Assembly (NCBI RefSeq): GCF_022879575.1
Contig: NZ_CP084262.1
Coordinates: 620,001 to 684,000 of the forward strand
Direction of reading: 5' to 3'
Length of the DNA stretch: 64,000 bases
Source of the DNA: Caballeronia sp. SL2Y3
Lineage (GTDB): Bacteria; Pseudomonadota; Gammaproteobacteria; Burkholderiales; Burkholderiaceae
Shown piece after piece: positions 1-64,000 of the stretch. The stretch's first letter is position 1, and every line of letters begins with the position of its first letter. Below the pieces are notes generated by a model that was given only the letters and a program-made list of their open reading frames with translations, was not told the DNA's origin and did no database searches. A program made the position numbers and the translations under genes.

Positions 1-579
1 GCGCGCCGCGACGCGATCCGCTGGGCGACGATCGACAGCACCCTCGCGCTGACGCTCGCGCTGTTCATCAACGCCGCGATCCTCGTTGTCGCAGCGGCCG
101 TCTTCCATGGCAGCGGTCACGATCAGGTGGCGGAAATCGCCGATGCGTTCCATCTCCTGTCGCCGCTGCTCGGTCTCGGTATCGCGTCGACCCTGTTCGC
201 GGTCGCGCTGCTCGCCTCCGGTCTGAATTCGACGGTGACGGCTACGCTCGCCGGTCAGATCGTGATGGAAGGCTTCCTCCGGCTGCGCCTGCCGAACTGG
301 GCGCGCCGCCTCCTGACGCGATCGATCGCCATCACGCCCGTGATCGCCGTCACCGCGATCTATGGCGAAAGAGCTACCGGCCAACTCCTCGTCTTGAGCC
401 AGGTAGTCCTCTCGATGCAACTGCCGTTCGCCGTCGTGCCGCTCGTGCGCTTCGTCTCGGACCGCCAGAAGATGGGCGTCTTCGTGATCGGCCGATGGCT
501 GGCGGCGCTCGCGTGGCTGGTCGCGGGCGTGATTGTCGTGTTGAATGTGAAGCTGCTTGCCGATACGCTGCTTTCCTGA
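1..579 (+). CDS. mntH: Nramp-family divalent metal ion transporter, C-terminal part (5' end outside window)
   Basis: An open frame runs from base 1 to a TGA at 577-579 and lacks its start, so about the last 192 residues of a roughly 430-residue protein are present. The fragment is strongly hydrophobic. It has helices around [47 protein letters not shown] and a final helix near the C-terminus. The pattern of a helix with FINAAILV, then an [21 protein letters not shown] segment, is typical of MntH/Nramp proton-coupled Mn2+/Fe2+ importers of the inner membrane. The metal-binding DPGN motif of helix 1 lies outside the window. The next gene starts 24 bases downstream on the same strand, so the transporter may be cotranscribed with the DLH-like and P450 genes. 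Family assignment is firm; the exact metal is inferred. Confidence 0.85.
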
Positions 580-603
580 CCGACAATTCCGGAGACGCCT
601 GAC

Positions 604-1758
604 ATGGCTGGGACTTTTACCGACATCGCCATCCACGAAGGCGGCCCGATGCGCGCGTACGTGACACGCCCGGCGCAAGGCTCGGGACCGGGACTGCTGC
701 TCTTGCACGACGCCGCGGGCCTGGACAACTTCACGCAATCGACCGCCGAGCGTTTCGCCGAAGAGGGCTATGTCGTGCTGGCGCCGGAGTTGGCGGGGCG
801 CGAGCATCGGGGCGGTGGCGTGTCGATGGAAAACCTGGCGGCGGTCATCGAGGCCCTGCGCGCGCTGCCGGAACATGCGGGCAAAGTCGGCGCGGTCGGC
901 TTCGGCGCGGGCGGGCGGCTTGCCGTGCAGGCGGCGGCGAACGCGGACATCGACTGCGCGGTGGCCTACTATCCCGACGACCTCGCCGCCTGCCTCGACG
1001 ACCTGCGCACCATCCGCTGCCCGATGGTCTTCCATTTCGCGGAAACGCAAGCGAGCGACGCCTTCGCCAGCAAGCCCCAGATACAGCGCTATATATATAG
1101 CGGCTGCGCGCCCGGTTTCGCCGCGCCCGCCACGTCCACCGACTCGCCGTACGACAAACCCGCCGCGCTGATGGCCTACTCGCGCACGCTCGGCTTGCTG
1201 CGCGAGGTGCTCGGTCCGGTCTACGACCTCGACCGCCTGTGGGAACAGCACTGCTATTTCGAATTCGCGACACGCGATGTCGACGCCGTCATGCCGACCA
1301 TGGTCGCCGAGCCGTACGTCAACCATGTTCCGACGATGACGGGCGGCGTCGGATACGACGAGCTGAAACGCTTCTACCGATACCACTTCGTCCACTCGAA
1401 CCCGGACGACACGAAGCTGATTCCGGTCTCGCGCACGATCGGCGCGGACCGGATCGTCGACGAATTCGTGTTCTGCGCGACGCATGATCGCGAAATCGAC
1501 TGGCTGCTGCCGGGCCTCGCTCCCACGGGCCGCTATTTCGAAGTGCCGATGCTCGCGGTGGTCCGTTTTCGCGGCGACAAGCTCTATAACGAACACATCT
1601 ATTGGGATCAGGCGTCGGTGCTGGTGCAGATCGGCGTGCTCGATCCAACCGGCTTGCCTGTCGCCGGTCGCGAAACGGCGCGCAAGATGATCGACGAGAC
1701 GCGGCCCAGCAATACGCTGATGCGCAACTGGGCATCGAGCGAAGGAAAGCCGGTCTGA
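604..1758 (+). CDS. Dienelactone-hydrolase-like domain (triad lost) fused to SnoaL/NTF2-like domain
   Basis: The 384-residue protein has two parts. Residues 1 to about 205 follow the alpha/beta hydrolase fold of dienelactone hydrolases: LLLLHDAAGLDNF oxyanion region, a GFGAGG turn at 99-104, PMVFHFAE at 140-147 and a PGF at 170-172. Residues about 210-375 resemble SnoaL-like/NTF2-like cyclase or isomerase domains. In active DLH enzymes the turn carries a Cys or Ser nucleophile (GxCxGG), the next strand an Asp and the late loop a His before GF. Here these slots hold Gly101, Gln149 and Pro170, so the hydrolase domain looks catalytically dead. It lies 24 bases after the metal transporter and 33 bases before the P450, which suggests one operon. 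Domain assignment is from motif reading; the function is unknown and could be binding, scaffolding, or a reaction carried by the SnoaL domain. Confidence 0.8.
   Translation: MAGTFTDIAIHEGGPMRAYVTRPAQGSGPGLLLLHDAAGLDNFTQSTAERFAEEGYVVLAPELAGREHRGGGVSMENLAAVIEALRALPEHAGKVGAVGFGAGGRLAVQAAANADIDCAVAYYPDDLAACLDDLRTIRCPMVFHFAETQASDAFASKPQIQRYIYSGCAPGFAAPATSTDSPYDKPAALMAYSRTLGLLREVLGPVYDLDRLWEQHCYFEFATRDVDAVMPTMVAEPYVNHVPTMTGGVGYDELKRFYRYHFVHSNPDDTKLIPVSRTIGADRIVDEFVFCATHDREIDWLLPGLAPTGRYFEVPMLAVVRFRGDKLYNEHIYWDQASVLVQIGVLDPTGLPVAGRETARKMIDETRPSNTLMRNWASSEGKPV
1087..1102. repeat. Perfect 16-bp A/T-cored palindrome inside the DLH-like gene
   Basis: CGCTATATATATAGCG reads identically on both strands, in the middle of an otherwise GC-rich coding sequence, where it encodes RYIYS. 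Its A/T core uses codons (ATA, TAT) that are rare in the surrounding genes. It could be a structural accident, an internal regulatory site or a cruciform-prone spot; the sequence alone does not tell. Confidence 0.4.
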
Positions 1759-1791
1759 CACCTATATAAATAAGACAAGGAGACGAACCTG

Positions 1792-4128
1792 ATGACCGAC
1801 GCAAACACCGCGACTTCCGAGACGACACCCGCGACGCAATGCCCCTTCCACTCGACCGCGCCGAACGGCTGCCCGGTGAGCGCGCGCGCCGCGGACTTCG
1901 ATCCGTTCAGCGACGGCTATCAGCAAGACCCGCCCGAGTACGTGCGCTGGGCGCGCGAACAGGAGCCGGTGTTCTACAGCCCGAAGCTCGGCTACTGGGT
2001 CGTCACGCGCTACGACGACATCAAGGCGATCTTTCGCGACAACCTCACGTTCAGCCCGTCGATCGCGCTGGAGAAGATCACGCCGACCGGGCCGGAAGCG
2101 AACGCGGTGCTCGCGTCGTACGGCTTCGCGCTCAACCGCACGCTCGTCAACGAGGACGAACCTGCGCACATGCCACGCCGTCGCGCGCTGATGGATCCGT
2201 TCACGCCCGAGGCGCTCGCGCATCACGAGCCGATGGTCCGCGCGCTCACGCGCGAGTATCTCGATCGCTTCATCGACGATGGCCGCGCCGATCTCGTCGA
2301 TCAGATGTTGTGGGAAGTGCCGCTGACCGTCGCGCTGCATTTTCTCGGCGTGCCCGAGGAGGACATGGACACGCTGCGCGAATATTCGATCGCGCATACG
2401 GTGAATACGTGGGGCCGGCCGAAGCCGGAGGAGCAGGTCGCGGTCGCGCATGCGGTCGGCAAGTTCTGGCAGTACGCGGGCAAGGTGCTCGACAAGATGC
2501 GCGAGGACCCGTCCGGCCCCGGCTGGATGCAGTACGGCATCCGCAAGCAGCAGACACTGCCCGACGTTGTTACGGACTCCTATCTGCATTCGATGATGAT
2601 GGCGGGCATCGTCGCGGCGCACGAGACCACGGCCAACGCGGCGGCCAACGCGATCAAGCTGTTGCTGCAACACGGCCAGGCGTGGCGCGACATCTGCGAA
2701 GACCCGAGCCTGATTCCGAACGCGGTCGAAGAGTGCCTGCGGCACAACGGATCGGTCGCGGCGTGGCGGCGGCTCGCGACGCGCGACGTGAAGATCGGCG
2801 GAATCGACATTCCGGCGGGCGCGAAGCTGTTGATCGTGACGTCATCCGCCAACCATGACTCGCATCAGTTCGCGGACGCCGACCTCTTCGACATCCGCCG
2901 CGAAAATGCCAGCGATCAGCTGACGTTCGGCTACGGCGCGCATCAGTGCATGGGCAAGAATCTCGCGCGTATGGAGATGCAGATTTTCCTCGACGAACTC
3001 ACGCGCCGCCTGCCGCACATGCGGCTCGCCGAGCAGCGCTTCACGTACGTGCCGAACACGTCGTTTCGCGGGCCCGAGCATCTCCACGTCGAATGGGACC
3101 CCGCGCTGAATCCCGAGCGCACGAATCCGTCGGTGCGCGAGCCGCGCGCGACGGTGCGCATCGGCGAGCCGTCGTCGCATGCTGTGAGCCGCGCGGTGAT
3201 CGTCGAATCGGTGTCGATGTGCGCGGATCGCATCGCGCGTGTTCGCCTCGTCGCGGCCGATGGCCGCGCGCTGCCGCGCTGGGCGCCGGGCTCGCATATC
3301 GACGTCATCTGCGGCGACAGCGGCATCTCACGGCAGTATTCGCTCTGCGGCGATCCGGCCGATTCGGCCGCCTACGAGATCGCCGTGTTGCGCGAGACCG
3401 CGAGCCGCGGCGGCTCGGCATGGGTACACGACACCGTGAAGCCTGGCGCGCACTGGCGCATTCGCGGACCCCGCAATCACTTCCGGCTCGATCCCGCTGC
3501 GCGCAGGGTCGTGCTGATTGCCGGAGGCATCGGCAGCACGCCGATCAGCGCGATGGCGCGCCACGCGCGCGAGCAGGGCATCGAATACCAGATTCACTAT
3601 AGCGGTCGCAGCCGCGCGTCGATGGCGTTCATCGACGACCTGAGCGCGCTGCATGGCGAACGGCTGCGCCTGTACGTATCGGAGGAGGGCGCGCGCAACG
3701 ACTTTTCGGCGCTGCGCATCGAGGAGGACACGCAAGTCTATGCGTGCGGCCCGGCACGCATGATGGAAGCGCTGTCGGCCGCAAGCGCCCGGTGGCCCGA
3801 AGGCGCGCTGAAGATGGAGCATTTCGAATCCACGCTGGGCGCGCTGGACCCGTCCACGGAGCACGCATTCGAAGTCGAACTGCGGGATTCCGGTCTGACG
3901 TTGACCGTTCCGCCCGATCAGACGCTTCTGACCACACTCAGGCGCGCGAACATCGATATTCAAAGCGATTGCGAAGAAGGACTATGCGGATCGTGCGAGA
4001 TTCGCGTGCTGGACGGTGAAGTCGATCATCGCGATGTTGTATTGACCAAAGAAGAGCGATTAACGAATACCAGAATGATGGCGTGTTGTTCACGAGCCAA
4101 AGGTATCAGACTGGTCTTGGCGATTTAA
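1792..4128 (+). CDS. cyp116B: Self-sufficient cytochrome P450 (CYP116B type: P450-reductase-ferredoxin fusion)
   Basis: The 778-residue protein matches the length and domain order of CYP116B enzymes such as P450RhF. Residues about 20-430 are the P450: I-helix AGIVAAHETT, ExxR as EECLR, and the heme loop FGYGAHQCMG with thiolate Cys386. Residues about 450-680 are a phthalate-dioxygenase-reductase-like module with an FMN site (RGPRNHF) and a nucleotide site (AGGIGSTP). The C-terminus is a plant-type [2Fe-2S] ferredoxin with Cys727, Cys732, Cys735 and a fourth ligand at Cys765 in MACCSRA. Electrons would pass from NAD(P)H through FMN and the iron-sulfur cluster to heme, giving monooxygenation without partner proteins. 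A strong AAGGAG ribosome site precedes the ATG. Known relatives hydroxylate or dealkylate aromatic and thiocarbamate compounds; the substrate here is not shown by the sequence. Confidence 0.95.
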   Translation: MTDANTATSETTPATQCPFHSTAPNGCPVSARAADFDPFSDGYQQDPPEYVRWAREQEPVFYSPKLGYWVVTRYDDIKAIFRDNLTFSPSIALEKITPTGPEANAVLASYGFALNRTLVNEDEPAHMPRRRALMDPFTPEALAHHEPMVRALTREYLDRFIDDGRADLVDQMLWEVPLTVALHFLGVPEEDMDTLREYSIAHTVNTWGRPKPEEQVAVAHAVGKFWQYAGKVLDKMREDPSGPGWMQYGIRKQQTLPDVVTDSYLHSMMMAGIVAAHETTANAAANAIKLLLQHGQAWRDICEDPSLIPNAVEECLRHNGSVAAWRRLATRDVKIGGIDIPAGAKLLIVTSSANHDSHQFADADLFDIRRENASDQLTFGYGAHQCMGKNLARMEMQIFLDELTRRLPHMRLAEQRFTYVPNTSFRGPEHLHVEWDPALNPERTNPSVREPRATVRIGEPSSHAVSRAVIVESVSMCADRIARVRLVAADGRALPRWAPGSHIDVICGDSGISRQYSLCGDPADSAAYEIAVLRETASRGGSAWVHDTVKPGAHWRIRGPRNHFRLDPAARRVVLIAGGIGSTPISAMARHAREQGIEYQIHYSGRSRASMAFIDDLSALHGERLRLYVSEEGARNDFSALRIEEDTQVYACGPARMMEALSAASARWPEGALKMEHFESTLGALDPSTEHAFEVELRDSGLTLTVPPDQTLLTTLRRANIDIQSDCEEGLCGSCEIRVLDGEVDHRDVVLTKEERLTNTRMMACCSRAKGIRLVLAI

Positions 4129-4773
4129 CCTGCAGGGACAACTTGCCGCAATACATTCGCGTGTCATGAACGTGTTAGACCTTGCTGAGTCGACGCGGAC
4201 AAAATCGGCTAATACTAAGTAGATAATGAATAGCTGGCATTGAATTGGTTCGGTGCTTCGGGGAAACGGCAGGCGCTTCGCGCGCCGCCGCCGACGGCTT
4301 CCCGCAGCCGACGGCGAAAACTTTCAAAAAGCATTCGTCAGACTATCCACGCAATTTCCCTTGCTAAACAGCAGCTGTATTGCACGTCCGTTCGACGTTT
4401 TCCCAATGTCGGCGTATCTTTCATGCGGCAGTTCTTACTGAGACTAGGGTTATTACCTAGGAATATGCAAACTTTTGTCGATTGTTTCCGTTTAGAATGA
4501 CTTCTGATTGGTGCGGCGCACAAGCGTACCCACTGACTTACTTCCCCGGACCAGATGCCACTCACGCGTGCAACACCGCATGCGGTGAATCTGCGCTTGC
4601 GCATTATTCGCGCTTGAATGCAACCGGGAGAAGGCCGTTGTCGACCTGAGAGTCTAATTAAAAGCCCATGTAAATGGGCAGCGTCGTTTGCATCGAAAGC
4701 GCGTGATTGAGTGCGCGAACGAAGCGCATGAAAACCGTGATTCACGAGTTCTGCTGTTCAACGAGGATTGAAG
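4129..4773. other. 645-base intergenic region upstream of phaA with three short palindromes
   Basis: No convincing gene is present. The region is visibly richer in A/T than its surroundings, as expected of a regulatory zone. It holds CTAGG-N7-CCTAG at 4444-4460, the perfect palindrome CACCGCATGCGGTG at 4574-4587, and a small hairpin GCCCAT-GTAA-ATGGGC at 4664-4679. The last two lie in the 200 bases before phaA and could be operator and leader structures. I cannot name a regulator. An 86-codon open frame at 4240-4500 has poor codon use and no family resemblance. Confidence 0.5.
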
Positions 4774-5955
4774 ATGAATGACGTAGTGATCGTATCGGCC
4801 GCGCGCACCGCGGTCGGCAAATTCGGCGGCTCGCTTGCGAAGATCGCAGCGCCGGAACTCGGCGCGACCGTGATTCGCGCGGTGCTCGAACGCGCGGGTC
4901 TGAAGCCCGAGCAAATCAGCGAAGTCATTCTAGGTCAGGTGCTGACCGCGGGCTCGGGCCAGAACCCGGCGCGTCAGTCGGTCATCAAGGCCGGCTTGCC
5001 CGAGATGGTCCCCGGCATGACGATCAACAAGGTCTGCGGCTCGGGGCTGAAGGCAGTGATGCTCGCGGCCAACGCGATCATCGCGGGCGATTCGGAGATC
5101 ATCGTCGCGGGCGGCCAGGAGAACATGAGCGCGGCGCCGCACGTGCTGCCGGGCTCGCGCGACGGCTTCCGCATGGGCGACGCGAAGCTGATCGACTCGA
5201 TGATCGTCGATGGTCTCTGGGACGTTTATAACAACTACCACATGGGCACCACCGCCGAGAACGTCGCGAAGGAATACGGCATCACGCGCGAAGCGCAGGA
5301 CGCGTTCGCAGCCTTGTCGCAGAACAAGGCGGAAGCCGCGCAGAAGGCCGGCCGCTTCAACGACGAAATCGTGCCGGTGTCGATCCCGCAGCGCAAAGGC
5401 GAGCCGATCCAGTTCGCCACGGACGAGTTCGTGCGCCACGGGGTCACCGCCGAAGCGCTCGCGGGCCTGAAGCCCGCGTTCTCGAAGGAAGGCACGGTGA
5501 CGGCGGCGAACGCATCGGGCATCAACGACGGCGCGGCGGCTGTCGTCGTGATGTCGGCAAAGAAGGCCGAAGCGCTCGGCCTCACGCCGCTCGCGCGCAT
5601 CAAGGCATACGCGAGCGCGGGCGTCGATCCGAAGGTGATGGGCATGGGCCCCGTGCCGGCATCGAAGCGCTGTCTGGAACGCGCGGGCTGGAGCATCGAC
5701 GATCTCGACCTGATGGAGATCAACGAAGCGTTCGCCGCGCAGGCGCTCGCGGTGCACAAGCAGATGGGCTGGGATCAGGAAAAGATCAACGTGAACGGCG
5801 GGGCGATTGCGATCGGGCATCCGATCGGCGCATCGGGCTGCCGCATTCTGGTCACGCTGCTGCACGAGATGCAGAAGCGCGATGCGAAGAAGGGCCTCGC
5901 CTCGCTGTGCATCGGCGGCGGCATGGGCGTCGCGCTGGCGGTCGAGCGGCTGTAA
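4774..5955 (+). CDS. phaA: Acetyl-CoA acetyltransferase (beta-ketothiolase)
   Basis: The 393-residue protein condenses two acetyl-CoA into acetoacetyl-CoA, the first step of polyhydroxybutyrate synthesis, or runs in reverse in ketone and fatty acid breakdown. The thiolase signature is complete: acyl-carrying Cys88 in NKVCGSG, His349 in GHPIGASG and Cys379 in CIGGG. These fall at the same residue numbers as I recall for Cupriavidus PhaA. The ATG at 4774 is preceded by GAGGA with about 7 bases spacing; a TTG six bases earlier is less likely. phaB follows after 132 bases. The usual upstream phaC synthase gene is absent; the upstream neighbour is the P450. Function is firm. Whether it serves PHB or another acetoacetyl-CoA route is inferred. 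Confidence 0.95.
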
Positions 5956-6087
5956 CGTACATCGCCCCAGAGCTGGCATCGGCGGGCATCGACGGGCAAC
6001 ACATCCCGGCTTCGCGCATCACACCTACACTACAAGCGCGCCGCCGGGAGGCATTCGAGCACCATAGAACCTGAGAGGACTATTAGC

Positions 6088-6831
6088 ATGACTAAGCGTA
6101 TTGCAGTGGTAACGGGCGGCATGGGCGGCCTCGGTGAAGCTATCAGCATCAAGCTGAACGACGCGGGCTATGCCGTCGTCGTCACGCATTCGCCGGGCAA
6201 CACGATCGTCTCCGACTGGCTCGCCAGCATGGACCGGCAGGGGCGCAACTTCCGCGCGTACCCCGTCGACGTCGCCGACTACGAAGCAAGCCAGCACTGC
6301 ATCGCGAAGATTCAGCGCGAAGTCGGACCGATCAGCATTCTCGTGAACAACGCGGGCATCACGCAGGACACCACGTTCAAGAAGATGACGAAGGTGAACT
6401 GGGACGCCGTCCTGCGCACGAACCTGGATTCCGTGTTCAACATGACGAAGCCCGTCTGCGAGGATATGGTCACGCGCGGCTGGGGCCGCATCATCAATAT
6501 CTCGTCGGTGAATGGCTCGAAAGGGCAGATCGGGCAGACCAACTACGCGGCGGCGAAAGCGGGCATGCACGGTTTCACCAAGTCGCTCGCGCTGGAAGTG
6601 GCGAAGAAGGGCGTGACCGTCAACACCATCTCGCCGGGCTATCTCGCGACCAAAATGGTGACGGCCGTTCCGCAGGACATTCTGGAGTCCAAAATTCTTC
6701 CGCAGATTCCGGCGGGCCGTCTCGGCAAGCCCGAAGAGGTCGCGGCGCTCGTGGCGTTTCTCTGTTCGGACGATGCGGGCTTCGTGACTGGCGCGAACAT
6801 CGCGATCAACGGCGGCCAGCACATGCATTGA
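6088..6831 (+). CDS. phaB: Acetoacetyl-CoA reductase (NADPH), SDR family
   Basis: The 247-residue short-chain dehydrogenase would reduce acetoacetyl-CoA to (R)-3-hydroxybutyryl-CoA, the monomer for polyhydroxybutyrate. It has the nucleotide-binding TGGMGGLG at the N-terminus, the NNAGIT strand, and the catalytic Ser-Tyr-Lys set in NISSVNGSKGQIGQTNYAAAKAG (Tyr and Lys in YAAAK). The start of MTKRIAVVTGGMGG and the ending GGQHMH are PhaB-like rather than FabG-like. GAGAGGA precedes the ATG. It follows phaA on the same strand, consistent with a phaAB unit. A perfect stem-loop lies 43 bases after the stop. Confidence 0.93.
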   Translation: MTKRIAVVTGGMGGLGEAISIKLNDAGYAVVVTHSPGNTIVSDWLASMDRQGRNFRAYPVDVADYEASQHCIAKIQREVGPISILVNNAGITQDTTFKKMTKVNWDAVLRTNLDSVFNMTKPVCEDMVTRGWGRIINISSVNGSKGQIGQTNYAAAKAGMHGFTKSLALEVAKKGVTVNTISPGYLATKMVTAVPQDILESKILPQIPAGRLGKPEEVAALVAFLCSDDAGFVTGANIAINGGQHMH

Positions 6832-6873
6832 TCGCCTTCGCGCGACAACGCACTGCAGTCATCCTCTACGGCA

Positions 6874-6895
6874 ACGCGAAGCAGGCGCTTCGCGT
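6874..6895 (+). terminator. Stem-loop after phaB, possible terminator or RNA-processing hairpin
   Basis: ACGCGAAGC-AGGC-GCTTCGCGT forms a perfect 9-bp stem with a 4-base loop. It is followed by a pyrimidine-rich stretch but no clean T-run, so intrinsic termination is only possible, not shown. Confidence 0.45.
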
Positions 6896-6954
6896 GCGCC
6901 TCGCTTCTTCAAACCGAACGCCGGGCGTCCACGACGCGCGGCCGCATCTCGCCA

Positions 6955-7173
6955 ATGGAAGACTTACGCCAGGGCCCACGTCCCTACAACGTGAATCATC
7001 TCGACGCGGCTATCGCGCATCTCGAACAGGTGCTGAATCTGGACGGCGCGAATTCGCTTTTCTCGAAGACCTATTGGCGCTCGCGCGTGGACCAGGCGCT
7101 GTCGACGCCGGGTCTCGCGCCGTGCCAGCACGCGCGGCTGCAACGGCTGCTGGATCGCATCGGCGAGTCTTGA
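6955..7173 (+). CDS. Small protein of unknown function downstream of phaB
   Basis: A 72-residue frame starts at an ATG and uses G or C at most third codon positions, like its neighbours, so it is probably a real gene. It reads as soluble and helical, with LDAAIAHLEQVLNL, WRSRVDQAL and HARLQRLLDRIG segments. No membrane helix or signal peptide is visible. I do not recognise the family. It lies 123 bases after phaB on the same strand, beyond the phaB stem-loop, so cotranscription is uncertain. Confidence 0.6.
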   Translation: MEDLRQGPRPYNVNHLDAAIAHLEQVLNLDGANSLFSKTYWRSRVDQALSTPGLAPCQHARLQRLLDRIGES

Positions 7174-7286
7174 GCGATTGAGAAGGGCGGCTAGTGCGCC
7201 GCCTCATCGTCGAATTGTCTGATCCGTGAAGGATTCGGCGTACGGCGTTACCATGCGTGCCTCATCGAGATCACGACACGACGCGT

Positions 7287-7625
7287 ATGCCTCATTCATC
7301 TCACCATTCATTCGCTAAGCGTGCCGCTGCCGCGCTCAGCGCAGGCTTGCTGCTCGCGCTCGCCGCGTGCGGCACGACTACGGCAGTCACCGCCGGCCCG
7401 CAGCCCAACGTCTTCACCGTCACGGGCAAGGCCACCGGCACGCGCATGTCCTGGGTCACGGCGCGTAACCGAGCGATGGACGCCGCCGACGACTATTGCA
7501 AGCAGCGTTCACAGCGCCCGCTCGTCAGATCGGAATCGACGAGCGGCGTGCGATCGCTGGAAGAACAGACTTCCACGGTAACGTTCACCTGCGTCGCGCA
7601 GCCGACGCAAGCGGCGAGCGACTAA
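7287..7625 (+). CDS. Small putative lipoprotein of unknown function
   Basis: Starting at the ATG at 7287 gives 112 residues with a lipoprotein signal: basic start (HHSFAKR), hydrophobic AALSAGLLLALAA and a lipobox LAAC. The mature part is about 85 residues and carries two more Cys (DDYCKQ and TFTCVA) that could form a disulfide in the periplasm. A GTG 30 bases upstream would only add charged residues before the signal and is less likely. No known domain is recognised. The pattern of VTGKATGTRMSWVTARNRAMDAADDYC suggests a small YecR- or RcsF-like envelope protein, but that is a guess. Confidence 0.75.
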   Translation: MPHSSHHSFAKRAAAALSAGLLLALAACGTTTAVTAGPQPNVFTVTGKATGTRMSWVTARNRAMDAADDYCKQRSQRPLVRSESTSGVRSLEEQTSTVTFTCVAQPTQAASD

Positions 7626-7761
7626 ACGCGCACGGGCTTCGCCGGGACAGGCACCACGCTATTCGAGTCGAGCCGGCGCTGTATCGCACGACCGGCTTGT
7701 CGATCAATGAGGTAATACGTAGAACTAATTAAGGCACGTCGTCCGAGACAGCCGCAGAGTC

Positions 7762-7792
7762 AAAAAACAGCGCGCCGCGTCCAACGCGGCGC
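7762..7792 (-). terminator. Rho-independent terminator of the DUF4148-like gene
   Basis: On the minus strand GCGCCGCGT-TGG-ACGCGGCGC forms a perfect 9-bp stem with a 3-base loop, followed a few bases later by six T (AAAAAA on the plus strand at 7762-7767). It sits 17 bases after the stop codon of the minus-strand gene. Confidence 0.85.
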
Positions 7793-7808
7793 ACGTTCAG
7801 CTACGGCA

Positions 7809-8090
7809 TCACTGACCGATGCCGGCCTTCTTCTGGGCCTTCTGAATGTCTTGCGGATACGACGCGTCGTCGCGCTGCGCCGGGTTATAGCCCGCGCTTT
7901 CGAGCTTCTTCAGCTCGGCGTTCTTCTTCGCGCGCGCTTCCTTGCGCGCGGCCTTGCGCTGGGCTTTGGTCGACGGCGCGGCGTCGGTCGTGCTGCTGTT
8001 GTCCTGCGCATACGACACGGCCGCGACGGACACGCCGAAGGCAGCGACGATCATCGAGACGGCGAGCTTTCTGGCAAGCATTACGTTCAT
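7809..8090 (-). CDS. Small secreted DUF4148-like protein
   Basis: The ATG at 8090 is chosen because GGAGAGG lies just upstream; the longer frame has no ribosome site. The 93-residue product has a Sec signal (ARKLAVSMIVAAFGVSVAAVSYAQ), then a Lys/Arg/Ala-rich helix (AQRKAARKEARAKKNAELKKLESAGYNP) and the ending YPQDIQKAQKKAG. The LESAGYNP...YP.DIQ.A pattern is that of DUF4148 proteins, which are abundant in Burkholderiaceae and exported to the periplasm with unknown roles. It is monocistronic, with its own terminator. Confidence 0.8.
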   Translation of the reverse strand: MNVMLARKLAVSMIVAAFGVSVAAVSYAQDNSSTTDAAPSTKAQRKAARKEARAKKNAELKKLESAGYNPAQRDDASYPQDIQKAQKKAGIGQ

Positions 8091-8245
8091 ATCCTCTCCA
8101 GGTTTAGATTTGCATTGAACATCGACGATGCGCGGCCCGCCGTGATCGACACGGCCGCCGCGCGACGATTGTATGGCGGTTCGCGCCATCGTTCAGCGAA
8201 CGTGCAATGCAAAGGCGGAAACGCGAAGGCAGCTTCGCCGCCCAC

Positions 8246-10039
8246 TCAGATATTGAGCGCGCGCTTGTTCACCGCGAGCGCCGCCTCGCGCATCACTTCC
8301 GAGAGCGAAGGATGCGGATGCGAAATGATGCCGATATCCTCCGACGCCGCCTTGAACTCCATCGCCACGACCGCTTCGGCGATCAGATCCGACGCGTTCG
8401 CCGAGACGATGTGCACGCCGAGAATCTCGTCGGTCTTCGCATCCGCGATCATCTTGATGAAGCCGTCCGTCTCGCCGATGCCGAGCGCGCGCCCGTTCGC
8501 CATCATCGGGAACTGGCCGGTGCGGTACTCGCGGCCTTCCGCCTTGAGCGCCTGTTCCGTCTGCCCGACCCACGCGATTTCCGGGTGCGTGTAGATCACC
8601 CACGGGATGCAGTTGTAATCGATATGCGGCTTCTGTCCGTCGATGATCTCGGCCACCAGCACGCCTTCGTCCTCGGCCTTGTGCGCGAGCATCGGGCCGC
8701 GCACGACATCGCCAATCGCGTAGACGTTGGGGACCGTCGTCGCGCAATGGCCATCGACGGGAATGAAGCCGCGCTGGTCCGTCGCGAGGCCGATGGAATC
8801 GAGCCCGAGATTGTCGGTGTTCGGCACGCGCCCGATGGATACGATCAGGCGGTCCGCGTCGAGCGTCTGCGCGGCGCCGTCCTTGTCGGTGTACGAGACG
8901 GACACGCCCGCATCCGACGCCTTCACGTTCTCGATCTTCACGCCGAGGTGAATGGTGAGCCCTTGCTTCTTGAAGAGCTTGGCGGCTTCTTTCTGGATCG
9001 CGGTGTCGGTGGAGGCGAGAAATTCGGGCAGCGCTTCGAGAATCGTCACTTCCGCGCCGAGCCTGCGCCACACCGAACCGAGTTCCAGGCCGATCACGCC
9101 CGCGCCGATCACGGCGAGCTTCTTCGGCGCGGAGTCGAAGGCGAGCGCGCCTTCGTTGTCGGACACGATGCGGTTGTCCACGGGCACGTTCGGCAGATGC
9201 CGCGCTTTCGAACCCGTCGCGATGATCACGTGCTTCGCGGTATGCGTCCCGTCCTGACCGCCGCCGCTCACTTCAATGCGAAACGCGCCGCCCGCCTTGC
9301 CCGCGAGCTTGCCGTGGCCCTTGAGCCACGTGATCTTGTTCTTGCGAAACAGGAACTCCACGCCGCCCGTGATCTTCTCGACGATGGCTTCCTTGCGCCC
9401 GATCATCTTCTTGATGTCGACGTTCAGGTTGTCCATCGAAATGCCGTGATCGCCGAAATGCAGCTTCGCGTTCTCGAACGCTTCGGACGACGCGAGCAGC
9501 GCCTTCGAAGGAATGCAGCCGACGTTAAGGCACGTGCCGCCGAGCTTCGGCTTGCCGGCCGGGTTGATCCATTCCTCGACGCACGCGACCGACATGCCGA
9601 GCTGCGCGGCGCGGATCGCGGCGATGTATCCACCGGGGCCCGCGCCGATCACGATCACGTCGAAGTCGGCTTTTTCTTGCGCAGACTCTGCCGGGCTCGC
9701 CTGTTGCGCCGGAGCAGCGGCGGGCTTTTCAGATGCTGCGGCAGGCGCGGGGGCGGGTGCGGGCGCGGGCGCGGCCGCAGACGGCGCGGCGGCTTTCGCC
9801 TCGGTGTCGATGGCGGCGAGCAGTTCGTCGGCGTGGACGATATCGCCTTGCTGCTTGAGCACTTCCGCCAGCACGCCGGATGCGGGCGCGGGCACTTCGA
9901 GCACGACCTTGTCGGTTTCCAGCTCGACGAGAATCTCGTCTTGCGTCACGGGGTCGCCCGCTTTCTTTTTCCACGGCAGCATCGTCGCTTCGGTGACGGA
10001 TTCGGAAAGCTGCGGAACCTTGACTTCAACCCTGGCCAT
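8246..10039 (-). CDS. lpdA: Dihydrolipoamide dehydrogenase (E3) with N-terminal lipoyl domain
   Basis: The 597-residue protein reoxidises dihydrolipoamide of 2-oxo acid dehydrogenase complexes using FAD and NAD+. Residues 1-80 form a lipoyl domain with Lys44 in ETDKVVLEVPAP. Residues 82-120 are an Ala/Pro linker. The rest is a class I disulfide oxidoreductase: FAD motif VIGAGPGGYIAAIRAAQLG, redox pair in GGTCLNVGCIPSK, NAD motif VIGAGVIGLELGSVW and the C-terminal catalytic His-Glu in HPHPSLSE. The lipoyl sequence (SESVTEATM, ELETDKVVLEVPA) resembles the E2 of 2-oxoglutarate dehydrogenase more than pyruvate E2. No E1 or E2 gene is adjacent, so it is an orphan E3, and which complex it serves is inferred only. 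Confidence 0.92.
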   Translation of the reverse strand: MARVEVKVPQLSESVTEATMLPWKKKAGDPVTQDEILVELETDKVVLEVPAPASGVLAEVLKQQGDIVHADELLAAIDTEAKAAAPSAAAPAPAPAPAPAAASEKPAAAPAQQASPAESAQEKADFDVIVIGAGPGGYIAAIRAAQLGMSVACVEEWINPAGKPKLGGTCLNVGCIPSKALLASSEAFENAKLHFGDHGISMDNLNVDIKKMIGRKEAIVEKITGGVEFLFRKNKITWLKGHGKLAGKAGGAFRIEVSGGGQDGTHTAKHVIIATGSKARHLPNVPVDNRIVSDNEGALAFDSAPKKLAVIGAGVIGLELGSVWRRLGAEVTILEALPEFLASTDTAIQKEAAKLFKKQGLTIHLGVKIENVKASDAGVSVSYTDKDGAAQTLDADRLIVSIGRVPNTDNLGLDSIGLATDQRGFIPVDGHCATTVPNVYAIGDVVRGPMLAHKAEDEGVLVAEIIDGQKPHIDYNCIPWVIYTHPEIAWVGQTEQALKAEGREYRTGQFPMMANGRALGIGETDGFIKMIADAKTDEILGVHIVSANASDLIAEAVVAMEFKAASEDIGIISHPHPSLSEVMREAALAVNKRALNI

Positions 10040-10268
10040 TCAGTTTCTCCTGTCTGCGCTGCTTGATCGATTGAGGACGCGCGTCACCGTTCACCGAAGC
10101 ACGGCCGCGTCGAAGCCACAGGATACGCCGTGTACGCGGCGTGCGTGCGTGTCCGTGAGGAGCCTCGCTGCGCAAGCTGCGGTCGACGGCATCGGCAGGT
10201 TGAAAGGCAGAGTGAGTTTGAACAGGAGGCGGCGCGCCGTTCGAATGGCGGAGAGACGATGTTCGACG

Positions 10269-10296
10269 CGCCGCTCGCCGAATGAAGCGAGCGGCG
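10269..10296 (-). terminator. Stem-loop downstream of the sugar ABC operon
   Basis: CGCCGCTCGC-N8-GCGAGCGGCG gives a perfect 10-bp stem about 20 bases after the last stop codon of the minus-strand ABC operon. It lacks a clear T-run, so it may terminate weakly or protect the 3' end of the mRNA. Confidence 0.5.
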
Positions 10297-10316
10297 ATTA
10301 AGAGCTTAGTGCAGCT

Positions 10317-11264
10317 TTAATGCGGCGCCGACCAGCCCTTGTAATTGGCGACGTTTTCGCGCGTGACGAGCGTCGACGGCATCAGGATCATCGTGCTGCT
10401 CGGCTTCTTGCCGTTCATCAGGTCATAGCCGACGCTCACCGCCTGCTGCGCCATCGACCACGGGTCCTGGCTCGCGGACGCCTGAATCAGCGTATCGGTC
10501 TTGAGCGCGTTTTCGATATCCGGTGCGCCGTCCACCGACGTAATCACCAGATTCGAGCGATGCAGCTGCTTCGCCGCGAGATCGCTGCCGATAGCTTGCG
10601 GATCGTTGATCGCGAACAGGCCGTCGAGCTTCGGGAAGCGCGTGAGATAGCCCTGCATCGCGTTCATGCCGCCTTCGCGCGAGCCTTTCGCATCCTGATC
10701 GTCGGACAGCACCTTGATGCCGGGGTTCTTCGCGAGCACGGACTTGCACCCGTTCACGCGGTCGATCACCGCCGACACTTGCGGCCCGTTCTCGATCACG
10801 ACATTGCCTTTGCCGTTGAGCTTCTTCGCGAGGAAGTCGCACGCGAGCTGGCCGGCCTGCACGTTGTTGGTCTGCACGGTCGCGTCCGCGCCCGCCGCCG
10901 CGACGTCCACCGCGACCACGACGATACCCGCCGCCTTCGCCTTCTTCACCGCCGGCTCGATGGCCTTCGGATCGACGGCGTTCAACAGGATCATGTCGAC
11001 GTGCGCCGAGATGAAGTTGTCGATCTGCGTGAACTGCTTGTTCATGTCGTAGTCGGACGAGACGGCCGTGACCTTCGCGTTCGGATTGATGGCCTTCGCC
11101 TTGGCTTCCGCGCCCTTCGAAATGGTCACGAAGTACGGGTTGCCGAGCGAGCCGACCGTGATGCCGATGGCCTTCAGTTGCTTGTCCGCCGCGTGCGCGG
11201 CGAGCGTCATCGTGCATCCGAGCGCGAGGGCCATGCTCGCGAACAGCTTGTTATGCTTGCGCAT
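10317..11264 (-). CDS. Periplasmic sugar-binding protein of an ABC importer (RbsB/FrcB type)
   Basis: The 315-residue protein begins with a Sec signal (KHNKLFASMALALGCTMTLAAHA, cleaved before ADKQ). The mature part is a type 1 periplasmic-binding fold (Peripla_BP_4): ITVGSLGNPYFVTISKGAE start, DYDMNKQ, and a FAINDPQAIGSD segment typical of ribose/fructose/xylose binders. It would deliver a sugar to the permease and ATPase encoded upstream in the same operon (order on the minus strand: ROK regulator, ATPase, permease, binding protein). The 87-base gap before it and its promoter-distal position match other sugar ABC operons. The sugar cannot be read from the sequence. Confidence 0.88.
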   Translation of the reverse strand: MRKHNKLFASMALALGCTMTLAAHAADKQLKAIGITVGSLGNPYFVTISKGAEAKAKAINPNAKVTAVSSDYDMNKQFTQIDNFISAHVDMILLNAVDPKAIEPAVKKAKAAGIVVVAVDVAAAGADATVQTNNVQAGQLACDFLAKKLNGKGNVVIENGPQVSAVIDRVNGCKSVLAKNPGIKVLSDDQDAKGSREGGMNAMQGYLTRFPKLDGLFAINDPQAIGSDLAAKQLHRSNLVITSVDGAPDIENALKTDTLIQASASQDPWSMAQQAVSVGYDLMNGKKPSSTMILMPSTLVTRENVANYKGWSAPH

Positions 11265-11351
11265 AGGGTTGTCTCCGGTTGTTTCGTTGATGTTGATGTC
11301 GATGGTTGCGACTCTAAGCGATGTAAGGCGTCGTGAACCGACAAGATCTCG

Positions 11352-12389
11352 TTACGTACGCGCCGATCCGCGCTGGCGATAACGGTCGAGCGCCACCGCG
11401 CCGATAATGACGAGGCCCTTGATGATGTACTGCCAGATGTCCGAGACGCCGAGCAGCACGAGGCCGTTCGACAGCACCGCGATGATGAGCGCGCCCACCA
11501 GCGTGCCGACGATCGAGCCGACGCCGCCCACGAAGCTCGTGCCGCCCAGAATGACCGCGGCGATGGCGTCGAGTTCATACGACTGGCCGAGTTGCAGGCC
11601 GTTCGCCGCATAGAGCCGCGCGGCGGACATGACCGCGCCCAGTCCGGCGAGCAGGCCCGACATCGCGTAGACGAACATCTGGATGCCCCAGACCTTGATG
11701 CCCGAAAGCCGCGCCGCTTCCGGATTGCCGCCGACCGAATAGATGCGCAGGCCGAGCACCGTGCGCCGCAGGATGAACCACGAGACGATCACGACCGCGA
11801 GCGCGATCACGACGAGCCACGGCACGCCGAGAATCGAATCGTTGCCGATGAACGCGAACGGCAGTTGCGGATTGAAGATGGTCGTGTCGTGACCGATCAG
11901 CCGCGCGATGCCGCGCACGGCGGTCAACGAGCCGAGCGTCACGATGAAGGGCGGCAGTTTCAAGAGCGCGATCAGCGCGCCGTTGATGACGCCGAAGCCG
12001 AGCCCGACGCCGAGCGCCGCGGGCACGCCGAGCCAGCCCATGCCTTGCAGGTTCGACGCGAGCAGCGCCGTGACCGCCGCCGCCGACAGCACCGAGCCGA
12101 CCGACAGGTCGATGCCGCCCGTCAGAATCACGAAGGTCATGCCCGCCGCGAGCACGATGTTGATCGACGCCTGCTGCGTGACGATCGAGATGTTCTGCAA
12201 GCTGAAGAAGCCGTCGGTGACCACACCGAAGCCGATGCACAGCAGAATCAGCACGGGCAACATGCCCGCCGTGCGCATCAGCACTTGCATGCGCTCGCGA
12301 TGCTCGATGCGGCGCTGCCGCTGGTTCGCGCTTTCGGCGCTTGAAACAGGGGCTGCGCCCGTGTCGTGGTGTTTCGTCGTGTTAGCCAT
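11352..12389 (-). CDS. ABC sugar permease (RbsC/FrcC type)
   Basis: The 345-residue inner-membrane protein has a charged 40-residue cytoplasmic start, then about 8-10 hydrophobic helices of the BPD_transp_2 family. It contains the GMTFVILTGGIDLSVGSV signature and the coupling segment LGGTSFVGGVGSIVGTLVGA near the C-terminus, both typical of ribose-class permeases. It starts 18 bases after the ATPase stop and precedes the binding protein, so it should form the pore of this importer. Substrate unknown. Confidence 0.9.
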   Translation of the reverse strand: MANTTKHHDTGAAPVSSAESANQRQRRIEHRERMQVLMRTAGMLPVLILLCIGFGVVTDGFFSLQNISIVTQQASINIVLAAGMTFVILTGGIDLSVGSVLSAAAVTALLASNLQGMGWLGVPAALGVGLGFGVINGALIALLKLPPFIVTLGSLTAVRGIARLIGHDTTIFNPQLPFAFIGNDSILGVPWLVVIALAVVIVSWFILRRTVLGLRIYSVGGNPEAARLSGIKVWGIQMFVYAMSGLLAGLGAVMSAARLYAANGLQLGQSYELDAIAAVILGGTSFVGGVGSIVGTLVGALIIAVLSNGLVLLGVSDIWQYIIKGLVIIGAVALDRYRQRGSART

Positions 12390-12407
12390 GTCTGTCTCCG
12401 AATAACG

Positions 12408-13976
12408 TCAAGCCGCCTGACCGAGCGCGGCCCGCGAGCCTGTCGCCAGTTCAATGATTCCTTCCTGCGAGATCGGCGTGCCCGAATGGCCGCCGAGTTC
12501 GCCCGCGATCACGCCTTCGCGCATCACCAGCACGCGATCCGCCACGCCGATCACTTCCGGCAGTTCACTCGATATCACGATCACGCCGACGCCCGATCGC
12601 GCGAGGTCGTTGATGATCCGGTAAATCTCCGACTTCGCGCCGATGTCCACGCCGCGCGTCGGTTCGTCGAGGATCAGCACTTCGGGCTTCGTTTCGAGCA
12701 GGCGCGACAGCAGCACTTTCTGCTGATTGCCGCCCGACAGCGCGCCCGCGTTCACGCGCGCATTCGGTACGCGAATGGACAGCGCCGCGATGGCGTCGCG
12801 CGCCCGCGTGTTTCCACGGGCAATGTCCATCACGCCGGCTTTCGCGTCGCGCCCGGCTACCGCGATGTTGATGTTGTCGCGCACGCTCATGTCGAGAAAA
12901 AGACCCTGGCCCTTGCGGTCTTCGGTGAGATAGACGAGGCCCGCGTCGATGGCGTCGCGCGGCGTGCGCAGCGCGAGCGGCTTGCCGTGCATCGACACTT
13001 CGCCGCGCGTGCGTTCCTCCGCGCCGAAGATGAGGCGCGCAAGCTCGGTGCGCCCCGCGCCGACCAGTCCGGCGATGCCGAGCACTTCGCCCGCGTGCAG
13101 ATCGAGGCTGCATCCGCGCACGCGGTTGTCGTCGGCCATGTCGCGCACGGACAGCACGACGTGGCCGGGATCGTAAGGCGCGTGCTCTTTCTTGTAGAAG
13201 CCGGAAATGTCGCGGCCAACCATCATGCGCACCAGGCTTTCGGCGGAGAGTTCGTCGCGCATCAGCGTGCCGACGTAGCTGCCGTCGCGCAGCACCGAGA
13301 CGCGGTCCGACAACTCGTAGATCTCCGCCATCCGGTGACTGATATAGATGATCGCGATGCCTTCCTCGCGCAGTTGACGCACGAGTTCAAAAAGGCGATC
13401 GGTTTCGCGCGACGAGAGCGGCGTGGTCGGCTCGTCCATCACGAGAATGCGCGCGTGCGCGTGTACCGCGCGCGCGATCTCGACCAGTTGCCGCTCGGCA
13501 ATCGACAAGTCGCCGACGAGCGTATGCGGCTTGAACGCCGCGCCCAGGCGCTTCAATACGTCTTCGCAGCCGCGCTCCATGCCGGGCCGGTCGACGAGCG
13601 ACCACGCGCCTTTGCCGCGACGCAGGTCGCGCCCGGCGTAGATGTTCTCGGCCACCGAGAGATTCGGCGCGAGACTCAGTTCCTGATAGATCACCGCGAC
13701 GCCGAGCGAGCGTGCGGCAAGCGGCCCGTCGATGACGACAGGCTTGCCGTCGATCAGAATCTGGCCGCCGGGGTCCGCCTGATACGCGCCCGAGAGAATC
13801 TTCATCAGCGTGGATTTGCCCGCGCCGTTTTCGCCCATCAGCGAATGCACTTCGCCGGGATACACGGACAGGCGCACGTCGTTCAACGCGCGCACGCCGG
13901 GAAACGTCTTGCTGATGCCGCGCATTTCGAGCAGCGGCGTGCGTGCCTCCGGCGAAAGGGCAGAGTCATGCGGCAT
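12408..13976 (-). CDS. Sugar ABC transporter ATPase with two nucleotide-binding domains (RbsA type)
   Basis: The 522-residue protein carries two ABC cassettes in tandem, as in RbsA, MglA and XylG. The first has Walker [10 protein letters not shown], signature [14 protein letters not shown] and Walker B ILVMDEPT. The second has the degenerate Walker A usual for this class ([13 protein letters not shown]), signature [13 protein letters not shown] and Walker [13 protein letters not shown]. It powers sugar import through the permease encoded next. Its ATG lies 11 bases inside the 3' end of the ROK regulator gene, showing translational coupling and a common transcript. Confidence 0.94.
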
Positions 13977-15225
13977 GGTTCACCTCCTGCGATTTGACAC
14001 CCGCGCCGCGATGCAGCCCCACGCGTGGCGAGAAGTTGAAGAACATCGGCAGCGTGGCCGCGCCGATTGCGCCCGCATCCGGGCCGAAGTTGCCGCGCAC
14101 GATTTCCGGCGTGCCGCGCGCTTCGGGCGCGTTCGCGGCCATCGTCGCGGCGAGACGGTCGATCAGGCGGTCGAGCAGGCCGCCGTCGATATCGGAATCG
14201 ATCACGACCATCGGCACGTCGAGCACGCAGAGCATCGCGCGCAACGCGGGAGCCAGGGCTTCGATGCAGTCGTCGATCCATTCTTCGACCGCGGGCAGAC
14301 GCCGCTCGATGCACGCCTGCACATCCAGGCGGCTTGCCGCCGGCGCGCCGGAGAAGTGCAGATGCCGCACGAGCGCATTGAGCGATGCGCGCGAAAGCAG
14401 AATGTCCCACTGGCCGGGCGGCTGCGGCGCGGACGGCAGGCGGCTCGGCCGCACCGGCATCACGCCGATGTCGCCCGCGTTGCCGGTCGCGCCGCGCAGA
14501 CAGTCTCCGTCGATGGCGACGCCGCCGCCGATGGCCGAGCCGAGAAAGAGATACACGAAGTCGTCGCAGTGGCGGCCGTGGCCGTAGAACAACTCGGCGG
14601 TCGCGGCGGCGTTGCCGTCGTTTTCGCCGAAGACGGGCAGGGCGAGCGCGCGGGACAGCGCGGCGGGAAAGTCGGTCTGGTCCCACGCGCGGAAGATGTC
14701 GGCGCTCGTGGTATCGGCGCTCACGCCCAGTTCGCGCAGCCAGCTGCCGAGGTTGTACGGCTGCGCGACGCCGATTCCGGTGAGACGCTCGCGCTCCGCC
14801 TCGCTCAAGAGGGCGAGCATGCCTTCGATATCGCGCTGAACGATCTCCAGCACCGCCGACGGATGCGGCAGCACGCGATCCAGCGCGCTTCGGGCGAGCA
14901 CGTCGCCCGCGAAATTAACGAGCACCGTCTCGATGCTGGTGCGGTCGAGCCGCACGCCGATGCCGAACGCGCCGCGCGGATCGAGTCGGATGAGCGACGC
15001 GGGCTGTCCGCGCTGTCCTTCGAGCCGCCGTCCGCTGTATTCGATCAGACCGGCGCGTTCGAGCGACTCGACGATACTGCCGACCGCCGTACTCGTCAGA
15101 TTCGCGTGACGCGCGAGATCGGCCTTCGACGCCGGCTCGGTGCGGCGCAGCGCCTGAAGCAGCAAACGCTCGTTGTATCGGCGCACGGACGCGGAATTGC
15201 TTCCTCTGCCGCTCGGCAATTTCAC
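13966..15225 (-). CDS. ROK-family transcriptional regulator (NagC/XylR type)
   Basis: The 419-residue protein has an N-terminal winged helix (residues about 15-75, with [36 protein letters not shown]) and a ROK sugar-kinase-like domain with [12 protein letters not shown] and GSAIGGGV. The usual ROK zinc site, an ExGH motif and a CxCGxxGCxE cluster, is not visible: the corresponding stretch reads [11 protein letters not shown] followed by no cysteines. It heads the ABC sugar operon and likely represses it until sugar is bound. A TAAATCAA-G-TTGATTTA palindrome lies 49-65 bases upstream of its ATG and is a good candidate for its own operator. Confidence 0.88.
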
Positions 15226-15273
15226 TGGCTGTCTCCGGTTATGCTGGCAACCGTCATCTGTGTGACGATTAAT

Positions 15274-15290
15274 TAAATCAAGTTGATTTA
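15274..15290. promoter_or_regulatory. Candidate ROK operator / promoter of the sugar ABC operon
   Basis: TAAATCAA-G-TTGATTTA is a perfect 8-1-8 palindrome in an A/T-rich island (about 15267-15296) that stands out in GC-rich DNA. It lies between the divergent ROK gene and the methionine sulfoxide reductase gene. A/T-rich palindromes of this kind are typical targets of NagC/Mlc/XylR-type ROK proteins, so autoregulation is likely but inferred. Confidence 0.65.
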
Positions 15291-15411
15291 TTTAATACCG
15301 GGGCCGACAGGGTGTAAAGCAGGGAAATCCCGAAGCCGGTTTGGCATCCGGCGTGCGGCGATCAGCGCATAGACGCTAAGCTACACCTCGATCGCACTTC
15401 GAGCCGCCGCC

Positions 15412-15927
15412 ATGTTCACGCTTTCCCCGCCTTCCACGCCTTCCCACGCCAGCAAGTCCGCGCACTACGACGACCTGCTGCAACAGGCCCGTTCGCTGAT
15501 CGGCGACGAAGCCGACTTCATCGCGAACGCGGCGAACTTCTCGTCGCTCGTCTATCACTCGCTGCCGGATATCAACTGGGCCGGCTTCTATCTGTTCGAT
15601 GGCGACGAACTCGTCGTCGGGCCGTTTCAGGGCAAGCCCGCGTGCGTGCGCATCGCGCTCGGACGCGGCGTGTGCGGCACGGCGGCGCGCGAACGCAAAA
15701 CGCAAGTCGTCCCCGATGTCGACGCATTTCCCGGCCATATCGCGTGCGATTCGGCGTCGCGCTCGGAGATCGTGGTGCCGCTCGTCGGGAGCGACGGCAC
15801 GCTGATCGGCGTATGGGACGTCGACAGCCCCGTGCCCGGCCGCTTCGACGAAGAAGACGCCCGCGGCATGGAGGCGCTGTGCGCCGCGTTCATCGCGCTG
15901 GCGTGGGAAGAGCGTCCGCAAGCGTGA
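15412..15927 (+). CDS. msrC: Free methionine-(R)-sulfoxide reductase (GAF fold)
   Basis: The 171-residue cytoplasmic protein has the single-GAF architecture of fRMsr (E. coli MsrC/YebR), which reduces free L-methionine-(R)-sulfoxide and recycles through thioredoxin. Family landmarks are present: INWAGFYL, then three cysteines at Cys78 (KPACVRI), Cys88 (GRGVCGTAA) and Cys112 (HIACDSAS), plus GVWDVDSP and RFDEEDARGME. It is about the length of E. coli MsrC and starts at the ATG at 15412. It is transcribed away from the ROK gene and sits 59 bases before a sugar-binding protein gene, a functionally unrelated neighbour. Confidence 0.92.
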   Translation: MFTLSPPSTPSHASKSAHYDDLLQQARSLIGDEADFIANAANFSSLVYHSLPDINWAGFYLFDGDELVVGPFQGKPACVRIALGRGVCGTAARERKTQVVPDVDAFPGHIACDSASRSEIVVPLVGSDGTLIGVWDVDSPVPGRFDEEDARGMEALCAAFIALAWEERPQA

Positions 15928-15986
15928 ATCGCGGGTCGCTGCCGTTTGACTACAATGAGGCGACCGTCGATCCCCGACCCGCCTCC

Positions 15987-16964
15987 ATGATCAGCCTTGC
16001 TCGCCGCCGTCTGCTCACCACGTGCGTTCTCGCCGCGAGCGGGCTCGCGTCCGTGCGACCGGCCGCCGCGCAGCCCGGCGGCAAGGCGAGCGTCGCGCTC
16101 GTGATGAAGTCGCTCGGCGATCCCTTCGTCCAGTCCATGATCGACGGCGCGAAGAATTACCAGCGGCACTATGCATCGCAACTCGACCTCACGACCTACG
16201 GCACGCTCACGGACAACGACGTGACCGGGCAAAGGCGCATCATCGAAACGCTGGTCGCGGCGAAAGTGGACGCCATCGTGATCGCGCCGACCGATTCGAA
16301 GGCGCTCGTGCCGGTGGCCGCGAAAGCGGTCGCGGCGGGCGTCATCGTGATCGCCATCGACAATCCCTTCGACGACGACGCGCAGGAAGCCGCCAACGTC
16401 ACCATTCCGTTCGTCGGGCCGGACAGCCGGCGCGGCGCGCGGCTCGTCGGTGCGTATCTCGCCTCGAAGCTGAAGGCGGGCGACGAAGTCGGCATCATCG
16501 AAGGGCCGCCGAACGACCGCAACGCGCAGCAACGCACCATCGGCTACAAGGAAGCCATGAGCGCCGCGCAACTGCGCGTGAGCGCCCTCGACACCGGCGA
16601 CTGGACCGCGCCGAGCGGCAAGTCCATCGCGCTGCAAATGCTGTATGCGCACCCGGCGCTGCGCGGTTTGCTCTGCGCGAACGACAACATCGCGATGGGC
16701 GCGATCGACGCCATTCGCATCGCGGGCAAGAAAGGGCGCGTGCTCGTGACCGGCTACAACAACATCAGCGCGGTGCAGCCGCTTCTCGACAACGGCAGCA
16801 TGCTCGCGACCGTCGAGCAGTTCGGCGCGCGGCAGGCCGTGTTCGGCGTGGATGTCGCGGTGAAGGCGCTCGTCGAACGGCGCCGTCAGCGCGACTTGTC
16901 ACCCTACATGGAGACGCCGGTGCAGGTGGTGACGCGCGAGAAGACGCGCGCCCCGCGCGCTTAA
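15987..16964 (+). CDS. Sugar-binding protein, RbsB-like, without adjacent transporter
   Basis: The ATG at 15987 gives 325 residues starting MISLARRRLLTTCVLAASG, a signal peptide ending near RPAAAQ. The mature protein is a type 1 periplasmic binding fold with VALVMKSLGDPFVQSMIDGAK, APTDSKALVPVAAKAVAAG and LCANDNIAMGAIDAI. No permease or ATPase is next to it. It could feed the importer at 10.3-14 kb or act as a sensor input. Its stop TAA overlaps the stop of the convergent FAH gene within the four bases TTAA at 16961-16964. Confidence 0.85.
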   Translation: MISLARRRLLTTCVLAASGLASVRPAAAQPGGKASVALVMKSLGDPFVQSMIDGAKNYQRHYASQLDLTTYGTLTDNDVTGQRRIIETLVAAKVDAIVIAPTDSKALVPVAAKAVAAGVIVIAIDNPFDDDAQEAANVTIPFVGPDSRRGARLVGAYLASKLKAGDEVGIIEGPPNDRNAQQRTIGYKEAMSAAQLRVSALDTGDWTAPSGKSIALQMLYAHPALRGLLCANDNIAMGAIDAIRIAGKKGRVLVTGYNNISAVQPLLDNGSMLATVEQFGARQAVFGVDVAVKALVERRRQRDLSPYMETPVQVVTREKTRAPRA

Positions 16965-18145
16965 GCGTCCGCCGCGAGCAGGCCGCGCGCAGCGAGGCTG
17001 CGATACAGCGCGCGCACGCCGAAGGTCCACGGCTCGATTTCCGTCGAAAGGCGCACGGTGTTCACGAGCGCGCCGAGTTCCGGGGTCGAGATGGTAACGA
17101 CATCGCCCAGATGATGCGTGAAGCCGCCGCCTTCCGTGTCGCGGTCCTTGATCGGCGAGAACATGGTGCCGAGAAACAGCATGAAGCCGTCCGGGTATTG
17201 ATGATGCGCGCCGTGCGTCTGCGCGACGAGATCGGCGGGATCGCGGCTGATTTCGCTCATGTGGCTCACGCCTTCGAGCACGAAGCCGTCGTCCTCGCCT
17301 TCGATGCGCAGCGACACGCTCGTGCCGCGCACCGTGTCGAGCGTGAATCGGCCGTCGAAAAGCCGCACGAACGGGCCGATCGCGCACGACGCGTTGTTGT
17401 CCTTCGCCTTGCCGAGCAGAAGCGCGCTGCGGCCTTCGATATCGCGCAGATTCACGTCGTTGCCGAGCGTCGCGCCGACGATCTCGCCGCGCCCGTTCAC
17501 GGCCAGCACGATTTCCGGCTCCGGATTGTTCCATTGCGAGGTCGGATAGAGACCGACGTCAGCGCCGAAACCGACCGACGACATCGGCTGCGACTTCGAG
17601 AACACTTCCGCGTCCGGCCCGATGCCGACTTCCATGTATTGCGACCACGCGCCGCGCCGCTCGAGTTCCTCCTTCAGCTTCTGCGCGCTCTCCGAGCCCG
17701 GCTTGATCTTGGAAAGATCCGCGCCGATCAGCTTGTTGATGGTGTCGCGCACTTCCTGCGCCTTGGTCGCGTCGCCGCCGGCCTGTTCTTCGATCACGCG
17801 CTCCAGCAGACTCACTGCGAAGGTGACGCCGCACGCCTTCACGGCCTGCACGTCGCACGGGGCGAGCAGGCGCAAGCCGCCGGGCGCGGCGTCGAGCGTC
17901 GCTTGCAGCAGTTCTTGCGCGGTGCCGAGGCGTTCGCCCTGTGCGTTCTTCGCGATGTCGAGCGCGTCGGGGCGGTCGAAGAGATCGGCGGTGGTCGGGG
18001 CGGCGCGGGTGATGTCGAACACTTCGCCGTTTCGCACCGCGACGACAGCGGGACCATCGACCGGCGCGGGACGCCACACGCGGCCGATCAGCACGGCATC
18101 AGCGAGGTCTTCGGGCAGGCAGGAGGAGACGGAAACGGGCGGCAT
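16961..18145 (-). CDS. Fumarylacetoacetate-hydrolase-family protein, probable sugar-acid dehydratase/hydrolase
   Basis: The ATG at 18145 (MPPVSVSSCLPED) gives 394 residues. The C-terminal FAH domain shows NPEPEIVLAVNGRGE (metal-binding acidic pair), GNDVNLRDIEGR and KDNNASCAIGPF. The N-terminal third is an extension found in long FAH members linked to sugar-acid pathways; from memory Caulobacter XylX (2-keto-3-deoxy-xylonate dehydratase) has this size and layout. That role is plausible given the divergent IclR regulator, the convergent sugar-binding protein and the sugar-acid dehydratase at the window end, but it is inference. It is not the tyrosine-pathway FAH, as no partner genes are present. 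The start is preceded only by a weak ribosome site; a start at 18163 is possible. Confidence 0.82.
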   Translation of the reverse strand: MPPVSVSSCLPEDLADAVLIGRVWRPAPVDGPAVVAVRNGEVFDITRAAPTTADLFDRPDALDIAKNAQGERLGTAQELLQATLDAAPGGLRLLAPCDVQAVKACGVTFAVSLLERVIEEQAGGDATKAQEVRDTINKLIGADLSKIKPGSESAQKLKEELERRGAWSQYMEVGIGPDAEVFSKSQPMSSVGFGADVGLYPTSQWNNPEPEIVLAVNGRGEIVGATLGNDVNLRDIEGRSALLLGKAKDNNASCAIGPFVRLFDGRFTLDTVRGTSVSLRIEGEDDGFVLEGVSHMSEISRDPADLVAQTHGAHHQYPDGFMLFLGTMFSPIKDRDTEGGGFTHHLGDVVTISTPELGALVNTVRLSTEIEPWTFGVRALYRSLAARGLLAADA

Positions 18146-18223
18146 GGCAGGGTCACCGGGCATCGGAAAAGGGAAAACGATCGTAGCTTGCCGCTCCCTC
18201 ACTGTCCATCCGGTTGCATGTTT

Positions 18224-18239
18224 GTCCAATATGCTGGAC
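18224..18239. promoter_or_regulatory. Candidate IclR operator between divergent FAH and IclR genes
   Basis: GTCCA-ATATGC-TGGAC is an inverted repeat of 5-bp arms centred in the 124-base gap between the divergent FAH and regulator genes. The half site TGTCCA recurs in the long inverted repeat at 32298-32334, upstream of the other IclR-linked operon. Confidence 0.5.
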
Positions 18240-18269
18240 GATGCGCGCATCCCCGACGCGACGACTCAC

Positions 18270-19016
18270 ATGGAAAAGACCTACGACGTTCCGGCGCTGC
18301 GCCGCGCGAACGATATCCTCGAAGCGCTCGCCGACGCCGCCAAGCCCGTGCGCGCCGCCACGCTCGCGGAGCGCACCGGCCTCTCGCGCAGCACGCTTTA
18401 TCTGATGCTGGAAACGCTCGCGCGCATGCAGTGGATCGAGAAGCGCGACGATGGCTATGTGATCGGCGTCGGACTGTTCGAGCTCGGCAATGCGTATGTG
18501 CGGCACGATGCGCTGCAAGCGGCGTTTCGCGAGGGCGCGGGCGCGTTCATCAACACGCATAACGAAGTCGTGCAGCTTGCCGTGCTGGACGGCGTGCAGG
18601 TGGTGTACGTCGCACGCGAGGACGCGCATCGGCCGGTGCGCCTCGTGTCCGATCTGGGATCGCGGCTGCCCGCGCACTGCTGCGCGCTCGGCAAGGCGCT
18701 GCTTGCCGGACTGGCCGACGAAGCCGTCGTCGAGCGGCTGCCCGAGCGCCTCGAAGCGGTGACGCCGCGCACCATCACGCGCCGCGCGGCGCTTTTGCGC
18801 GAACTGGCCGCGATACGCGCGAGCGGGCTCGCGGTCGAGCGCGAGGAAGTGGCTGAAGGACTCGCGTGCTTCGCGGCATATGTCGGCGTGACGCCTGCGG
18901 GCAAGCGCGTCGCGGTATCGACGAGCGTGCCTGTCGGACGGCTCGACGCGAAGCGCGAAAAGCAGATCTCGATGGGCATCGTGCAACTCGCCGCGAAGCT
19001 GCGCCAGGCGCTCTGA
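18270..19016 (+). CDS. IclR-family transcriptional regulator, divergent from the FAH gene
   Basis: Starting at ATG 18270 gives 248 residues. Residues about 5-65 are a winged helix with LRRANDILEALADAAKPVRAATLAERTGLSRSTLYLMLETL. The remainder is the IclR effector domain, with GSRLPAHCCALGKALLAGL and EEVAEGLACFAAYV. An alternative ATG at 18231 lies inside the candidate operator, so the later start is favoured. Neither start has a strong ribosome site. Divergence from the FAH-family gene suggests it controls that gene and senses a sugar-acid intermediate, as is common in this family. Confidence 0.88.
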   Translation: MEKTYDVPALRRANDILEALADAAKPVRAATLAERTGLSRSTLYLMLETLARMQWIEKRDDGYVIGVGLFELGNAYVRHDALQAAFREGAGAFINTHNEVVQLAVLDGVQVVYVAREDAHRPVRLVSDLGSRLPAHCCALGKALLAGLADEAVVERLPERLEAVTPRTITRRAALLRELAAIRASGLAVEREEVAEGLACFAAYVGVTPAGKRVAVSTSVPVGRLDAKREKQISMGIVQLAAKLRQAL

Positions 19017-19320
19017 GGCGATCGCTTGCACGACTCGCGCCGTGCAGCTTTTGCCAGCTATTTTGAAAACCGCGCCGGGCAATCAGCGCCTCGAAAACGC
19101 GCGGATTCATGCCAGTCCGCACGGGCGTTCGGTTCGGCCGGTTTGCGGCCGAATTGCACGCATTTGGGAATGCGTCTTGCTCAGATCGTCCGCTCGAATG
19201 CCCTGACCGGCAGTCGCATTCCGGTCACGCTCGTCACGCAGTATCCGCACGAGGTCCGCCCGGCCGCGCCGGGATTTCACCCCGAGTCGAACTTCGGACT
19301 CCAACCGCAAAGCGAACGCG
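19017..19320. promoter_or_regulatory. Upstream region of the efflux operon with one inverted repeat
   Basis: This 304-base gap has no convincing gene. At 19158-19175 it holds ACGCATT-TGGG-AATGCGT, a perfect 7-bp inverted repeat 146 bases before the emrA start, which could bind a MarR- or LysR-type regulator. No such regulator gene is adjacent. Confidence 0.4.
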
Positions 19321-20514
19321 ATGTCAGATCGAGACGAAACTCAGGACGATGCACGCCCCGGCGCCGCGAAGGATGACCGCGAGCGCGAGTCATCGGAGAA
19401 GAACGACCAAGCCGGGAAGGGCGATAACGACAAGAACGGCGACAAGAAGAACGGCAACGGCAAGGAAGAGCGCAAGGGGCCCGGCAAGAAGCCGTTGATC
19501 ATTCTCGGCATCATCGTGGTGGTGCTTGCGATAGGCGCGCTCGTCTGGTGGTTCATGACGCGCAATCAGGAAACCACCGACGACGCCTATACCGATGGCG
19601 ACGCCGTCACCATCGCGCCGAAGGTATCGGGCTATGTCGTCGCGATGAACATCGACGACAACCGCTTCGTGCACAAGGGCGATCTGCTGATCCGCATCGA
19701 TCCGCGCGACTATCAGGCGCAGCTCGATCAGGCGAACGCGCAACTTGGTCTCGCGCAGGCGCAATTGCATGCCGCCGAAGTGCAGCTTCAGGTCGCGCGG
19801 GTTCAATATCCCGCGCAACTCGCGCAGGCGCAGGCGCAGGAAGCCAGCGCGCGCGCCAATCTCGCGCAGGCAAGCGCCGCCTACCAACGCCAGCAGTCCG
19901 TCGACGTTCGCGCGACCTCGCAACAGAACATCGACGCTGCGACGGCGCAGCAGAAAAGCGCGCAAGCAAACGTCGCCGAGGCGCGCGCGCAGGTGCGCAC
20001 CGCGAGCCTCGTGCCGCAGCAGATCGCGCAGGTCGTCGCGACAGTCGAGGAGCGGCGCCAGCAAGTGCGGCAGGCACAGGCGCAAGTGGAAACCGCGCAG
20101 CTGAATCTCTCGTACACCGAACTGCGCGCGCCCTCCGACGGCTGGGTTACCAAACGCAACGTGCAGTTCGGCACGTTCCTGCAGGCGGGCACGTCCATAC
20201 TCACGCTCGTCACCACGCGCATGTGGGTGACGGCGAACTTCAAGGAGTCGCAGCTTTCGCGCATGCATCCGGGCGACAAAGTGGATATCGACGTCGACGC
20301 GTATCCCGGCCTCTCGCTGCACGGCCATGTGGACAGCATTCAGCTCGGCAGCGGGTCGCGCTTCTCCGCGTTCCCCGCCGAAAACGCGACCGGCAACTTC
20401 GTGAAGATCGTGCAGCGCGTGCCGGTGAAGATCGTCATCGACAGCGGCATGAAGCCGGATACGTCGCTGCCGCTGGGTTTGTCCGTGGTGCCCACCGTCA
20501 TGCTGCGCCACTGA
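19321..20514 (+). CDS. emrA: EmrA-type membrane fusion protein of a tripartite efflux pump
   Basis: The 397-residue protein has an unusual N-terminal cytoplasmic tail of about 57 residues made almost only of Asp, Glu, Lys, Gly, Asn and Arg. One helix follows (LIILGIIVVVLAIGALVWWF), then the periplasmic HlyD/EmrA body. The body shows TDDAYTDGDAVTIAPKVSGYV (barrel-sandwich/lipoyl half), a long Ala/Gln-rich coiled coil (about residues 130-270) and APSDGWVTKRNVQFGTFLQAG. It links the inner-membrane transporter encoded 3 bases downstream to the outer-membrane channel encoded after it. The low-complexity tail is longer than in E. coli EmrA. Confidence 0.92.
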   Translation: MSDRDETQDDARPGAAKDDRERESSEKNDQAGKGDNDKNGDKKNGNGKEERKGPGKKPLIILGIIVVVLAIGALVWWFMTRNQETTDDAYTDGDAVTIAPKVSGYVVAMNIDDNRFVHKGDLLIRIDPRDYQAQLDQANAQLGLAQAQLHAAEVQLQVARVQYPAQLAQAQAQEASARANLAQASAAYQRQQSVDVRATSQQNIDAATAQQKSAQANVAEARAQVRTASLVPQQIAQVVATVEERRQQVRQAQAQVETAQLNLSYTELRAPSDGWVTKRNVQFGTFLQAGTSILTLVTTRMWVTANFKESQLSRMHPGDKVDIDVDAYPGLSLHGHVDSIQLGSGSRFSAFPAENATGNFVKIVQRVPVKIVIDSGMKPDTSLPLGLSVVPTVMLRH

Positions 20515-20517
20515 GCC

Positions 20518-22101
20518 ATGAGCGAATCCACAGCACAGGACCACAGCGGCTGGAAGCCGAGCGCGAATCCGTGGCTCATCGCCGTGGTCGTCACGCTCGC
20601 GGCCTTCATGGAAGTGCTCGACACGACCATCGTGAACGTGGCGCTGCCGCACATCTCCGGCACCATGTCCGCGAGCTACGACGAGGCGACGTGGACGCTC
20701 ACGTCCTATCTTGTCGCGAACGGCATCGTGCTGCCGCTTTCCGCGTATTTCTCGAAGATTCTCGGGCGCAAGCGCTACTTCCTGATCTGCATCGCGGCGT
20801 TCACGGTGTGCTCGTTTCTCTGCGGCATCGCGACGAATCTCGGACAACTGATCGTCTTTCGCATTCTGCAAGGCTTCTTCGGCGGCGGCTTGCAGCCAAG
20901 CCAGCAGTCGATCATTCTCGACACGTTTCCGCCCGAACAGCGCGGCCGCGCGTTCTCGATCTCGGCGGTGGCGATCGTCGTGGCGCCGGTGCTCGGGCCG
21001 ACGCTCGGCGGCTGGATCACCGACAACTTCACGTGGCGCTGGGTGTTTCTGCTGAACGTGCCGGTCGGCGTGCTGACGACCATCGCGGTGATGCAGTTCG
21101 TCGAAGATCCGCCGTGGGAAAAGCGGCAGAGTCATAAGGACGTGGGCATCGACGTGGTCGGCATCGGTCTGATCGCGCTCGGGCTCGGTTGCCTGCAAGT
21201 GTTCCTGGATCGCGGCGAGGACGACGACTGGTTCGCGTCCAACTTCATCGTGACCTTCGCGGTGCTCGCGGCGATCGGCATCGTCGGCGCGGCGTTCTGG
21301 CTCGTCTACGCGAAAAAGCCCGTGGTCGATCTGCGCGTGATGAAGGACCGCAACTTCGCGCTCGGCTCGCTCTCGATCGTCGGCTTCGCTTCGGTGCTCT
21401 ACGGCAGCGCGGTGCTCATTCCGCAGCTCGCGCAGCAGCAACTCGGCTATACCGCGACGCTCGCGGGGCTCGTGCTGTCGCCGGGCGCGTTGCTTATCGT
21501 GTTTCTCATTCCGGTCGTCAGCAAGCTGATGCTGTGGGTGCAGACGCGTTATCTCGTCGCGTTCGGCTTCTTTCTGATGGGCTGCGCGTTGATCTATTCG
21601 CATCACCTCGTGCCGAACGTCGACTATCGCACGCTCACGATGATGCGCAGCGCGCAGTCAGCGGCAATCGGCTTTCTGTTCGTGCCGGTGACGACGCTCG
21701 CGTATCTCTCGCTGCCGAAGTCGATGAACAACGACGCCTCCGCGCTCTTCACCATGTTCCGGAACGTGGCAGGCTCCATCGGCATTTCGCTCGCCACCGC
21801 GATGATCCGCGAGCGCACGCAGGCGAACATGGCGCATATGGTCGAGCATCTGACGCCGCTGAATCAGCCGTACAACGACACGGTGCAGCGCATCGCGCGA
21901 ACGCTGATGGACACGGGCCAGACCATGTCGCAGGCGATGGGCGCGGCGACCGGCCAGATGTACAAAACGCTCGTCTCGCAGGCGACGATTCTCGCGTACC
22001 TCGACGTGTTCGCCGCGTGCGCGATCTTCTCGTTCCTTTTCATTCCGATCACGTTCTTCTTCTCGCCGGTGAAGGCGTCCGGTCAGGCGGGAGGACATTG
22101 A
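20518..22101 (+). CDS. emrB: EmrB/QacA-type drug:H+ antiporter (DHA2, 14 TM)
   Basis: The 527-residue inner-membrane transporter belongs to the DHA2 group of the major facilitator superfamily. It starts with NPWLIAVVVTLAAFMEVLDTTIVNVALPHISG (motif D1 with LDTTIVNVALP). It then shows SYLVANGIVLPLSAYFSKILGRKRYF (motif A region) and VVAPVLGPTLGGWITDNFTWRW (motif C, GPTLGG). About 14 hydrophobic helices are visible. Start is 3 bases after emrA and its stop nearly touches the next ATG, so the three genes form one operon exporting hydrophobic toxic compounds. Confidence 0.95.
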   Translation: MSESTAQDHSGWKPSANPWLIAVVVTLAAFMEVLDTTIVNVALPHISGTMSASYDEATWTLTSYLVANGIVLPLSAYFSKILGRKRYFLICIAAFTVCSFLCGIATNLGQLIVFRILQGFFGGGLQPSQQSIILDTFPPEQRGRAFSISAVAIVVAPVLGPTLGGWITDNFTWRWVFLLNVPVGVLTTIAVMQFVEDPPWEKRQSHKDVGIDVVGIGLIALGLGCLQVFLDRGEDDDWFASNFIVTFAVLAAIGIVGAAFWLVYAKKPVVDLRVMKDRNFALGSLSIVGFASVLYGSAVLIPQLAQQQLGYTATLAGLVLSPGALLIVFLIPVVSKLMLWVQTRYLVAFGFFLMGCALIYSHHLVPNVDYRTLTMMRSAQSAAIGFLFVPVTTLAYLSLPKSMNNDASALFTMFRNVAGSIGISLATAMIRERTQANMAHMVEHLTPLNQPYNDTVQRIARTLMDTGQTMSQAMGAATGQMYKTLVSQATILAYLDVFAACAIFSFLFIPITFFFSPVKASGQAGGH

Positions 22102-22102
22102 C

Positions 22103-23692
22103 ATGACGCAGCGACTTTCCGCTCGACTTTCGATTCCGGTGCTGGCGCTCGCGCTGGCGATGAGCGGCTGCACGGTCGGCCCCGACTTCAAGCCGCCCGT
22201 GGCCGATACGCCCGGCAACTGGAACGACATGCAGCGCGCGCAGAACGCGACGCCGGATGCGCGCGCGCCGCACGCCGACGCGCCTTCCGTGGCGAGCACA
22301 TCCGCCGATCCCGACCCGCGCTGGTGGAAGCAGTTCGACGATCCGATGCTCGATTCCCTGATCGACCGCGCGGTGGCCGGCAATCTCGATCTGCAAAGCG
22401 CGGTGCTGCGCATCGCGCAGGCGCGCGAGCAGAGCGTGTCGGCGGCGGCGCAAGGCTTGCCGCAGATCAGCGCGAACGCGAGCGTCATGCGCGAGCAACT
22501 CGGGCTGAAGGGCTTGCTGGAATCGCAAGGGCTCTACAGCCGCATCGACTCGCTGGGCGCAAACGGCGCGCCGATCCGGCAGGGCCTCGACTCGGCGACA
22601 GGGCCTGTCACGCTGTTTCAGGACGGCTTCGATGCGTCGTGGGAGCTCGATCTTTTCGGGCGCGTGCGCCGCTCGGTCGAATCGGCGAATGCAGAGACGC
22701 AGGCGGAAATCGAAAGCCGCAACGACGCGCTGGTCTCGCTGGAAGCCGAAGTCGCGCGCACGTACGCGCAGTTGCGCGGCGCGCAGTCCATCCGCCAGAT
22801 CACGCTCGACGAGATCGACGCCGAACAGCAGATTCTCGACCTCACGCGCGAGCAGGCGCGCGTCGGCCTGACGAGCCAGCAGGACGTGCAGAGCGCGAGC
22901 GCGCAAGTCGGCGCGTTGCAGGCGCAGGTGCCGTCGCTGGACGCGCAAATCGCGCAGGCGATGAACGGCCTCGCCGTGCTGACGGGCAGCGCGCCCGGCA
23001 CGCTCGACGCCGAATTGTCCGATGCCCGCGCGGTGCCGCCCGTGCCGCCGACGGTGCCGGTCGGCTTGCCGTCGACGCTCGCGCGCCGCCGTCCCGACAT
23101 CCGCCGCGCCGAGGCGCAATTGCGCGCGGCCACCGCCGAAGTGGGCGTGGCCGTCGCGCAGCTGTATCCGGACATCTCGCTGACGGGTCAGGTCGGCACG
23201 CGAGCGACGAAGGCGAAATATCTCGCGCGCTGGTCGAGTCTCTTCTGGTCGGTCGGGCCGAGCATCTCGCTGCCGATCTTCGAAGGCGGCGCGCTGCGCT
23301 CGAACGTTCGCGTGGCGAAGGCGCAGGCCGCGCAGGCGGCGTTGCAATATCGGCAGACGGTGCTCACGGCGCTTCAGGATGTGGACAACGCGCTCGTTGC
23401 ATATCGCACGGAGCAGGACCGGCGCGCGGCTTTGGTGCGTACCGTGGAGGCGAATCGCGTGAGCCTGCAACTCGCGACCGACAGCTATCGCAAGGGACTG
23501 ACGGCGTTCGTCACGGTGCTCGACGCCGAGCGCCAGCTTGCGCAAACGCGCGAGCAGTTGGCGCAATCGACGGTGTACGTGACGACGGATCTCATCGCCG
23601 TGTACAAGTCGCTCGGCGGCGGATGGCAGGACGATGCGCAAGACGGCGCGCAAGACGGCGGCAGCAAGAACGCCGATGCAGGCAACAGCTAG
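22103..23692 (+). CDS. Outer-membrane factor lipoprotein of the efflux pump (NodT family, TolC-like)
   Basis: The 529-residue protein has a lipoprotein signal with lipobox MSGC (Cys23), then TVGPDFKPP typical of OprM/NodT outer-membrane factors. Two outer-membrane-efflux repeats follow, with DPRWWKQFDDPMLDSLIDRA, TLARRRPDIRRAEAQLRAATAEVGVA and LPIFEGGALRSN. The last 15 residues are Asp/Gly/Gln/Asn-rich. It forms the trimeric exit duct for the EmrAB pair. Its ATG directly follows the emrB stop (TGACATG). Its TAG stop overlaps the stop of the convergent small gene in CTAG at 23689-23692. Confidence 0.93.
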   Translation: MTQRLSARLSIPVLALALAMSGCTVGPDFKPPVADTPGNWNDMQRAQNATPDARAPHADAPSVASTSADPDPRWWKQFDDPMLDSLIDRAVAGNLDLQSAVLRIAQAREQSVSAAAQGLPQISANASVMREQLGLKGLLESQGLYSRIDSLGANGAPIRQGLDSATGPVTLFQDGFDASWELDLFGRVRRSVESANAETQAEIESRNDALVSLEAEVARTYAQLRGAQSIRQITLDEIDAEQQILDLTREQARVGLTSQQDVQSASAQVGALQAQVPSLDAQIAQAMNGLAVLTGSAPGTLDAELSDARAVPPVPPTVPVGLPSTLARRRPDIRRAEAQLRAATAEVGVAVAQLYPDISLTGQVGTRATKAKYLARWSSLFWSVGPSISLPIFEGGALRSNVRVAKAQAAQAALQYRQTVLTALQDVDNALVAYRTEQDRRAALVRTVEANRVSLQLATDSYRKGLTAFVTVLDAERQLAQTREQLAQSTVYVTTDLIAVYKSLGGGWQDDAQDGAQDGGSKNADAGNS

Positions 23693-23928
23693 CGGCGGCG
23701 CTTCTTCCAGTCGTAGTCGGCGGGCGGATCGGCGACGCCCGGCTTGCCGACCGACTGCGGATTCTCGCTGCACAGCGTGACGAAGCCGACGGGTTCGCCT
23801 TGCGCCTGGCGCTTGCGCAATTCTTCGGCGAAGCGCAGCGCCTCGGCGAGCGCGGCGGCGTCGAACTGCCGGTGACGCGCGTGGCTTTCGGCGTCGGCAT
23901 CGCCTTCGAGCCAGTAGACGACGAACAT
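23689..23928 (-). CDS. Small conserved-looking protein of unknown function
   Basis: The 79-residue frame has a good ribosome site (GGAGG 7 bases before the ATG) and GC-rich third positions, so it is a likely gene. It reads MFVVYWLEGDADAESHARHRQF, then a helical FAEELRKRQAQGEPVGFVTLCSENP and a basic tail YDWKKRRR. There is no signal peptide or membrane helix. I do not recognise the family. It converges on the efflux operon with overlapping stop codons. Confidence 0.75.
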   Translation of the reverse strand: MFVVYWLEGDADAESHARHRQFDAAALAEALRFAEELRKRQAQGEPVGFVTLCSENPQSVGKPGVADPPADYDWKKRRR

Positions 23929-24124
23929 CGTGTGCCTCCAAAGGAAGCGAGCATGTCGCTCGCAGGTGAGCTCGGTTCTTCTTGGTGCAAGCGTCCGGCC
24001 CGCGCGGCGTCCGGGTTTTCCCGAGGTGCAACGTTGGCGCGAGCCTCGTTATCCGGGCAAACCCCCGGATGCTGCGGCGCGGAACGCGCGTTGCTGAAAC
24101 AGTCGGTCTATCCGAGGCTAAAAA

Positions 24125-24589
24125 ATGCAATCTACGCAACGCCAAGCCCGCGTACCCGAAGAAGCGATCTGGCAGATTCCCGTGCGCGCCGCGCATCACG
24201 ACGAACCGCGCGTGCTCATCGCCGACGACGACCTCGACGCGACGCGCGCCATCTGCCTCGCGTTCGAGGACGCCGACTTCAACGTGCGCGCCGTGCATAC
24301 GGGGCTCGACGCCGTGGCGCTCACGCGCAAGTGGCGACCCGGCGTGGTGCTGCTCGATCTCATGATGCCGCTCGGCGACGGCTGGGAAGCGGCCGAGGCG
24401 ATTCGGGCGCTGGATATGTCGATGATGCTGATCGCGCACACGGGCCGCACGTGCCCGGACGATTGCGCGCGGGCGCGTCGCACCGGGTTCAACGGCTACT
24501 TCGTGAAGCCGAGTCCGCTGGACCGCATGATCGACGTGATGCGCGCCTATTATTCGACGCACGAACCGCGGCGCGAGCGCGAGTGCTAA
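24125..24589 (+). CDS. Receiver-only response regulator (CheY-like)
   Basis: The 154-residue protein is a single receiver domain with a 28-residue lead. Acidic pocket Asp34-Asp36 (LIADDD), phosphoacceptor Asp78 in VVLLDLMMP, Thr106 in AHTGR and Lys128 in YFVKPS are all present, so it should be phosphorylatable. There is no DNA-binding or enzymatic output domain, so it probably acts by protein contact. No histidine kinase is adjacent; the partner must lie elsewhere. Confidence 0.9.
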   Translation: MQSTQRQARVPEEAIWQIPVRAAHHDEPRVLIADDDLDATRAICLAFEDADFNVRAVHTGLDAVALTRKWRPGVVLLDLMMPLGDGWEAAEAIRALDMSMMLIAHTGRTCPDDCARARRTGFNGYFVKPSPLDRMIDVMRAYYSTHEPRREREC

Positions 24590-24609
24590 AGGAGCGCCGG
24601 GCCGGATGA

Positions 24610-25023
24610 CTAGACTTGCTTGAGACGGCGCAGGGCGTCGTTCCGCGACGTGCCGACCGCAGCCGGCGGCGTTAGAAGCGCGCTGTCGTTCCGGTCGACC
24701 GGCCGCGCGGGCAGCGTGCGCTGCAATCCGGCGCTGAAGCCCTTCCGAAATGCGCGGCGGTAGGTTCGGCGGTACGCTTCTTCAGCCGACACTTCGCCGG
24801 TGTAGTCGGACAGCGCCTCGGTCAGCGCGCGCTGCTCGTGCGCGAGCGTGCGCAGCAGATCGATCAAAACAGACTGCCCGACGCCCGCGCCGTCCCCGCT
24901 CGCGAGCACATCCGACAGCGCGGCGACCGCACGCGCCACATCGGTGCTGCGCTTTTCGATTGCCACCGCATGCGCGATGACAGGATGCCCTTCGGGGGTG
25001 ATCGTGATCTTGACTCGGTCCAT
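24610..25023 (-). CDS. Small protein of unknown function, paralogue of the gene at 25805-26155
   Basis: The ATG at 25023 is selected for its GAGGAAGAG ribosome site; a longer frame upstream has none. The 137 residues begin MDRVKITITPEGHPVIAHAV, a short beta-rich motif, followed by helices (VARAVAALSDVLAS, LRTLAHEQRALTEALSDYT) and a basic, probably disordered C-terminus (TYRRAFRKGFSAG..., LRRLKQV). The first 75 residues align by eye with the product of 25805-26155: IT.xxG..V..HA..I at the start and L.....E...L.ALE.T at the same distance. No known domain is recognised. Confidence 0.72.
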   Translation of the reverse strand: MDRVKITITPEGHPVIAHAVAIEKRSTDVARAVAALSDVLASGDGAGVGQSVLIDLLRTLAHEQRALTEALSDYTGEVSAEEAYRRTYRRAFRKGFSAGLQRTLPARPVDRNDSALLTPPAAVGTSRNDALRRLKQV

Positions 25024-25178
25024 CTGCTCTTCCTCGTTGCTCGGTACATGGCGCAACGCGCCAGGTCCTTCGCGAGAAAGCATTTCTTTGCATCCGGACG
25101 AACGGCGGCGCGCGGCCGCGCGAAGTGTGCCGGAGTCGATCGCGGGCGGCAACTGCCGTGGCCCTCGGATGCAGCGTT

Positions 25179-25589
25179 TCAGGCGTTGACGCGCCGTGCC
25201 GGAACTTCGTCCACCGCCACCGCAGGCGCGTCCATCTCACGATCGACATGCTGCTTCAGCACGTCTTCCCAATATTGGCAGTAGCCGGCCCAGAACGGCG
25301 CTTGCGTTTGCGCGCAGGCATCGGCCGGCAGCGGATGCGGCAGCATGCGGGCGAGCCGCGCAATCTCCCTGCGCTTCCACTGCAGCAGCGTGCGGCGCGG
25401 GCCGCGTACGGCCGGGCACAGTTCGTTCATGCGCGTGATGGCCAGCCACAGACCTTCGGCCGGATGCGAAGCCATGGTCGTGAGAATGGCGGTGTTCGGG
25501 CGCGGCCCGCGCTCGTGACAGACGATGGCGCCGATCTGCCCGAGAATGTACATGCTTCGTTCGATACTCTCAGCGGCTGGCGGCTGCAT
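25179..25589 (-). CDS. Protein of unknown function between two paralogous small genes
   Basis: The ATG at 25589 has AAAGGA at suitable distance and gives 136 residues; upstream starts (25619 ATG, 25661 GTG) are possible. It looks soluble and helical, with SMYILGQIGAIVCHERGPRP, EGLWLAITRMNELCPAV, LLQWKRREIARLARML and PFWAGYCQYWEDVLKQHV segments. Several Cys and Trp are scattered without a metal-site pattern. It is on the same strand as its neighbours at 24610 and 25805, with gaps of about 155 and 215 bases, so cotranscription is uncertain. Confidence 0.7.
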   Translation of the reverse strand: MQPPAAESIERSMYILGQIGAIVCHERGPRPNTAILTTMASHPAEGLWLAITRMNELCPAVRGPRRTLLQWKRREIARLARMLPHPLPADACAQTQAPFWAGYCQYWEDVLKQHVDREMDAPAVAVDEVPARRVNA

Positions 25590-25804
25590 GGCGCGTCCTT
25601 TTTCTGATGGTTGTTTCATGGCGCTCTCGATTGCCTCATTGCAGCAGGAAGCCGTTGCCACACGGATTCCGGCATCGCGATATTGATACGTTATAGCGTG
25701 AGCACATTACGATACCGTATCGAAAATAATCGGGATCGCATATCGACAAAAATCTACATTGACGACGGCGGTTTTTGCTGCCGCTCCCCAGCGATTACCC
25801 GCGA

Positions 25805-26155
25805 TCACCGTTGCGTGTAATCGATGGGCTCCGGCGGCGCGTTGGCCGGCAGTTCCTGGCGCCGCTGCTCGGTTGCGGCGTGGACGCCCTTGTCGTAGAA
25901 GGCTTGCGCGGTGTGTTGCTCAAGGGCGGCGAGCAATGGAACGCTTTCTTCCGCCAGCGAATGCATGAGATGCAGGATGTCGCGCTTCATTGGCTCGGGA
26001 AACGCGCAGAAGTGCTCGAATGCGCCGGGCGCGGCGATCATGCCGACCAGCGACGAAAGCAGTCGCGCGCGGCTTTTGCAATGCTCGCCGATGGGCTCGG
26101 CGTGCGAAACGACGACGCGCCCCTGCGCATCCACCGTAATGTCGAAGGACTTCAT
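25805..26155 (-). CDS. Small protein of unknown function, paralogue of the gene at 24610-25023
   Basis: The ATG at 26155 is preceded by GAGGT and gives 116 residues. It starts MKSFDITVDAQGRVVVSHAE and continues with helices AGFEHFC-like and LHLMHSLAEESVPLLAALEQHT. It ends with a hydrophilic tail NAPPEPIDYTQR. The N-terminal 85 residues resemble the product of 24610-25023 in order and spacing of motifs. The rest of the long open frame upstream on this strand is antisense to, or out of frame with, the serine hydrolase gene and is not coding. Confidence 0.7.
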   Translation of the reverse strand: MKSFDITVDAQGRVVVSHAEPIGEHCKSRARLLSSLVGMIAAPGAFEHFCAFPEPMKRDILHLMHSLAEESVPLLAALEQHTAQAFYDKGVHAATEQRRQELPANAPPEPIDYTQR

Positions 26156-26286
26156 GCGATACCTCGCTCGCCTCGAATGTCCGCCATGGCAACGGACGCA
26201 AAGCGAGATTACCTGCGCGCGAGGCTTTGATCTGCGCTCAGTTCGGAAACGAAGGCGCAAGCAATTCGAAACAACGCCGGCGAGGA

Positions 26287-27249
26287 TCAGCGGGCATGGA
26301 CGCCGAGCACGTGTTCTTCGAAGAGCGCGCGAACGTTCTTGTTCGCGGCGGTGTTGTCGCATGTGGCGGCTGCGACGATTCCCGCCTCGCGCGCCACGAA
26401 GATGAACTGCTCGCCGAAGCCCGCCGCGAACGCATAGCGCGGCGCGATCCACCACAGGTAGCCGTACTGCGCGTCCTGCATCGGCGGGCCGCCTTCGCTG
26501 TGCACCGACATGGCGTCGTCGATGAACGACGCATCCACCAGCTGCGCGCCTTGCCATGTGCCGCGATCCAGCATCAGCGTGCCGAGCTTCGTCATGTCGC
26601 GGGCGCGCAGCATGAGGCCGCGCCCCGCGAACGTGTGGCCGTCTTCGTCGGCGATCCATTCGCTGGTTTCGATGCCGAGCGGCGCGAACAGCTTGTCGCG
26701 CACGTAGGCTTCGACGGTCGCGCCCGTCACCGCTTCGATGGCGAGCGAGAGCAACTGCACCGCGTGCGAGTCGTAGCGAAAACGCGTGCCGGGCGCGTCG
26801 GCCATCGGACGCGAAAGCACGAAATTCAGGCGGTCGTCCTCGCCGGCGAGCCGCTCGCACGCGCCGAGCAGACACTTGTCCACTGCGCCCGGTTCGCAGT
26901 CGAAGCCCGAGGTCATCGTGAGCAGATGGCGCAGCGTGATGCGTCGCACGCGCGCGTCCAGTGCGGGATCGCGCGCCTTTTCGATGATGTCGCCGATCGG
27001 CGTGTCGAGGTCCGCGAGCAGCCGCTCGGTCAGCGCGATGCCCACGGCCAGCCCCACGACGCTCTTCGTGACCGAATTGACGTTTTCGAGCGTATCGGGC
27101 GCGGCGTCGCTGCGGTAATGTTCGAATTCGATGCGGCCGTCCCGCGCGACGACGAAGGTTCGCACGCCGCTGTTCTCGCTTTGCAGCGCATCGCGCAGCG
27201 CGCGCGGGCCCTGTTCGTCGACGGAAGCGTCTTCCGTTGTCATGTGCAT
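26287..27249 (-). CDS. Serine hydrolase of the beta-lactamase/penicillin-binding (class C) family
   Basis: Starting at ATG 27249 gives 320 residues without a signal peptide, so it is predicted to be cytoplasmic. The active-site motif SxxK is present as Ser59-Val-Thr-Lys62 (NVNSVTKSVVG), and a Tyr-x-x motif as RYDSHAV. Other family marks are LRHLLTMTSGFDCEP, GLMLRARDMTKLGTLML and YGYLWWIAPRYAFAAGFGEQ, as in esterase EstB and 6-aminohexanoate-dimer hydrolase. It could hydrolyse esters or amides; true beta-lactamase activity is unlikely without export. It is divergent from the UbiB-like gene. Confidence 0.85.
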   Translation of the reverse strand: MHMTTEDASVDEQGPRALRDALQSENSGVRTFVVARDGRIEFEHYRSDAAPDTLENVNSVTKSVVGLAVGIALTERLLADLDTPIGDIIEKARDPALDARVRRITLRHLLTMTSGFDCEPGAVDKCLLGACERLAGEDDRLNFVLSRPMADAPGTRFRYDSHAVQLLSLAIEAVTGATVEAYVRDKLFAPLGIETSEWIADEDGHTFAGRGLMLRARDMTKLGTLMLDRGTWQGAQLVDASFIDDAMSVHSEGGPPMQDAQYGYLWWIAPRYAFAAGFGEQFIFVAREAGIVAAATCDNTAANKNVRALFEEHVLGVHAR

Positions 27250-27439
27250 GGTGGTCCAAGGTAGACCGCAGGAACGCGGGTTCGATTCGTGCTGCAAGAT
27301 GCTGCAAATCGAGCAAGCCGAATGCCACGGCACACTCAAGCCAAAAGGACTTCATTTGCCCGTCCGACGACTCGCAACGCTCTGGCGTCTTGGCCGGGCG
27401 TTCGTCCGCGAAAGCCATTCACATAGCGACGGCGCGTCG

Positions 27440-28789
27440 ATGCAACGCATCGCGCGCTTTTTCGCCATGCATGGCGCGCGCGCCGCGCCGCTCGCGGGCG
27501 GCGTGCCGGCGTTGAGTCAGTTACCGCGCGTGTTCTCGCTGGCGTCCGACGCGCTCACGCGGCATCCCGCGCTCGCGGAAGCCGCCGTGCGCGTGGCGCT
27601 GTCCGAGATGGAAGGCCTCTTCACGCCCTACGATGCCGCCAGCTTTCGCAGCGCAATCGCGCTCGCGCTCGCAGCCGCGCCGCGCGCCGAAATCACCGAG
27701 ATCAGCGCAGCGCCGCTGCGCTCGGGCATCGCGGAGCAGACGCATACGGCGCGCATCGACGGTGTGCCGGTCCGCATCACCCTGCTTCGCGCGGACGCAC
27801 GCCAGGAACTCGCCGACGATCTCGATCTGGCGCTCGCCGCCGCGCGCTTCGCCGAGCGGCGTTCGGCGACGGCCCGCGAGCTGCAGGCGATGCAGTGGTT
27901 GAGCCGCGTGCGCGAGAGCGTGCATTCGATGATCGACCTGCGCCAGCGCGCCGCCGATCAAAGCTATCTGCGTTACCGCCTGCGCGACGACGACCGGCTC
28001 GCCGTGCCCGAAGTGCTCTGGGACTTTTGCAACGACGCCGTCTTGACGACGCGCGCGATCGACACCGTGCCGCTATCCGACGGCCACGCGCTCGCATCGC
28101 ACGGTCTCAAACAGGCGGATCTCATCGCGACGCTGATCGAAGCGTTCTTCGAAATGGCGCTCGGGCAGGGCGTGTACCACGCGGGGCTGGATGCAGCGGG
28201 CGCGCGCGTCAGCATCGAGACGGGCACGCGCGGCAGGATCGTGCTCGAAGCCGACAACGCCATTTCGTTCTTCGCGGCGCATGAGCGCGATTTCATCGTC
28301 GGTGTGTCGAACTCGCTGCTCGAAGGCGATCACAAGGCGGCGGCGCGCACGCATCTGGAACACGGGCGGCCAGAGGAACACGCGGCGCATCACGAAGTGC
28401 GCGTCGAATCGACGTATCGCCGGGAAGCGGAGCGGTTCTCGTCGCCGGATGCGCGGCAGGGCGCGCGCGTCTCGCATTTGTTCGATGCGATCGGCAAGGC
28501 GCCCGCCGAGCACATGTTCAGCGCGGCGCACGGGCGCATTGCGTCGCGGGCCGTGCTGCTGTCGCGTTCGATGGAGACGATCGAGCGCATGGCGCATACG
28601 GTCGCGCCGGATGTCGATGTGTGGAAGATCGCGCGGCGCGTGATCGCGCGGCTCGCGGCGGACCAGTTCGGCTGCCACGGACTGCTCGCGCATCTGGCGC
28701 AGGAAGCGACGCACTGGCCGCAACTGCTGCCGCGTCTGCCGACTTTGATCGCCAAGCGCGCGGGGGCGTCGCAAGGCAACGCGTTCTGA
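27440..28789 (+). CDS. UbiB/ABC1-family protein lacking all kinase signature residues (predicted pseudokinase)
   Basis: The ATG at 27440 gives 449 residues. The whole protein aligns by eye with E. coli UbiB, an atypical kinase-like protein needed for ubiquinone synthesis: AEQTHTARIDGVPVRITLLR with ASIAQVHTARL...VVIKVIRP, IDLRQRAADQSYLRY with LNLLRESANAIQLRR, AVPEVLWDFCNDAV with YIPEVYPDYCSEGM, and DVDVWKIARRV with QLDLWKTAKPF. The functional residues are gone. The KxGQ motif reads SLAS (33-36), the ATP-site Lys is Thr114, the HAD-MHPGN loop reads HAG-LDAAG (247-254), and the helix Glu is replaced near Ser163. The two C-terminal membrane helices of UbiB are also missing. A true kinase or ATPase role is unlikely; it may bind lipids or other Ubi proteins. 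No ubi genes are adjacent. Confidence 0.75.
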   Translation: MQRIARFFAMHGARAAPLAGGVPALSQLPRVFSLASDALTRHPALAEAAVRVALSEMEGLFTPYDAASFRSAIALALAAAPRAEITEISAAPLRSGIAEQTHTARIDGVPVRITLLRADARQELADDLDLALAAARFAERRSATARELQAMQWLSRVRESVHSMIDLRQRAADQSYLRYRLRDDDRLAVPEVLWDFCNDAVLTTRAIDTVPLSDGHALASHGLKQADLIATLIEAFFEMALGQGVYHAGLDAAGARVSIETGTRGRIVLEADNAISFFAAHERDFIVGVSNSLLEGDHKAAARTHLEHGRPEEHAAHHEVRVESTYRREAERFSSPDARQGARVSHLFDAIGKAPAEHMFSAAHGRIASRAVLLSRSMETIERMAHTVAPDVDVWKIARRVIARLAADQFGCHGLLAHLAQEATHWPQLLPRLPTLIAKRAGASQGNAF

Positions 28790-28793
28790 CGCT

Positions 28794-29591
28794 TCAGCGC
28801 GTGCCGGGGCTCATGCGCTCGGCAATCGCGCGGCACGCAGCTTTCAGCGGCGCGACGTAGGTTTCCATCGGCGTTTCGCTTTTTCGAAAGAGCGGGATGC
28901 TCACGCTGACGCAGCCGAGCGGCGCGCCGTTCGCGCCGACGATCGCGCTGCCGTAGCAGAAAATCTGCGCTTCGTTCTCCTCGCGATCTTCGGCGTAGCC
29001 GCGCGTGTGGCACGCGTCCAGTTCGGCGTCGAGCGCGCTTCGGTCGACGATGGTGTTCGGCGTGAATCGCTGAAACGGGATGCCTTGCAGGAGCGTGTCG
29101 CGTTCGGCGGGCGAAAGCGTCGACAGATACGCCTTGCCGACCGAACTCGAATACAACGTGACCCGCGTGCCGATGCGCGACGCCATGCGCACCGCGTGCG
29201 GGCTTTCCAGCTTCTCGACGTACACCATTTCCGCGCCGCTTCTCACCGCCAGATGCACGGTCTCCTGCGTGGCATCGCGCAGCGCCTGCAATGCGTCGGC
29301 GGCGGCGATGCGCAGGTCGGACCGCTCCCAGCTTCGGCTCGCGAGCGACATCAGGCGCGGGCCGAGCGTATAGCAGCCGCCGCGCGCGCTTTCCACGACG
29401 AGCCCTTCGGCCATCAACGCGCCGACGATGCGGTACACCGTCGGGCGCGGATAGCCGCTTTGCGTCGTCAGACGCGCGATGGTCGGCGGCTCGGCGGCGT
29501 CGGCGATCAGTTGCAGCACCGCCATGAACTTGGAGAACGCGGCGGTGCCGGTTGCCTTTGCGGCGTCGAGAGAGGCGGGATCAGCGGCCAT
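28794..29591 (-). CDS. IclR-family transcriptional regulator of the SDR-MFS-cupin cluster
   Basis: The 265-residue protein has an N-terminal winged helix (FSKFMAVLQLIADAAEPPTIARL, then SGYPRPTVYRIVGALMAEGLV) and the IclR effector domain, with SRIGTRVTLYSSSVGKAYLSTL and NEAQIFCYGSAIVGANG. It lies last on the minus strand after SDR, MFS and cupin genes, 45 bases from the SDR stop, so it is probably in the same transcript. The likely target is the long inverted repeat in front of the cupin gene. Its effector is unknown but probably the compound imported by the MFS protein. Confidence 0.9.
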   Translation of the reverse strand: MAADPASLDAAKATGTAAFSKFMAVLQLIADAAEPPTIARLTTQSGYPRPTVYRIVGALMAEGLVVESARGGCYTLGPRLMSLASRSWERSDLRIAAADALQALRDATQETVHLAVRSGAEMVYVEKLESPHAVRMASRIGTRVTLYSSSVGKAYLSTLSPAERDTLLQGIPFQRFTPNTIVDRSALDAELDACHTRGYAEDREENEAQIFCYGSAIVGANGAPLGCVSVSIPLFRKSETPMETYVAPLKAACRAIAERMSPGTR

Positions 29592-29636
29592 GATCGGATA
29601 GGGAAGCGGCGGCGCGGCGATTATATCGACGCTCGC

Positions 29637-30365
29637 TTACGCCACGAGATAGCCGCCGTCCACCGGCACGATCGCGCCGGTCATGAACGCCGCCGCCGGC
29701 GACGCCAGAAACGCGACGACGCGCGCCACGTCCTCGGGCAAGCCCCAGCGTTTCATCGGCGTGCGATCGAGAATGGCTTGCGAGCGGCCGCCGTCGTCCT
29801 GGAGCGCCTGCGTGAGCGGCGTGGCGATCCAGCCGGGCGCGACCGCGTTCACGCGAATGCCGTCTGCCGCATAGGCGATGGCGAGCGACTTCGTCAGTTG
29901 CGCGACGCCGCCCTTGCTCGCGCTGTATGCGGGCACGAGGCCGCCGCCGAAGAACGTGAGCATCGACGCCGTATTGACGATGCTGCCGCCGCTTTTCGCG
30001 AGCAACGGCCGCGCGACGGCGCACATTCGCATGGTGCCGTTCAGATTGACGGCGATCACGCGCTGGAACGTCTCGATGTCGTGCTCGTCGCCGCGCTTGA
30101 TCATGCCCGCGCAGTTCACGAGCACGTCGAGCGTGTCGAGGCGGTTCATGAGATCGGCGGTGCTCGCGGCGTCCGCGACATCGAGCGCCGCGACTTCGAT
30201 GCCGCCGCCGAGCGCGTCGCGCTGCGCATCCGTCGGCGCGATGCCCGCCGCAATCACGCGCGCGCCGAGCGCGGCGAACTGCTGCGCGATGCCCGCGCCG
30301 ATGCCCTGCGTGCCGCCCGTGACGACGACGGTCTTTCCGTTGAAGAGATCGGACTGGAAGGTCAT
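29637..30365 (-). CDS. Short-chain dehydrogenase/reductase in an IclR-controlled catabolic cluster
   Basis: The 242-residue protein has the Rossmann motif TGGTQGIG, NCAG, and the catalytic set with Ser in NTASM and Tyr-Lys in YSASK, so it should be an active NAD(P)-dependent alcohol/hydroxyacid oxidoreductase. A GAGG ribosome site fits the ATG at 30365 (MTFQSD); an ATG nine bases earlier overlaps that site. It lies 11 bases after the MFS gene. Its role is probably oxidation of a hydroxylated intermediate of the imported substrate; which one cannot be read from the sequence. Confidence 0.88.
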   Translation of the reverse strand: MTFQSDLFNGKTVVVTGGTQGIGAGIAQQFAALGARVIAAGIAPTDAQRDALGGGIEVAALDVADAASTADLMNRLDTLDVLVNCAGMIKRGDEHDIETFQRVIAVNLNGTMRMCAVARPLLAKSGGSIVNTASMLTFFGGGLVPAYSASKGGVAQLTKSLAIAYAADGIRVNAVAPGWIATPLTQALQDDGGRSQAILDRTPMKRWGLPEDVARVVAFLASPAAAFMTGAIVPVDGGYLVA

Positions 30366-30376
30366 GTCAGTCATCC

Positions 30377-31678
30377 TCAAACGACGGGCACGGCAGACGC
30401 CGGCTGCTCGGAGTCCTGAATCGGCGCGCGGACCACGAACATATAAACGAGCGCCGCCGCGAACGCCACGCCCGCGCTGATCAGGAACGCGTTGACGAAC
30501 GAATGCGTCTTGTCGACGACGAGGCCCGTGATGAACGGCGCGAACGAGCCGCCGAAGTAGCCGCCGAAGTTCTGAATGCTGCCGAGCGACGCGACCATGT
30601 GACGCGGCGCCGCCACCGAGACGAGCGCCCATGCCGCGCCGCTCGCCATGTTGACGAAGAACATCGCCGCCGAGAGATACGTGATCGCGAGCGCGAGGTT
30701 CGGGGTGAACGCGGCCGGAACCGTGAACAGCGCCGCGCCGATGAGACCCGTGCAGATCGGCCACTTGCGGCTGCGGATCGGCGCGACGCCGCGCGCCGTG
30801 AGTCCATCGGCGATGAAGCCCGACGACAGCATGCCGAGCGTGCCCGCCAGATACGGAATCGACACGATCCAGCCGGTCTTCGCGATAGTCAGATGCCGCT
30901 CGTGTTCGAGATACGCGGGCAGCCACGTCAGATACAGCCACACCATGTAGATGACGCCCATGAAGCCGAAGATCATGCCCCATGTGGTCGCCTTGCTGAA
31001 GAGGCCGCGCCATTCCGCGAAGCTCATGCTGCGTTCGGCGCGTTGCGCCGGCTCGCCTTCGGTCAAGTGCGCGATTTCCTGCGGCTCCAGCGCAATGTCT
31101 CGCCGGTTGCGATACACGATGTACCAGCCGATCGCCACCGCAATGCCCAGCACGCCCATGATGACGAACATCTTGCGCCAGCCGAAGCTCAACAGCAGCA
31201 CGGTCAGAATCGGCGGCGCGAGCGCGGGGCCAATGGTCGAGGACGTGACGAAGATGCCGGTCGGCTTGCCGCGTTCGTGTTGCGCGAACCATTCCGAGAC
31301 GACCTTCGCGCCGGCCGGAAACTGCGGCGCTTCGCCGATGCCGAGCGCGATGCGCGCCGCGAGGAACTGATGCAGGTTCGTGACGAGGCCGCCGAACAAC
31401 TGCGCGACCGACCAGACGAACATGCCGAGACCGAGCATGACGCGCGCGCCGAAGCGGTCGAGCATCACGCCGATGGGCAATTGCGAGAACGCATACGCGA
31501 ACGAGAATGCGGAGAGCAGCAAGCCCATCTGCGATGCGGAGAGCCCGAGTTCCTGCGTGACCGAATGATTGGCGATGGACAGCGTGCTGCGGTCCAGATA
31601 ATTCACGATCCCCGCGAGCGTGAGGAACGTGAGCGCGATCCATTGAATGCGCTTGATGCGTGGCGATTTGCTCTGCAT
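30377..31678 (-). CDS. MFS transporter, anion:cation symporter (ACS) type
   Basis: The 433-residue membrane protein has 12 predicted helices. It opens with QWIALTFLTLAGIVNYLDRSTLSIAN, the ACS-family signature, and has GVMLDRFGARVMLGLG (motif A) and GIGEAPQFPAGAKVVSEWF. ACS members import organic anions such as glucarate, galactonate, tartrate and aromatic acids. It lies between a cupin dioxygenase-like gene and an SDR gene in an operon ending with an IclR regulator, which fits uptake of a carboxylic acid substrate. Confidence 0.9.
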   Translation of the reverse strand: MQSKSPRIKRIQWIALTFLTLAGIVNYLDRSTLSIANHSVTQELGLSASQMGLLLSAFSFAYAFSQLPIGVMLDRFGARVMLGLGMFVWSVAQLFGGLVTNLHQFLAARIALGIGEAPQFPAGAKVVSEWFAQHERGKPTGIFVTSSTIGPALAPPILTVLLLSFGWRKMFVIMGVLGIAVAIGWYIVYRNRRDIALEPQEIAHLTEGEPAQRAERSMSFAEWRGLFSKATTWGMIFGFMGVIYMVWLYLTWLPAYLEHERHLTIAKTGWIVSIPYLAGTLGMLSSGFIADGLTARGVAPIRSRKWPICTGLIGAALFTVPAAFTPNLALAITYLSAAMFFVNMASGAAWALVSVAAPRHMVASLGSIQNFGGYFGGSFAPFITGLVVDKTHSFVNAFLISAGVAFAAALVYMFVVRAPIQDSEQPASAVPVV

Positions 31679-31758
31679 GGTGTCTCCCCGAATGCGTTTC
31701 GTTGACGCTTCGGCTGCTTATGATGGTTTGGCTATGTGAAGGACGAACTAGCTGGAAA

Positions 31759-32286
31759 CTAGCGAATGAACTGATCGACGAAATCCGCGCCCAGCCCGAC
31801 GGCTTCATAGTGCTTGCGGCACATGTCGACCTTGGTGAACACGTCCTCATAACCGGTGTAGTTGCCGTACGGATCGCAATAGAACATCACGCCGTTCACC
31901 TGAAAGTAGGTGATCATCTCTTCGACGTCTTCCGGCACGTAGAGCGTATGCGTTTCGCCGGGCGGCTCGAAGACATAGCTGCCTTCGGTCGCCACCCAGT
32001 CGTGCTCCAGATACCGCCAGCGACCCTTCAGCACCATGCCGTGCACGGCCTGCGGATGACGATGCCGCGAAAGCACACCGGACTTGCGCACGCGCAGCAG
32101 GTTCATCCAGTAGCCGGTGGACACGTTCAGACAGAGCGGGCGAAACCAGACGTTCTCGGCTTGCGGGACCCATTCGCGCTCGTCGGTCGGAATCGCATGA
32201 CCGATCACGATTTCCTTCTGCGCTTCCTTGGGATTGGGGAATTGGTACGGCGTCATAGCGTCCGCCGACGGTTTTGGCGCGGGCAT
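31759..32286 (-). CDS. Cupin protein of the 2,4'-dihydroxyacetophenone dioxygenase-like family
   Basis: AGGAGACGCG precedes the ATG at 32286, giving 175 residues; an ATG 18 bases earlier overlaps the inverted repeat and is disfavoured. One cupin domain holds likely metal ligands in SRHRHPQAVHG and a second motif in EPPGETHTLYVP. It ends with YCDPYGNYTGYEDVFTKVDMCRKHY, a pattern I associate with 2,4'-dihydroxyacetophenone dioxygenase relatives that cleave C-C bonds using non-heme iron. It is the first gene of the cupin-MFS-SDR-IclR unit. The real substrate is unknown; a cupin isomerase is the main alternative. Confidence 0.8.
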   Translation of the reverse strand: MPAPKPSADAMTPYQFPNPKEAQKEIVIGHAIPTDEREWVPQAENVWFRPLCLNVSTGYWMNLLRVRKSGVLSRHRHPQAVHGMVLKGRWRYLEHDWVATEGSYVFEPPGETHTLYVPEDVEEMITYFQVNGVMFYCDPYGNYTGYEDVFTKVDMCRKHYEAVGLGADFVDQFIR

Positions 32287-32297
32287 CGCGTCTCCTG

Positions 32298-32334
32298 TGT
32301 CCATAATGTGGATCGTAAAATCAAATTATGGACA
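32298..32334. promoter_or_regulatory. Long perfect inverted repeat, candidate IclR operator of the cupin operon
   Basis: TGTCCATAAT-N17-ATTATGGACA has perfect 10-bp arms and starts 12 bases upstream of the cupin ATG. The left arm also contains TCCA-TAATG-TGGA. It is the only strong palindrome in the gap between the cupin gene and cyoD. The operon encodes an IclR protein, so control by that protein is likely; position within the leader suggests repression. Confidence 0.65.
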
Positions 32335-32396
32335 GATGGTCGCGCCGCTGCGGGGACTTGTCAAGATTTGTCAGCGGCCTGCGACGACGGCGGGCG

Positions 32397-32427
32397 AAAA
32401 AAAAGCGGGCCCGGAAACCGGACCCGC
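32397..32427 (-). terminator. Rho-independent terminator of the cyoABCD operon
   Basis: On the minus strand GCGGGTCCGG-TTT-CCGGGCCCGC forms a 10-bp stem (one G-T pair), followed at once by eight T. It lies about 24 bases after the cyoD stop. Confidence 0.9.
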
Positions 32428-32450
32428 TTCTTTCACCGATGTGTTCAGCG

Positions 32451-32783
32451 TTAGCGCGCCATCATCAGCATGTGGACGTTATGCATGACCCACACCGTAC
32501 CGACGACGATCACGAGCGACATCAGGATCGTGTAGGCAAACGACAGCGCATGCCAGCGTTGTCCCTTCGACGTGTTCACGTGCAGGAAGAACACCACATG
32601 GACGACCATCTGCACGGCGGCCAGCACCGCCAGCCACACGATGCCTTGTTCGCCCGACACCTTGCCTGCCGTGACGAGCCAGAACGAAGCCACCGTGAGT
32701 ACCACGGCCAGCACGAAGCCGGCGAGATATCCGCCCACGGTGACGTGCGGAATATCGCTATGCGTTGTATGCGTATGAGCCAT
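32451..32783 (-). CDS. cyoD: Cytochrome bo3 ubiquinol oxidase subunit IV
   Basis: The ATG at 32783 gives 110 residues: a His-rich start (AHTHTTHSD) and three membrane helices (GGYLAGFVLAVVLTVASFWL, IVWLAVLAAVQMVVHVVFFLHV, TILMSLVIVVGTVWVMHNV). This is the small accessory subunit that aids assembly of the CuB site. Its ATG overlaps the cyoC stop (ATGA-like arrangement), and a strong terminator follows. No cyoE heme O synthase gene is adjacent, unlike in E. coli. Confidence 0.93.
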   Translation of the reverse strand: MAHTHTTHSDIPHVTVGGYLAGFVLAVVLTVASFWLVTAGKVSGEQGIVWLAVLAAVQMVVHVVFFLHVNTSKGQRWHALSFAYTILMSLVIVVGTVWVMHNVHMLMMAR

Positions 32784-33388
32784 TAGACGACGCTCGCAAG
32801 GTAGACGAAGGAGAACACGCAAATCCAGACGATGTCGAGGAAGTGCCAGAAAAGGCTGAGGCAGGCGAGTCGCCGGACCTGGCGTTCGTTCAGCTCCGGC
32901 TTCTGCATGATTTGCAGCGCCAGCACGACGAGCCACACCAGGCCGAGCGTGACGTGCAGACCGTGCGTGCCGACGAGCGTGAAGAACGACGACCAGAACG
33001 CGCTGCGCTGCGGACCCGCGCCTTCAGCGATGAGATGCGCGAACTCATGCACTTCGAGCCACAGGAAGCCCGCGCCCAGTACGAACGTGACGAAGAGCCA
33101 CGCGAGCACGCCGCCCGTCTGCCTGCGATGCGCCGAGATCATCGCGAAGCCGAACGTCAGACTGCTCGTGAGCAGCAGGCCGGTTTCGATCGCGACATCG
33201 CGCAGGTTGAAGAGATCCTTGGCCGTGGGGCCGCCCGCGAACTGGTTCGCCATCATCGCGAAGGTCGCGAAGAGGGACGCGAACAGCACGCAGTCGGTCA
33301 TCAGGTAGGACCAGAAGCCGAACACCGAATGAGACGGCTGGTGTTCGTGCTCGTGCGCGTCATGCGCGGAAAGCGTCGATTGCGACAT
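32783..33388 (-). CDS. cyoC: Cytochrome bo3 ubiquinol oxidase subunit III
   Basis: The 201-residue protein has five membrane helices and a His-rich N-terminus (HDAHEHEHQPSHS). It contains FGFWSYLMTDCVLFASLFATF, VGTHGLHVTLGLVWLVVLALQIM and a last helix FWHFLDIVWICVFSFVYL, the HisTrp-containing heme-copper oxidase subunit III pattern. It directly follows cyoB with no gap and overlaps cyoD by one base. Confidence 0.95.
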   Translation of the reverse strand: MSQSTLSAHDAHEHEHQPSHSVFGFWSYLMTDCVLFASLFATFAMMANQFAGGPTAKDLFNLRDVAIETGLLLTSSLTFGFAMISAHRRQTGGVLAWLFVTFVLGAGFLWLEVHEFAHLIAEGAGPQRSAFWSSFFTLVGTHGLHVTLGLVWLVVLALQIMQKPELNERQVRRLACLSLFWHFLDIVWICVFSFVYLASVV

Positions 33389-35398
33389 TTACAGCACCTC
33401 CAGTTCCGTTTCGCGCCCCGCGCCGGTCTTGGCGGGCGACTTCGGCGGACGGTTCCGCTCTTCGGTCGCCTTCACCGTGGCGGCGGGGATGATGTAGCCG
33501 GCGTTCTCGCCGAAGCTGTAGCCGATCACGACGGCAGCGACGCCGATCAGACCGACGATAGCCAGCCACCAGATATGCCAGATCGCCGCGAAGCCGAACG
33601 CCAGCGCGAACACGCCGACGAGGAAACCGGCGCTCGTGTTCGACGGCATATGGATGTCGCGGAACGGACGCGTTTCGACGCGGTTGGTTTCCTTCGCGTG
33701 GGCGAAGTCGTCGAGTTCACGGACAGCCGGCACATGCGCGAAGTTGTAGACCGGCGGCGGCGAGCTGATCGACCATTCGAGCGTGCGGCCGCCCCACGGG
33801 TCGCCCGTGACATCGCGATAAGCCGGCTGATTGCGGCGAATCACGCTCACGACGATCTGCGCGACCTGGAACGCGACGCCCAGCGCGATAATGCCGACGC
33901 CGCACGCCGCGACCACCAGATACGGCTGCCATGCCGGGTTGTCGTAATGGTTCAGGCGGCGCGTCATGCCCATGAAGCCGAGAATGTAGATCGGCACGAA
34001 CGCGACGAAGAAACCGACGAACCAGCAGACGAACGCGTTGCGGCCGAGCTTTTCGTCGAGCTTGAAGCCGAACACCTTCGGCCACCAGAACTGCACGCCC
34101 GCGAAGTAGCCGAACACCACGCCGCCGATAATGGCGTTATGGAAGTGAGCGATCAGGAACAGGCTGTTATGCAGCACGAAGTCCGCGCCCGGGATCGCCA
34201 GCATCACGCCCGTCATGCCGCCGAGCGTGAACGTGATGATGAAGCCGATGGTCCACAGAACCGGCGTGGTGAACTGCACGCGGCCGCGATACATCGTGAA
34301 GAGCCAGTTGAAGATCTTCACGCCGGTCGGGATCGAGATGATCATCGTCATGATGCCGAAGAAGGCATTGACGTTCGCGCCCGAGCCCATGGTGAAGAAG
34401 TGGTGCAGCCACACGAGGAACGACAGCACCATGATGCAGCACGTCGCCCAGACCATCGTCTTGTAGCCGAAGAGCGGCTTCTTCGAGAACGTGGCGACGA
34501 CTTCCGAGTAGATGCCGAACGCCGGCAGAACCAGGATGTAGACCTCGGGGTGGCCCCAGGCCCAGATCAGGTTCAGATACACCATCGGGTTGCCGCCGGC
34601 ATCGTTCGTAAAGAAGTGCATGCCGAGATAGCGGTCGAGGCCGAGCAGCGCGAGCGCGACGGTCAGAATCGGGAACGTCGCCATGATGAGCACGTTCGAG
34701 CAGAACGCCGTCCACGTGAACACCGGCAGCTTCATCCACGTCATGCCGGGCGCGCGCATCTTCACGATGGTCACGAAGAAGTTCACGCCGGTGAGCAGCG
34801 TGCCGACACCGGACAACTGCAGCGCCCAGATGTAGTAGTCGACGCCGACGCCCGGGCTGAACTGCGTTTCCGACAGCGGCGGATACGCGAGCCAGCCGGT
34901 CGCCGAGAACTCGCCGATGAAAAGCGACAGGTTGATCAGCACCGCGGCCATCGCCGTCATCCAGAACGACAGCGAGTTGATGAACGGGAACGCCACGTCG
35001 CGCGCGCCGATCTGCAGCGGCACCACGAGGTTGAAGAACGCCACGAGCAGGGCCATCGCCATGAAGAAGATCATGATGGTGCCGTGCGCCGAGAAGATCT
35101 GGTCGTAGTGATGCGGCGGCAGGAAGCCCGGCGAGTCGAGCGCGATGGCCTGCTGCGCGCGCATCATGACCGCGTCGACGAAGCCGCGCACGAGCATCAG
35201 GCCGGCGACGACCAGATACATGATGCCGATGCGCTTGTGGTCGGTCGAGGTCAGGTACTCGCGCCAGAGCCAGCCCCATTTTCCGAACTTGGTGAGAAGG
35301 GCGGCCGCACCGAGCGCCAGGACCGCCATGAGGACGGTCGCCCCCATGATGATCGGCTCGTGGTACGGGATCGCCTCAAGCGTTAATTTGCCGAACAT
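33389..35398 (-). CDS. cyoB: Cytochrome bo3 ubiquinol oxidase subunit I
   Basis: The 669-residue catalytic subunit carries low-spin heme, the heme-CuB oxygen-reduction site and the proton channels. Key motifs are visible: [17 protein letters not shown] (heme His in SAHG), [17 protein letters not shown] (CuB His and the cross-linked Tyr), [11 protein letters not shown] (CuB His pair) and [19 protein letters not shown] (heme His pair). About 15 helices are present. It starts 4 bases after the cyoA stop. It reduces O2 to water while pumping protons. Confidence 0.97.
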
Positions 35399-35401
35399 GG
35401 C

Positions 35402-36286
35402 TTACCCCTTGGTTACGCAATTCGTGCCAACGGTGACATTCCCGTTGTTGTACTTGCCGACGATGTTGTTGAAGAGCTTCGGATCGACGGTCGAGGAATA
35501 GCGGACCGCAACTTTTTGGCTCGGACGCGCGACGCCCGCATAGACGTCCATGTTGAGCGCCTCGGGCGCGGTCTTGACCTTCTTGACCCACGAATCGAAG
35601 TCGGCCTGCGAGAGGGCGAGCGCGCGGAATTTCATGTCGGAGAAGCCGGCGCCGCTGTAGTTCGCCGAGATGCCCGCGTAGTCGCCCGCGTGATCGGCCT
35701 GCAGGTTCAGACGCGTCTGCATGCCCGCCATCGCGTAGATCTGGCTGCCGAGCTGCGGGATGAAGAACGAATTCATCACGGAGTCCGACGTAATGCGGAA
35801 GTTGACCGGCGTGCCGACCGGAAATGCCACCTGATTGACCGACGCGATGCCGAGGTCCGGATAGACGAAGAGCCATTTCCAGTCGAGCGCGACGACTTCC
35901 ACGTTGATCGGCTTGACTTCCGACTGAAGCGGCTTGTACGGATCGAGCTCGTGCGTGGTCTTCCACGTCAGGGTGCCGAGGTACAGGATGATGGCCGCCG
36001 GAATCGCCCACACGACGACTTCGATGGCCGTGGAGTGCGTCCATTTCGGCGCGTACGTGGCCTTCGTGTTGGACGCGCGATAGCGCCAGGCGAAGATCAG
36101 GGTGAGCAGAATCACCGGAACGACGACGAGGAGCATCGCGAAAGTCGCGGTGGCGATGAGCGAGCTTTCCGCCGCGCCGATGACGCCTTTCGAATCGAGC
36201 ACCTCGAGATTGCATCCCGATAAACAGACACTGGCCAACAAACCCGATAACAATGGCGCTGCTAAACGGTGAGTATTTTCATTCAT
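35402..36286 (-). CDS. cyoA: Cytochrome bo3 ubiquinol oxidase subunit II
   Basis: The 294-residue protein has a lipoprotein signal (LLASVCLSGC lipobox), two helices (TATFAMLLVVVPVILLTLIF and VWAIPAAIILYLGTLTW) and a periplasmic cupredoxin-fold domain with VVALDWKWLFVYPDLGIASVN. The Cys/His ligands of a CuA centre are absent, which identifies a quinol oxidase rather than a cytochrome c oxidase. It is the first gene of cyoABCD and is preceded by a gene-free stretch of about 390 bases. Confidence 0.95.
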   Translation of the reverse strand: MNENTHRLAAPLLSGLLASVCLSGCNLEVLDSKGVIGAAESSLIATATFAMLLVVVPVILLTLIFAWRYRASNTKATYAPKWTHSTAIEVVVWAIPAAIILYLGTLTWKTTHELDPYKPLQSEVKPINVEVVALDWKWLFVYPDLGIASVNQVAFPVGTPVNFRITSDSVMNSFFIPQLGSQIYAMAGMQTRLNLQADHAGDYAGISANYSGAGFSDMKFRALALSQADFDSWVKKVKTAPEALNMDVYAGVARPSQKVAVRYSSTVDPKLFNNIVGKYNNGNVTVGTNCVTKG

Positions 36287-36678
36287 TGCATTCGCTGGTT
36301 TTTTGGATCGAAGCGTCCTGGGAAGAACGCCGTTTCACGGCGTTGCGCCGCGACGCGATCATGCCACGCGACATTTATCGCGATGTTGCGAATTTATGGA
36401 ATTTGGTCGTAAAACGCGGTGTTGCGACGCTGTGTCGCGCGAGTTGCGCGCTGCGAATGAAGTGATGCCCAGAGCGTCTCTTAGCAAGGCTTTGCGGGAG
36501 CGGAACCCGCCATTGTGCCGGCACCGCACAACTCATGCGAGCGTTGTGAGCTTCCCATGTCGAATGCATCAAAATTTGGCATGTCGAAGGACCATTCTTG
36601 TCAAATGGTGTTGCGCGTGGCATCAGCGGGAACGTAAGCCGTCAAAATGCGAGGCTCGAATCGCAGGCGCATCACAAC
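36287..36678. promoter_or_regulatory. Divergent intergenic region between cyoA and the secreted-protein gene
   Basis: This 392-base region has no convincing gene; short open frames in it show no family pattern. It is A/T-richer near 36370-36410 and 36560-36600 and must hold the promoter for cyoABCD (minus) and probably that for the plus-strand gene. I looked for an FNR-type TTGAT-N4-ATCAA box and found none. Confidence 0.5.
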
Positions 36679-37422
36679 ATGAAGAAGAAACTCATCCTGC
36701 TTGCCGTCAGTGTGCTCACGCCGATGCTCGCGCACGCCGGTTGCGAAGACATGATGCAGACGTGGGCAAACACGCTGCATCCCGAGAAGACGCTCGATAG
36801 CGCGCTCAGCGTCTGCGCGACGTGGCCCGCGAGCCCCGCGTTGACGCTCGCGGCGCTTGCGTTCTCCGGCGACGAGACGCAAGCGCAGGAGAACGCTGAG
36901 AACCTCGAGGTGCTCGTCGCCGATACCGCGACCGGCGCGATCGTCGCGCACGTGTATCAGCCGGGGGCGATCGGACAGCGCGCAGGCGCGTCGGCAGATA
37001 TTGCGCTCGACACGGCGCCGTATCGACTGGCTCCGGCGCGGCGTGCGTTCGGCGTGCGCATGAGTCTCGACGGATCGTCGGGGCCTAAGCCGCATGGCGC
37101 GACATCGCTGAGTCTCTATGCGTTCGACGGCCAGGCGCTGCGCCCGGTGCTCGATCGGCTGACGATCGCGCAGGCGAGCGGCGAATGGGACACGCATTGC
37201 GACGGCTGGTACGACTCGATCAAGCGGACGCTTTCGATTGGCGCCCCTGGCGCGGAAGGCTATGCGTCGTTGCATGTTGCCGAGAAGACGGTGCATAGCG
37301 TGTCGCGCATCGTCAAAGGGGCGTGCGTGAGCAGGAACGGTGTGCCGAAGGGAAAGAGCTTCAGGCTCGTCTATCGCGACGGGCGCTACAGTTTGCCGAC
37401 AGACTTGCAGCGTAACGGCTGA
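36679..37422 (+). CDS. Secreted protein of unknown function
   Basis: The ATG at 36679 gives 247 residues with a clear Sec signal (KKKLILLAVSVLTPMLAHA). The mature part has four or more Cys (GCEDMM, SVCATWP, THCDGWY, GACVSRN) that may form disulfides in the periplasm. Segments such as VLVADTATGAIVAHVYQPGAI, APYRLAPARRAFGVRMSLDG, TSLSLYAFDGQALRPVLDRL and GKSFRLVYRDGRYSLP resemble conserved proteobacterial exported proteins whose function is not known to me. It stands alone between cyoA and narK1. Confidence 0.8.
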   Translation: MKKKLILLAVSVLTPMLAHAGCEDMMQTWANTLHPEKTLDSALSVCATWPASPALTLAALAFSGDETQAQENAENLEVLVADTATGAIVAHVYQPGAIGQRAGASADIALDTAPYRLAPARRAFGVRMSLDGSSGPKPHGATSLSLYAFDGQALRPVLDRLTIAQASGEWDTHCDGWYDSIKRTLSIGAPGAEGYASLHVAEKTVHSVSRIVKGACVSRNGVPKGKSFRLVYRDGRYSLPTDLQRNG

Positions 37423-37430
37423 AGGAAGAT

Positions 37431-37463
37431 GCCGCGATCCGCGCGGCGCTTCTACTCCTTTTT
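37431..37463 (+). terminator. Weak terminator candidate after the secreted-protein gene
   Basis: GCCGCG-N5-CGCGGC begins 8 bases after the stop codon and is followed, after about 10 bases, by TTTTT at 37459-37463. The distance from stem to T-run is longer than ideal. Confidence 0.35.
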
Positions 37464-37533
37464 GACTAGCGACGTTCCGTCGCGCTCCTCCGCCCGGCGG
37501 ATAGTCGCTCAGCTTCGCGCTGCGTAACCTCGC

Positions 37534-37549
37534 GATGAAGTCTTTCATC
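37534..37549 (+). promoter_or_regulatory. Inverted repeat immediately before the narK1 ribosome site
   Basis: GATGAA-GTCT-TTCATC is a perfect 6-bp inverted repeat that ends two bases before the GAGGA ribosome site of narK1. As RNA it would form a small hairpin next to the ribosome site; as DNA it could be a regulator site. No FNR box is seen nearby. Confidence 0.35.
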
Positions 37550-37563
37550 ACGAGGAACAGACG

Positions 37564-38829
37564 ATGACCGTCGTCAATACGCCCGCCGCGTCTTGCGCCG
37601 CGAACGATGCCACCGCGTGGCGCGTGCTCGGCGCGAGCACATTTGCCTTCACGGTTTGCTTCGCCGTCTGGATGGTGTTCGCCATCCTCGGCATCCCGCT
37701 CAAGCAGCAACTGCATCTTTCCGACACCGAGTTCGGGCTGATCGCCGCGACGCCCGTGCTGACCGGCTCGCTCGCGCGCGTGCCGCTCGGCATCTGGACG
37801 GACCGCTACGGCGGCCGCGTCGTCTTTTTCTGGACGATGATGGTGACCGTTGTGCCAATCTGGCTGATCGCGTATGCCGACGCGTTGTGGCAGTTCCTGT
37901 TGCTCGGGCTGTTCGTCGGCATCGCCGGCGCGGGGTTTTCGGTCGGCACGCCGTATGTCGCCCGCTGGTTCCCCAAGTCGCGTCAGGGGCTGGCAATGGG
38001 CATCTTCGGCGCGGGCAATTCCGGCGCGGCGGTCAACAAGTTCGTCGCGCCAGTACTCATGCTCGCGGCGGGCACGTGGACCATCGTGCCGAAAGTCTAT
38101 TCGGTCGCCATGCTCGTCACGGCGCTCGTCTTCTGGCTGCTCTCGGCCACGAATCCGGCGCATCGCAGTGCGAGCGCACAAAGTTTCGTCGCGCAGTTGA
38201 GCGTGCTCAAAGACCGGCGCGTGATGCGCTATGCGCAGTACTACTCCGTCGTGTTCGGCGGCTATGTCGGTCTGTCGCTGTGGATGCCGCAGTACTACGT
38301 GACGCAGTACGGCTTGCCTATCGAGCACGCCGCGTTTCTGGCCGCCTGCTTTTCACTGCCGGGCGGCGTGTTGCGCGCGCTGGGCGGCTGGATGTCCGAT
38401 CGCTTCGGCGCATACCGCACGACGTGGATGGTCATGTGGGTCGCGTTGGCGTGCTTCTTTCTGCTGAGCTATCCCGCGACCGATCTCGTTATTCATGCCG
38501 CGAACGGCCCGCTTGCGTTTCATATCGCCACGGGACCGGTCGCCTACACGGTGCTGATCTTCGTCGTGGGCGTCGCCATGGCGATCGGAAAGGCGTCGGT
38601 CTTCAAGTTCATTTCCGAAGACTTCGCAGCGAACATCGGCGCGGTCTCCGGCGCGGTCGGGCTCGCGGGGGGGCTCGCGGGCTTCTTACTGCCGATTCTT
38701 TTCGGTTTGCTGATGGATCTGACCGGCGTGCGCACCACCTGTTTCATGCTGCTGTTCGGCGCGACTGCGGTCAGCCTCGTCTGCATGCATTTCACATTCG
38801 AACCGCAGCGGCCCGCGCTCGCTGCCTGA
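37564..38829 (+). CDS. narK1: Nitrate/nitrite transporter, NarK1-type (MFS, NNP family)
   Basis: The 421-residue protein has about 12 helices and the two nitrate-porter signatures: GIFGAGNSGAAVNKFVAPV in the first half and AVSGAVGLAGGLAGFLLPIL in the second. Motif A-like TDRYGGRVVF is present. By homology to Paracoccus-type NarK1 it would import nitrate with protons to start nitrate respiration. It opens the narK1-narK2-narGHJI-narXL series and has a GAGGA ribosome site. Confidence 0.9.
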   Translation: MTVVNTPAASCAANDATAWRVLGASTFAFTVCFAVWMVFAILGIPLKQQLHLSDTEFGLIAATPVLTGSLARVPLGIWTDRYGGRVVFFWTMMVTVVPIWLIAYADALWQFLLLGLFVGIAGAGFSVGTPYVARWFPKSRQGLAMGIFGAGNSGAAVNKFVAPVLMLAAGTWTIVPKVYSVAMLVTALVFWLLSATNPAHRSASAQSFVAQLSVLKDRRVMRYAQYYSVVFGGYVGLSLWMPQYYVTQYGLPIEHAAFLAACFSLPGGVLRALGGWMSDRFGAYRTTWMVMWVALACFFLLSYPATDLVIHAANGPLAFHIATGPVAYTVLIFVVGVAMAIGKASVFKFISEDFAANIGAVSGAVGLAGGLAGFLLPILFGLLMDLTGVRTTCFMLLFGATAVSLVCMHFTFEPQRPALAA

Positions 38830-38883
38830 CGTATCCAGCGCGCGGACGCTGGCGTGCCGCGCGTTCAACACAAGGCGCATTTC

Positions 38884-40269
38884 ATGTCACGTTATCTCCT
38901 CACTCGATGGGAGCCTGAAAACACGGGCTTCTGGCGCGATACGGGCGAAGCCATCGCGCGTCGCAATTTGTGCATTTCCATTCCGGCGCTCATGCTGGCG
39001 TTCGCCGTCTGGTCGCTGTGGAGCGTGGTCGTCGTCAATCTGGACAAGGGCGGCTTCCACTTCTCGAAAGATCAGTTGTTCTGGCTCACTGCGTTGCCGG
39101 CGGTGTCGGGCGCGACGCTGCGCATCTTCTATTCGTTCCTCGTGCCGATTTTCGGCGGACGGCGCTTCACGGCGTTATCCACCGCGAGCCTGCTGATTCC
39201 CGCGCTCGGCATGGGCTTCGCGCTGCGCGATCCTTCGACCACGTATCCGACGCTGCTCGTGCTCGCATTGCTCTGCGGTTTCGGCGGCGCGAATTTCAGC
39301 TCGTCGATGGCGAACATCAGCTTCTTTTTTCCGAAGGCCAAGAAGGGCTTCGCCACGGGAATGAACGCGGGGATCGGCAATCTGGGCGTGTCTGTGGTGC
39401 AGTTCGTCACGCCGCTAGTTATCGCGGGATCGGTGTTCGGCACGCTCGGCGGCGCGGGGCAGTCGTATGTGTCGCACGGCCTCGAGCGCGGCATCTGGCT
39501 GCAGAACGCGGGTTTCATCTGGGTGCCGTTCATCGTGGCCTCCGCGCTCGCGGCATGGTTCGGCATGAACGATATCGCGGACGCTAAGGCATCGTTCGCC
39601 GAACAAGCCGTCATCTTCAAGCGTAAGCACAACTGGCTGATGTGCCTGCTTTATATCGGCACGTTCGGTTCTTTCATCGGCTTCTCCGCAGGTCTCGCCT
39701 TGCTGACGAAAGCGGAGTTCCCGTCGGTGAATCCGACTGCCTATGCGTTCCTCGGCCCGCTCGCCGGCGCGCTCACGCGGCCGGTCGGCGGCTGGATTTC
39801 GGATCGCATCGGCGGCGCGCGTGTGACGTTATGGACCTTCATCGCGATGATCGCAGCCGTGATCGGCGTGATCGCCTCGCTGCCGCACGACGGCGCGCCC
39901 GGCAGCTTCGCAGCCTTCCTCGCAATGTTCATCGTGCTGTTCGCGCTGACGGGCATCGGCAACGGCTCGACGTTCCGCATGATTCCGGTGATCTTCCTCA
40001 CGCAGAAGCAGCGGGAAGCCGCCGAGAAGTCCGAAGCCGACAAGAAGCACGCTATCCACGACGCCAGCAAGGAATCCGCAGCAGTTCTCGGCTTCGCGGG
40101 TGCGATCGGCGCGTACGGCGGCTTTTTCATCCCGCGCAGCTTCGGCACGTCGATTGGCGCGACGGGGTCGCCCGTGTTGGCGCTGTACTGCTTCATCGCG
40201 TTCTATGCGGTGTGCGCCCTGGTGACGTGGTGGTGCTACGCGCGACGCAACGCGCCGATGCCTTGCTGA
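38884..40269 (+). CDS. narK2: Nitrate/nitrite antiporter, NarK2/E. coli NarK type
   Basis: The ATG at 38884 gives 461 residues, the length of E. coli NarK, with near-identical stretches as I recall: WRPEN.FW start (here WEPENTGFW), SGATLRIFYSFLVPIFGGRR, GANFSSSMANISFFFPK, GSFIGFSAGLALLTKAEFP and SAAVLGFAGAIGAYGGFFIP. The nitrate signature reads NAGIGNLGVSVVQFVTPLV. It exchanges nitrate for nitrite across the inner membrane once respiration runs. It lies 54 bases after narK1 and 187 bases before narG. Confidence 0.94.
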   Translation: MSRYLLTRWEPENTGFWRDTGEAIARRNLCISIPALMLAFAVWSLWSVVVVNLDKGGFHFSKDQLFWLTALPAVSGATLRIFYSFLVPIFGGRRFTALSTASLLIPALGMGFALRDPSTTYPTLLVLALLCGFGGANFSSSMANISFFFPKAKKGFATGMNAGIGNLGVSVVQFVTPLVIAGSVFGTLGGAGQSYVSHGLERGIWLQNAGFIWVPFIVASALAAWFGMNDIADAKASFAEQAVIFKRKHNWLMCLLYIGTFGSFIGFSAGLALLTKAEFPSVNPTAYAFLGPLAGALTRPVGGWISDRIGGARVTLWTFIAMIAAVIGVIASLPHDGAPGSFAAFLAMFIVLFALTGIGNGSTFRMIPVIFLTQKQREAAEKSEADKKHAIHDASKESAAVLGFAGAIGAYGGFFIPRSFGTSIGATGSPVLALYCFIAFYAVCALVTWWCYARRNAPMPC

Positions 40270-40456
40270 CCGCGTGGACTAACACCAAAGGCTTATACGC
40301 GCCGCAAGAACCTACGCCTTCGGAGATGCCTTGAACGCACCATTCGGACGATGGGCGCGCGCGTTCGGCACACCTACACTCGACATCGATCTATCAACAT
40401 AAGCCGCTGTGCGCACCAGCCATGGCGCGCGCAGAGCCGCAGAGCCGGAGAATCGG

Positions 40457-43400
40457 ATGAGTCACTTCTTGGACCGCCTGAAGTTCATGTCCCGCGTCAA
40501 ATCCACGTTCGCGAATGGACACGGCGCGGTCGTGGACGAGGACCGCAAGTGGGAGAACGGATATCGCAGCCGTTGGCAGCACGACAAGATCGTGCGCTCG
40601 ACGCATGGCGTGAATTGCACGGGCTCCTGCTCGTGGAAAGTCTATGTCAAGAACGGCTTGATCACCTGGGAAACGCAGCAGACGGACTACCCGCGCACGC
40701 GCCCCGATCTGCCGAATCATGAGCCGCGTGGATGCCCGCGCGGTGCGTCGTATAGCTGGTACGTCTACTCCGCGCAGCGCGTGAAATACCCGCTGGTTCG
40801 CGGCCGGCTCATCGAAATGTGGCGCGAGGCTCGCAAGACGCTCGCGCCCGTCGCGGCGTGGGCGTCGATCTGCGAAGATCCCGAGAAGGCCGCGCGCTAC
40901 AAGCGCGTGCGCGGCCTCGGCGGCTTCGTGCGCGCGGACTGGGATACGGTGACGGAGATCATCGCGGCGGCCAACGCGCATACCATCGGCAAGTACGGTC
41001 CGGACCGCGTGATCGGCTTCTCGCCGATTCCGGCCATGTCGATGGTCTCGTATGCCGCAGGCGCGCGCTATCTGAGCCTGATCGGCGGGGCCTGCCTCTC
41101 GTTCTACGACTGGTATTGTGACTTGCCGCCCGCATCGCCGCAAATCTGGGGCGAACAGACCGACGTGCCCGAATCGGCCGACTGGTACAACTCGACGTAT
41201 CTCATGGTCTGGGGCTCGAACGTGCCGCAGACGCGCACGCCGGACGCCCACTTCTATACCGAAGTGCGCTACAAGGGCACGAAGACCGTAGCGGTGTCGT
41301 CGGACTTCGGCGAGATGGTCAAGTTCGGCGACATCTGGCTCGCGCCGAAGCAGGGCACCGACGCCGCGCTGGCCATGGCCATGGGCCATGTGGTGCTCAA
41401 GGAGTTTCACGCGAGCGGCAAGTCGGCGTACTTCCGCGACTACGTGAAGCAGTACACCGACATGCCGATGCTCGTGCTGCTTCGCGAGCGCGAAGGCACG
41501 CTCGTGCCCGACCAGTTCCTGCGCGCATCGCAGTTGCAGGGCAATCTCGATGAGGCGAACAATCCGCAGTGGAAGACGCTCGTCATCGACGAGAAGACCG
41601 GAGATATTGTCGCGCCGAACGGGACCATCGGTTTTCGCTGGGGCGAGCAGAATCATGGCGAAGGCGCGAAGGCGGGTCGCTGGAACCTCGAGCAAAGGGA
41701 CGGCGGATCGGGCCGCGAAATCCATCCGCGTCTGTCGCTCGTCGCTACGCACGACGATGTCGTCGATGTAAGCTTCCCGTACTTCGGCAGCGAGCACGAT
41801 GCACTGCTCGCGCGGCGCGTGCCCGTCCGGCGCATCACGCTTGAGGACGGCACGAGCGCGCTGATCGCGACGGTGTACGACCTCCAGATGGCGAACTATG
41901 GCGTCGATCAGGGCCTCGGCGGCCCGAACGTCGCCGCGTCGTTCGACGACGACGTGCCCTACACGCCTGCGTGGCAGGAAAAGCACACCTCGGTGCCGCG
42001 GCACCTCGTCATTCAGGTGGCGCGCGAGTTCGCGGACAACGCAGACCGCACGCACGGCAAGAGCATGGTGATCGTCGGCGCGGCGCTGAACCACTGGTAT
42101 CACAATGACATGATTTATCGCGGCATCATCAATCTCTTGATGATGTGCGGATGCGTCGGTCAGAGCGGCGGCGGCTGGGCGCACTACGTCGGACAGGAAA
42201 AGCTGCGTCCGCAGTTCGGCTGGGCGCCGCTCGCGTTCGCGCTCGACTGGTCGCGCCCGCCGCGCCAGATGAACGGCACGTCGTTCTTCTACAACCACAC
42301 GAGCCAATGGCGGCACGAGAAGGTGAGCGTCGAGGAAATTCTCGGTCCCGGCGCGGACAAGGCGCGCTACGCGGGCCTCTCGATGATCGACCTCAATGCC
42401 AAATCCGAGCGCATGGGCTGGCTGCCCTCGGCGCCGCAGCTCGGCGCGAATCCGCTCGATATCGCGGACGCCGCGAAGCGCGCCGGACGCGAGCCGATCG
42501 AATATGCGGTGGAACAGTTGAAGTCCGGCGCGCTGAACCTCGCGTGCGACGATCCCGACAATCCCGCCAACTTCCCGCGCAACATGTTCGTTTGGCGCTC
42601 GAATATTCTCGGAAGCTCGGGCAAGGGCCACGAATACTTCCTGAAGTATCTGCTCGGCACGCAAAACGCGCTTTTCGACGACGAGTCCGCCGCCATCAAG
42701 CCGACCGAAGTGAAAGTGCGTCCGGCCGCCGAGGGCAAGCTGGACTTGCTGACGGTGCTCGATTTCCGCATGAGTACGACCTGCCTGTACGGCGATATCG
42801 TGCTGCCGAGCGCGACGTTCTACGAGAAGGACGACCTCAACACCTCGGACATGCATCCGTTCATCCATCCGTTGTCGGAGGCGGTGCAGCCGTTGTGGGA
42901 AAGCAAGACCGACTGGGAGATCTACAAGGCCATCGCGAAGAAATTCTCCGAGATCGGCGGCGCGCATCTCGGCACGCGCACCGATCTCGTGACCACGCCG
43001 CTCATGCACGACACGCCGGGCGAACTCGGACAGGCTTTCGAGCCGAAGGACTGGCGCGCGGGCGAATGCGATCTCATTCCGGGCAAGACCGCGCCGGCCA
43101 TGACGCTGGTCGAGCGTGACTACCGCGCCATCTACGACAAGTTCACTTCGGTCGGGCCGCTGCTGGAAAAGCTCGGTAACGGCGGCAAGGGCATCAGCTG
43201 GAATACGGCGCACGAAGTCCGCGAGCTGGCGACGCTATCCGGCGACAAGAACGGCCGCCCGCGCCTCGATACGGCCGTCGATGCCGCCGAGATGATTCTC
43301 ACCTTTGCGCCCGAGACGAATGGACACGTCGCCGTCAAGGCATGGGACGCGCTGTCGAAGATCACGGGACGCGATCACACGCATCTCGCAGCGGGGCGCG

Positions 43401-44164
43401 AGCACGACAAGATCCGCTTCCGCGACGTTCAGGCGCAGCCGCGCAAGATCATATCCGCGCCGACATGGTCGGGCCTGGAATCCGAAGAAGTCAGCTACAA
43501 CGCGGGCTATACCAACGTGCACGAACTGATTCCGTGGCGCACGCTCACCGGTCGGCAGCAGTTCTATCAGGACCACCGCTGGATGCTGGATTTCGGCGAG
43601 GGTTCCTGCGCGTACAAGCCCGCCATCGACACGAAAACCATCGCGCCGATGCTAGGCGCCAGGCCGAACGGCGAGCAGGAACTCGTCCTCAACTGGATCA
43701 CGCCGCATCAGAAGTGGGGCATCCATTCGACCTACACCGACAACCTGCGCATGCTCACGCTATCGCGCGGCGGGCCGCACGTGTGGGTGTCGGAAGCAGA
43801 AGCCAAGGAGGCCGGCCTCGCCGATAACGACTGGGTCGAGGTGTTCAACAGCAACGGCACGCTGACGGCGCGAGTCGTCGTTAGCCAGCGCGTTCCGCGC
43901 GGCATGTGCCTCATGTATCACGCGCAGGAAAAGATCATCAATGTGCCCGGCGCGGAAATGAGCGGCATGCGCGGCGGCATCCATAACTCGGTGACGCGTA
44001 CCGTGCTGAAACCGACGCACATGATCGGCGGCTATGCGCAACAGGCGTATGGCTTCAACTATTACGGAACGGTCGGCAGCAATCGCGACGAATACGTGAT
44101 CGTGCGCAAAATGAAGAAGGTGGACTGGCTCGAAGGTCCGCTCAAGGAAGGAGCAGCATCATGA
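40457..44164 (+). CDS. narG: Respiratory nitrate reductase alpha subunit (molybdenum catalytic subunit)
   Basis: The 1235-residue cytoplasmic subunit reduces nitrate to nitrite at a Mo-bis-MGD centre. The FS0 [4Fe-4S] ligands His50, Cys54, Cys58 and Cys93 and the molybdenum ligand Asp222 (in YDWYCD) fall at exactly the residue numbers known from E. coli NarG. Other marks are GFSPIPAMSMVSYAAGARYL, QNALFDDESAAIKPTEVKVR and MIGGYAQQAYGFNYYGTVG at the C-terminus. GGAGAATCGG precedes the ATG. The stop overlaps the narH start by four bases (ATGA). Confidence 0.98.
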   Translation: MSHFLDRLKFMSRVKSTFANGHGAVVDEDRKWENGYRSRWQHDKIVRSTHGVNCTGSCSWKVYVKNGLITWETQQTDYPRTRPDLPNHEPRGCPRGASYSWYVYSAQRVKYPLVRGRLIEMWREARKTLAPVAAWASICEDPEKAARYKRVRGLGGFVRADWDTVTEIIAAANAHTIGKYGPDRVIGFSPIPAMSMVSYAAGARYLSLIGGACLSFYDWYCDLPPASPQIWGEQTDVPESADWYNSTYLMVWGSNVPQTRTPDAHFYTEVRYKGTKTVAVSSDFGEMVKFGDIWLAPKQGTDAALAMAMGHVVLKEFHASGKSAYFRDYVKQYTDMPMLVLLREREGTLVPDQFLRASQLQGNLDEANNPQWKTLVIDEKTGDIVAPNGTIGFRWGEQNHGEGAKAGRWNLEQRDGGSGREIHPRLSLVATHDDVVDVSFPYFGSEHDALLARRVPVRRITLEDGTSALIATVYDLQMANYGVDQGLGGPNVAASFDDDVPYTPAWQEKHTSVPRHLVIQVAREFADNADRTHGKSMVIVGAALNHWYHNDMIYRGIINLLMMCGCVGQSGGGWAHYVGQEKLRPQFGWAPLAFALDWSRPPRQMNGTSFFYNHTSQWRHEKVSVEEILGPGADKARYAGLSMIDLNAKSERMGWLPSAPQLGANPLDIADAAKRAGREPIEYAVEQLKSGALNLACDDPDNPANFPRNMFVWRSNILGSSGKGHEYFLKYLLGTQNALFDDESAAIKPTEVKVRPAAEGKLDLLTVLDFRMSTTCLYGDIVLPSATFYEKDDLNTSDMHPFIHPLSEAVQPLWESKTDWEIYKAIAKKFSEIGGAHLGTRTDLVTTPLMHDTPGELGQAFEPKDWRAGECDLIPGKTAPAMTLVERDYRAIYDKFTSVGPLLEKLGNGGKGISWNTAHEVRELATLSGDKNGRPRLDTAVDAAEMILTFAPETNGHVAVKAWDALSKITGRDHTHLAAGREHDKIRFRDVQAQPRKIISAPTWSGLESEEVSYNAGYTNVHELIPWRTLTGRQQFYQDHRWMLDFGEGSCAYKPAIDTKTIAPMLGARPNGEQELVLNWITPHQKWGIHSTYTDNLRMLTLSRGGPHVWVSEAEAKEAGLADNDWVEVFNSNGTLTARVVVSQRVPRGMCLMYHAQEKIINVPGAEMSGMRGGIHNSVTRTVLKPTHMIGGYAQQAYGFNYYGTVGSNRDEYVIVRKMKKVDWLEGPLKEGAAS

Positions 44165-45705
44165 AAATTCGCGCTCAAGTGGCGATGGTTCTGATCCTGG
44201 ACAAGTGCATCGGGTGCCACACGTGTTCGGTCACGTGCAAGAACGTTTGGACTGCGCGTGATGGCGTCGAGTACGCGTGGTTCAACAACGTCGAGACGAA
44301 GCCAGGCATCGGCTATCCGAAGGAATGGCAGAACCAGGAGAAGTGGAACGGCGGCTGGGTCCGCAGAAGCGACGGGCGCATCGAGCCGCGTCAGGGCGGC
44401 AAGCTCAAGGTGCTGGCCAACATGTTCGCGAATCCGAATCTGCCCGCCATCGACGATTACTACGAGCCCTTCACGTTCGATTACGAGTCTCTTCAAAAGG
44501 CGCCGCTGTCCGAAACCCCGCCGACCGCGCGCCCGGTCTCGGCCATCACGGGCAACAAGATGGACAAGATTCACTGGGGGCCGAACTGGGAAGACGACCT
44601 TGGCGGGGAATTCGACTCGCGCAGCCGCGACAAGCTGTTCGAGAACGTGCAGAAGGAGATGTACGCGAGTTTCGAGAACACGTTCATGATGTACCTGCCG
44701 CGTCTTTGCGAGCATTGCCTGAATCCGGCGTGCGTCGCGTCGTGTCCTTCCGGGTCCGTGTACAAGCGCGAGGACGACGGCATCGTGTTCGTCGATCAGG
44801 ACAAGTGTCGCGGCTGGCGCATGTGCGTGTCCGGCTGCCCGTACAAGAAGATGTACTTCAACTGGAAGTCGGGCAAGGCGGAGAAGTGCGTCTTTTGCTT
44901 TCCGCGTATCGAAGCGGGGCAGCCTACCGTCTGTTCGGAAACGTGCGTCGGGCGCATCCGTTATCTCGGCGTCATGCTGTACGACGCGGATCGCATCGGC
45001 GAAGCGGCATCCGTCGAGAAGACCACCGACCTGTATCAGGCGCAGCTCGATCTCTTCCTCGACCCACACGATTCTTATGTTCGCGCCGAAGCACTGCGTC
45101 AGGGAATCGCGCAAAGTTGGGTGGATGCCGCCGCGCGCTCGCCGGTGTATCGCATGGCGTGCGAGTGGAAGGTGGCGTTCCCGTTGCACCCCGAATACCG
45201 CACCTTGCCGATGGTCTGGTACGTGCCGCCGCTTTCGCCCATTCAGTCCGCGGCGGATGCCGGCCACATGGGCATGAACGGCGTGATTCCGGATGTCCAG
45301 AGCTTGCGCATTCCCATGCGCTATCTGGCGAATCTGCTGACGGCGGGCAATGAAGCGCCGATCGTTTCCGCGCTCACCCGGCTGCTCGCCATGCGCGCGT
45401 ACAAGCGGGCGGAAACGGTGGACGACGTCGCGGACGAAGCCGTTCTGCGCGATGCCGGCCTTACCGCGTCGCAAGTGCAAGACATGTATCGACTCATGGC
45501 GATCGCCAACTACGAAGACCGCTTCGTTGTGCCTTCGTCGCACAAGGAGATGGCCGAGGACAGCTTCGACGAGAAGGGCAGTTGCGGCTTTTCGTTCGGC
45601 AACGGCTGTTCGACGGGCGTGTCGGGCGGCTCGCTGTTCGGCTCGCGTGCGCACGGCGAGGTCGCATTCGCGGACTTGCCGACATCGCGCAAGAAAGTCG
45701 TCTGA
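44161..45705 (+). CDS. narH: Respiratory nitrate reductase beta subunit (iron-sulfur)
   Basis: The 514-residue protein carries electrons from NarI to NarG through four clusters. Four Cys groups are visible: CIGCHTCSVTCKNVW, CEHCLNPACVASCPSG, CRGWRMCVSGCPYKK (Trp in place of one Cys, giving the [3Fe-4S] cluster) and CVFCFPRIEAGQPTVCSETCVGR shortened here by description. Length and the MKIRAQVAMVLILDKCIGCH start match the family. It overlaps narG by four bases and is followed by narJ after 13 bases. Confidence 0.98.
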   Translation: MKIRAQVAMVLILDKCIGCHTCSVTCKNVWTARDGVEYAWFNNVETKPGIGYPKEWQNQEKWNGGWVRRSDGRIEPRQGGKLKVLANMFANPNLPAIDDYYEPFTFDYESLQKAPLSETPPTARPVSAITGNKMDKIHWGPNWEDDLGGEFDSRSRDKLFENVQKEMYASFENTFMMYLPRLCEHCLNPACVASCPSGSVYKREDDGIVFVDQDKCRGWRMCVSGCPYKKMYFNWKSGKAEKCVFCFPRIEAGQPTVCSETCVGRIRYLGVMLYDADRIGEAASVEKTTDLYQAQLDLFLDPHDSYVRAEALRQGIAQSWVDAAARSPVYRMACEWKVAFPLHPEYRTLPMVWYVPPLSPIQSAADAGHMGMNGVIPDVQSLRIPMRYLANLLTAGNEAPIVSALTRLLAMRAYKRAETVDDVADEAVLRDAGLTASQVQDMYRLMAIANYEDRFVVPSSHKEMAEDSFDEKGSCGFSFGNGCSTGVSGGSLFGSRAHGEVAFADLPTSRKKVV

Positions 45706-45718
45706 CCGAGGAGCTACG

Positions 45719-46402
45719 ATGTCGCTTTATCGCATTCTTTCCGCATTGCTCGACTACCCCGGACCCGCGCTGATCGACTCATTGCCGCAGATCGAAGCCG
45801 CGCTCGCCGAGTGGCCGCAGGCGAGCGCGCACCTTGGGCCGCTGATCGACGCGCTGAAAACGCGCTCGCTGATCGCGCTACAAGAAAACTACGTGGCCAC
45901 TTTCGATCGCACGCCGTCGCATTCGCTGCATCTCTTCGAGCATGTGCACGGGGAGAGCCGCGACCGCGGTCAGGCAATGGTGGACTTGCTGGATGAATAC
46001 CACGGCTTGGGCCTCGAAGTCGCGCGAAACGAGCTGCCGGACTATGTGCCGCTTTTTCTGGAAGTGCTCGGCCTGATTGAGCCGGCCAAGGCGCAGGCGC
46101 TGCTCGACGATGCGATCCACATTCTCGATGCCATCGGCACGCGGCTCGCAGAAGGCGGTAGTCCGTACGCGGGCGTGTTCGCGGTGCTGCGCGGCCTCGC
46201 GTCCGTCGAGCCGCGTCCGCTCATGCAGCCGCCGGTGCGCGACATGGACGAAGCGCTGGACATGTTCGGCCCCGGCCACGACGGCGTCGAGCCGCTGCTC
46301 GTGCCGTCGCATCCGGTGACGGTGCAGCCTATCCGTTTTCATCCGCGCAGCTTTGCATCGGCTGCGGAACAAAGCACATCAACCGCAAAGGAGGCGCGGT
46401 GA
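45719..46402 (+). CDS. narJ: Nitrate reductase molybdenum cofactor assembly chaperone
   Basis: The ATG at 45719 (with GAGGAGC upstream) gives 227 residues, typical for NarJ/TorD-family redox chaperones. Marks are LSALLDYPGPALIDSLPQIE, ENYVATFDRTPSHSLHLFEH and GESRDRGQAMVDLLDEY. It binds NarG during insertion of molybdopterin and heme/iron-sulfur maturation, and is not part of the final complex. Its stop overlaps the narI start. Confidence 0.95.
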   Translation: MSLYRILSALLDYPGPALIDSLPQIEAALAEWPQASAHLGPLIDALKTRSLIALQENYVATFDRTPSHSLHLFEHVHGESRDRGQAMVDLLDEYHGLGLEVARNELPDYVPLFLEVLGLIEPAKAQALLDDAIHILDAIGTRLAEGGSPYAGVFAVLRGLASVEPRPLMQPPVRDMDEALDMFGPGHDGVEPLLVPSHPVTVQPIRFHPRSFASAAEQSTSTAKEAR

Positions 46403-47073
46403 ATACCTTTCTCTTTGGCATTTATCCGTATATTGCGGCGTGCATCTTCCTCTTCGGCAGCCTCATGCGCTTCGAGCGCGAGCAGTACACATGGAAAGCG
46501 GATAGCACGCAGCTGATCGAGCGCGGAAACCTGAGGCTCGGAAACATCCTGTTCCATGTCGGCATTCTCGGCTTGTTCTTCGGCCATCTCGTCGGATTGC
46601 TGACGCCGGTCGCGGTCTGGGATTGGCTCGGCGTCGCGCACAGCGTGAAGCAGGCTGTCGCGATGATCGCGGGCGGCGCGATGGGCGCGATGTGCCTCGC
46701 CGGGCTCGCGATCCTGCTGCACCGCCGGCTCACGAGCGCGCGGCTCTCGGCGCTCACGAAGACGGGCGATCGCGTGCTGCTGCTCTGGATTCTGGTTACG
46801 CTGCTGCTCGGTCTCTCGACAATCGGTGAATCCGCCGGGCATCTGGATGGCGCGATGATGGTTCGTCTCATGACATGGGCGCAGCGCATTGCAACGTTCC
46901 GTGGCGACGCGGCAAGCTATGTGGCGAGCGCGCCGCTCGTCTTCCGGTTGCATCTTTTCATGGGCATGAGTCTCTTCGTCATTTTCCCGTTCACGCGCCT
47001 CGTGCATGTATGGAGCGGCTTCGCGTCGGTGACTTATGTCGCCCGTGCGTGGCAGCTGGTTCGCACGCGCTGA
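46399..47073 (+). CDS. narI: Respiratory nitrate reductase gamma subunit (cytochrome b)
   Basis: The GTG start at 46399 has a strong AAAGGAGG ribosome site and overlaps the narJ stop. The 224-residue membrane protein has five helices and the four heme-b ligands: His53 and His63 (FHVGILGLFFGHL) and His185 and His203 (RLHLFMGMSLF..., RLVHVW), matching E. coli NarI within three residues. It oxidises quinol on the periplasmic side and passes electrons to NarH. Confidence 0.96.
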   Translation: MNTFLFGIYPYIAACIFLFGSLMRFEREQYTWKADSTQLIERGNLRLGNILFHVGILGLFFGHLVGLLTPVAVWDWLGVAHSVKQAVAMIAGGAMGAMCLAGLAILLHRRLTSARLSALTKTGDRVLLLWILVTLLLGLSTIGESAGHLDGAMMVRLMTWAQRIATFRGDAASYVASAPLVFRLHLFMGMSLFVIFPFTRLVHVWSGFASVTYVARAWQLVRTR

Positions 47074-47078
47074 GCACG

Positions 47079-48977
47079 ATGGGCCGCGCGTCGTACCCGC
47101 AGCCGCGCAAGCGGCTCACCCGGCGCATCGTCCGCCTGTCGACGGTGGCGCTCGTGCTCGTGCTCGCGATGATCGGCGGTACGTTGTGGCTATCGTGGCA
47201 ACTGCAGGGCGCGGGCGCGGCGATCAACGATGCTGGCAGCCTGCGGATGCGCGCGAATGCCGTCGGCATTGCCTTGCTCACGACTCAGCCCGACGGCGAC
47301 CGATCCGCGCTGAACGCGCAGATCGACCACATGAACGCGACGCTAGCGAGTCTCCGGCAGGGCGATCCCGCGCGGCCATTGTTTCTTCCGGACGATGCCG
47401 GCATACGCCAGCAATTCGATACGGTCGAATATGTATGGCGCAGCGCGCTGGAACAGCAGGCGCGCTATGCGTCGAGCGCGTCGGCGTATCTGGCGGCGCT
47501 GCCGCCGTTCGTCGCGCAGGCGGACGCGCTCGTGAGCCTGATCGAGCGCGACAACGCGCGCAAGACGGCATGGCTGCGCACGTCGCAGGTCGCGCTCGCG
47601 GCCATGTCGTGCCTCGGTACGGTGGCCATCGTGTATTTGCTTTTCGTCTGGTTCGTCGCGCCGGTTCAGCGATTGCAGGAAGGGCTGTTGCGAATCCGGA
47701 AGCGTCAGTTCGAGGCGCGCTTGCCCGTCATGACGCTCGACGAGTTCGGCCAACTCGCCGCGGGTTTCAACCACATGGCGGCGGAACTTCAGCAGCTTTA
47801 TGGCGAGCTCGCCAAGCGCGTCGAATCGAACATGGCTGAACTGGAGGCACAGAATCGCGAATTGTCCGCGCTCTATGAAATGACGGCGTTTCTGAATTTG
47901 CCGAACGATGTCGGGGCGCTGTGCCAAGGCTTCATCTCGCGGCTGACGCGCGAGTTCGGCGCATACGGCGCGACCGTGCGACTGATGTCCGAGGAAGATG
48001 GGCACCTGCATCTGATTGCATACGAAGGACTGCCCGAAGAACTGGTGAACGCGGAGCGTTCCATGCCTCCCAACGACTGTTTGTGCGGGGACGCGGCGGC
48101 TCATGGAGCGCCGGTGGTTCATCACATGTCGCGGGCGACGCGTCCGCGATGCCACCGGAACGACTTCAACGGCCTCGTGGCGTTCGGCATCGTGTCGCAA
48201 GGCGAGAAGCTCGGCTCCTTCTCGCTGCATTTCAAGCATCCGCGCGTGTTTCCTCCTTCGGAAATGCAGCTTCTCGAAACGCTCGGCAAACATTTAGGCA
48301 CGGCCGTCAAGAATCGGCGCCTCGCGGCGCTCGAGCGGCAATTGGCGGTGTCGGAAGAGCGCAACCTCGTCGCTCAGGGACTGCATGACAGCATCGCGCA
48401 AAGCCTCAACTTCTTGAAGATGCAGGTGCATATGCTCGATGCCGCCGCGAGCGACGACCGGATGGACGAAATCCGGGAGATCGTGCCCTTGCTCGCGGGC
48501 GGCGTCGCGGAAAGCTACGAGGACGTGCGCGAGCTGCTCATCAACTTTCGCTCGAAGCTCGGCACGGGCAAGCTCAGGCTCGCGGTCGAGAGCACCGTCG
48601 ATCGCTTCAGATCGCAATCCGGCATACCGGTGGCACTGGACTATCGCGAGGCGGGCGGGCCACCGCTCGCCGCCGATCATCAGTTGCAGATTCTCTTCAT
48701 TCTGCAGGAGGCGCTCTCTAACATTCGCAAGCATGCGGAGGCAACTGAGGTCCATGTGACGATCGTCAATGAAAGCGAATTCAGGCTGCTTGTCGAGGAC
48801 GATGGCCAAGGCTACGATCTTCAAGACATGGGCACTCTGGACGAAAGGCACGTAGGCTTTCACATCATGCGCGAACGCGCCGAGCGGTTGTCGGCGACCT
48901 TGCGGTTGACCGGCGCGCCGGGGCGCGGCGCGCGCGTCGAACTGGTTCTTCCGCCTCATGCGCGTCAGGCCGTCTGA
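47079..48977 (+). CDS. narX: Nitrate/nitrite sensor histidine kinase
   Basis: The 632-residue protein starts 5 bases after narI. It has TM1 (residues about 17-40), a periplasmic sensor with the nitrate P-box INDAGSLRMRANAVGIAL (49-66), TM2 (about 170-195), a HAMP linker and a central GAF-like module with Cys residues (PNDCLCGDAAAHG, RATRPRCHRNDF). A HisKA_3 box with His436 in VAQGLHDSIAQSLNF follows, then an ATPase domain (LQEALSNIRKHAEAT, VEDDGQGYD). It should phosphorylate the NarL homologue encoded 33 bases downstream in response to nitrate. Confidence 0.95.
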   Translation: MGRASYPQPRKRLTRRIVRLSTVALVLVLAMIGGTLWLSWQLQGAGAAINDAGSLRMRANAVGIALLTTQPDGDRSALNAQIDHMNATLASLRQGDPARPLFLPDDAGIRQQFDTVEYVWRSALEQQARYASSASAYLAALPPFVAQADALVSLIERDNARKTAWLRTSQVALAAMSCLGTVAIVYLLFVWFVAPVQRLQEGLLRIRKRQFEARLPVMTLDEFGQLAAGFNHMAAELQQLYGELAKRVESNMAELEAQNRELSALYEMTAFLNLPNDVGALCQGFISRLTREFGAYGATVRLMSEEDGHLHLIAYEGLPEELVNAERSMPPNDCLCGDAAAHGAPVVHHMSRATRPRCHRNDFNGLVAFGIVSQGEKLGSFSLHFKHPRVFPPSEMQLLETLGKHLGTAVKNRRLAALERQLAVSEERNLVAQGLHDSIAQSLNFLKMQVHMLDAAASDDRMDEIREIVPLLAGGVAESYEDVRELLINFRSKLGTGKLRLAVESTVDRFRSQSGIPVALDYREAGGPPLAADHQLQILFILQEALSNIRKHAEATEVHVTIVNESEFRLLVEDDGQGYDLQDMGTLDERHVGFHIMRERAERLSATLRLTGAPGRGARVELVLPPHARQAV

Positions 48978-49010
48978 CATCCCGCTTCATCTGTCGTCCT
49001 GCATTTCAAC

Positions 49011-49724
49011 ATGGCCATCCGCATTCTGCTCATCGACGATCACACGCTGTTTCGCTCCGGCGTGCGCGCGCTCTTGCAGCGCCAGCCGGACCTGGAAGTC
49101 GTCGGCGAGGCGGCGGATGGGCTCGAAGGCGTCAAGCGGGCAAAGCAGTTCTGCCCGGACGTCATTCTGCTCGACATCAACATGCCCGGACTTTCCGGGC
49201 TCGAAACACTGCGGCTGCTCGCTCAGGATTTGCCGCGCGCCGCTGTCGTCATGCTCACGGTGTCGGAGGACGTCGACGAGTTGACCGTGGCGCTGCGCGA
49301 AGGCGCATGCGGCTATTTGCTGAAAAGCATCGAAGCTGAGACGCTTTGCGTGGCCATTCGAAAGGCGGCGGCGGGCGAACCCGTTGTCGCGGATGACATG
49401 ACCGCGAAGCTCGTCGCAAGCATGCGGCGGCCCGCGACGCTGGCGGAAGCCGGGCACGGGCCGCTGACGTCCTCGCTGGCTCCTGCGTCCGATCCGCTCA
49501 CGTCGCGCGAGCGCGACATCATTCGCGAGCTCTCGCGCGGAGGGAGCAACAAGGAGATCGCGCGCACGCTTTCGCTGGCTGAGAGCACGGTGAAGATTCA
49601 CGTGCGGAACATCTTGCGCAAGCTCAACTTCACGAGTCGCGTCCAGGTCGCGCTCTACGCCGCGGGGCACGACGCGGATCGCTCGGACGCGGTGACGGCG
49701 CCGGTCTTCCACGAAACACCATGA
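49011..49724 (+). CDS. narL: Nitrate response regulator (LuxR-type DNA-binding)
   Basis: The 237-residue protein has a receiver domain with acidic pair Asp9-Asp10, phosphoacceptor Asp55 in VILLDINMPG and Lys105 in GYLLKS. It also has a LuxR/NarL helix-turn-helix (LTSRERDIIRELSRGGSNKEIARTL, AESTVKIHVRNILRKL). The linker (residues about 140-160) is longer and more polar than usual. It is paired with narX and expected to control the nar genes. I could not confidently locate NarL heptamers. Confidence 0.94.
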   Translation: MAIRILLIDDHTLFRSGVRALLQRQPDLEVVGEAADGLEGVKRAKQFCPDVILLDINMPGLSGLETLRLLAQDLPRAAVVMLTVSEDVDELTVALREGACGYLLKSIEAETLCVAIRKAAAGEPVVADDMTAKLVASMRRPATLAEAGHGPLTSSLAPASDPLTSRERDIIRELSRGGSNKEIARTLSLAESTVKIHVRNILRKLNFTSRVQVALYAAGHDADRSDAVTAPVFHETP

Positions 49725-49785
49725 ACGCCGCTTGACCTTAGCGGCGTATCGACGGCTTTTGCCGACCACATCAGGCAGTCAGATC

Positions 49786-50994
49786 ATGAATCGAAATCAA
49801 GCTGGAATTCAACCTTCTCCGAGCGCGGGAAAGAACGCGTTCGCGTCGCTGGTCATTCGCGGGCGCAGCGTGCTGCCGATCGTGCAGGGCGGCATGGGCG
49901 TCGGCATTTCGGCGCACCGGCTCGCGGGCAGCGTGGCGCGAGAAGGGGCGGTCGGCACCATCGCGAGTATCGATCTGCGCCATCACCACGCCGATCTGCT
50001 CGACATGTGCCGCGCCGATCCGTCGCGCGAGACGCTGGAGCAAGCGAATCTGACCGCGCTCCGACGTGAGATTCGCGGCGCGCGTGCATTGTCGGAAGGT
50101 CGCGGCATGATTGCCGTGAACGTGATGAAAGCGGTCAGCGCGCACGGCGACTACGTGCGCGTGGCCTGCGAAGAGCGCGCCGATGCGATCGTCATGGGCG
50201 CGGGCTTGCCGCTCGATTTGCCCGATCTGACGCAAGGCTGCGATATCGCGCTGATCCCGATTCTCTCCGACAGCCGCGGCGTCGCGCTCGTGCTGAAGAA
50301 GTGGATGAAGAAGGGACGCCTGCCGGATGCCATCGTGATCGAACACCCGGCGCATGCCGGCGGACACCTCGGCGTGAACGACGTCGCGGACATGGACAAC
50401 GAGCGCTTCGGTTTCGCGCGCGTGCTCGCAGACCTGGAAACCGTATTCGCGTCGCTCGGACTGGCGCGTGCGGATGTGCCGGTGATCGTCGCGGGCGGCA
50501 TCAACAGCCACGAAGCCGTGCGCATGTGGCTCGCGGCGGGCGCGAACGGCGTCCAGGTCGGCACGCCGTTCGCCGTGACGGAGGAAGGCGACGCGCATCC
50601 CGAATTCAAGCGCGTGCTCGCGCAGGCGAAGCCGGAGGATATCGTCGAGTTCGTCAGCGTGACCGGCCTGCCCGCGAGAGCCGTGAAGACGCCGTGGCTC
50701 ATGCGCTACCTGCGCAACGAAGAGCGCATTCGCACGAAGATCGGCGCACGCAAGCAGACGTGCCCCACCGCGCTCGAATGCCTGAGCGCGTGCGGACTGC
50801 GCGACGGCATCGAGAAGTTCGGGCACTTTTGCATCGACACGCGGCTCGCGGCGGCGCTGCGCGGCGACGTGGGCAACGGCTTGTTCTTCCGGGGACGCGA
50901 GAAGTTGCCGTTCGGCGCGGCGATCCGCAGCGTGCGCGAACTGATCGAACTGTTGCTTACCGGCAGCACGCAGGCGGCGGTCGCGGCCGGTTGA
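49786..50994 (+). CDS. Nitronate monooxygenase-like flavoprotein (2-nitropropane dioxygenase family)
   Basis: The ATG at 49786 gives 402 residues. The FMN-binding TIM barrel shows IVQGGMGVGISAHRLAGSVAREGAVGTIAS, VMGAGLPLDLPDL, DAIVIEHPAHAGGHLGV (with the family His near the GGH) and VPVIVAGGINSHEAVRMWLAAGANGVQVGT. The C-terminal 80 residues, with LECLSACGLRDGIEKFGHFC, extend beyond the plain barrel. Known members oxidise propionate-3-nitronate and related nitronates. Position 62 bases after narL suggests linkage to nitrogen oxide stress, but an enoyl-reductase-like activity is also possible. Confidence 0.88.
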   Translation: MNRNQAGIQPSPSAGKNAFASLVIRGRSVLPIVQGGMGVGISAHRLAGSVAREGAVGTIASIDLRHHHADLLDMCRADPSRETLEQANLTALRREIRGARALSEGRGMIAVNVMKAVSAHGDYVRVACEERADAIVMGAGLPLDLPDLTQGCDIALIPILSDSRGVALVLKKWMKKGRLPDAIVIEHPAHAGGHLGVNDVADMDNERFGFARVLADLETVFASLGLARADVPVIVAGGINSHEAVRMWLAAGANGVQVGTPFAVTEEGDAHPEFKRVLAQAKPEDIVEFVSVTGLPARAVKTPWLMRYLRNEERIRTKIGARKQTCPTALECLSACGLRDGIEKFGHFCIDTRLAAALRGDVGNGLFFRGREKLPFGAAIRSVRELIELLLTGSTQAAVAAG

Positions 50995-51100
50995 CTAGCG
51001 AACGGCAGGCGTTCGTGAGGAAGGTGACCAAGCCGCCGTCCGCGCACGTCGTAGCCTTCTTCACGCGACGAGCCACATCTGACCAAGGATCGAAGAGATC

Positions 51101-51322
51101 ATGGCAAAGCGATTTCCCCTTCATCCCAAGCACCCGGAACGTAATTGCTGGGGTTGCGACCATTACTGCGGAGCGGAGGCGCTGCGTTGCGGAAACGGAT
51201 CGAGCCGCACGCAGCATCCGGCAGAGCTGTTGGGCGAAGACTGGTACACATTCGGCGACTGGGGGCTGGACATCGTGGACGAGGCGACGTCCATCGAGCC
51301 CGCCGTCGCGACCACGCGCTGA
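51101..51322 (+). CDS. DUF3079 small cysteine-rich protein
   Basis: The 73-residue protein has four Cys at 16, 19, 23 and 30 (NCWGCDHYCGAEALRCGNG), suggesting a small metal or iron-sulfur site, and an acidic second half (GEDWYTFGDWGLD). This is the DUF3079 pattern (start MAKRFPLHPKHPERNCWGCD), found in Burkholderiaceae, with no known function. It follows the nitronate monooxygenase-like gene by about 106 bases on the same strand. An association with nitrate metabolism is inferred from position only. Confidence 0.88.
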   Translation: MAKRFPLHPKHPERNCWGCDHYCGAEALRCGNGSSRTQHPAELLGEDWYTFGDWGLDIVDEATSIEPAVATTR

Positions 51323-51453
51323 CGGCCTGCATCGACGCGTAAACGGAAACGCAGCGATCGCCGACCGGCGCGCCGAATTCGGCCTTCTCCTAAGCGCCGG
51401 CCATCATCGCGTGCCTAGAATTTGAGCAACTCACACCACCCGTTGCCACCGTC

Positions 51454-51885
51454 ATGCGCACGAAGCTCGAATTCGAAACCCCGGAAGGCCGTCTGTCGCT
51501 ATCGATCGACGATGTTCAGTTCATGGCCTACGACGCGGGCGAGGCGACACTGCGTTCGATGCGTCATTTCATCGAGCGCATGCGGTCGATGGGGCTCGGC
51601 GAACTCGCCGAAGCGCACGCGCGGTTGATCGCGCAGAACAAGCTTCATGTCATGGAGCTTCGCGAAGCTCGTCACGACGCCGAGGCGCTTCTCGCGTGCG
51701 GCGCAATCGGCGAGGCGATCGAAGACAGAATCACGCCTCGAATCGAGACGCTTCGCGAGGACATAGCCCGGACACACGCGCAACTGCGCGCGAGCGTCGA
51801 ACGGCTGGCCGCGCTTTCAGCGGCTTGCCATGCAGCGTTGCAGCAGATTCCCGGCTATCGGCCGCCCAGCCGCCTGCGCGACTAA
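51454..51885 (+). CDS. Protein of unknown function with a helical, coiled-coil-like C-terminal half
   Basis: The 143-residue frame starts with a short beta-like segment (RTKLEFETPEGRLSLSIDDVQFMAYD). It continues as helices with heptad-like spacing (TLRSMRHFIERMRSMGLGELAEAHA, IETLREDIARTHAQLRASVERLAALSA). Codon use matches the surrounding genes. No domain is recognised and no signal peptide is visible. It lies alone 131 bases after the DUF3079 gene. Confidence 0.68.
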   Translation: MRTKLEFETPEGRLSLSIDDVQFMAYDAGEATLRSMRHFIERMRSMGLGELAEAHARLIAQNKLHVMELREARHDAEALLACGAIGEAIEDRITPRIETLREDIARTHAQLRASVERLAALSAACHAALQQIPGYRPPSRLRD

Positions 51886-51911
51886 TCGGCGACGCCACGC
51901 CGACCGAGAAT

Positions 51912-52214
51912 CTATCCGCCCGAATACTTGCGCAACAACGCGCTCACATCGATGCGCTGCCCTTGCAGCAACAGCAGCCGCGCGTGCAAAACGAGGTTCT
52001 CGATGACCAGCAGCGCCGTGGTGAGCATATACGTGAGGTTCACATCGCCGGGATTGAGCCCGCTCGCCTGCAAGCTGCGATGCCTCTCCAGAAGCGAAGT
52101 CAAGACGAGCCCGCGCAGTTCCGGCTCGCCGAACGGCAGATCGCCGTAATCGACGGGATCTTCACGTTCCAGTTCCTCGAGCAGCCCTGTCAATTCGCTG
52201 ATGGTCACTTCCAT
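51912..52214 (-). CDS. Small helical protein of unknown function
   Basis: The 100-residue frame begins at an ATG with GGAGAC upstream. It reads as acidic helices (ISELTGLLEELEREDPVDYGDLPFGEPELRGLVLTSLLERH) followed by an amphipathic to hydrophobic helix (LTYMLTTALLVIENLVLHARLLLLQGQ). It is probably real given ribosome site and codon use, but I do not recognise it. It is just downstream of the pilus operon on the same strand, about 100 bases after the tip gene stop. Confidence 0.68.
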   Translation of the reverse strand: MEVTISELTGLLEELEREDPVDYGDLPFGEPELRGLVLTSLLERHRSLQASGLNPGDVNLTYMLTTALLVIENLVLHARLLLLQGQRIDVSALLRKYSGG

Positions 52215-52316
52215 GGCGTCTCCGGCGAGCGGTTGCGTGGATGGCGGACAGCGTCTTCATGATGCCACGTCACAACGGAATGTGTATTGCGGTGTCTGCA
52301 GGCGCTTTGAGTCGAG

Positions 52317-53300
52317 TTAGAAGCTGACTGTCGCTGTGATCGTGTCCGAGTAGTTGCCCGCCGGCTGCGATGGTTGAGCCGGCACTTGGCCGTATACAAC
52401 GAACGACTGCGACGAGCCCACGCCCGTGCCGGTGTTCGTCGTTGTGCCATTTGTGCCGTCGCCCCACGGGCGAGTGCGGGCCGCGTCGGCGTACAACTGG
52501 TAGTTGACCGTCGCGGCGCCGGATGGAAGCCCTAGCTTGCGCATCGCGACCGTGCCGCCGGGTGTCGTTCCGCCGTCCAGTGCGACGGTGTACGGGGCGC
52601 CGGAAACGCACGTCACCTGCACGGTGCTCGTCGCCTGAAGCGGCTGGTCGAGCAGACTCGCAGCGGGAAAGGCGAGCGGTGCCGCGACGATGTTGCAATC
52701 GGCGACGACGCTCGCAGTCAGCGTGAAGCTCGTTCTCCCGTTCGGGCTGATGAAGTTGGCGCAACTCGGCGGCGTGCCCGTGTAGCCCGAGTAGGCGAAG
52801 AGCGTGTCGTTGGTCGTGAACGTCAGCGTGTAGCTCCCGACGATGGCCGACACCTGATTCGCGTCGATGCGGCCATACATCGTCACATTGGTCGATGCGC
52901 TTCCCGCGGTCACGGGTAAATCCAACTGTACGAGCGGCGGCGATCCCGACGAATAGTACGAACCCCATATCGTTTGATGCGACGCGTCGGAATAGATGTT
53001 CGCTGTCAGCTTGTTGGCCGACGGTCCGCTCAAAACGCGCTGCACGAACGTGCTGCCTCCGGGCGCGCCGAGGCTCAGGCACAGCCTGACGGTCGCCGTC
53101 GAAAAGCCGGTGCAGTTGACGCCGATCGTGCCCGTCGCGTCGGCCGGAACGCCGCTGATGGTACTCACCGCGCCGAAGCTGATGTTGCTCGTGGTGAACG
53201 TACAGCTTTGCGACCACGCAATGCGCGGCAACACAGCGAACAGCAACGCGCACAGCGCCAGTCGCCTCCAGTCGAACGTCCGTTTCGCGGCGTCATTCAT
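52317..53300 (-). CDS. Two-domain spore-coat-U (SCPU) pilus tip subunit
   Basis: The ATG at 53300 gives 327 residues with a signal peptide (LALCALLFAVLPRIAWSQ). Two SCPU domains follow. The first (residues about 25-165) starts SCTFTTSNISFGAVSTISG; the second (about 175-327) with VVADCNIVAAPLAFPAASLL ends YSDTITATVSF. The second domain closely follows the pattern of the single-domain major pilin at 56628-57134, including PYTVALDGGTTPGG and VVYGQVPAQP. In archaic (Csu-type) chaperone-usher pili, a two-domain SCPU protein is the tip adhesin, and last position in the operon fits. Confidence 0.85.
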   Translation of the reverse strand: MNDAAKRTFDWRRLALCALLFAVLPRIAWSQSCTFTTSNISFGAVSTISGVPADATGTIGVNCTGFSTATVRLCLSLGAPGGSTFVQRVLSGPSANKLTANIYSDASHQTIWGSYYSSGSPPLVQLDLPVTAGSASTNVTMYGRIDANQVSAIVGSYTLTFTTNDTLFAYSGYTGTPPSCANFISPNGRTSFTLTASVVADCNIVAAPLAFPAASLLDQPLQATSTVQVTCVSGAPYTVALDGGTTPGGTVAMRKLGLPSGAATVNYQLYADAARTRPWGDGTNGTTTNTGTGVGSSQSFVVYGQVPAQPSQPAGNYSDTITATVSF

Positions 53301-53345
53301 GGCGTGCGTCCTTGTGTTGGGGATTTCGGCCGAGGCCACGGCGCG

Positions 53346-55766
53346 TCACGGCTTTCTCGCCGCGCGGCACGCGATCGGACCGAGCTGCGGCATCGTCCGC
53401 GCCGTCGATGGATCGAAGGCCACGTCGGCCGCGCAATCGGTGTTCTTGCCGTGGATGGTCACCGCGTTCATGGTCGACAACTGTTCGAAGAACGCGACGC
53501 CGTCGTAACCGACGACTGCCGAAGCCCCCGTGTCCGTCACCGTCGCGATGCTGCCTGGCGGGATTGCGTTGCCATCGGCATCGACGAAACTCACCGACGC
53601 GCCTCGATAACGGCTCAAGCCGAAGCGCGCCAGCACGCCAGCGCGCCGCTGTGGCGCGACATCCATCTGTGTCTTGTCGATCATCGTATCGGCTGGCAAG
53701 GCGAGCGGATCGATGGCGAGCTGATTGCGCTGGTACGACGACAGGTCCGGCACGAGCAAGTAGCCGTCGCGGTTGGTCACGCCGACCACGCGGTTCTCCT
53801 GCAACACGGGCACACGGGCGACGCCGTCGGTCGAGACGAGCGCGAAGCCGTCGCCGAGCGAGCGCGAGGCCAGAACCGTCCCGTCCATCGCCACGAGCGC
53901 GCCCGCTGCCTGCAAGGTGCCCGTCGTGGTGCCGTTGAAACGCTGCGCCGTGGCCTGGAAGTCGCCGAAGCTCGCGCGATAATTCGCGCCGGCAAACGCA
54001 TGGCGATAGTCCGCGCCCGCGCCGCCCTGCACGGCCCAGCCCCATCCGCCGCTGAAGTCGGCCGGGCGCGACGCGCTGACATCGGCTGTCGTATGGCCGC
54101 CCGATTGCGAAACGGTGGCGCTGGCGGAGGCATTGCCGCCCAGACTCATCGTCAGGCCGATCGATCCACCATAAACCTTGGTCTGCGAAAAGTCGCGAAA
54201 GACGCTCGCGAAGAGCGACAGGCGCGTGCCGAGTTGAGCGTTGAAAGCAAGCGTGACGACGCGTGCGTGGCCCGAGAACGTATCCTTCGAGTCGATATAG
54301 CTGACGCTCGCCGACTGCGTGCGAAAGAGCGCCACGGACGCGGTCGCCTGATAGAGGTGTTCGAACGTCGATGCGCCGCTCAGCGACGCGATGTCGCGAT
54401 AGCCGCTCGTCGCGCGCGTGCCTTGCAGGTTCACCGAGAAGCGCGGGCCGATATATTGATAGCCGAGACTCGCGAGCGCGCCCGACTCCCCGTTCCCGTT
54501 GCTGCCCGCCACCGCGGCGCTCAGTGTGCCCCGGTTGCCCAAGGCCAGGACCGCGCCGGCGCCGCCGTTGCGCAAGTCCTTCGCCGCTTCCGCGTGCGCC
54601 TGAAGCGTGAGGCTGTCGCTCATTCCATAGTCGAAGGTGCCGCTAAATACGGGCGACGAGTCGTACGACCAGGATCGCAGGGTGTAGTCGTTGCGCAAGA
54701 AACCGAGCTCGACGGAGTAGTCGAAGAGGCCCTTCGCGAGCAGGCGCGTGTCCACGTAGAGGGGCACGCTCGTGGTCACGCGCCGGCCGAGCGCGTCGGT
54801 GACGACCACCTGCGCGACGCCCGCGCCCGTGAGGCTCGGCGCCTGCGCGATCTGAAACGGACCCGGCGCCACGTTGCCGCTGTATTGCCTCAGCCCGTTG
54901 ATGTACAGATCCACCGCTGACGGCACGGCGGCGGCGCCCGTGAACATCGGCAGCGGAAAGGTGATGAGGTCGGGCCGAAGCGCGAAGTCGCGCCGAATCT
55001 GAATGCCCCCGAAGCGCACCGAGCGCGACCAGGCCAGCGACCCGGAGATTGCGTCGCCCACCGTCAGCGAGAAGAGCTTCGTGGCGTCGGTGTACGTCCA
55101 GTTCGTGTCGAGGCGCGTATAGCGGTTGATATCGGTGCCGTTCAGGTACGTGCCCGTGTTGTCGAACACGCCGAACGGCGAGAACAACCGCTGTTCGCTC
55201 CAGACGCCGAACTGATCGCCATGCGCTTCGCCCGACGAGCGCTGATACGTCGCATCGTAATTGAGAACGAAGCCGGTGCCCGGCGTCGCCTTCGGCACGG
55301 CAGGCACGCGATAGCCGATTCGTTGAGCGATCTGCCGGTCCGTGGCGACTTCGAGCACGGCTTGCTGAGTGCGTGCCACGTACGTCGCATGCACGCCCGG
55401 TATCGACGCAAGCGCGATCCAGCCATCCGCGCCGGGCTTGACGTCATCGACGCGGATGCCGGCGTTCACCAGCGATTGCGGCTCGGCGTAAAGCTCGCCG
55501 CCGCGCAATTCGAAATTGGATGGTTCGCCCTGGCTCGTCCCATTGACGACGATCTCGAGGACCAGCGATTCCGTCGCGGGCGCTGTCGAAGGACCGGCTT
55601 GCGAAGGGGCACTGCCGGTGAGACTCGGCAACGCGGCTGGACTGCCGCCTGTTATGTCGATCTGCGCAACGGCCGACTGGCCGATGACCGACAATGCCAA
55701 CGCGACTCGGATGGGCCGGTATGGCCGGCCCCGTCGCGTTCCGTATCTGTCGCGCGAGGCGGTCAT
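53346..55766 (-). CDS. Outer-membrane usher of an archaic chaperone-usher pilus
   Basis: The 806-residue protein has a signal peptide ending near SAVAQ, then an Ala/Ser/Pro-rich lead and the usher N-domain. The 24-strand barrel region includes FNYDATYQRSSGEAHG-like strands and SGSLAWSRSVRFGGIQIRRDF, plus YSGNVAPGPFQIAQAPSLTGAGVAQVVVTDALGR typical of the plug/barrel. It ends with C-terminal domains (GVAFFEQLSTMNAVTIHGKNTDCAADVAFD). It threads pilin subunits across the outer membrane. It starts 22 bases after the chaperone gene and ends 45 bases before the tip gene. Confidence 0.92.
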   Translation of the reverse strand: MTASRDRYGTRRGRPYRPIRVALALSVIGQSAVAQIDITGGSPAALPSLTGSAPSQAGPSTAPATESLVLEIVVNGTSQGEPSNFELRGGELYAEPQSLVNAGIRVDDVKPGADGWIALASIPGVHATYVARTQQAVLEVATDRQIAQRIGYRVPAVPKATPGTGFVLNYDATYQRSSGEAHGDQFGVWSEQRLFSPFGVFDNTGTYLNGTDINRYTRLDTNWTYTDATKLFSLTVGDAISGSLAWSRSVRFGGIQIRRDFALRPDLITFPLPMFTGAAAVPSAVDLYINGLRQYSGNVAPGPFQIAQAPSLTGAGVAQVVVTDALGRRVTTSVPLYVDTRLLAKGLFDYSVELGFLRNDYTLRSWSYDSSPVFSGTFDYGMSDSLTLQAHAEAAKDLRNGGAGAVLALGNRGTLSAAVAGSNGNGESGALASLGYQYIGPRFSVNLQGTRATSGYRDIASLSGASTFEHLYQATASVALFRTQSASVSYIDSKDTFSGHARVVTLAFNAQLGTRLSLFASVFRDFSQTKVYGGSIGLTMSLGGNASASATVSQSGGHTTADVSASRPADFSGGWGWAVQGGAGADYRHAFAGANYRASFGDFQATAQRFNGTTTGTLQAAGALVAMDGTVLASRSLGDGFALVSTDGVARVPVLQENRVVGVTNRDGYLLVPDLSSYQRNQLAIDPLALPADTMIDKTQMDVAPQRRAGVLARFGLSRYRGASVSFVDADGNAIPPGSIATVTDTGASAVVGYDGVAFFEQLSTMNAVTIHGKNTDCAADVAFDPSTARTMPQLGPIACRAARKP

Positions 55767-55788
55767 GTCGCGGTCCCGGATCGGCGGA

Positions 55789-56514
55789 TCAGGGCGAACC
55801 GCTGCCGGTCAGTGGCGCTTTCATGCCATTGCCGTTGACCGTCGCTGACACGTCGCCGCTTCGGCCGCGCAGTAGACCCGCAGCGTTCGTGAGCGGCCAT
55901 GAGCGCGTGCGGCCGGGCAGCACGTAGCCCAGCAATCCGGCCGCGACGGGCACGCTGGCACCGGAGATCGTGAGCGAGACCGCGCTCAGTCGCGCGTGCG
56001 TCTGTCCGGTGTTGTGTACGCGAAGGAAGGGCTGCCCGCTCTTCTCGACAATCGACCAATGCAACTCGGGCGGCGTCGCCTCGCCCGCTGGCGCAACGAA
56101 GAGCGGCACCGAATACCGGAAACGAAACTGCACGCCGTTGCGTCCACTGCCGCCTTCCGGCGGCAGTTCGTCGATCAAGAGCCTGTATGAACGCTCGCGT
56201 TGCGGAGCGGCGCGGTCGGCGCGAATCACGCGGATGACTTGCTGGCCGCCCGCCGGGATTTCGGCAATGGGAGGACTGGCGAGCAGATCGCGCGTCGGCG
56301 TGAGGCGGTCGTCTTCATCGGCCTGGTCCCAGTCGAATGCGCGCACTTGAGCGTGAATGGCGACGTCGCTGTCGTTGCGCAGATTGAGGACCTTGCCGCT
56401 TTCCGTAGCGGCCAGCGCAATGGAAACCGGTGAAATCTGTAACGAGGCACCCAGCGCCGACGTGACCTGAAACAGGGCAAAGACGAGCATGGCGAGAGCA
56501 AGCATTCGACGCAT
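55789..56514 (-). CDS. Periplasmic pilus chaperone
   Basis: The 241-residue protein has a signal peptide (LALAMLVFALFQVTSALG) and the two immunoglobulin-like domains of PapD/CsuC chaperones: LQISPVSIALAATESGKVLNLRNDSD, AGGQQVIRVIRADR, SYRLLIDELPP and FRFRYSVPLFVAP, the last being the G1 donor-strand region. It escorts SCPU pilins to the usher by donor-strand complementation. The gene is second in the operon, about 113 bases after the pilin stop. Confidence 0.92.
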   Translation of the reverse strand: MRRMLALAMLVFALFQVTSALGASLQISPVSIALAATESGKVLNLRNDSDVAIHAQVRAFDWDQADEDDRLTPTRDLLASPPIAEIPAGGQQVIRVIRADRAAPQRERSYRLLIDELPPEGGSGRNGVQFRFRYSVPLFVAPAGEATPPELHWSIVEKSGQPFLRVHNTGQTHARLSAVSLTISGASVPVAAGLLGYVLPGRTRSWPLTNAAGLLRGRSGDVSATVNGNGMKAPLTGSGSP

Positions 56515-56627
56515 AAGCCGCCTCCTTTCGAGCGGTCCGGTCTCGCCTCATCTGATATATCGCGCGCTGCGTGAGCGCAAGCGCCTCGCATGAGCGAGGC
56601 GCCTTGAACATCGACAACAGGTGTCGA

Positions 56628-57134
56628 TCAGAACACGACAGTGGCCGTGACGGTGGACATGTAGGTGTCGGCGGCGGGCGTCGGTTGTGCCGGGACGCGG
56701 CCGAAAACGGAGATGGTTTGCGCGCTGCCATTGCCGACACCGGAAACCGTATCGCTGCCGACCGTTTGGCCCCAGATCTGCGTGCGCCCCGAATCGCGGA
56801 AGAGGTTGTACTGCACGGTGCCCGTGTTCGCCGCGTTGTTGAGCGTGCGGGCGGAGATGGTGGAGCCGGTCGGGCTGCCGGCGTCGAGCGCCACGTTGTA
56901 CGGCGTGCCGGTCGTGCAGGTCACGGAAACGTTCGTCGACTGATCGATGTTGTTCGCGATCACACCCGTGGAACCGAAGTCGAGCGGGTTCGCGGCGATG
57001 GAGCAGTCGTCCTGGATGGTCAGCGTAACCTGGAAGGTGGCCGTCTTGCTGGCGGCGAACAGACTGGGCGAAACGGAAAGCACTGCGCTGGCGACGAATG
57101 CAACGACTGCGGCCTTCTTGAACATGCTCTTCAT
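56628..57134 (-). CDS. Major pilin, single SCPU domain
   Basis: The ATG at 57134 gives 168 residues with a Sec signal (FKKAAVVAFVASAVLSVSPSLFAA). The mature pilin of about 140 residues begins KTATFQVTLTIQDDCSIAAN and has a conserved disulfide pair (DDCS and SVTCTTG). It ends YMSTVTATVVF, the C-terminal motif expected for donor-strand exchange. It is the first gene of a compact four-gene cluster (pilin, chaperone, usher, tip), smaller than the six-gene csu operon of Acinetobacter. Confidence 0.9.
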   Translation of the reverse strand: MKSMFKKAAVVAFVASAVLSVSPSLFAASKTATFQVTLTIQDDCSIAANPLDFGSTGVIANNIDQSTNVSVTCTTGTPYNVALDAGSPTGSTISARTLNNAANTGTVQYNLFRDSGRTQIWGQTVGSDTVSGVGNGSAQTISVFGRVPAQPTPAADTYMSTVTATVVF

Positions 57135-57339
57135 GCTGAATCTCTCTAGGGGAAGCGATGGGAAACTGTGCTGCCCGGTCTTTGCGATCCCGAACAGCTT
57201 CGAGGTGCCCACAGAATAGTCAGAGAGGTTCTAAGAATGAATGAGACGGGTCCTAAATTGAGATGAAGCATTGACGGGCCTTTCTGCGACGCGCCCATCG
57301 CTGCCTTCCGAGCGAGCCGGGGCCGACCCGCCAGCCCTT

Positions 57340-57618
57340 TCAATGCGCCATCGCCATCGCCTTCCCCAACGCCGCCATGCCGAACCGCTGCATGATGAAG
57401 CTCTGGAGCACCAGGTAGAGATCCGACTCGCGCGGCCGCGTGCCCCATCGGCTATTGCCCGCCACCGACGCAACGGTGAACCACGAATGCGGCGGAAACA
57501 GCTCGACGCGCAACACGTCGCGCTCCAGAATCCGCAGCCGTCCCGTGTCCGGGTGGAACTCGGCGCTGACTGCGCCGGTCGGCAAATCGATGCTCACCGT
57601 CATTGCATTCGCTTTCAT
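57340..57618 (-). CDS. Small protein of unknown function
   Basis: The 92-residue frame starts MKANAMTVSIDLPTGAVSAEF and has a beta-rich first half (GRLRILERDVLRVELFPPHSWFTV) and a helical second half (ESDLYLVLQSFIMQRFGMAALGKAMAMAH). No signal peptide or known domain is visible. A GAGAGG lies about 10 bases upstream of the ATG. It sits upstream of the pilus operon on the same strand, separated by about 205 bases that should hold the pilus promoter. Confidence 0.62.
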   Translation of the reverse strand: MKANAMTVSIDLPTGAVSAEFHPDTGRLRILERDVLRVELFPPHSWFTVASVAGNSRWGTRPRESDLYLVLQSFIMQRFGMAALGKAMAMAH

Positions 57619-57989
57619 CGTCGTGGCCCTCTCGTGTTGTGCGTGTTACGCCGGCCGCGTGCATGGCGTCCGGCTCTCTCTCTCGATCGTAGGGCGCAGA
57701 TGACAAGCGCCACTGTCTTGCGCCGCTCGCAACGCGCGGTATGGCTCGCGCACACCGTTCCAGCAAAGATATTCCGATAGGCATACAGTAACGAGGCTGC
57801 GCACCGCCGCCGAAGTATCGGCGGGATCGGCAAGAACGGAGCAGCGGCTCGGGAGCACGATGGCGAGCGTTCGCTGCCGCACATAAAATGCCCGCGCGAC
57901 CCGTGCGCACACGTCTTTTCAGCCGCGCCTTCCCACTGCGCGAAGGCGCCGGCACCCTGTCCACGCATCAAGATCAAGAGGAAACGACC
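57619..57989. promoter_or_regulatory. 371-base gap between the small protein gene and the alcohol dehydrogenase gene
   Basis: No convincing gene is seen; overlapping open frames lack family resemblance. The stretch 57770-57795 is relatively A/T-rich (AAAGATATTCCGATAGG) and ACATAAAATG near 57880 could be a -10 element for the dehydrogenase gene. Neither is certain. Confidence 0.4.
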
Positions 57990-59048
57990 ATGTTCAAAGC
58001 CTATTCCTATGCAGCGTCCGCAGCCGACAAGCCGCTCGGCCCGCTCGAGATTCAACGCCGCGATGTCGGCCCGAACGACGTGCGTATCGACATCCTCTTC
58101 TGCGGCGTCTGCCACTCCGATCTGCACATGGCGCGCAACGAATGGGGCGGCACCAACTATCCGGTCGTGCCGGGGCACGAGATCGTCGGGCGCGTGACGG
58201 AAGTCGGCTCGGACGTGACGAAGTTCAAGGCGGGCGACCTGGCGGGCGTCGGCTGCATGGTGGACTCGTGTCGCGTGTGCGAGGCGTGCAAGGAAGGTCT
58301 GGAGCAGTATTGCGAAAGCCCGGAGAGCTTCGTGCAAACCTACAACTCGCCGGACAAGAAGTCGGGCGGCGTGACCTACGGCGGCTATTCGACGTCCATC
58401 GTCGTCGATGAAGCCTTCACGTTGCGCGTTCCCGAGAATCTCGAACTGGCCGCGGTCGCGCCGCTCCTGTGCGCGGGCATCACCACGTACTCGCCGCTGC
58501 GTCACTGGGGCGTGAAGCAAGGCGACAAGGTCGGCATCGTCGGTCTCGGCGGCCTCGGCCACATGGGCGTGAAGCTGGCTGCCGCGATGGGCGCGCATGT
58601 CGTGCTCTTCACGACCTCGCCGAGCAAGATCGAGGATGCGAAGCGTCTGGGCGCGCATGATGTCGTCGTGTCCAAGGACCCGGATCAGATGGCCGCGCAC
58701 GCGAACAGCTTCGATTTCATCCTGAACACGGTGGCCGCTTCGCACGATCTCGACCAGTTCATCACGCTGCTCAAGCGTGACGGCACCATGACGCTCGTGG
58801 GCGTGCCGGAGCATCCGCATCCGTCGCCGTCGGTGGTCAACATGATCTTCAAGCGCCGGTCGCTCGCGGGCTCGCTCATCGGCGGCATTGCGGAGACGCA
58901 GGAAATGCTCGATTTCTGCGGCAAGCACGGCATCACGTCCGATATCGAGATGATCCGCATGGACGAGGTCAACACCGCTTACGAGCGCATGTTGAAGAGC
59001 GACGTGAAGTACCGCTTCGTGATCGACATGTCGACGATCGAGCGGTAA
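57990..59048 (+). CDS. Zinc-dependent alcohol dehydrogenase / aldehyde reductase (YahK-like)
   Basis: The 352-residue medium-chain dehydrogenase has catalytic zinc ligands in FCGVCHSDLH and PGHEIVG, and four structural-zinc Cys in CMVDSCRVCEACKEGLEQYC. The nucleotide motif is GLGGLGHMG. Marks such as YAASAADKPLGPLEI, GGYSTSIVVDEAF and APLLCAGITTYSPLRHW resemble E. coli YahK and cinnamyl alcohol dehydrogenases, which reduce broad aldehydes with NADPH. The ATG is preceded by AAGAGGAAA. An AraC regulator gene starts 14 bases after the stop, pointing to coexpression. Confidence 0.92.
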   Translation: MFKAYSYAASAADKPLGPLEIQRRDVGPNDVRIDILFCGVCHSDLHMARNEWGGTNYPVVPGHEIVGRVTEVGSDVTKFKAGDLAGVGCMVDSCRVCEACKEGLEQYCESPESFVQTYNSPDKKSGGVTYGGYSTSIVVDEAFTLRVPENLELAAVAPLLCAGITTYSPLRHWGVKQGDKVGIVGLGGLGHMGVKLAAAMGAHVVLFTTSPSKIEDAKRLGAHDVVVSKDPDQMAAHANSFDFILNTVAASHDLDQFITLLKRDGTMTLVGVPEHPHPSPSVVNMIFKRRSLAGSLIGGIAETQEMLDFCGKHGITSDIEMIRMDEVNTAYERMLKSDVKYRFVIDMSTIER

Positions 59049-59062
59049 CCGAGCGCAGGCGA

Positions 59063-59881
59063 ATGTCCATGAACGCCCGTCCCACGTCCGATACCCGCAT
59101 CTGGCGCGCGCCCGATCTCGGCGCGGAACTGCTGCGCGGGCGCTTCGCGGACTTCGCCTACGACGTTCACGCGCACGAGACCGCCTGCTTCGCGCTGCTC
59201 ACGGGCGGCGCGATTCGCATCCGCATGCGCGGCACCGAGTTCGTCGCGCGGCGCGGCGATCTGTACGCCATCGACGCCGACGAGCCGCACGCCGGCTGGC
59301 CCGTCGACGGCGACGGCTGGACGCAGCGCACGCTGTACGTGGACGTCGCGCATCTGCTGGAGTTGACCGGCGAGAGGCGCGCAGGCGGGCTCATCGGTCC
59401 GATCATCCGCGATCCGGTGTTGAGCATGGCGCTTCAGGACGTGCATCGGTCGTCGGAAGTGCGCGGGTCGTCGCTGTATCGCGACGAGCGGTATCTCTCG
59501 TTCGCGGCGCGGCTCGCGCAACGGCACATGAAGCAGACCACGGCGCCGCGCGAGACGAGCGAGCCGCGCGCCATTGTCACGGCGCGGCGCTTTCTCGAAG
59601 ATCGACTCGCCGAGCCACTGCGTCTGCATGAAATCGCGACGGCGGCCGACTTGCCGCCGTATCGCCTGTTTCGCGCGTTCAGTCGCGAGACCGGCATGAC
59701 GCCGCACGAATATCAGCGGCAAGCGCGCGTGCGCCGCGCGATGGCGCTCATCCGGCGCGGCAATGCGCTCTCCGATATCGCTGCCGAAACCGGCTTCGCG
59801 GATCAGGCGCATCTGACGCGCACGTTTCGCCGCATGCTCGGCGTGACGCCCGGCGCGTACAAGGCGGCGACGCGCGGCTGA
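59063..59881 (+). CDS. AraC-family regulator coupled to the alcohol dehydrogenase gene
   Basis: The 272-residue protein has an N-terminal cupin-like sensing half (DVHAHETACFALLTGGAIRIRMRG, DEPHAGWPVD) and two C-terminal helix-turn-helix units: LHEIATAADLPPYRLFRAFSRETGMTPHEYQRQARV and LSDIAAETGFADQAHLTRTFRRMLGVTPGAYK. It likely controls the upstream dehydrogenase gene and responds to an aldehyde or alcohol; the effector is unknown. Confidence 0.92.
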   Translation: MSMNARPTSDTRIWRAPDLGAELLRGRFADFAYDVHAHETACFALLTGGAIRIRMRGTEFVARRGDLYAIDADEPHAGWPVDGDGWTQRTLYVDVAHLLELTGERRAGGLIGPIIRDPVLSMALQDVHRSSEVRGSSLYRDERYLSFAARLAQRHMKQTTAPRETSEPRAIVTARRFLEDRLAEPLRLHEIATAADLPPYRLFRAFSRETGMTPHEYQRQARVRRAMALIRRGNALSDIAAETGFADQAHLTRTFRRMLGVTPGAYKAATRG

Positions 59882-59887
59882 CGCGCA

Positions 59888-60322
59888 TCACTTCAAGAGG
59901 CCGAGATTCGCGACGGCCTTGCTCACCGGCTTTCTGTCGCCGATCAGCGCGACGCCCACATAACGCAGCGCATCGGTGGCGACCGTTGCGACGGCGTCGC
60001 GGAACGCTGCGTAGTCCGTCGTCTGCTGGCCTTGCTCGGGGAACGCGACGACATCGCAATCGGCTGCGAGCGCCTTGCCGCGAATCGTCGCGAGTTCGTC
60101 CTGACTGGCTGCGAGCACCGCGATGCCGACCGGAATCAGCCCCGGATGCGCCACGCCCGACGCATCGACGAGCGGTTCGCCGACGAGCGCCGGATGCCGC
60201 TGCCCGATGGTCAACGCGAGCACCGCCGCCGCGTTCGCGGCTTTGCCGGCGGGCAGCGCGCGGTCCACCACGATCACGCAGCGTTGCGCTCGCGCGCTGG
60301 TTTCTGTCGTCTCGTTTGTCAT
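59888..60322 (-). CDS. DUF2000-family protein
   Basis: The ATG at 60322 gives 144 residues with the DUF2000 pattern: CVIVVDRALPAGKAANAAAVLALTIGQRHP near the start, then GLIPVGIAVLAASQDELATIRGKAL and a C-terminal VGVALIGDRKPVSKAVANLGLLK. The fold is related to peptidyl-tRNA hydrolase 2 (Bit1), but family members have no assigned role that I know. It converges on the AraC gene with a 6-base gap. Confidence 0.85.
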   Translation of the reverse strand: MTNETTETSARAQRCVIVVDRALPAGKAANAAAVLALTIGQRHPALVGEPLVDASGVAHPGLIPVGIAVLAASQDELATIRGKALAADCDVVAFPEQGQQTTDYAAFRDAVATVATDALRYVGVALIGDRKPVSKAVANLGLLK

Positions 60323-60527
60323 GGATATCCCCGTTCGGTTGGCAGAAAGCGCAATTGTCGAGGCTTGGGGCGGGCGGCGTCTTGAATCCTGTTGCACGCG
60401 CGGACGACGGCGAGCGAAACGCGAACCGCAACGCCTGCGCGGCATGAAACAAAGTGTCCAGCCGCTTGCCGGCAACGCGAAAGCGAACGCAGAATCGGTG
60501 ATTGCCTGCATCCCTCATCGAGCCTCC

Positions 60528-61868
60528 ATGACGACCCGAGTCATCAGTTTCTTCGCGAGCCGGGACGCGCACGCGTCGTTCGAGAACCACCGGCGCTATT
60601 GCGCGCATCGCGGCTACGCGCATGAGTTCGTCGATGCGAGCGGCATCGGCTGGACGCATCTGCGCATGCTGCTGAAGTTCCAGACGCTGTTGCGCGCGCT
60701 GCGCGCCGCTGCCGACGGCGACTTCGTGCTGCTGCTTACGCAGGACTGCCTCATCGTGAGCGATATCGCCTGCGAATCGCTGATGGCGGACGCCGACCGC
60801 GACGCGTTGATCGTCTCGATGGGCGACGCCGAAAGCGATGCCGTGATCGGCGCGTTCCAGCTTTGGCGCAGTACGCCTGCGTCGCGCGCGCTTGCCGAAC
60901 GCCTGTGCGCGGGCGCGCGCTTCGGCGGCGCGCTCGCGAGCGAGTCGGCGCTCTTGCGCATGACGGCGCCGCTCGGCTACATGACGCAGGTCGACGGCGT
61001 GCATGCCGTCGTGCCCGCGGCGTGGCATATCGATCCGATGTGGGCTCGGGTGCGCGTCTTCGCCATCGCGCTCGCCGATATTCCCGACGCGCCGCCGAAC
61101 GAGCCGGTTCACGCCGGTCTGCGCGATCTGATCGCCTCGCACGTCAACGCGTGTCAGGCGAAAGGCGAGGCGTATCTGACGCTGCCTGCTGCGGATATCG
61201 CGGAGGACGCGTACGAGGCGCTGCGGCCGGATGCGCGCATCGCGCTTGCCATGCTCTATACGCCGAACATTCGCGCGTACGGCGCGATCGCGGAGCGCAA
61301 TCTGCGGCGCTACTGCGCGCGCCACGGCTATGCATTGCATCTTTATCGCGATATCCCGCACGAATCGCCGCACGGCGCGAGCGGCAACTGGCTCAAGCCG
61401 TGGGTGCTGCGTCGACATTTGCCTCAGCACGAATGGGTGTTCTGGATCGACGCGGACGTGCTCGTGATCGACCAGTCGATGCCGCTCGAACGCCTGCTCG
61501 ACAATCGCGACCGCCTCATCGCGATGGACATGAGCTGGCAGTTCAACTCCGGCATCATGGGCTTCCGGCGCACGCAGGCGAACTTCGACATGCTGGGCGA
61601 AGTGGAGCAGGCAATCGGCGGCGTGGCGGACAAGTCGTCGACGTACGCGAGCGGCGGCGATCAGGACACGTTCATCAGGGTGCTCACGCGTCACGGCACG
61701 GCAGGCGATGCCGAACTCGTCGACTGCATCACGCTGAACACGCCTTATCAGCTTCAGCGTGCGGACAGCTTCATGGTTCACTACATGCACATGTGGCCGT
61801 CGCTGCGCGCGCTCGCCATGCATCACGGCGACCTCGCCAGTCAGATGCTGACCGAGCGCCGCGCATAG
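60528..61868 (+). CDS. Tandem GT-A glycosyltransferase-like protein (GT34-like second domain, degenerate first domain)
   Basis: The 446-residue protein contains two related halves. The C-terminal half (residues about 238-446) has the galactosyltransferase GMA12/GT34-like pattern: NLRRYCARHGYALHLYRD, LKPWVLRRHL, the metal-binding DAD at 308-310 in FWIDADVLV and FNSGIMGFRRTQ. The N-terminal half (1 to about 180) repeats this: NHRRYCAHRGYAHEFVDA, LKFQTLLRAL and FVLLLTQDCLIV, where the DxD is changed to Thr71-Gln-Asp73. So probably only the second domain is active. There is no signal peptide or membrane helix. Neighbours give no hint of the acceptor. Confidence 0.75.
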   Translation: MTTRVISFFASRDAHASFENHRRYCAHRGYAHEFVDASGIGWTHLRMLLKFQTLLRALRAAADGDFVLLLTQDCLIVSDIACESLMADADRDALIVSMGDAESDAVIGAFQLWRSTPASRALAERLCAGARFGGALASESALLRMTAPLGYMTQVDGVHAVVPAAWHIDPMWARVRVFAIALADIPDAPPNEPVHAGLRDLIASHVNACQAKGEAYLTLPAADIAEDAYEALRPDARIALAMLYTPNIRAYGAIAERNLRRYCARHGYALHLYRDIPHESPHGASGNWLKPWVLRRHLPQHEWVFWIDADVLVIDQSMPLERLLDNRDRLIAMDMSWQFNSGIMGFRRTQANFDMLGEVEQAIGGVADKSSTYASGGDQDTFIRVLTRHGTAGDAELVDCITLNTPYQLQRADSFMVHYMHMWPSLRALAMHHGDLASQMLTERRA

Positions 61869-62011
61869 CCGCAGACGGCGTTTGCCGCGACGCAATATGC
61901 TGAAATGCCACGAGAACCTAGTCGTTACCGGCATTGCAGAGGCGAGGCCGCGACCGTGCCGCCGCATCCGGTGAAGTAAAATGCCAGCCTCCTTTCTTTA
62001 TACGGCGACGC

Positions 62012-62359
62012 ATGTTGCGCAAGGCCTGGCGCGGAGAAGAACGTTTCTGGAAAGTCTGGTGGCTACTCGGCCTGCCCATCCATCTTGCATGGTGGGCGGT
62101 GTACCTGTACCTCTGGGGCACCGGCGTTGCTCCCGAAGCGTTTCTGCTGATTACCATCTGGTTCTGGCCCGGCACGCTGGGCCTGTTCGCCGCGTGCGGC
62201 GCGCTCTATCTCGCGTGGTGCACGGCGGCGTGGCGCTGCTCGGGCAACGTCGACCGGCGCATGTGGACGTACGTGGCGCGCGTGCTGATCGGCGTGGGCC
62301 TCGGCTCGTTTCTGACCGAATGCGCGCTCATTCTGACCGCGCCGCTCGTTTCCGGCTGA
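62012..62359 (+). CDS. Small membrane protein of unknown function
   Basis: The ATG at 62012 gives 115 residues with three membrane helices (VWWLLGLPIHLAWWAVYLYLWG, FLLITIWFWPGTLGLFAACGALYLAW, VARVLIGVGLGSFLTECALILTA) after a basic start (LRKAWRGEERF). Many Trp sit at helix ends. I do not recognise the family. It lies 38 bases before the MarC gene on the same strand and is probably cotranscribed with it. Confidence 0.72.
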   Translation: MLRKAWRGEERFWKVWWLLGLPIHLAWWAVYLYLWGTGVAPEAFLLITIWFWPGTLGLFAACGALYLAWCTAAWRCSGNVDRRMWTYVARVLIGVGLGSFLTECALILTAPLVSG

Positions 62360-62397
62360 GGACTAGTAACCGCATCGACATCCAAGACCTATCGAGC

Positions 62398-63063
62398 ATG
62401 TTCAACGAATTCGTCAAGACCGTGCTCGTGATCGTCGCCGGGCTCTTTCCGATCATCAATCCGCCCGCGGTCGCGCTCGTCGTGCTGAGCATGCTGCCGC
62501 ATATCAGCGATGCCGAGCGGCAGGAACTCGCCCGGCGGATCTCGTTGAACAGCTTCGTCATTCTGCTGGTGTCGCTGTCGGTGGGCGCGTACGTGCTCAA
62601 CTTCTTCGGCATCTCCATTCCGGTGCTGCGCGTGGCGGGCGGCATCGTGGTCTCGATGGCGGGCTGGAGCCTCCTTCAGGCTCCCGACGAAGACGCTTCC
62701 GCCGAACCCGCGCCCACGCCACGCAGCGGCGCGTCGCTGCGCGCAAAGGCGTTCTATCCGCTGACGCTGCCGATCACCGTCGGCCCCGGCTCGATTGCGG
62801 TGGCCATCGCGCTGGGGACCGGCTCGCCGCGCCACGGCTTGCAGCCGGTTCATATCGTCGGCGTGACGGTCGGGCTTCTGCTGCTGTGCGCGAGCATCTA
62901 CGTCTGCGTGCGCTTCGCCGGGTATCTGGAACGGTTGCTCGGCACCGTCGGCACTCAGGTCGCCATGCGGCTGTTCGCGTTCGTCATCTTCTGCATCGGC
63001 GTGCAGATTCTCTGGCTCGGGCTTTCGGAACTGCTCGGGTCCGTTCATCCCATCGTCAAATAG
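62398..63063 (+). CDS. MarC-family integral membrane protein (UPF0056)
   Basis: The 221-residue protein has six predicted helices and the MarC pattern: FVKTVLVIVAGLFPIINPPAVALVVLSM with the conserved INP, RISLNSFVILLVSLSVG, ISIPVLRVAGGIVVSMAGWSLL, and AFYPLTLPITVGPGSIAVAIALG with PLTxPxxxGPG. MarC proteins are widespread inner-membrane proteins of unsettled function; the antibiotic-resistance link suggested by the name is not supported by later work as I recall. Confidence 0.93.
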   Translation: MFNEFVKTVLVIVAGLFPIINPPAVALVVLSMLPHISDAERQELARRISLNSFVILLVSLSVGAYVLNFFGISIPVLRVAGGIVVSMAGWSLLQAPDEDASAEPAPTPRSGASLRAKAFYPLTLPITVGPGSIAVAIALGTGSPRHGLQPVHIVGVTVGLLLLCASIYVCVRFAGYLERLLGTVGTQVAMRLFAFVIFCIGVQILWLGLSELLGSVHPIVK

Positions 63064-63101
63064 GCTCTGCTGCTCGTAGAAACCCCAAGCGACGCACGCC
63101 G

Positions 63102-63117
63102 ATGATAACGCTACCAT
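63102..63117. promoter_or_regulatory. LacI-family-type operator 1 upstream of the sugar-acid dehydratase gene
   Basis: ATGATAACGCTACCAT is a near-palindrome with the central CG step usual for LacI/GalR/GntR-type operators. It shares TAACGCTACCATCG with operator 2, whose start is 29 bases downstream, close to three helical turns. Confidence 0.75.
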
Positions 63118-63130
63118 CGCCGGCATTGAC

Positions 63131-63146
63131 ATGGTAACGCTACCAT
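63131..63146. promoter_or_regulatory. LacI-family-type operator 2, overlapping the translation start region
   Basis: ATGGTA-ACGC-TACCAT has perfect 6-bp arms and the LacI-type core. It ends 13 bases before the predicted TTG start and abuts the GAGGA ribosome site, so bound repressor would block transcription through the leader. No LacI-family gene is in this window. Confidence 0.8.
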
Positions 63147-63159
63147 CGAGGAACATCGC

Positions 63160-64000
63160 TTGGCCTACGATCCCACCAAACGCAAGACGCCCGAGGAACT
63201 GCGCAGTTATCGCTGGTACGGCGTGAACGACCTGCGCTCGTTCGGGCACCGCTCGCGCACCGCGCAGATGGGCTATCACTCGTCCGATTACATGGGCAAG
63301 CCGGTCATCGCCGTGGTGAACACGTGGAGCGAGATCAACTCGTGCCACACGCACTTCAAGCAGCGCGTCGAGGAAGTGAAGCGCGGCATCTGGCAGGCGG
63401 GCGGTTTTCCGGTGGAAATGCCCGTGATGACGCTCGCCGAGCCGTTTCAAAAGCCGACGACCATGCTCTATCGCAACTTCCTCGCGATGGAAGTGGAAGA
63501 ACTGCTGCGCTCTTATCCGTTCGACGGCTGCGTGCTGATGGGCGGCTGCGACAAGACCACGCCCGGCCTCTTGATGGGCGCGATCAGCATGGACCTGCCC
63601 GCCATCTATCTTCCCGCCGGGCCGATGCTGCGCGGCGACTGGAACGGCCGCACGCTCGGCAGCGGCTCTGACACGTGGAAGTACTGGGCGGAACTGCGCG
63701 CGGGCAAGATCACCGAGGACGAGTGGAAGGGCGTCGAAAGCGGCATCGCGCGCTCGCCGGGTCATTGCATGACGATGGGCACCGCCTCGACGATGACGAG
63801 CGCCACCGAAGCGCTGGGCCTCACGTTGCCGGGCTTCGCGTCGATCCCGGCGGTGGACTCGCGGCACGCGCAGTATGCGTCGCTGACGGGGCAGCGCATC
63901 GTCGAGATGGTGTGGACCGATCTGAAGCCGTCCGACATTCTCACGCCGAAATCCTTCGACAACGCCGTCACCACCGTGCTCGCGATGTCCGGCTCGACCA
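63160..64000 (+). CDS. IlvD/Edd-family dehydratase, probable L-arabinonate (sugar-acid) dehydratase, 3' part outside window
   Basis: The frame begins with a TTG at 63160, preceded by GAGGA at 8 bases, and stays open to the window end (280 codons of about 580). No in-frame ATG lies near the start, so TTG is the best choice. The N-terminus [20 protein letters not shown] and the iron-sulfur ligands in [19 protein letters not shown] and [13 protein letters not shown] place it in the IlvD/Edd family. [14 protein letters not shown] and [13 protein letters not shown] are typical of the sugar-acid branch ([2Fe-2S] arabinonate/xylonate dehydratases) rather than valine-pathway IlvD. It would convert a sugar acid to its 2-keto-3-deoxy form. 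Two LacI-type operators control it. Confidence 0.88.

Follow-up and report, generated by a model that had tools for sequence, protein, structure and literature searches.

One gene in the 64,000-nucleotide stretch of the Caballeronia sp. SL2Y3 genome analyzed here (the window; positions 620001 to 684000 of the 750-kb contig C3, in a genome of 5.5 Mb in 5 contigs) encodes a predicted ABC1/UbiB-like pseudoenzyme. Judged by the alignment of its relatives, this protein sits at a tip within a graded lineage and is not a single odd protein. The explanation that we favor, with confidence somewhat short of even, is that a UbiB paralogue lost its functions in order and now acts as an ATP-independent binding protein at the membrane surface. 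An intact ubiB is also present elsewhere in the host genome (L001, 524 aa, all motifs); we used this UbiB as the reference for all motif columns.

The gene probably occupies positions 27356..28789 (+) and encodes 477 aa from a TTG codon. The first-pass annotation began it at ATG 27440, which is probably not the true start: TTG 27356 is favored because a probable ribosome-binding site read from the sequence, AAAAGGA (27343..27349, +), lies 6 nt upstream, because a relative in Caballeronia sp. Lep1P3 (83% identical) is annotated from the same point, and because the 28 residues added by this start (RRLATLWRLGRAF) are conserved in the aligned loci of class A1, the subgroup of class A defined below that includes the window protein. 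Counter to this, the relative in Caballeronia sp. Sq4a (97.5% identical) is annotated from the later ATG. A protein 93% identical to that of the window (P0001) is likewise 477 aa long. Another database protein, P0002, equals the window protein except for ~33 residues in another frame (compare the window ORF at 27895-28284) and is either a copy carrying a frame shift or a frame-shifted gene call, derived from this gene or from a near-identical one.

Membership in the UbiB/ABC1 family, first proposed from similarity seen by eye, is confirmed by profile matches. PF03109 (ABC1) is matched at an E value of 5.3e-19, with 68.8 bits against a curated cutoff of 22.9, while the UbiB profiles PRK04750 (E = 8.4e-40; 136.9 against an equivalog cutoff of 667) and TIGR01982 (E = 1.2e-36; 126.2 against 487.55) are matched at scores well below those expected of a UbiB orthologue. 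The predicted model has the ABC1/UbiB atypical kinase fold, with a kinase-like core and a UbiB-type N-terminal extension. A phmmer search of the window protein against PDB sequences returned no match at E values up to 1. Chance similarity to UbiB is ruled out by the profile scores and predicted fold, and a sequencing error or lone odd frame is ruled out by 64 relatives. Compared with its own genome's UbiB (PRK04750/TIGR01982), the protein is similar over its whole length (26% identity), with the same order of elements, an N-terminal helix, the Asp of ExD, the His of HAD, and conserved W/E/P positions in the C-terminal part; it has lost KxGQ, the Ala-rich loop, Lys, both Glu residues, the catalytic Asp, HPGN, DFG, and the C-terminal anchor.

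We counted residues at each of these positions in 64 class A and 128 class B rows aligned to the genome's own UbiB. The class B rows comprise 119 of 120 listed proteins (the best 120 of 215 matches) and 9 loci; of these 128 rows, 127 are distinct. Rows that were frame-shifted (P0002), partial or of odd length (P0066-P0070), from other ABC1 proteins (P0071-P0074), or short (P0119) were left out. At the KxGQ position, KFGQ is replaced by LASD within S-LASD (residues 61-65; 27536..27550, +); the motif is gone as first described, and the earlier reading of SLAS was one residue off. Its Lys is found in 0/64 class A and 1/128 class B rows, its Gln in 0/64 and 82/128, and a full K.GQ in the aligned columns of none of the 64 class A and 128 class B rows. 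K.GQ does occur in two class B rows outside these columns, close to the C terminus (residue 474). The Ala-rich loop ASASIAQVH reads RSGIAEQTH, ending in EQTH (residues 127-130; 27734..27745, +, by alignment). The ATP-site beta3 Lys is Thr, as had been noted, at residue 142 when counted from the TTG (Thr114 in the first-pass annotation; 27779..27781, +; VAVKV to VRITL). Thr occupies this column in 62/64 class A rows, while class B has Lys (107/128) or Arg (21/128).

The region of ExD and the alphaC-type Glu reads MIDLRQRAAD (residues 192-201; 27929..27958, +) against ELDLMREAAN in UbiB. The Glu of ExD is lost (M-I-D in the window protein), with Met in 63/64 class A and Arg in 127/128 class B rows, and the Asp is kept in every row (64/64 and 128/128). 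In the column of the beta3 Lys partner, the later Glu is Arg in 64/64 class A rows and Glu (101) or Gln (27) among the 128 of class B. In COQ8A, Lys358 is described as pairing with Glu411 (PMC4718504, in part); by our own alignment, the Glu411 column would be that of the later Glu, so that neither member of the pair is present in the window protein. The replacement of HADMHPGN by HAGLDAAG (residues 275-282; 28178..28201, +) was read correctly from the start. Here the catalytic Asp is Gly in 64/64 class A rows and chiefly Thr (67) or Ala (58) among 128 class B rows, and neither the catalytic Asp nor the Asn of HPGN occurs in any row of either class (0/64 and 0/128). The His of HAD is kept in 64/64 class A rows; together with the ExD Asp, it is why the original claim that every signature residue is lost holds for most of them and fails for these two. 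The DFG region reads EADN against LDFG (residues 298-301; 28247..28258, +), the Asp column containing Ala (34) or Gly (29) and never Asp among 64 class A rows, and Glu (64) or Asp (33) among 128 of class B. As a control, 20 other UbiBs have KxGQ, the Lys, E.D...E..N, and HAD.HPGN in 20/20 cases, ASIAQVH in 19/20, and DFG in 18/20, the remaining two reading DCG. Orthologues retaining KxGQ and the HAD loop, the result named at the outset as one that would refute the pseudokinase reading, did not turn up in any of the 64 rows of class A or the 128 of class B.

In sequence, a pseudokinase is defined by loss of at least one conserved nucleotide or catalytic motif (PMC4718504, in part), its in vitro criterion being a lack of catalytic activity; the motif counts against the genome's own UbiB place the window protein within the sequence definition. 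Its residues imply that it does not hydrolyze ATP and probably does not bind Mg-nucleotide in the usual way. The earlier description as a second-level pseudokinase therefore stands with respect to a UbiB-derived fold that has lost its nucleotide-handling residues, while its corollary, no nucleotide binding, is probable as judged from sequence, and the lipid- or Ubi-complex-binding role suggested with it is a candidate function. Pseudokinases without the motifs that still bind nucleotides have been reviewed (PMC4718504, in part), and class B keeps the Lys (107/128) and the Glu (101/128), its DFG Asp column being acidic in 97/128 rows. Other side chains might thus hold a nucleotide and let the protein act as a switch; given that class A is missing the Lys, the Glu, the HPGN Asn, and the DFG Asp all at once and that its Ala-rich loop is altered, we consider this quite improbable.

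Some new residues have become fixed in class A and class B alike: E127 (59/64 class A, 120/128 class B), R196 (64/64, 126/128), and, where HPGN has its His, an acidic residue (62/64, as Asp in 35 and Glu in 27; Asp in 127/128). Such fixation speaks for a re-tooled enzyme, in which the pocket performs other chemistry by means of new polar residues and kept ones (H130, D194, and H275), and kinase-fold proteins with other chemistry exist, for example SidJ in polyglutamylation (a reference title in PMC9758233). We nevertheless regard this as unlikely, since residues in the HPGN and DFG regions are mixed, the second active site would be one read from sequence, and no neighbor gene was found to be common to A and B loci. 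Across all nine catalytic columns, class A conservation was 0.80, not significantly above that of random columns (14% of random sets were as high).

The C-terminal membrane anchor is missing, as first noted. The best 19-residue Kyte-Doolittle mean anywhere in the window protein is 1.27, against 2.41 at residue 498 of its own UbiB; with a threshold of 1.6 or more for this mean, a C-terminal hydrophobic segment is present in 127/128 class B and 0/64 class A rows. Describing the protein as soluble needs a caveat, because a predicted amphipathic N-terminal helix, overlooked at first, remains (residues 2-20; 27359..27415, +). Its hydrophobic moment is 0.59, and that of the corresponding UbiB helix is 0.58.

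All 58 genomes of the genus have a UbiB-level match (partial in G044). The UbiB-like gene is found as an A1 copy in 30 of them (73 to 100% identity), as an A2 copy in 13 (54 to 57%), and as degraded pieces only in 2, and 13 have no copy. Copies are broken in three genomes: G005 (contig C121; 4.2 Mb), G015 (contig C317; 5.1 Mb), and G044 (locus L032; 3.9 Mb), the last with an internal stop and a missing short stretch. The gene is dispensable, being absent in 13/58 and broken in 3 genomes of the genus, many of the genomes without a copy or with a broken one being drafts. Seven further genomes of the genus, each below 4 Mb, lack a copy, a pattern that fits genome reduction. Among 299 family genomes sampled, matches at 31 to 36% identity occurred in Paraburkholderia (35/38), Trinickia (3/3), and group g25 (11/11), and a class A match at 56% identity in one of three g15 genomes, a Robbsia genome. 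Sampled genomes of group g11, which we take to be Burkholderia, had one match each, at UbiB-level E values. Class A is the Caballeronia/Robbsia branch, and the lineage as a whole was found in the Paraburkholderia-Caballeronia-Trinickia section of the Burkholderiaceae. When 150 genomes of the order were searched with a profile, the matches listed from outside the genus had only UbiB-like scores (5.1e-212 for the window gene, 2.4e-85 for its own UbiB, and 1.8e-86 for the best listed match outside the family).

In a tree of 66 chosen rows, classes A and B were together split from 21 UbiBs with 100/100 support, and class B was sister to class A, a topology for which the program warned of long branches meeting (the class A stem has 3.16 changes per column). 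Class B is a plausible intermediate between UbiB and class A, because its catalytic residues are gone while its nucleotide residues are partly kept and its anchor is kept; class A has lost both.

A duplicate decaying without function might be suspected from the gene's patchy occurrence, from the broken copies in three genomes (3.9 to 5.1 Mb), and from evolution faster than that of ubiB. We calculated dN/dS by the Nei-Gojobori method (own script) for 14 pairs, chosen from the 66 that can be formed from 12 of the 30 A1 genomes; these pairs have branches in common and are therefore not independent. Values were 0.079 to 0.260 for the UbiB-like gene against 0 to 0.068 for ubiB in the same species pairs, at similar dS. 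The gene is therefore maintained by purifying selection, yet less constrained than ubiB. Furthermore, identical replacement residues occur in 64/64 rows at several sites, and 29 of the 30 A1 frames (L003-L032, all except L032) have no internal stop. The original view that the gene is maintained rather than decaying is thus upheld, and we consider functionless decay very unlikely.

Within 1.5-kb flanks of the 30 A1 loci, a convergent IclR gene was found in 24 and a divergent serine hydrolase gene in 20 (one match partial); in the window these are at 28794..29591 (-; PF01614, E = 2.4e-41) and 26287..27264 (-; PF00144, serine hydrolase/beta-lactamase family, E = 1.8e-31), and we treat both as context outside the mechanism. 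A1 loci with a longer annotated flank continue with genes for an SDR, an MFS transporter, and a cupin-type dioxygenase and then cyoABCD; these quinol oxidase genes, a few kilobases from the UbiB-like gene, were seen only in A1-type loci. In the window, on a secondary contig, cyoDCBA runs from 32451 to ~36300 (-), the far end being estimated from relatives. No ubi genes were seen among the annotated neighbors. Neither A1-type neighbor, IclR or serine hydrolase, occurs in any A2 or B locus examined; L038 has an IclR match, 32% identical, ~7 kb away. Small proteins are encoded near a response regulator at window positions 24610-25152 (-), 25179-25661 (-), and ~25805-26171 (-); the first and third have a common N-terminal pattern (ITITPEGHPVIAHA and ITVDAQGRVVVSHA) and may be paralogues, and a Pfam search matched neither of the first two. 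Neighbor cluster 1 also had no Pfam match. Of 16 class B genes read together with their flanks, 6 have an MreB/Mbl paralogue nearby (L045, L047, and L049-L052), which adjoins the gene directly in L049-L052; that of L045 (2365-3393) matches PF06723 at E = 3.3e-121. These MreB paralogues, with the serine hydrolase beside 20/30 A1 genes, could point to a role in the envelope or with some other isoprenoid lipid, separate from ubiquinone. However, neighbors differ among A1, A2, and B and between loci, which makes adjacency weak evidence, and we think such a role improbable. Since A2 and B loci have other neighbors, gene neighborhood says little on function, and we set it aside as a guide.

Pseudoenzymes are a common evolutionary outcome. 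A maintained family member without ATP residues is nonetheless unexpected, because ATP use is central to COQ8 biochemistry, its purpose in UbiB/COQ8 still being debated (PMC7263595 and PMC7615680, in part), and because yeast Cqd1/Cqd2 reportedly need kinase-like residues. Like the window protein, Cqd1/Cqd2 are UbiB paralogues beside a biosynthetic UbiB (Coq8), and they are linked to lipid distribution; unlike it, their function reportedly requires intact kinase-like and UbiB-specific residues, which counts against our favored explanation (PMC8346625, in part). Human COQ8A/ADCK3 (5i35, 4ped) differs in keeping all traditional catalytic residues and binding nucleotide (PMC4718504, in part). Class B ('ABC1 kinase family protein' in Paraburkholderia and Trinickia) has E127, R196, and the acidic residue at the HPGN His in common with class A and differs in the segments and residues counted above. 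Mycobacterial MSMEG_1954 and Rv3197, presumably ABC1 proteins, also differ, in that the titles of their structure entries name ADP or AMPPNP. In searches of an open-license library, we recognized no paper on this lineage.

Ordered loss leading to an ATP-independent binding protein draws on homology, the predicted fold, graded losses in living proteins, an intact ubiB in the same genome, and purifying selection. Several observations weigh against it besides the yeast proteins: no ubi genes among the annotated neighbors, cyoABCD nearby only in A1-type loci, catalytic columns not significantly more conserved than random ones, a dispensable gene, and the long branches in the tree. A UbiB paralogue would have lost catalysis while still membrane anchored, as in class B, the order being inferred from living proteins; in the Caballeronia/Robbsia branch, the beta3 Lys and the Glu that partners it would then have gone, along with the C-terminal anchor. 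The UbiB fold that remains, together with the amphipathic N-terminal helix, may bind at the membrane surface without ATP, and the protein may modulate quinone or isoprenoid-lipid handling, or Ubi proteins, beside active UbiB. That a UbiB-family lineage wholly gave up ATP and acts at the membrane surface by binding Ubi proteins or isoprenoid lipids is possible but rather doubtful. If true, it would be a natural separation of function, in which the noncatalytic half of UbiB's still-unclear job is useful alone. With a maintained relative that lacks the ATP-handling residues, intermediates still anchored in the membrane, and cells that also have an intact UbiB, the role of the fold apart from ATP could be tested.
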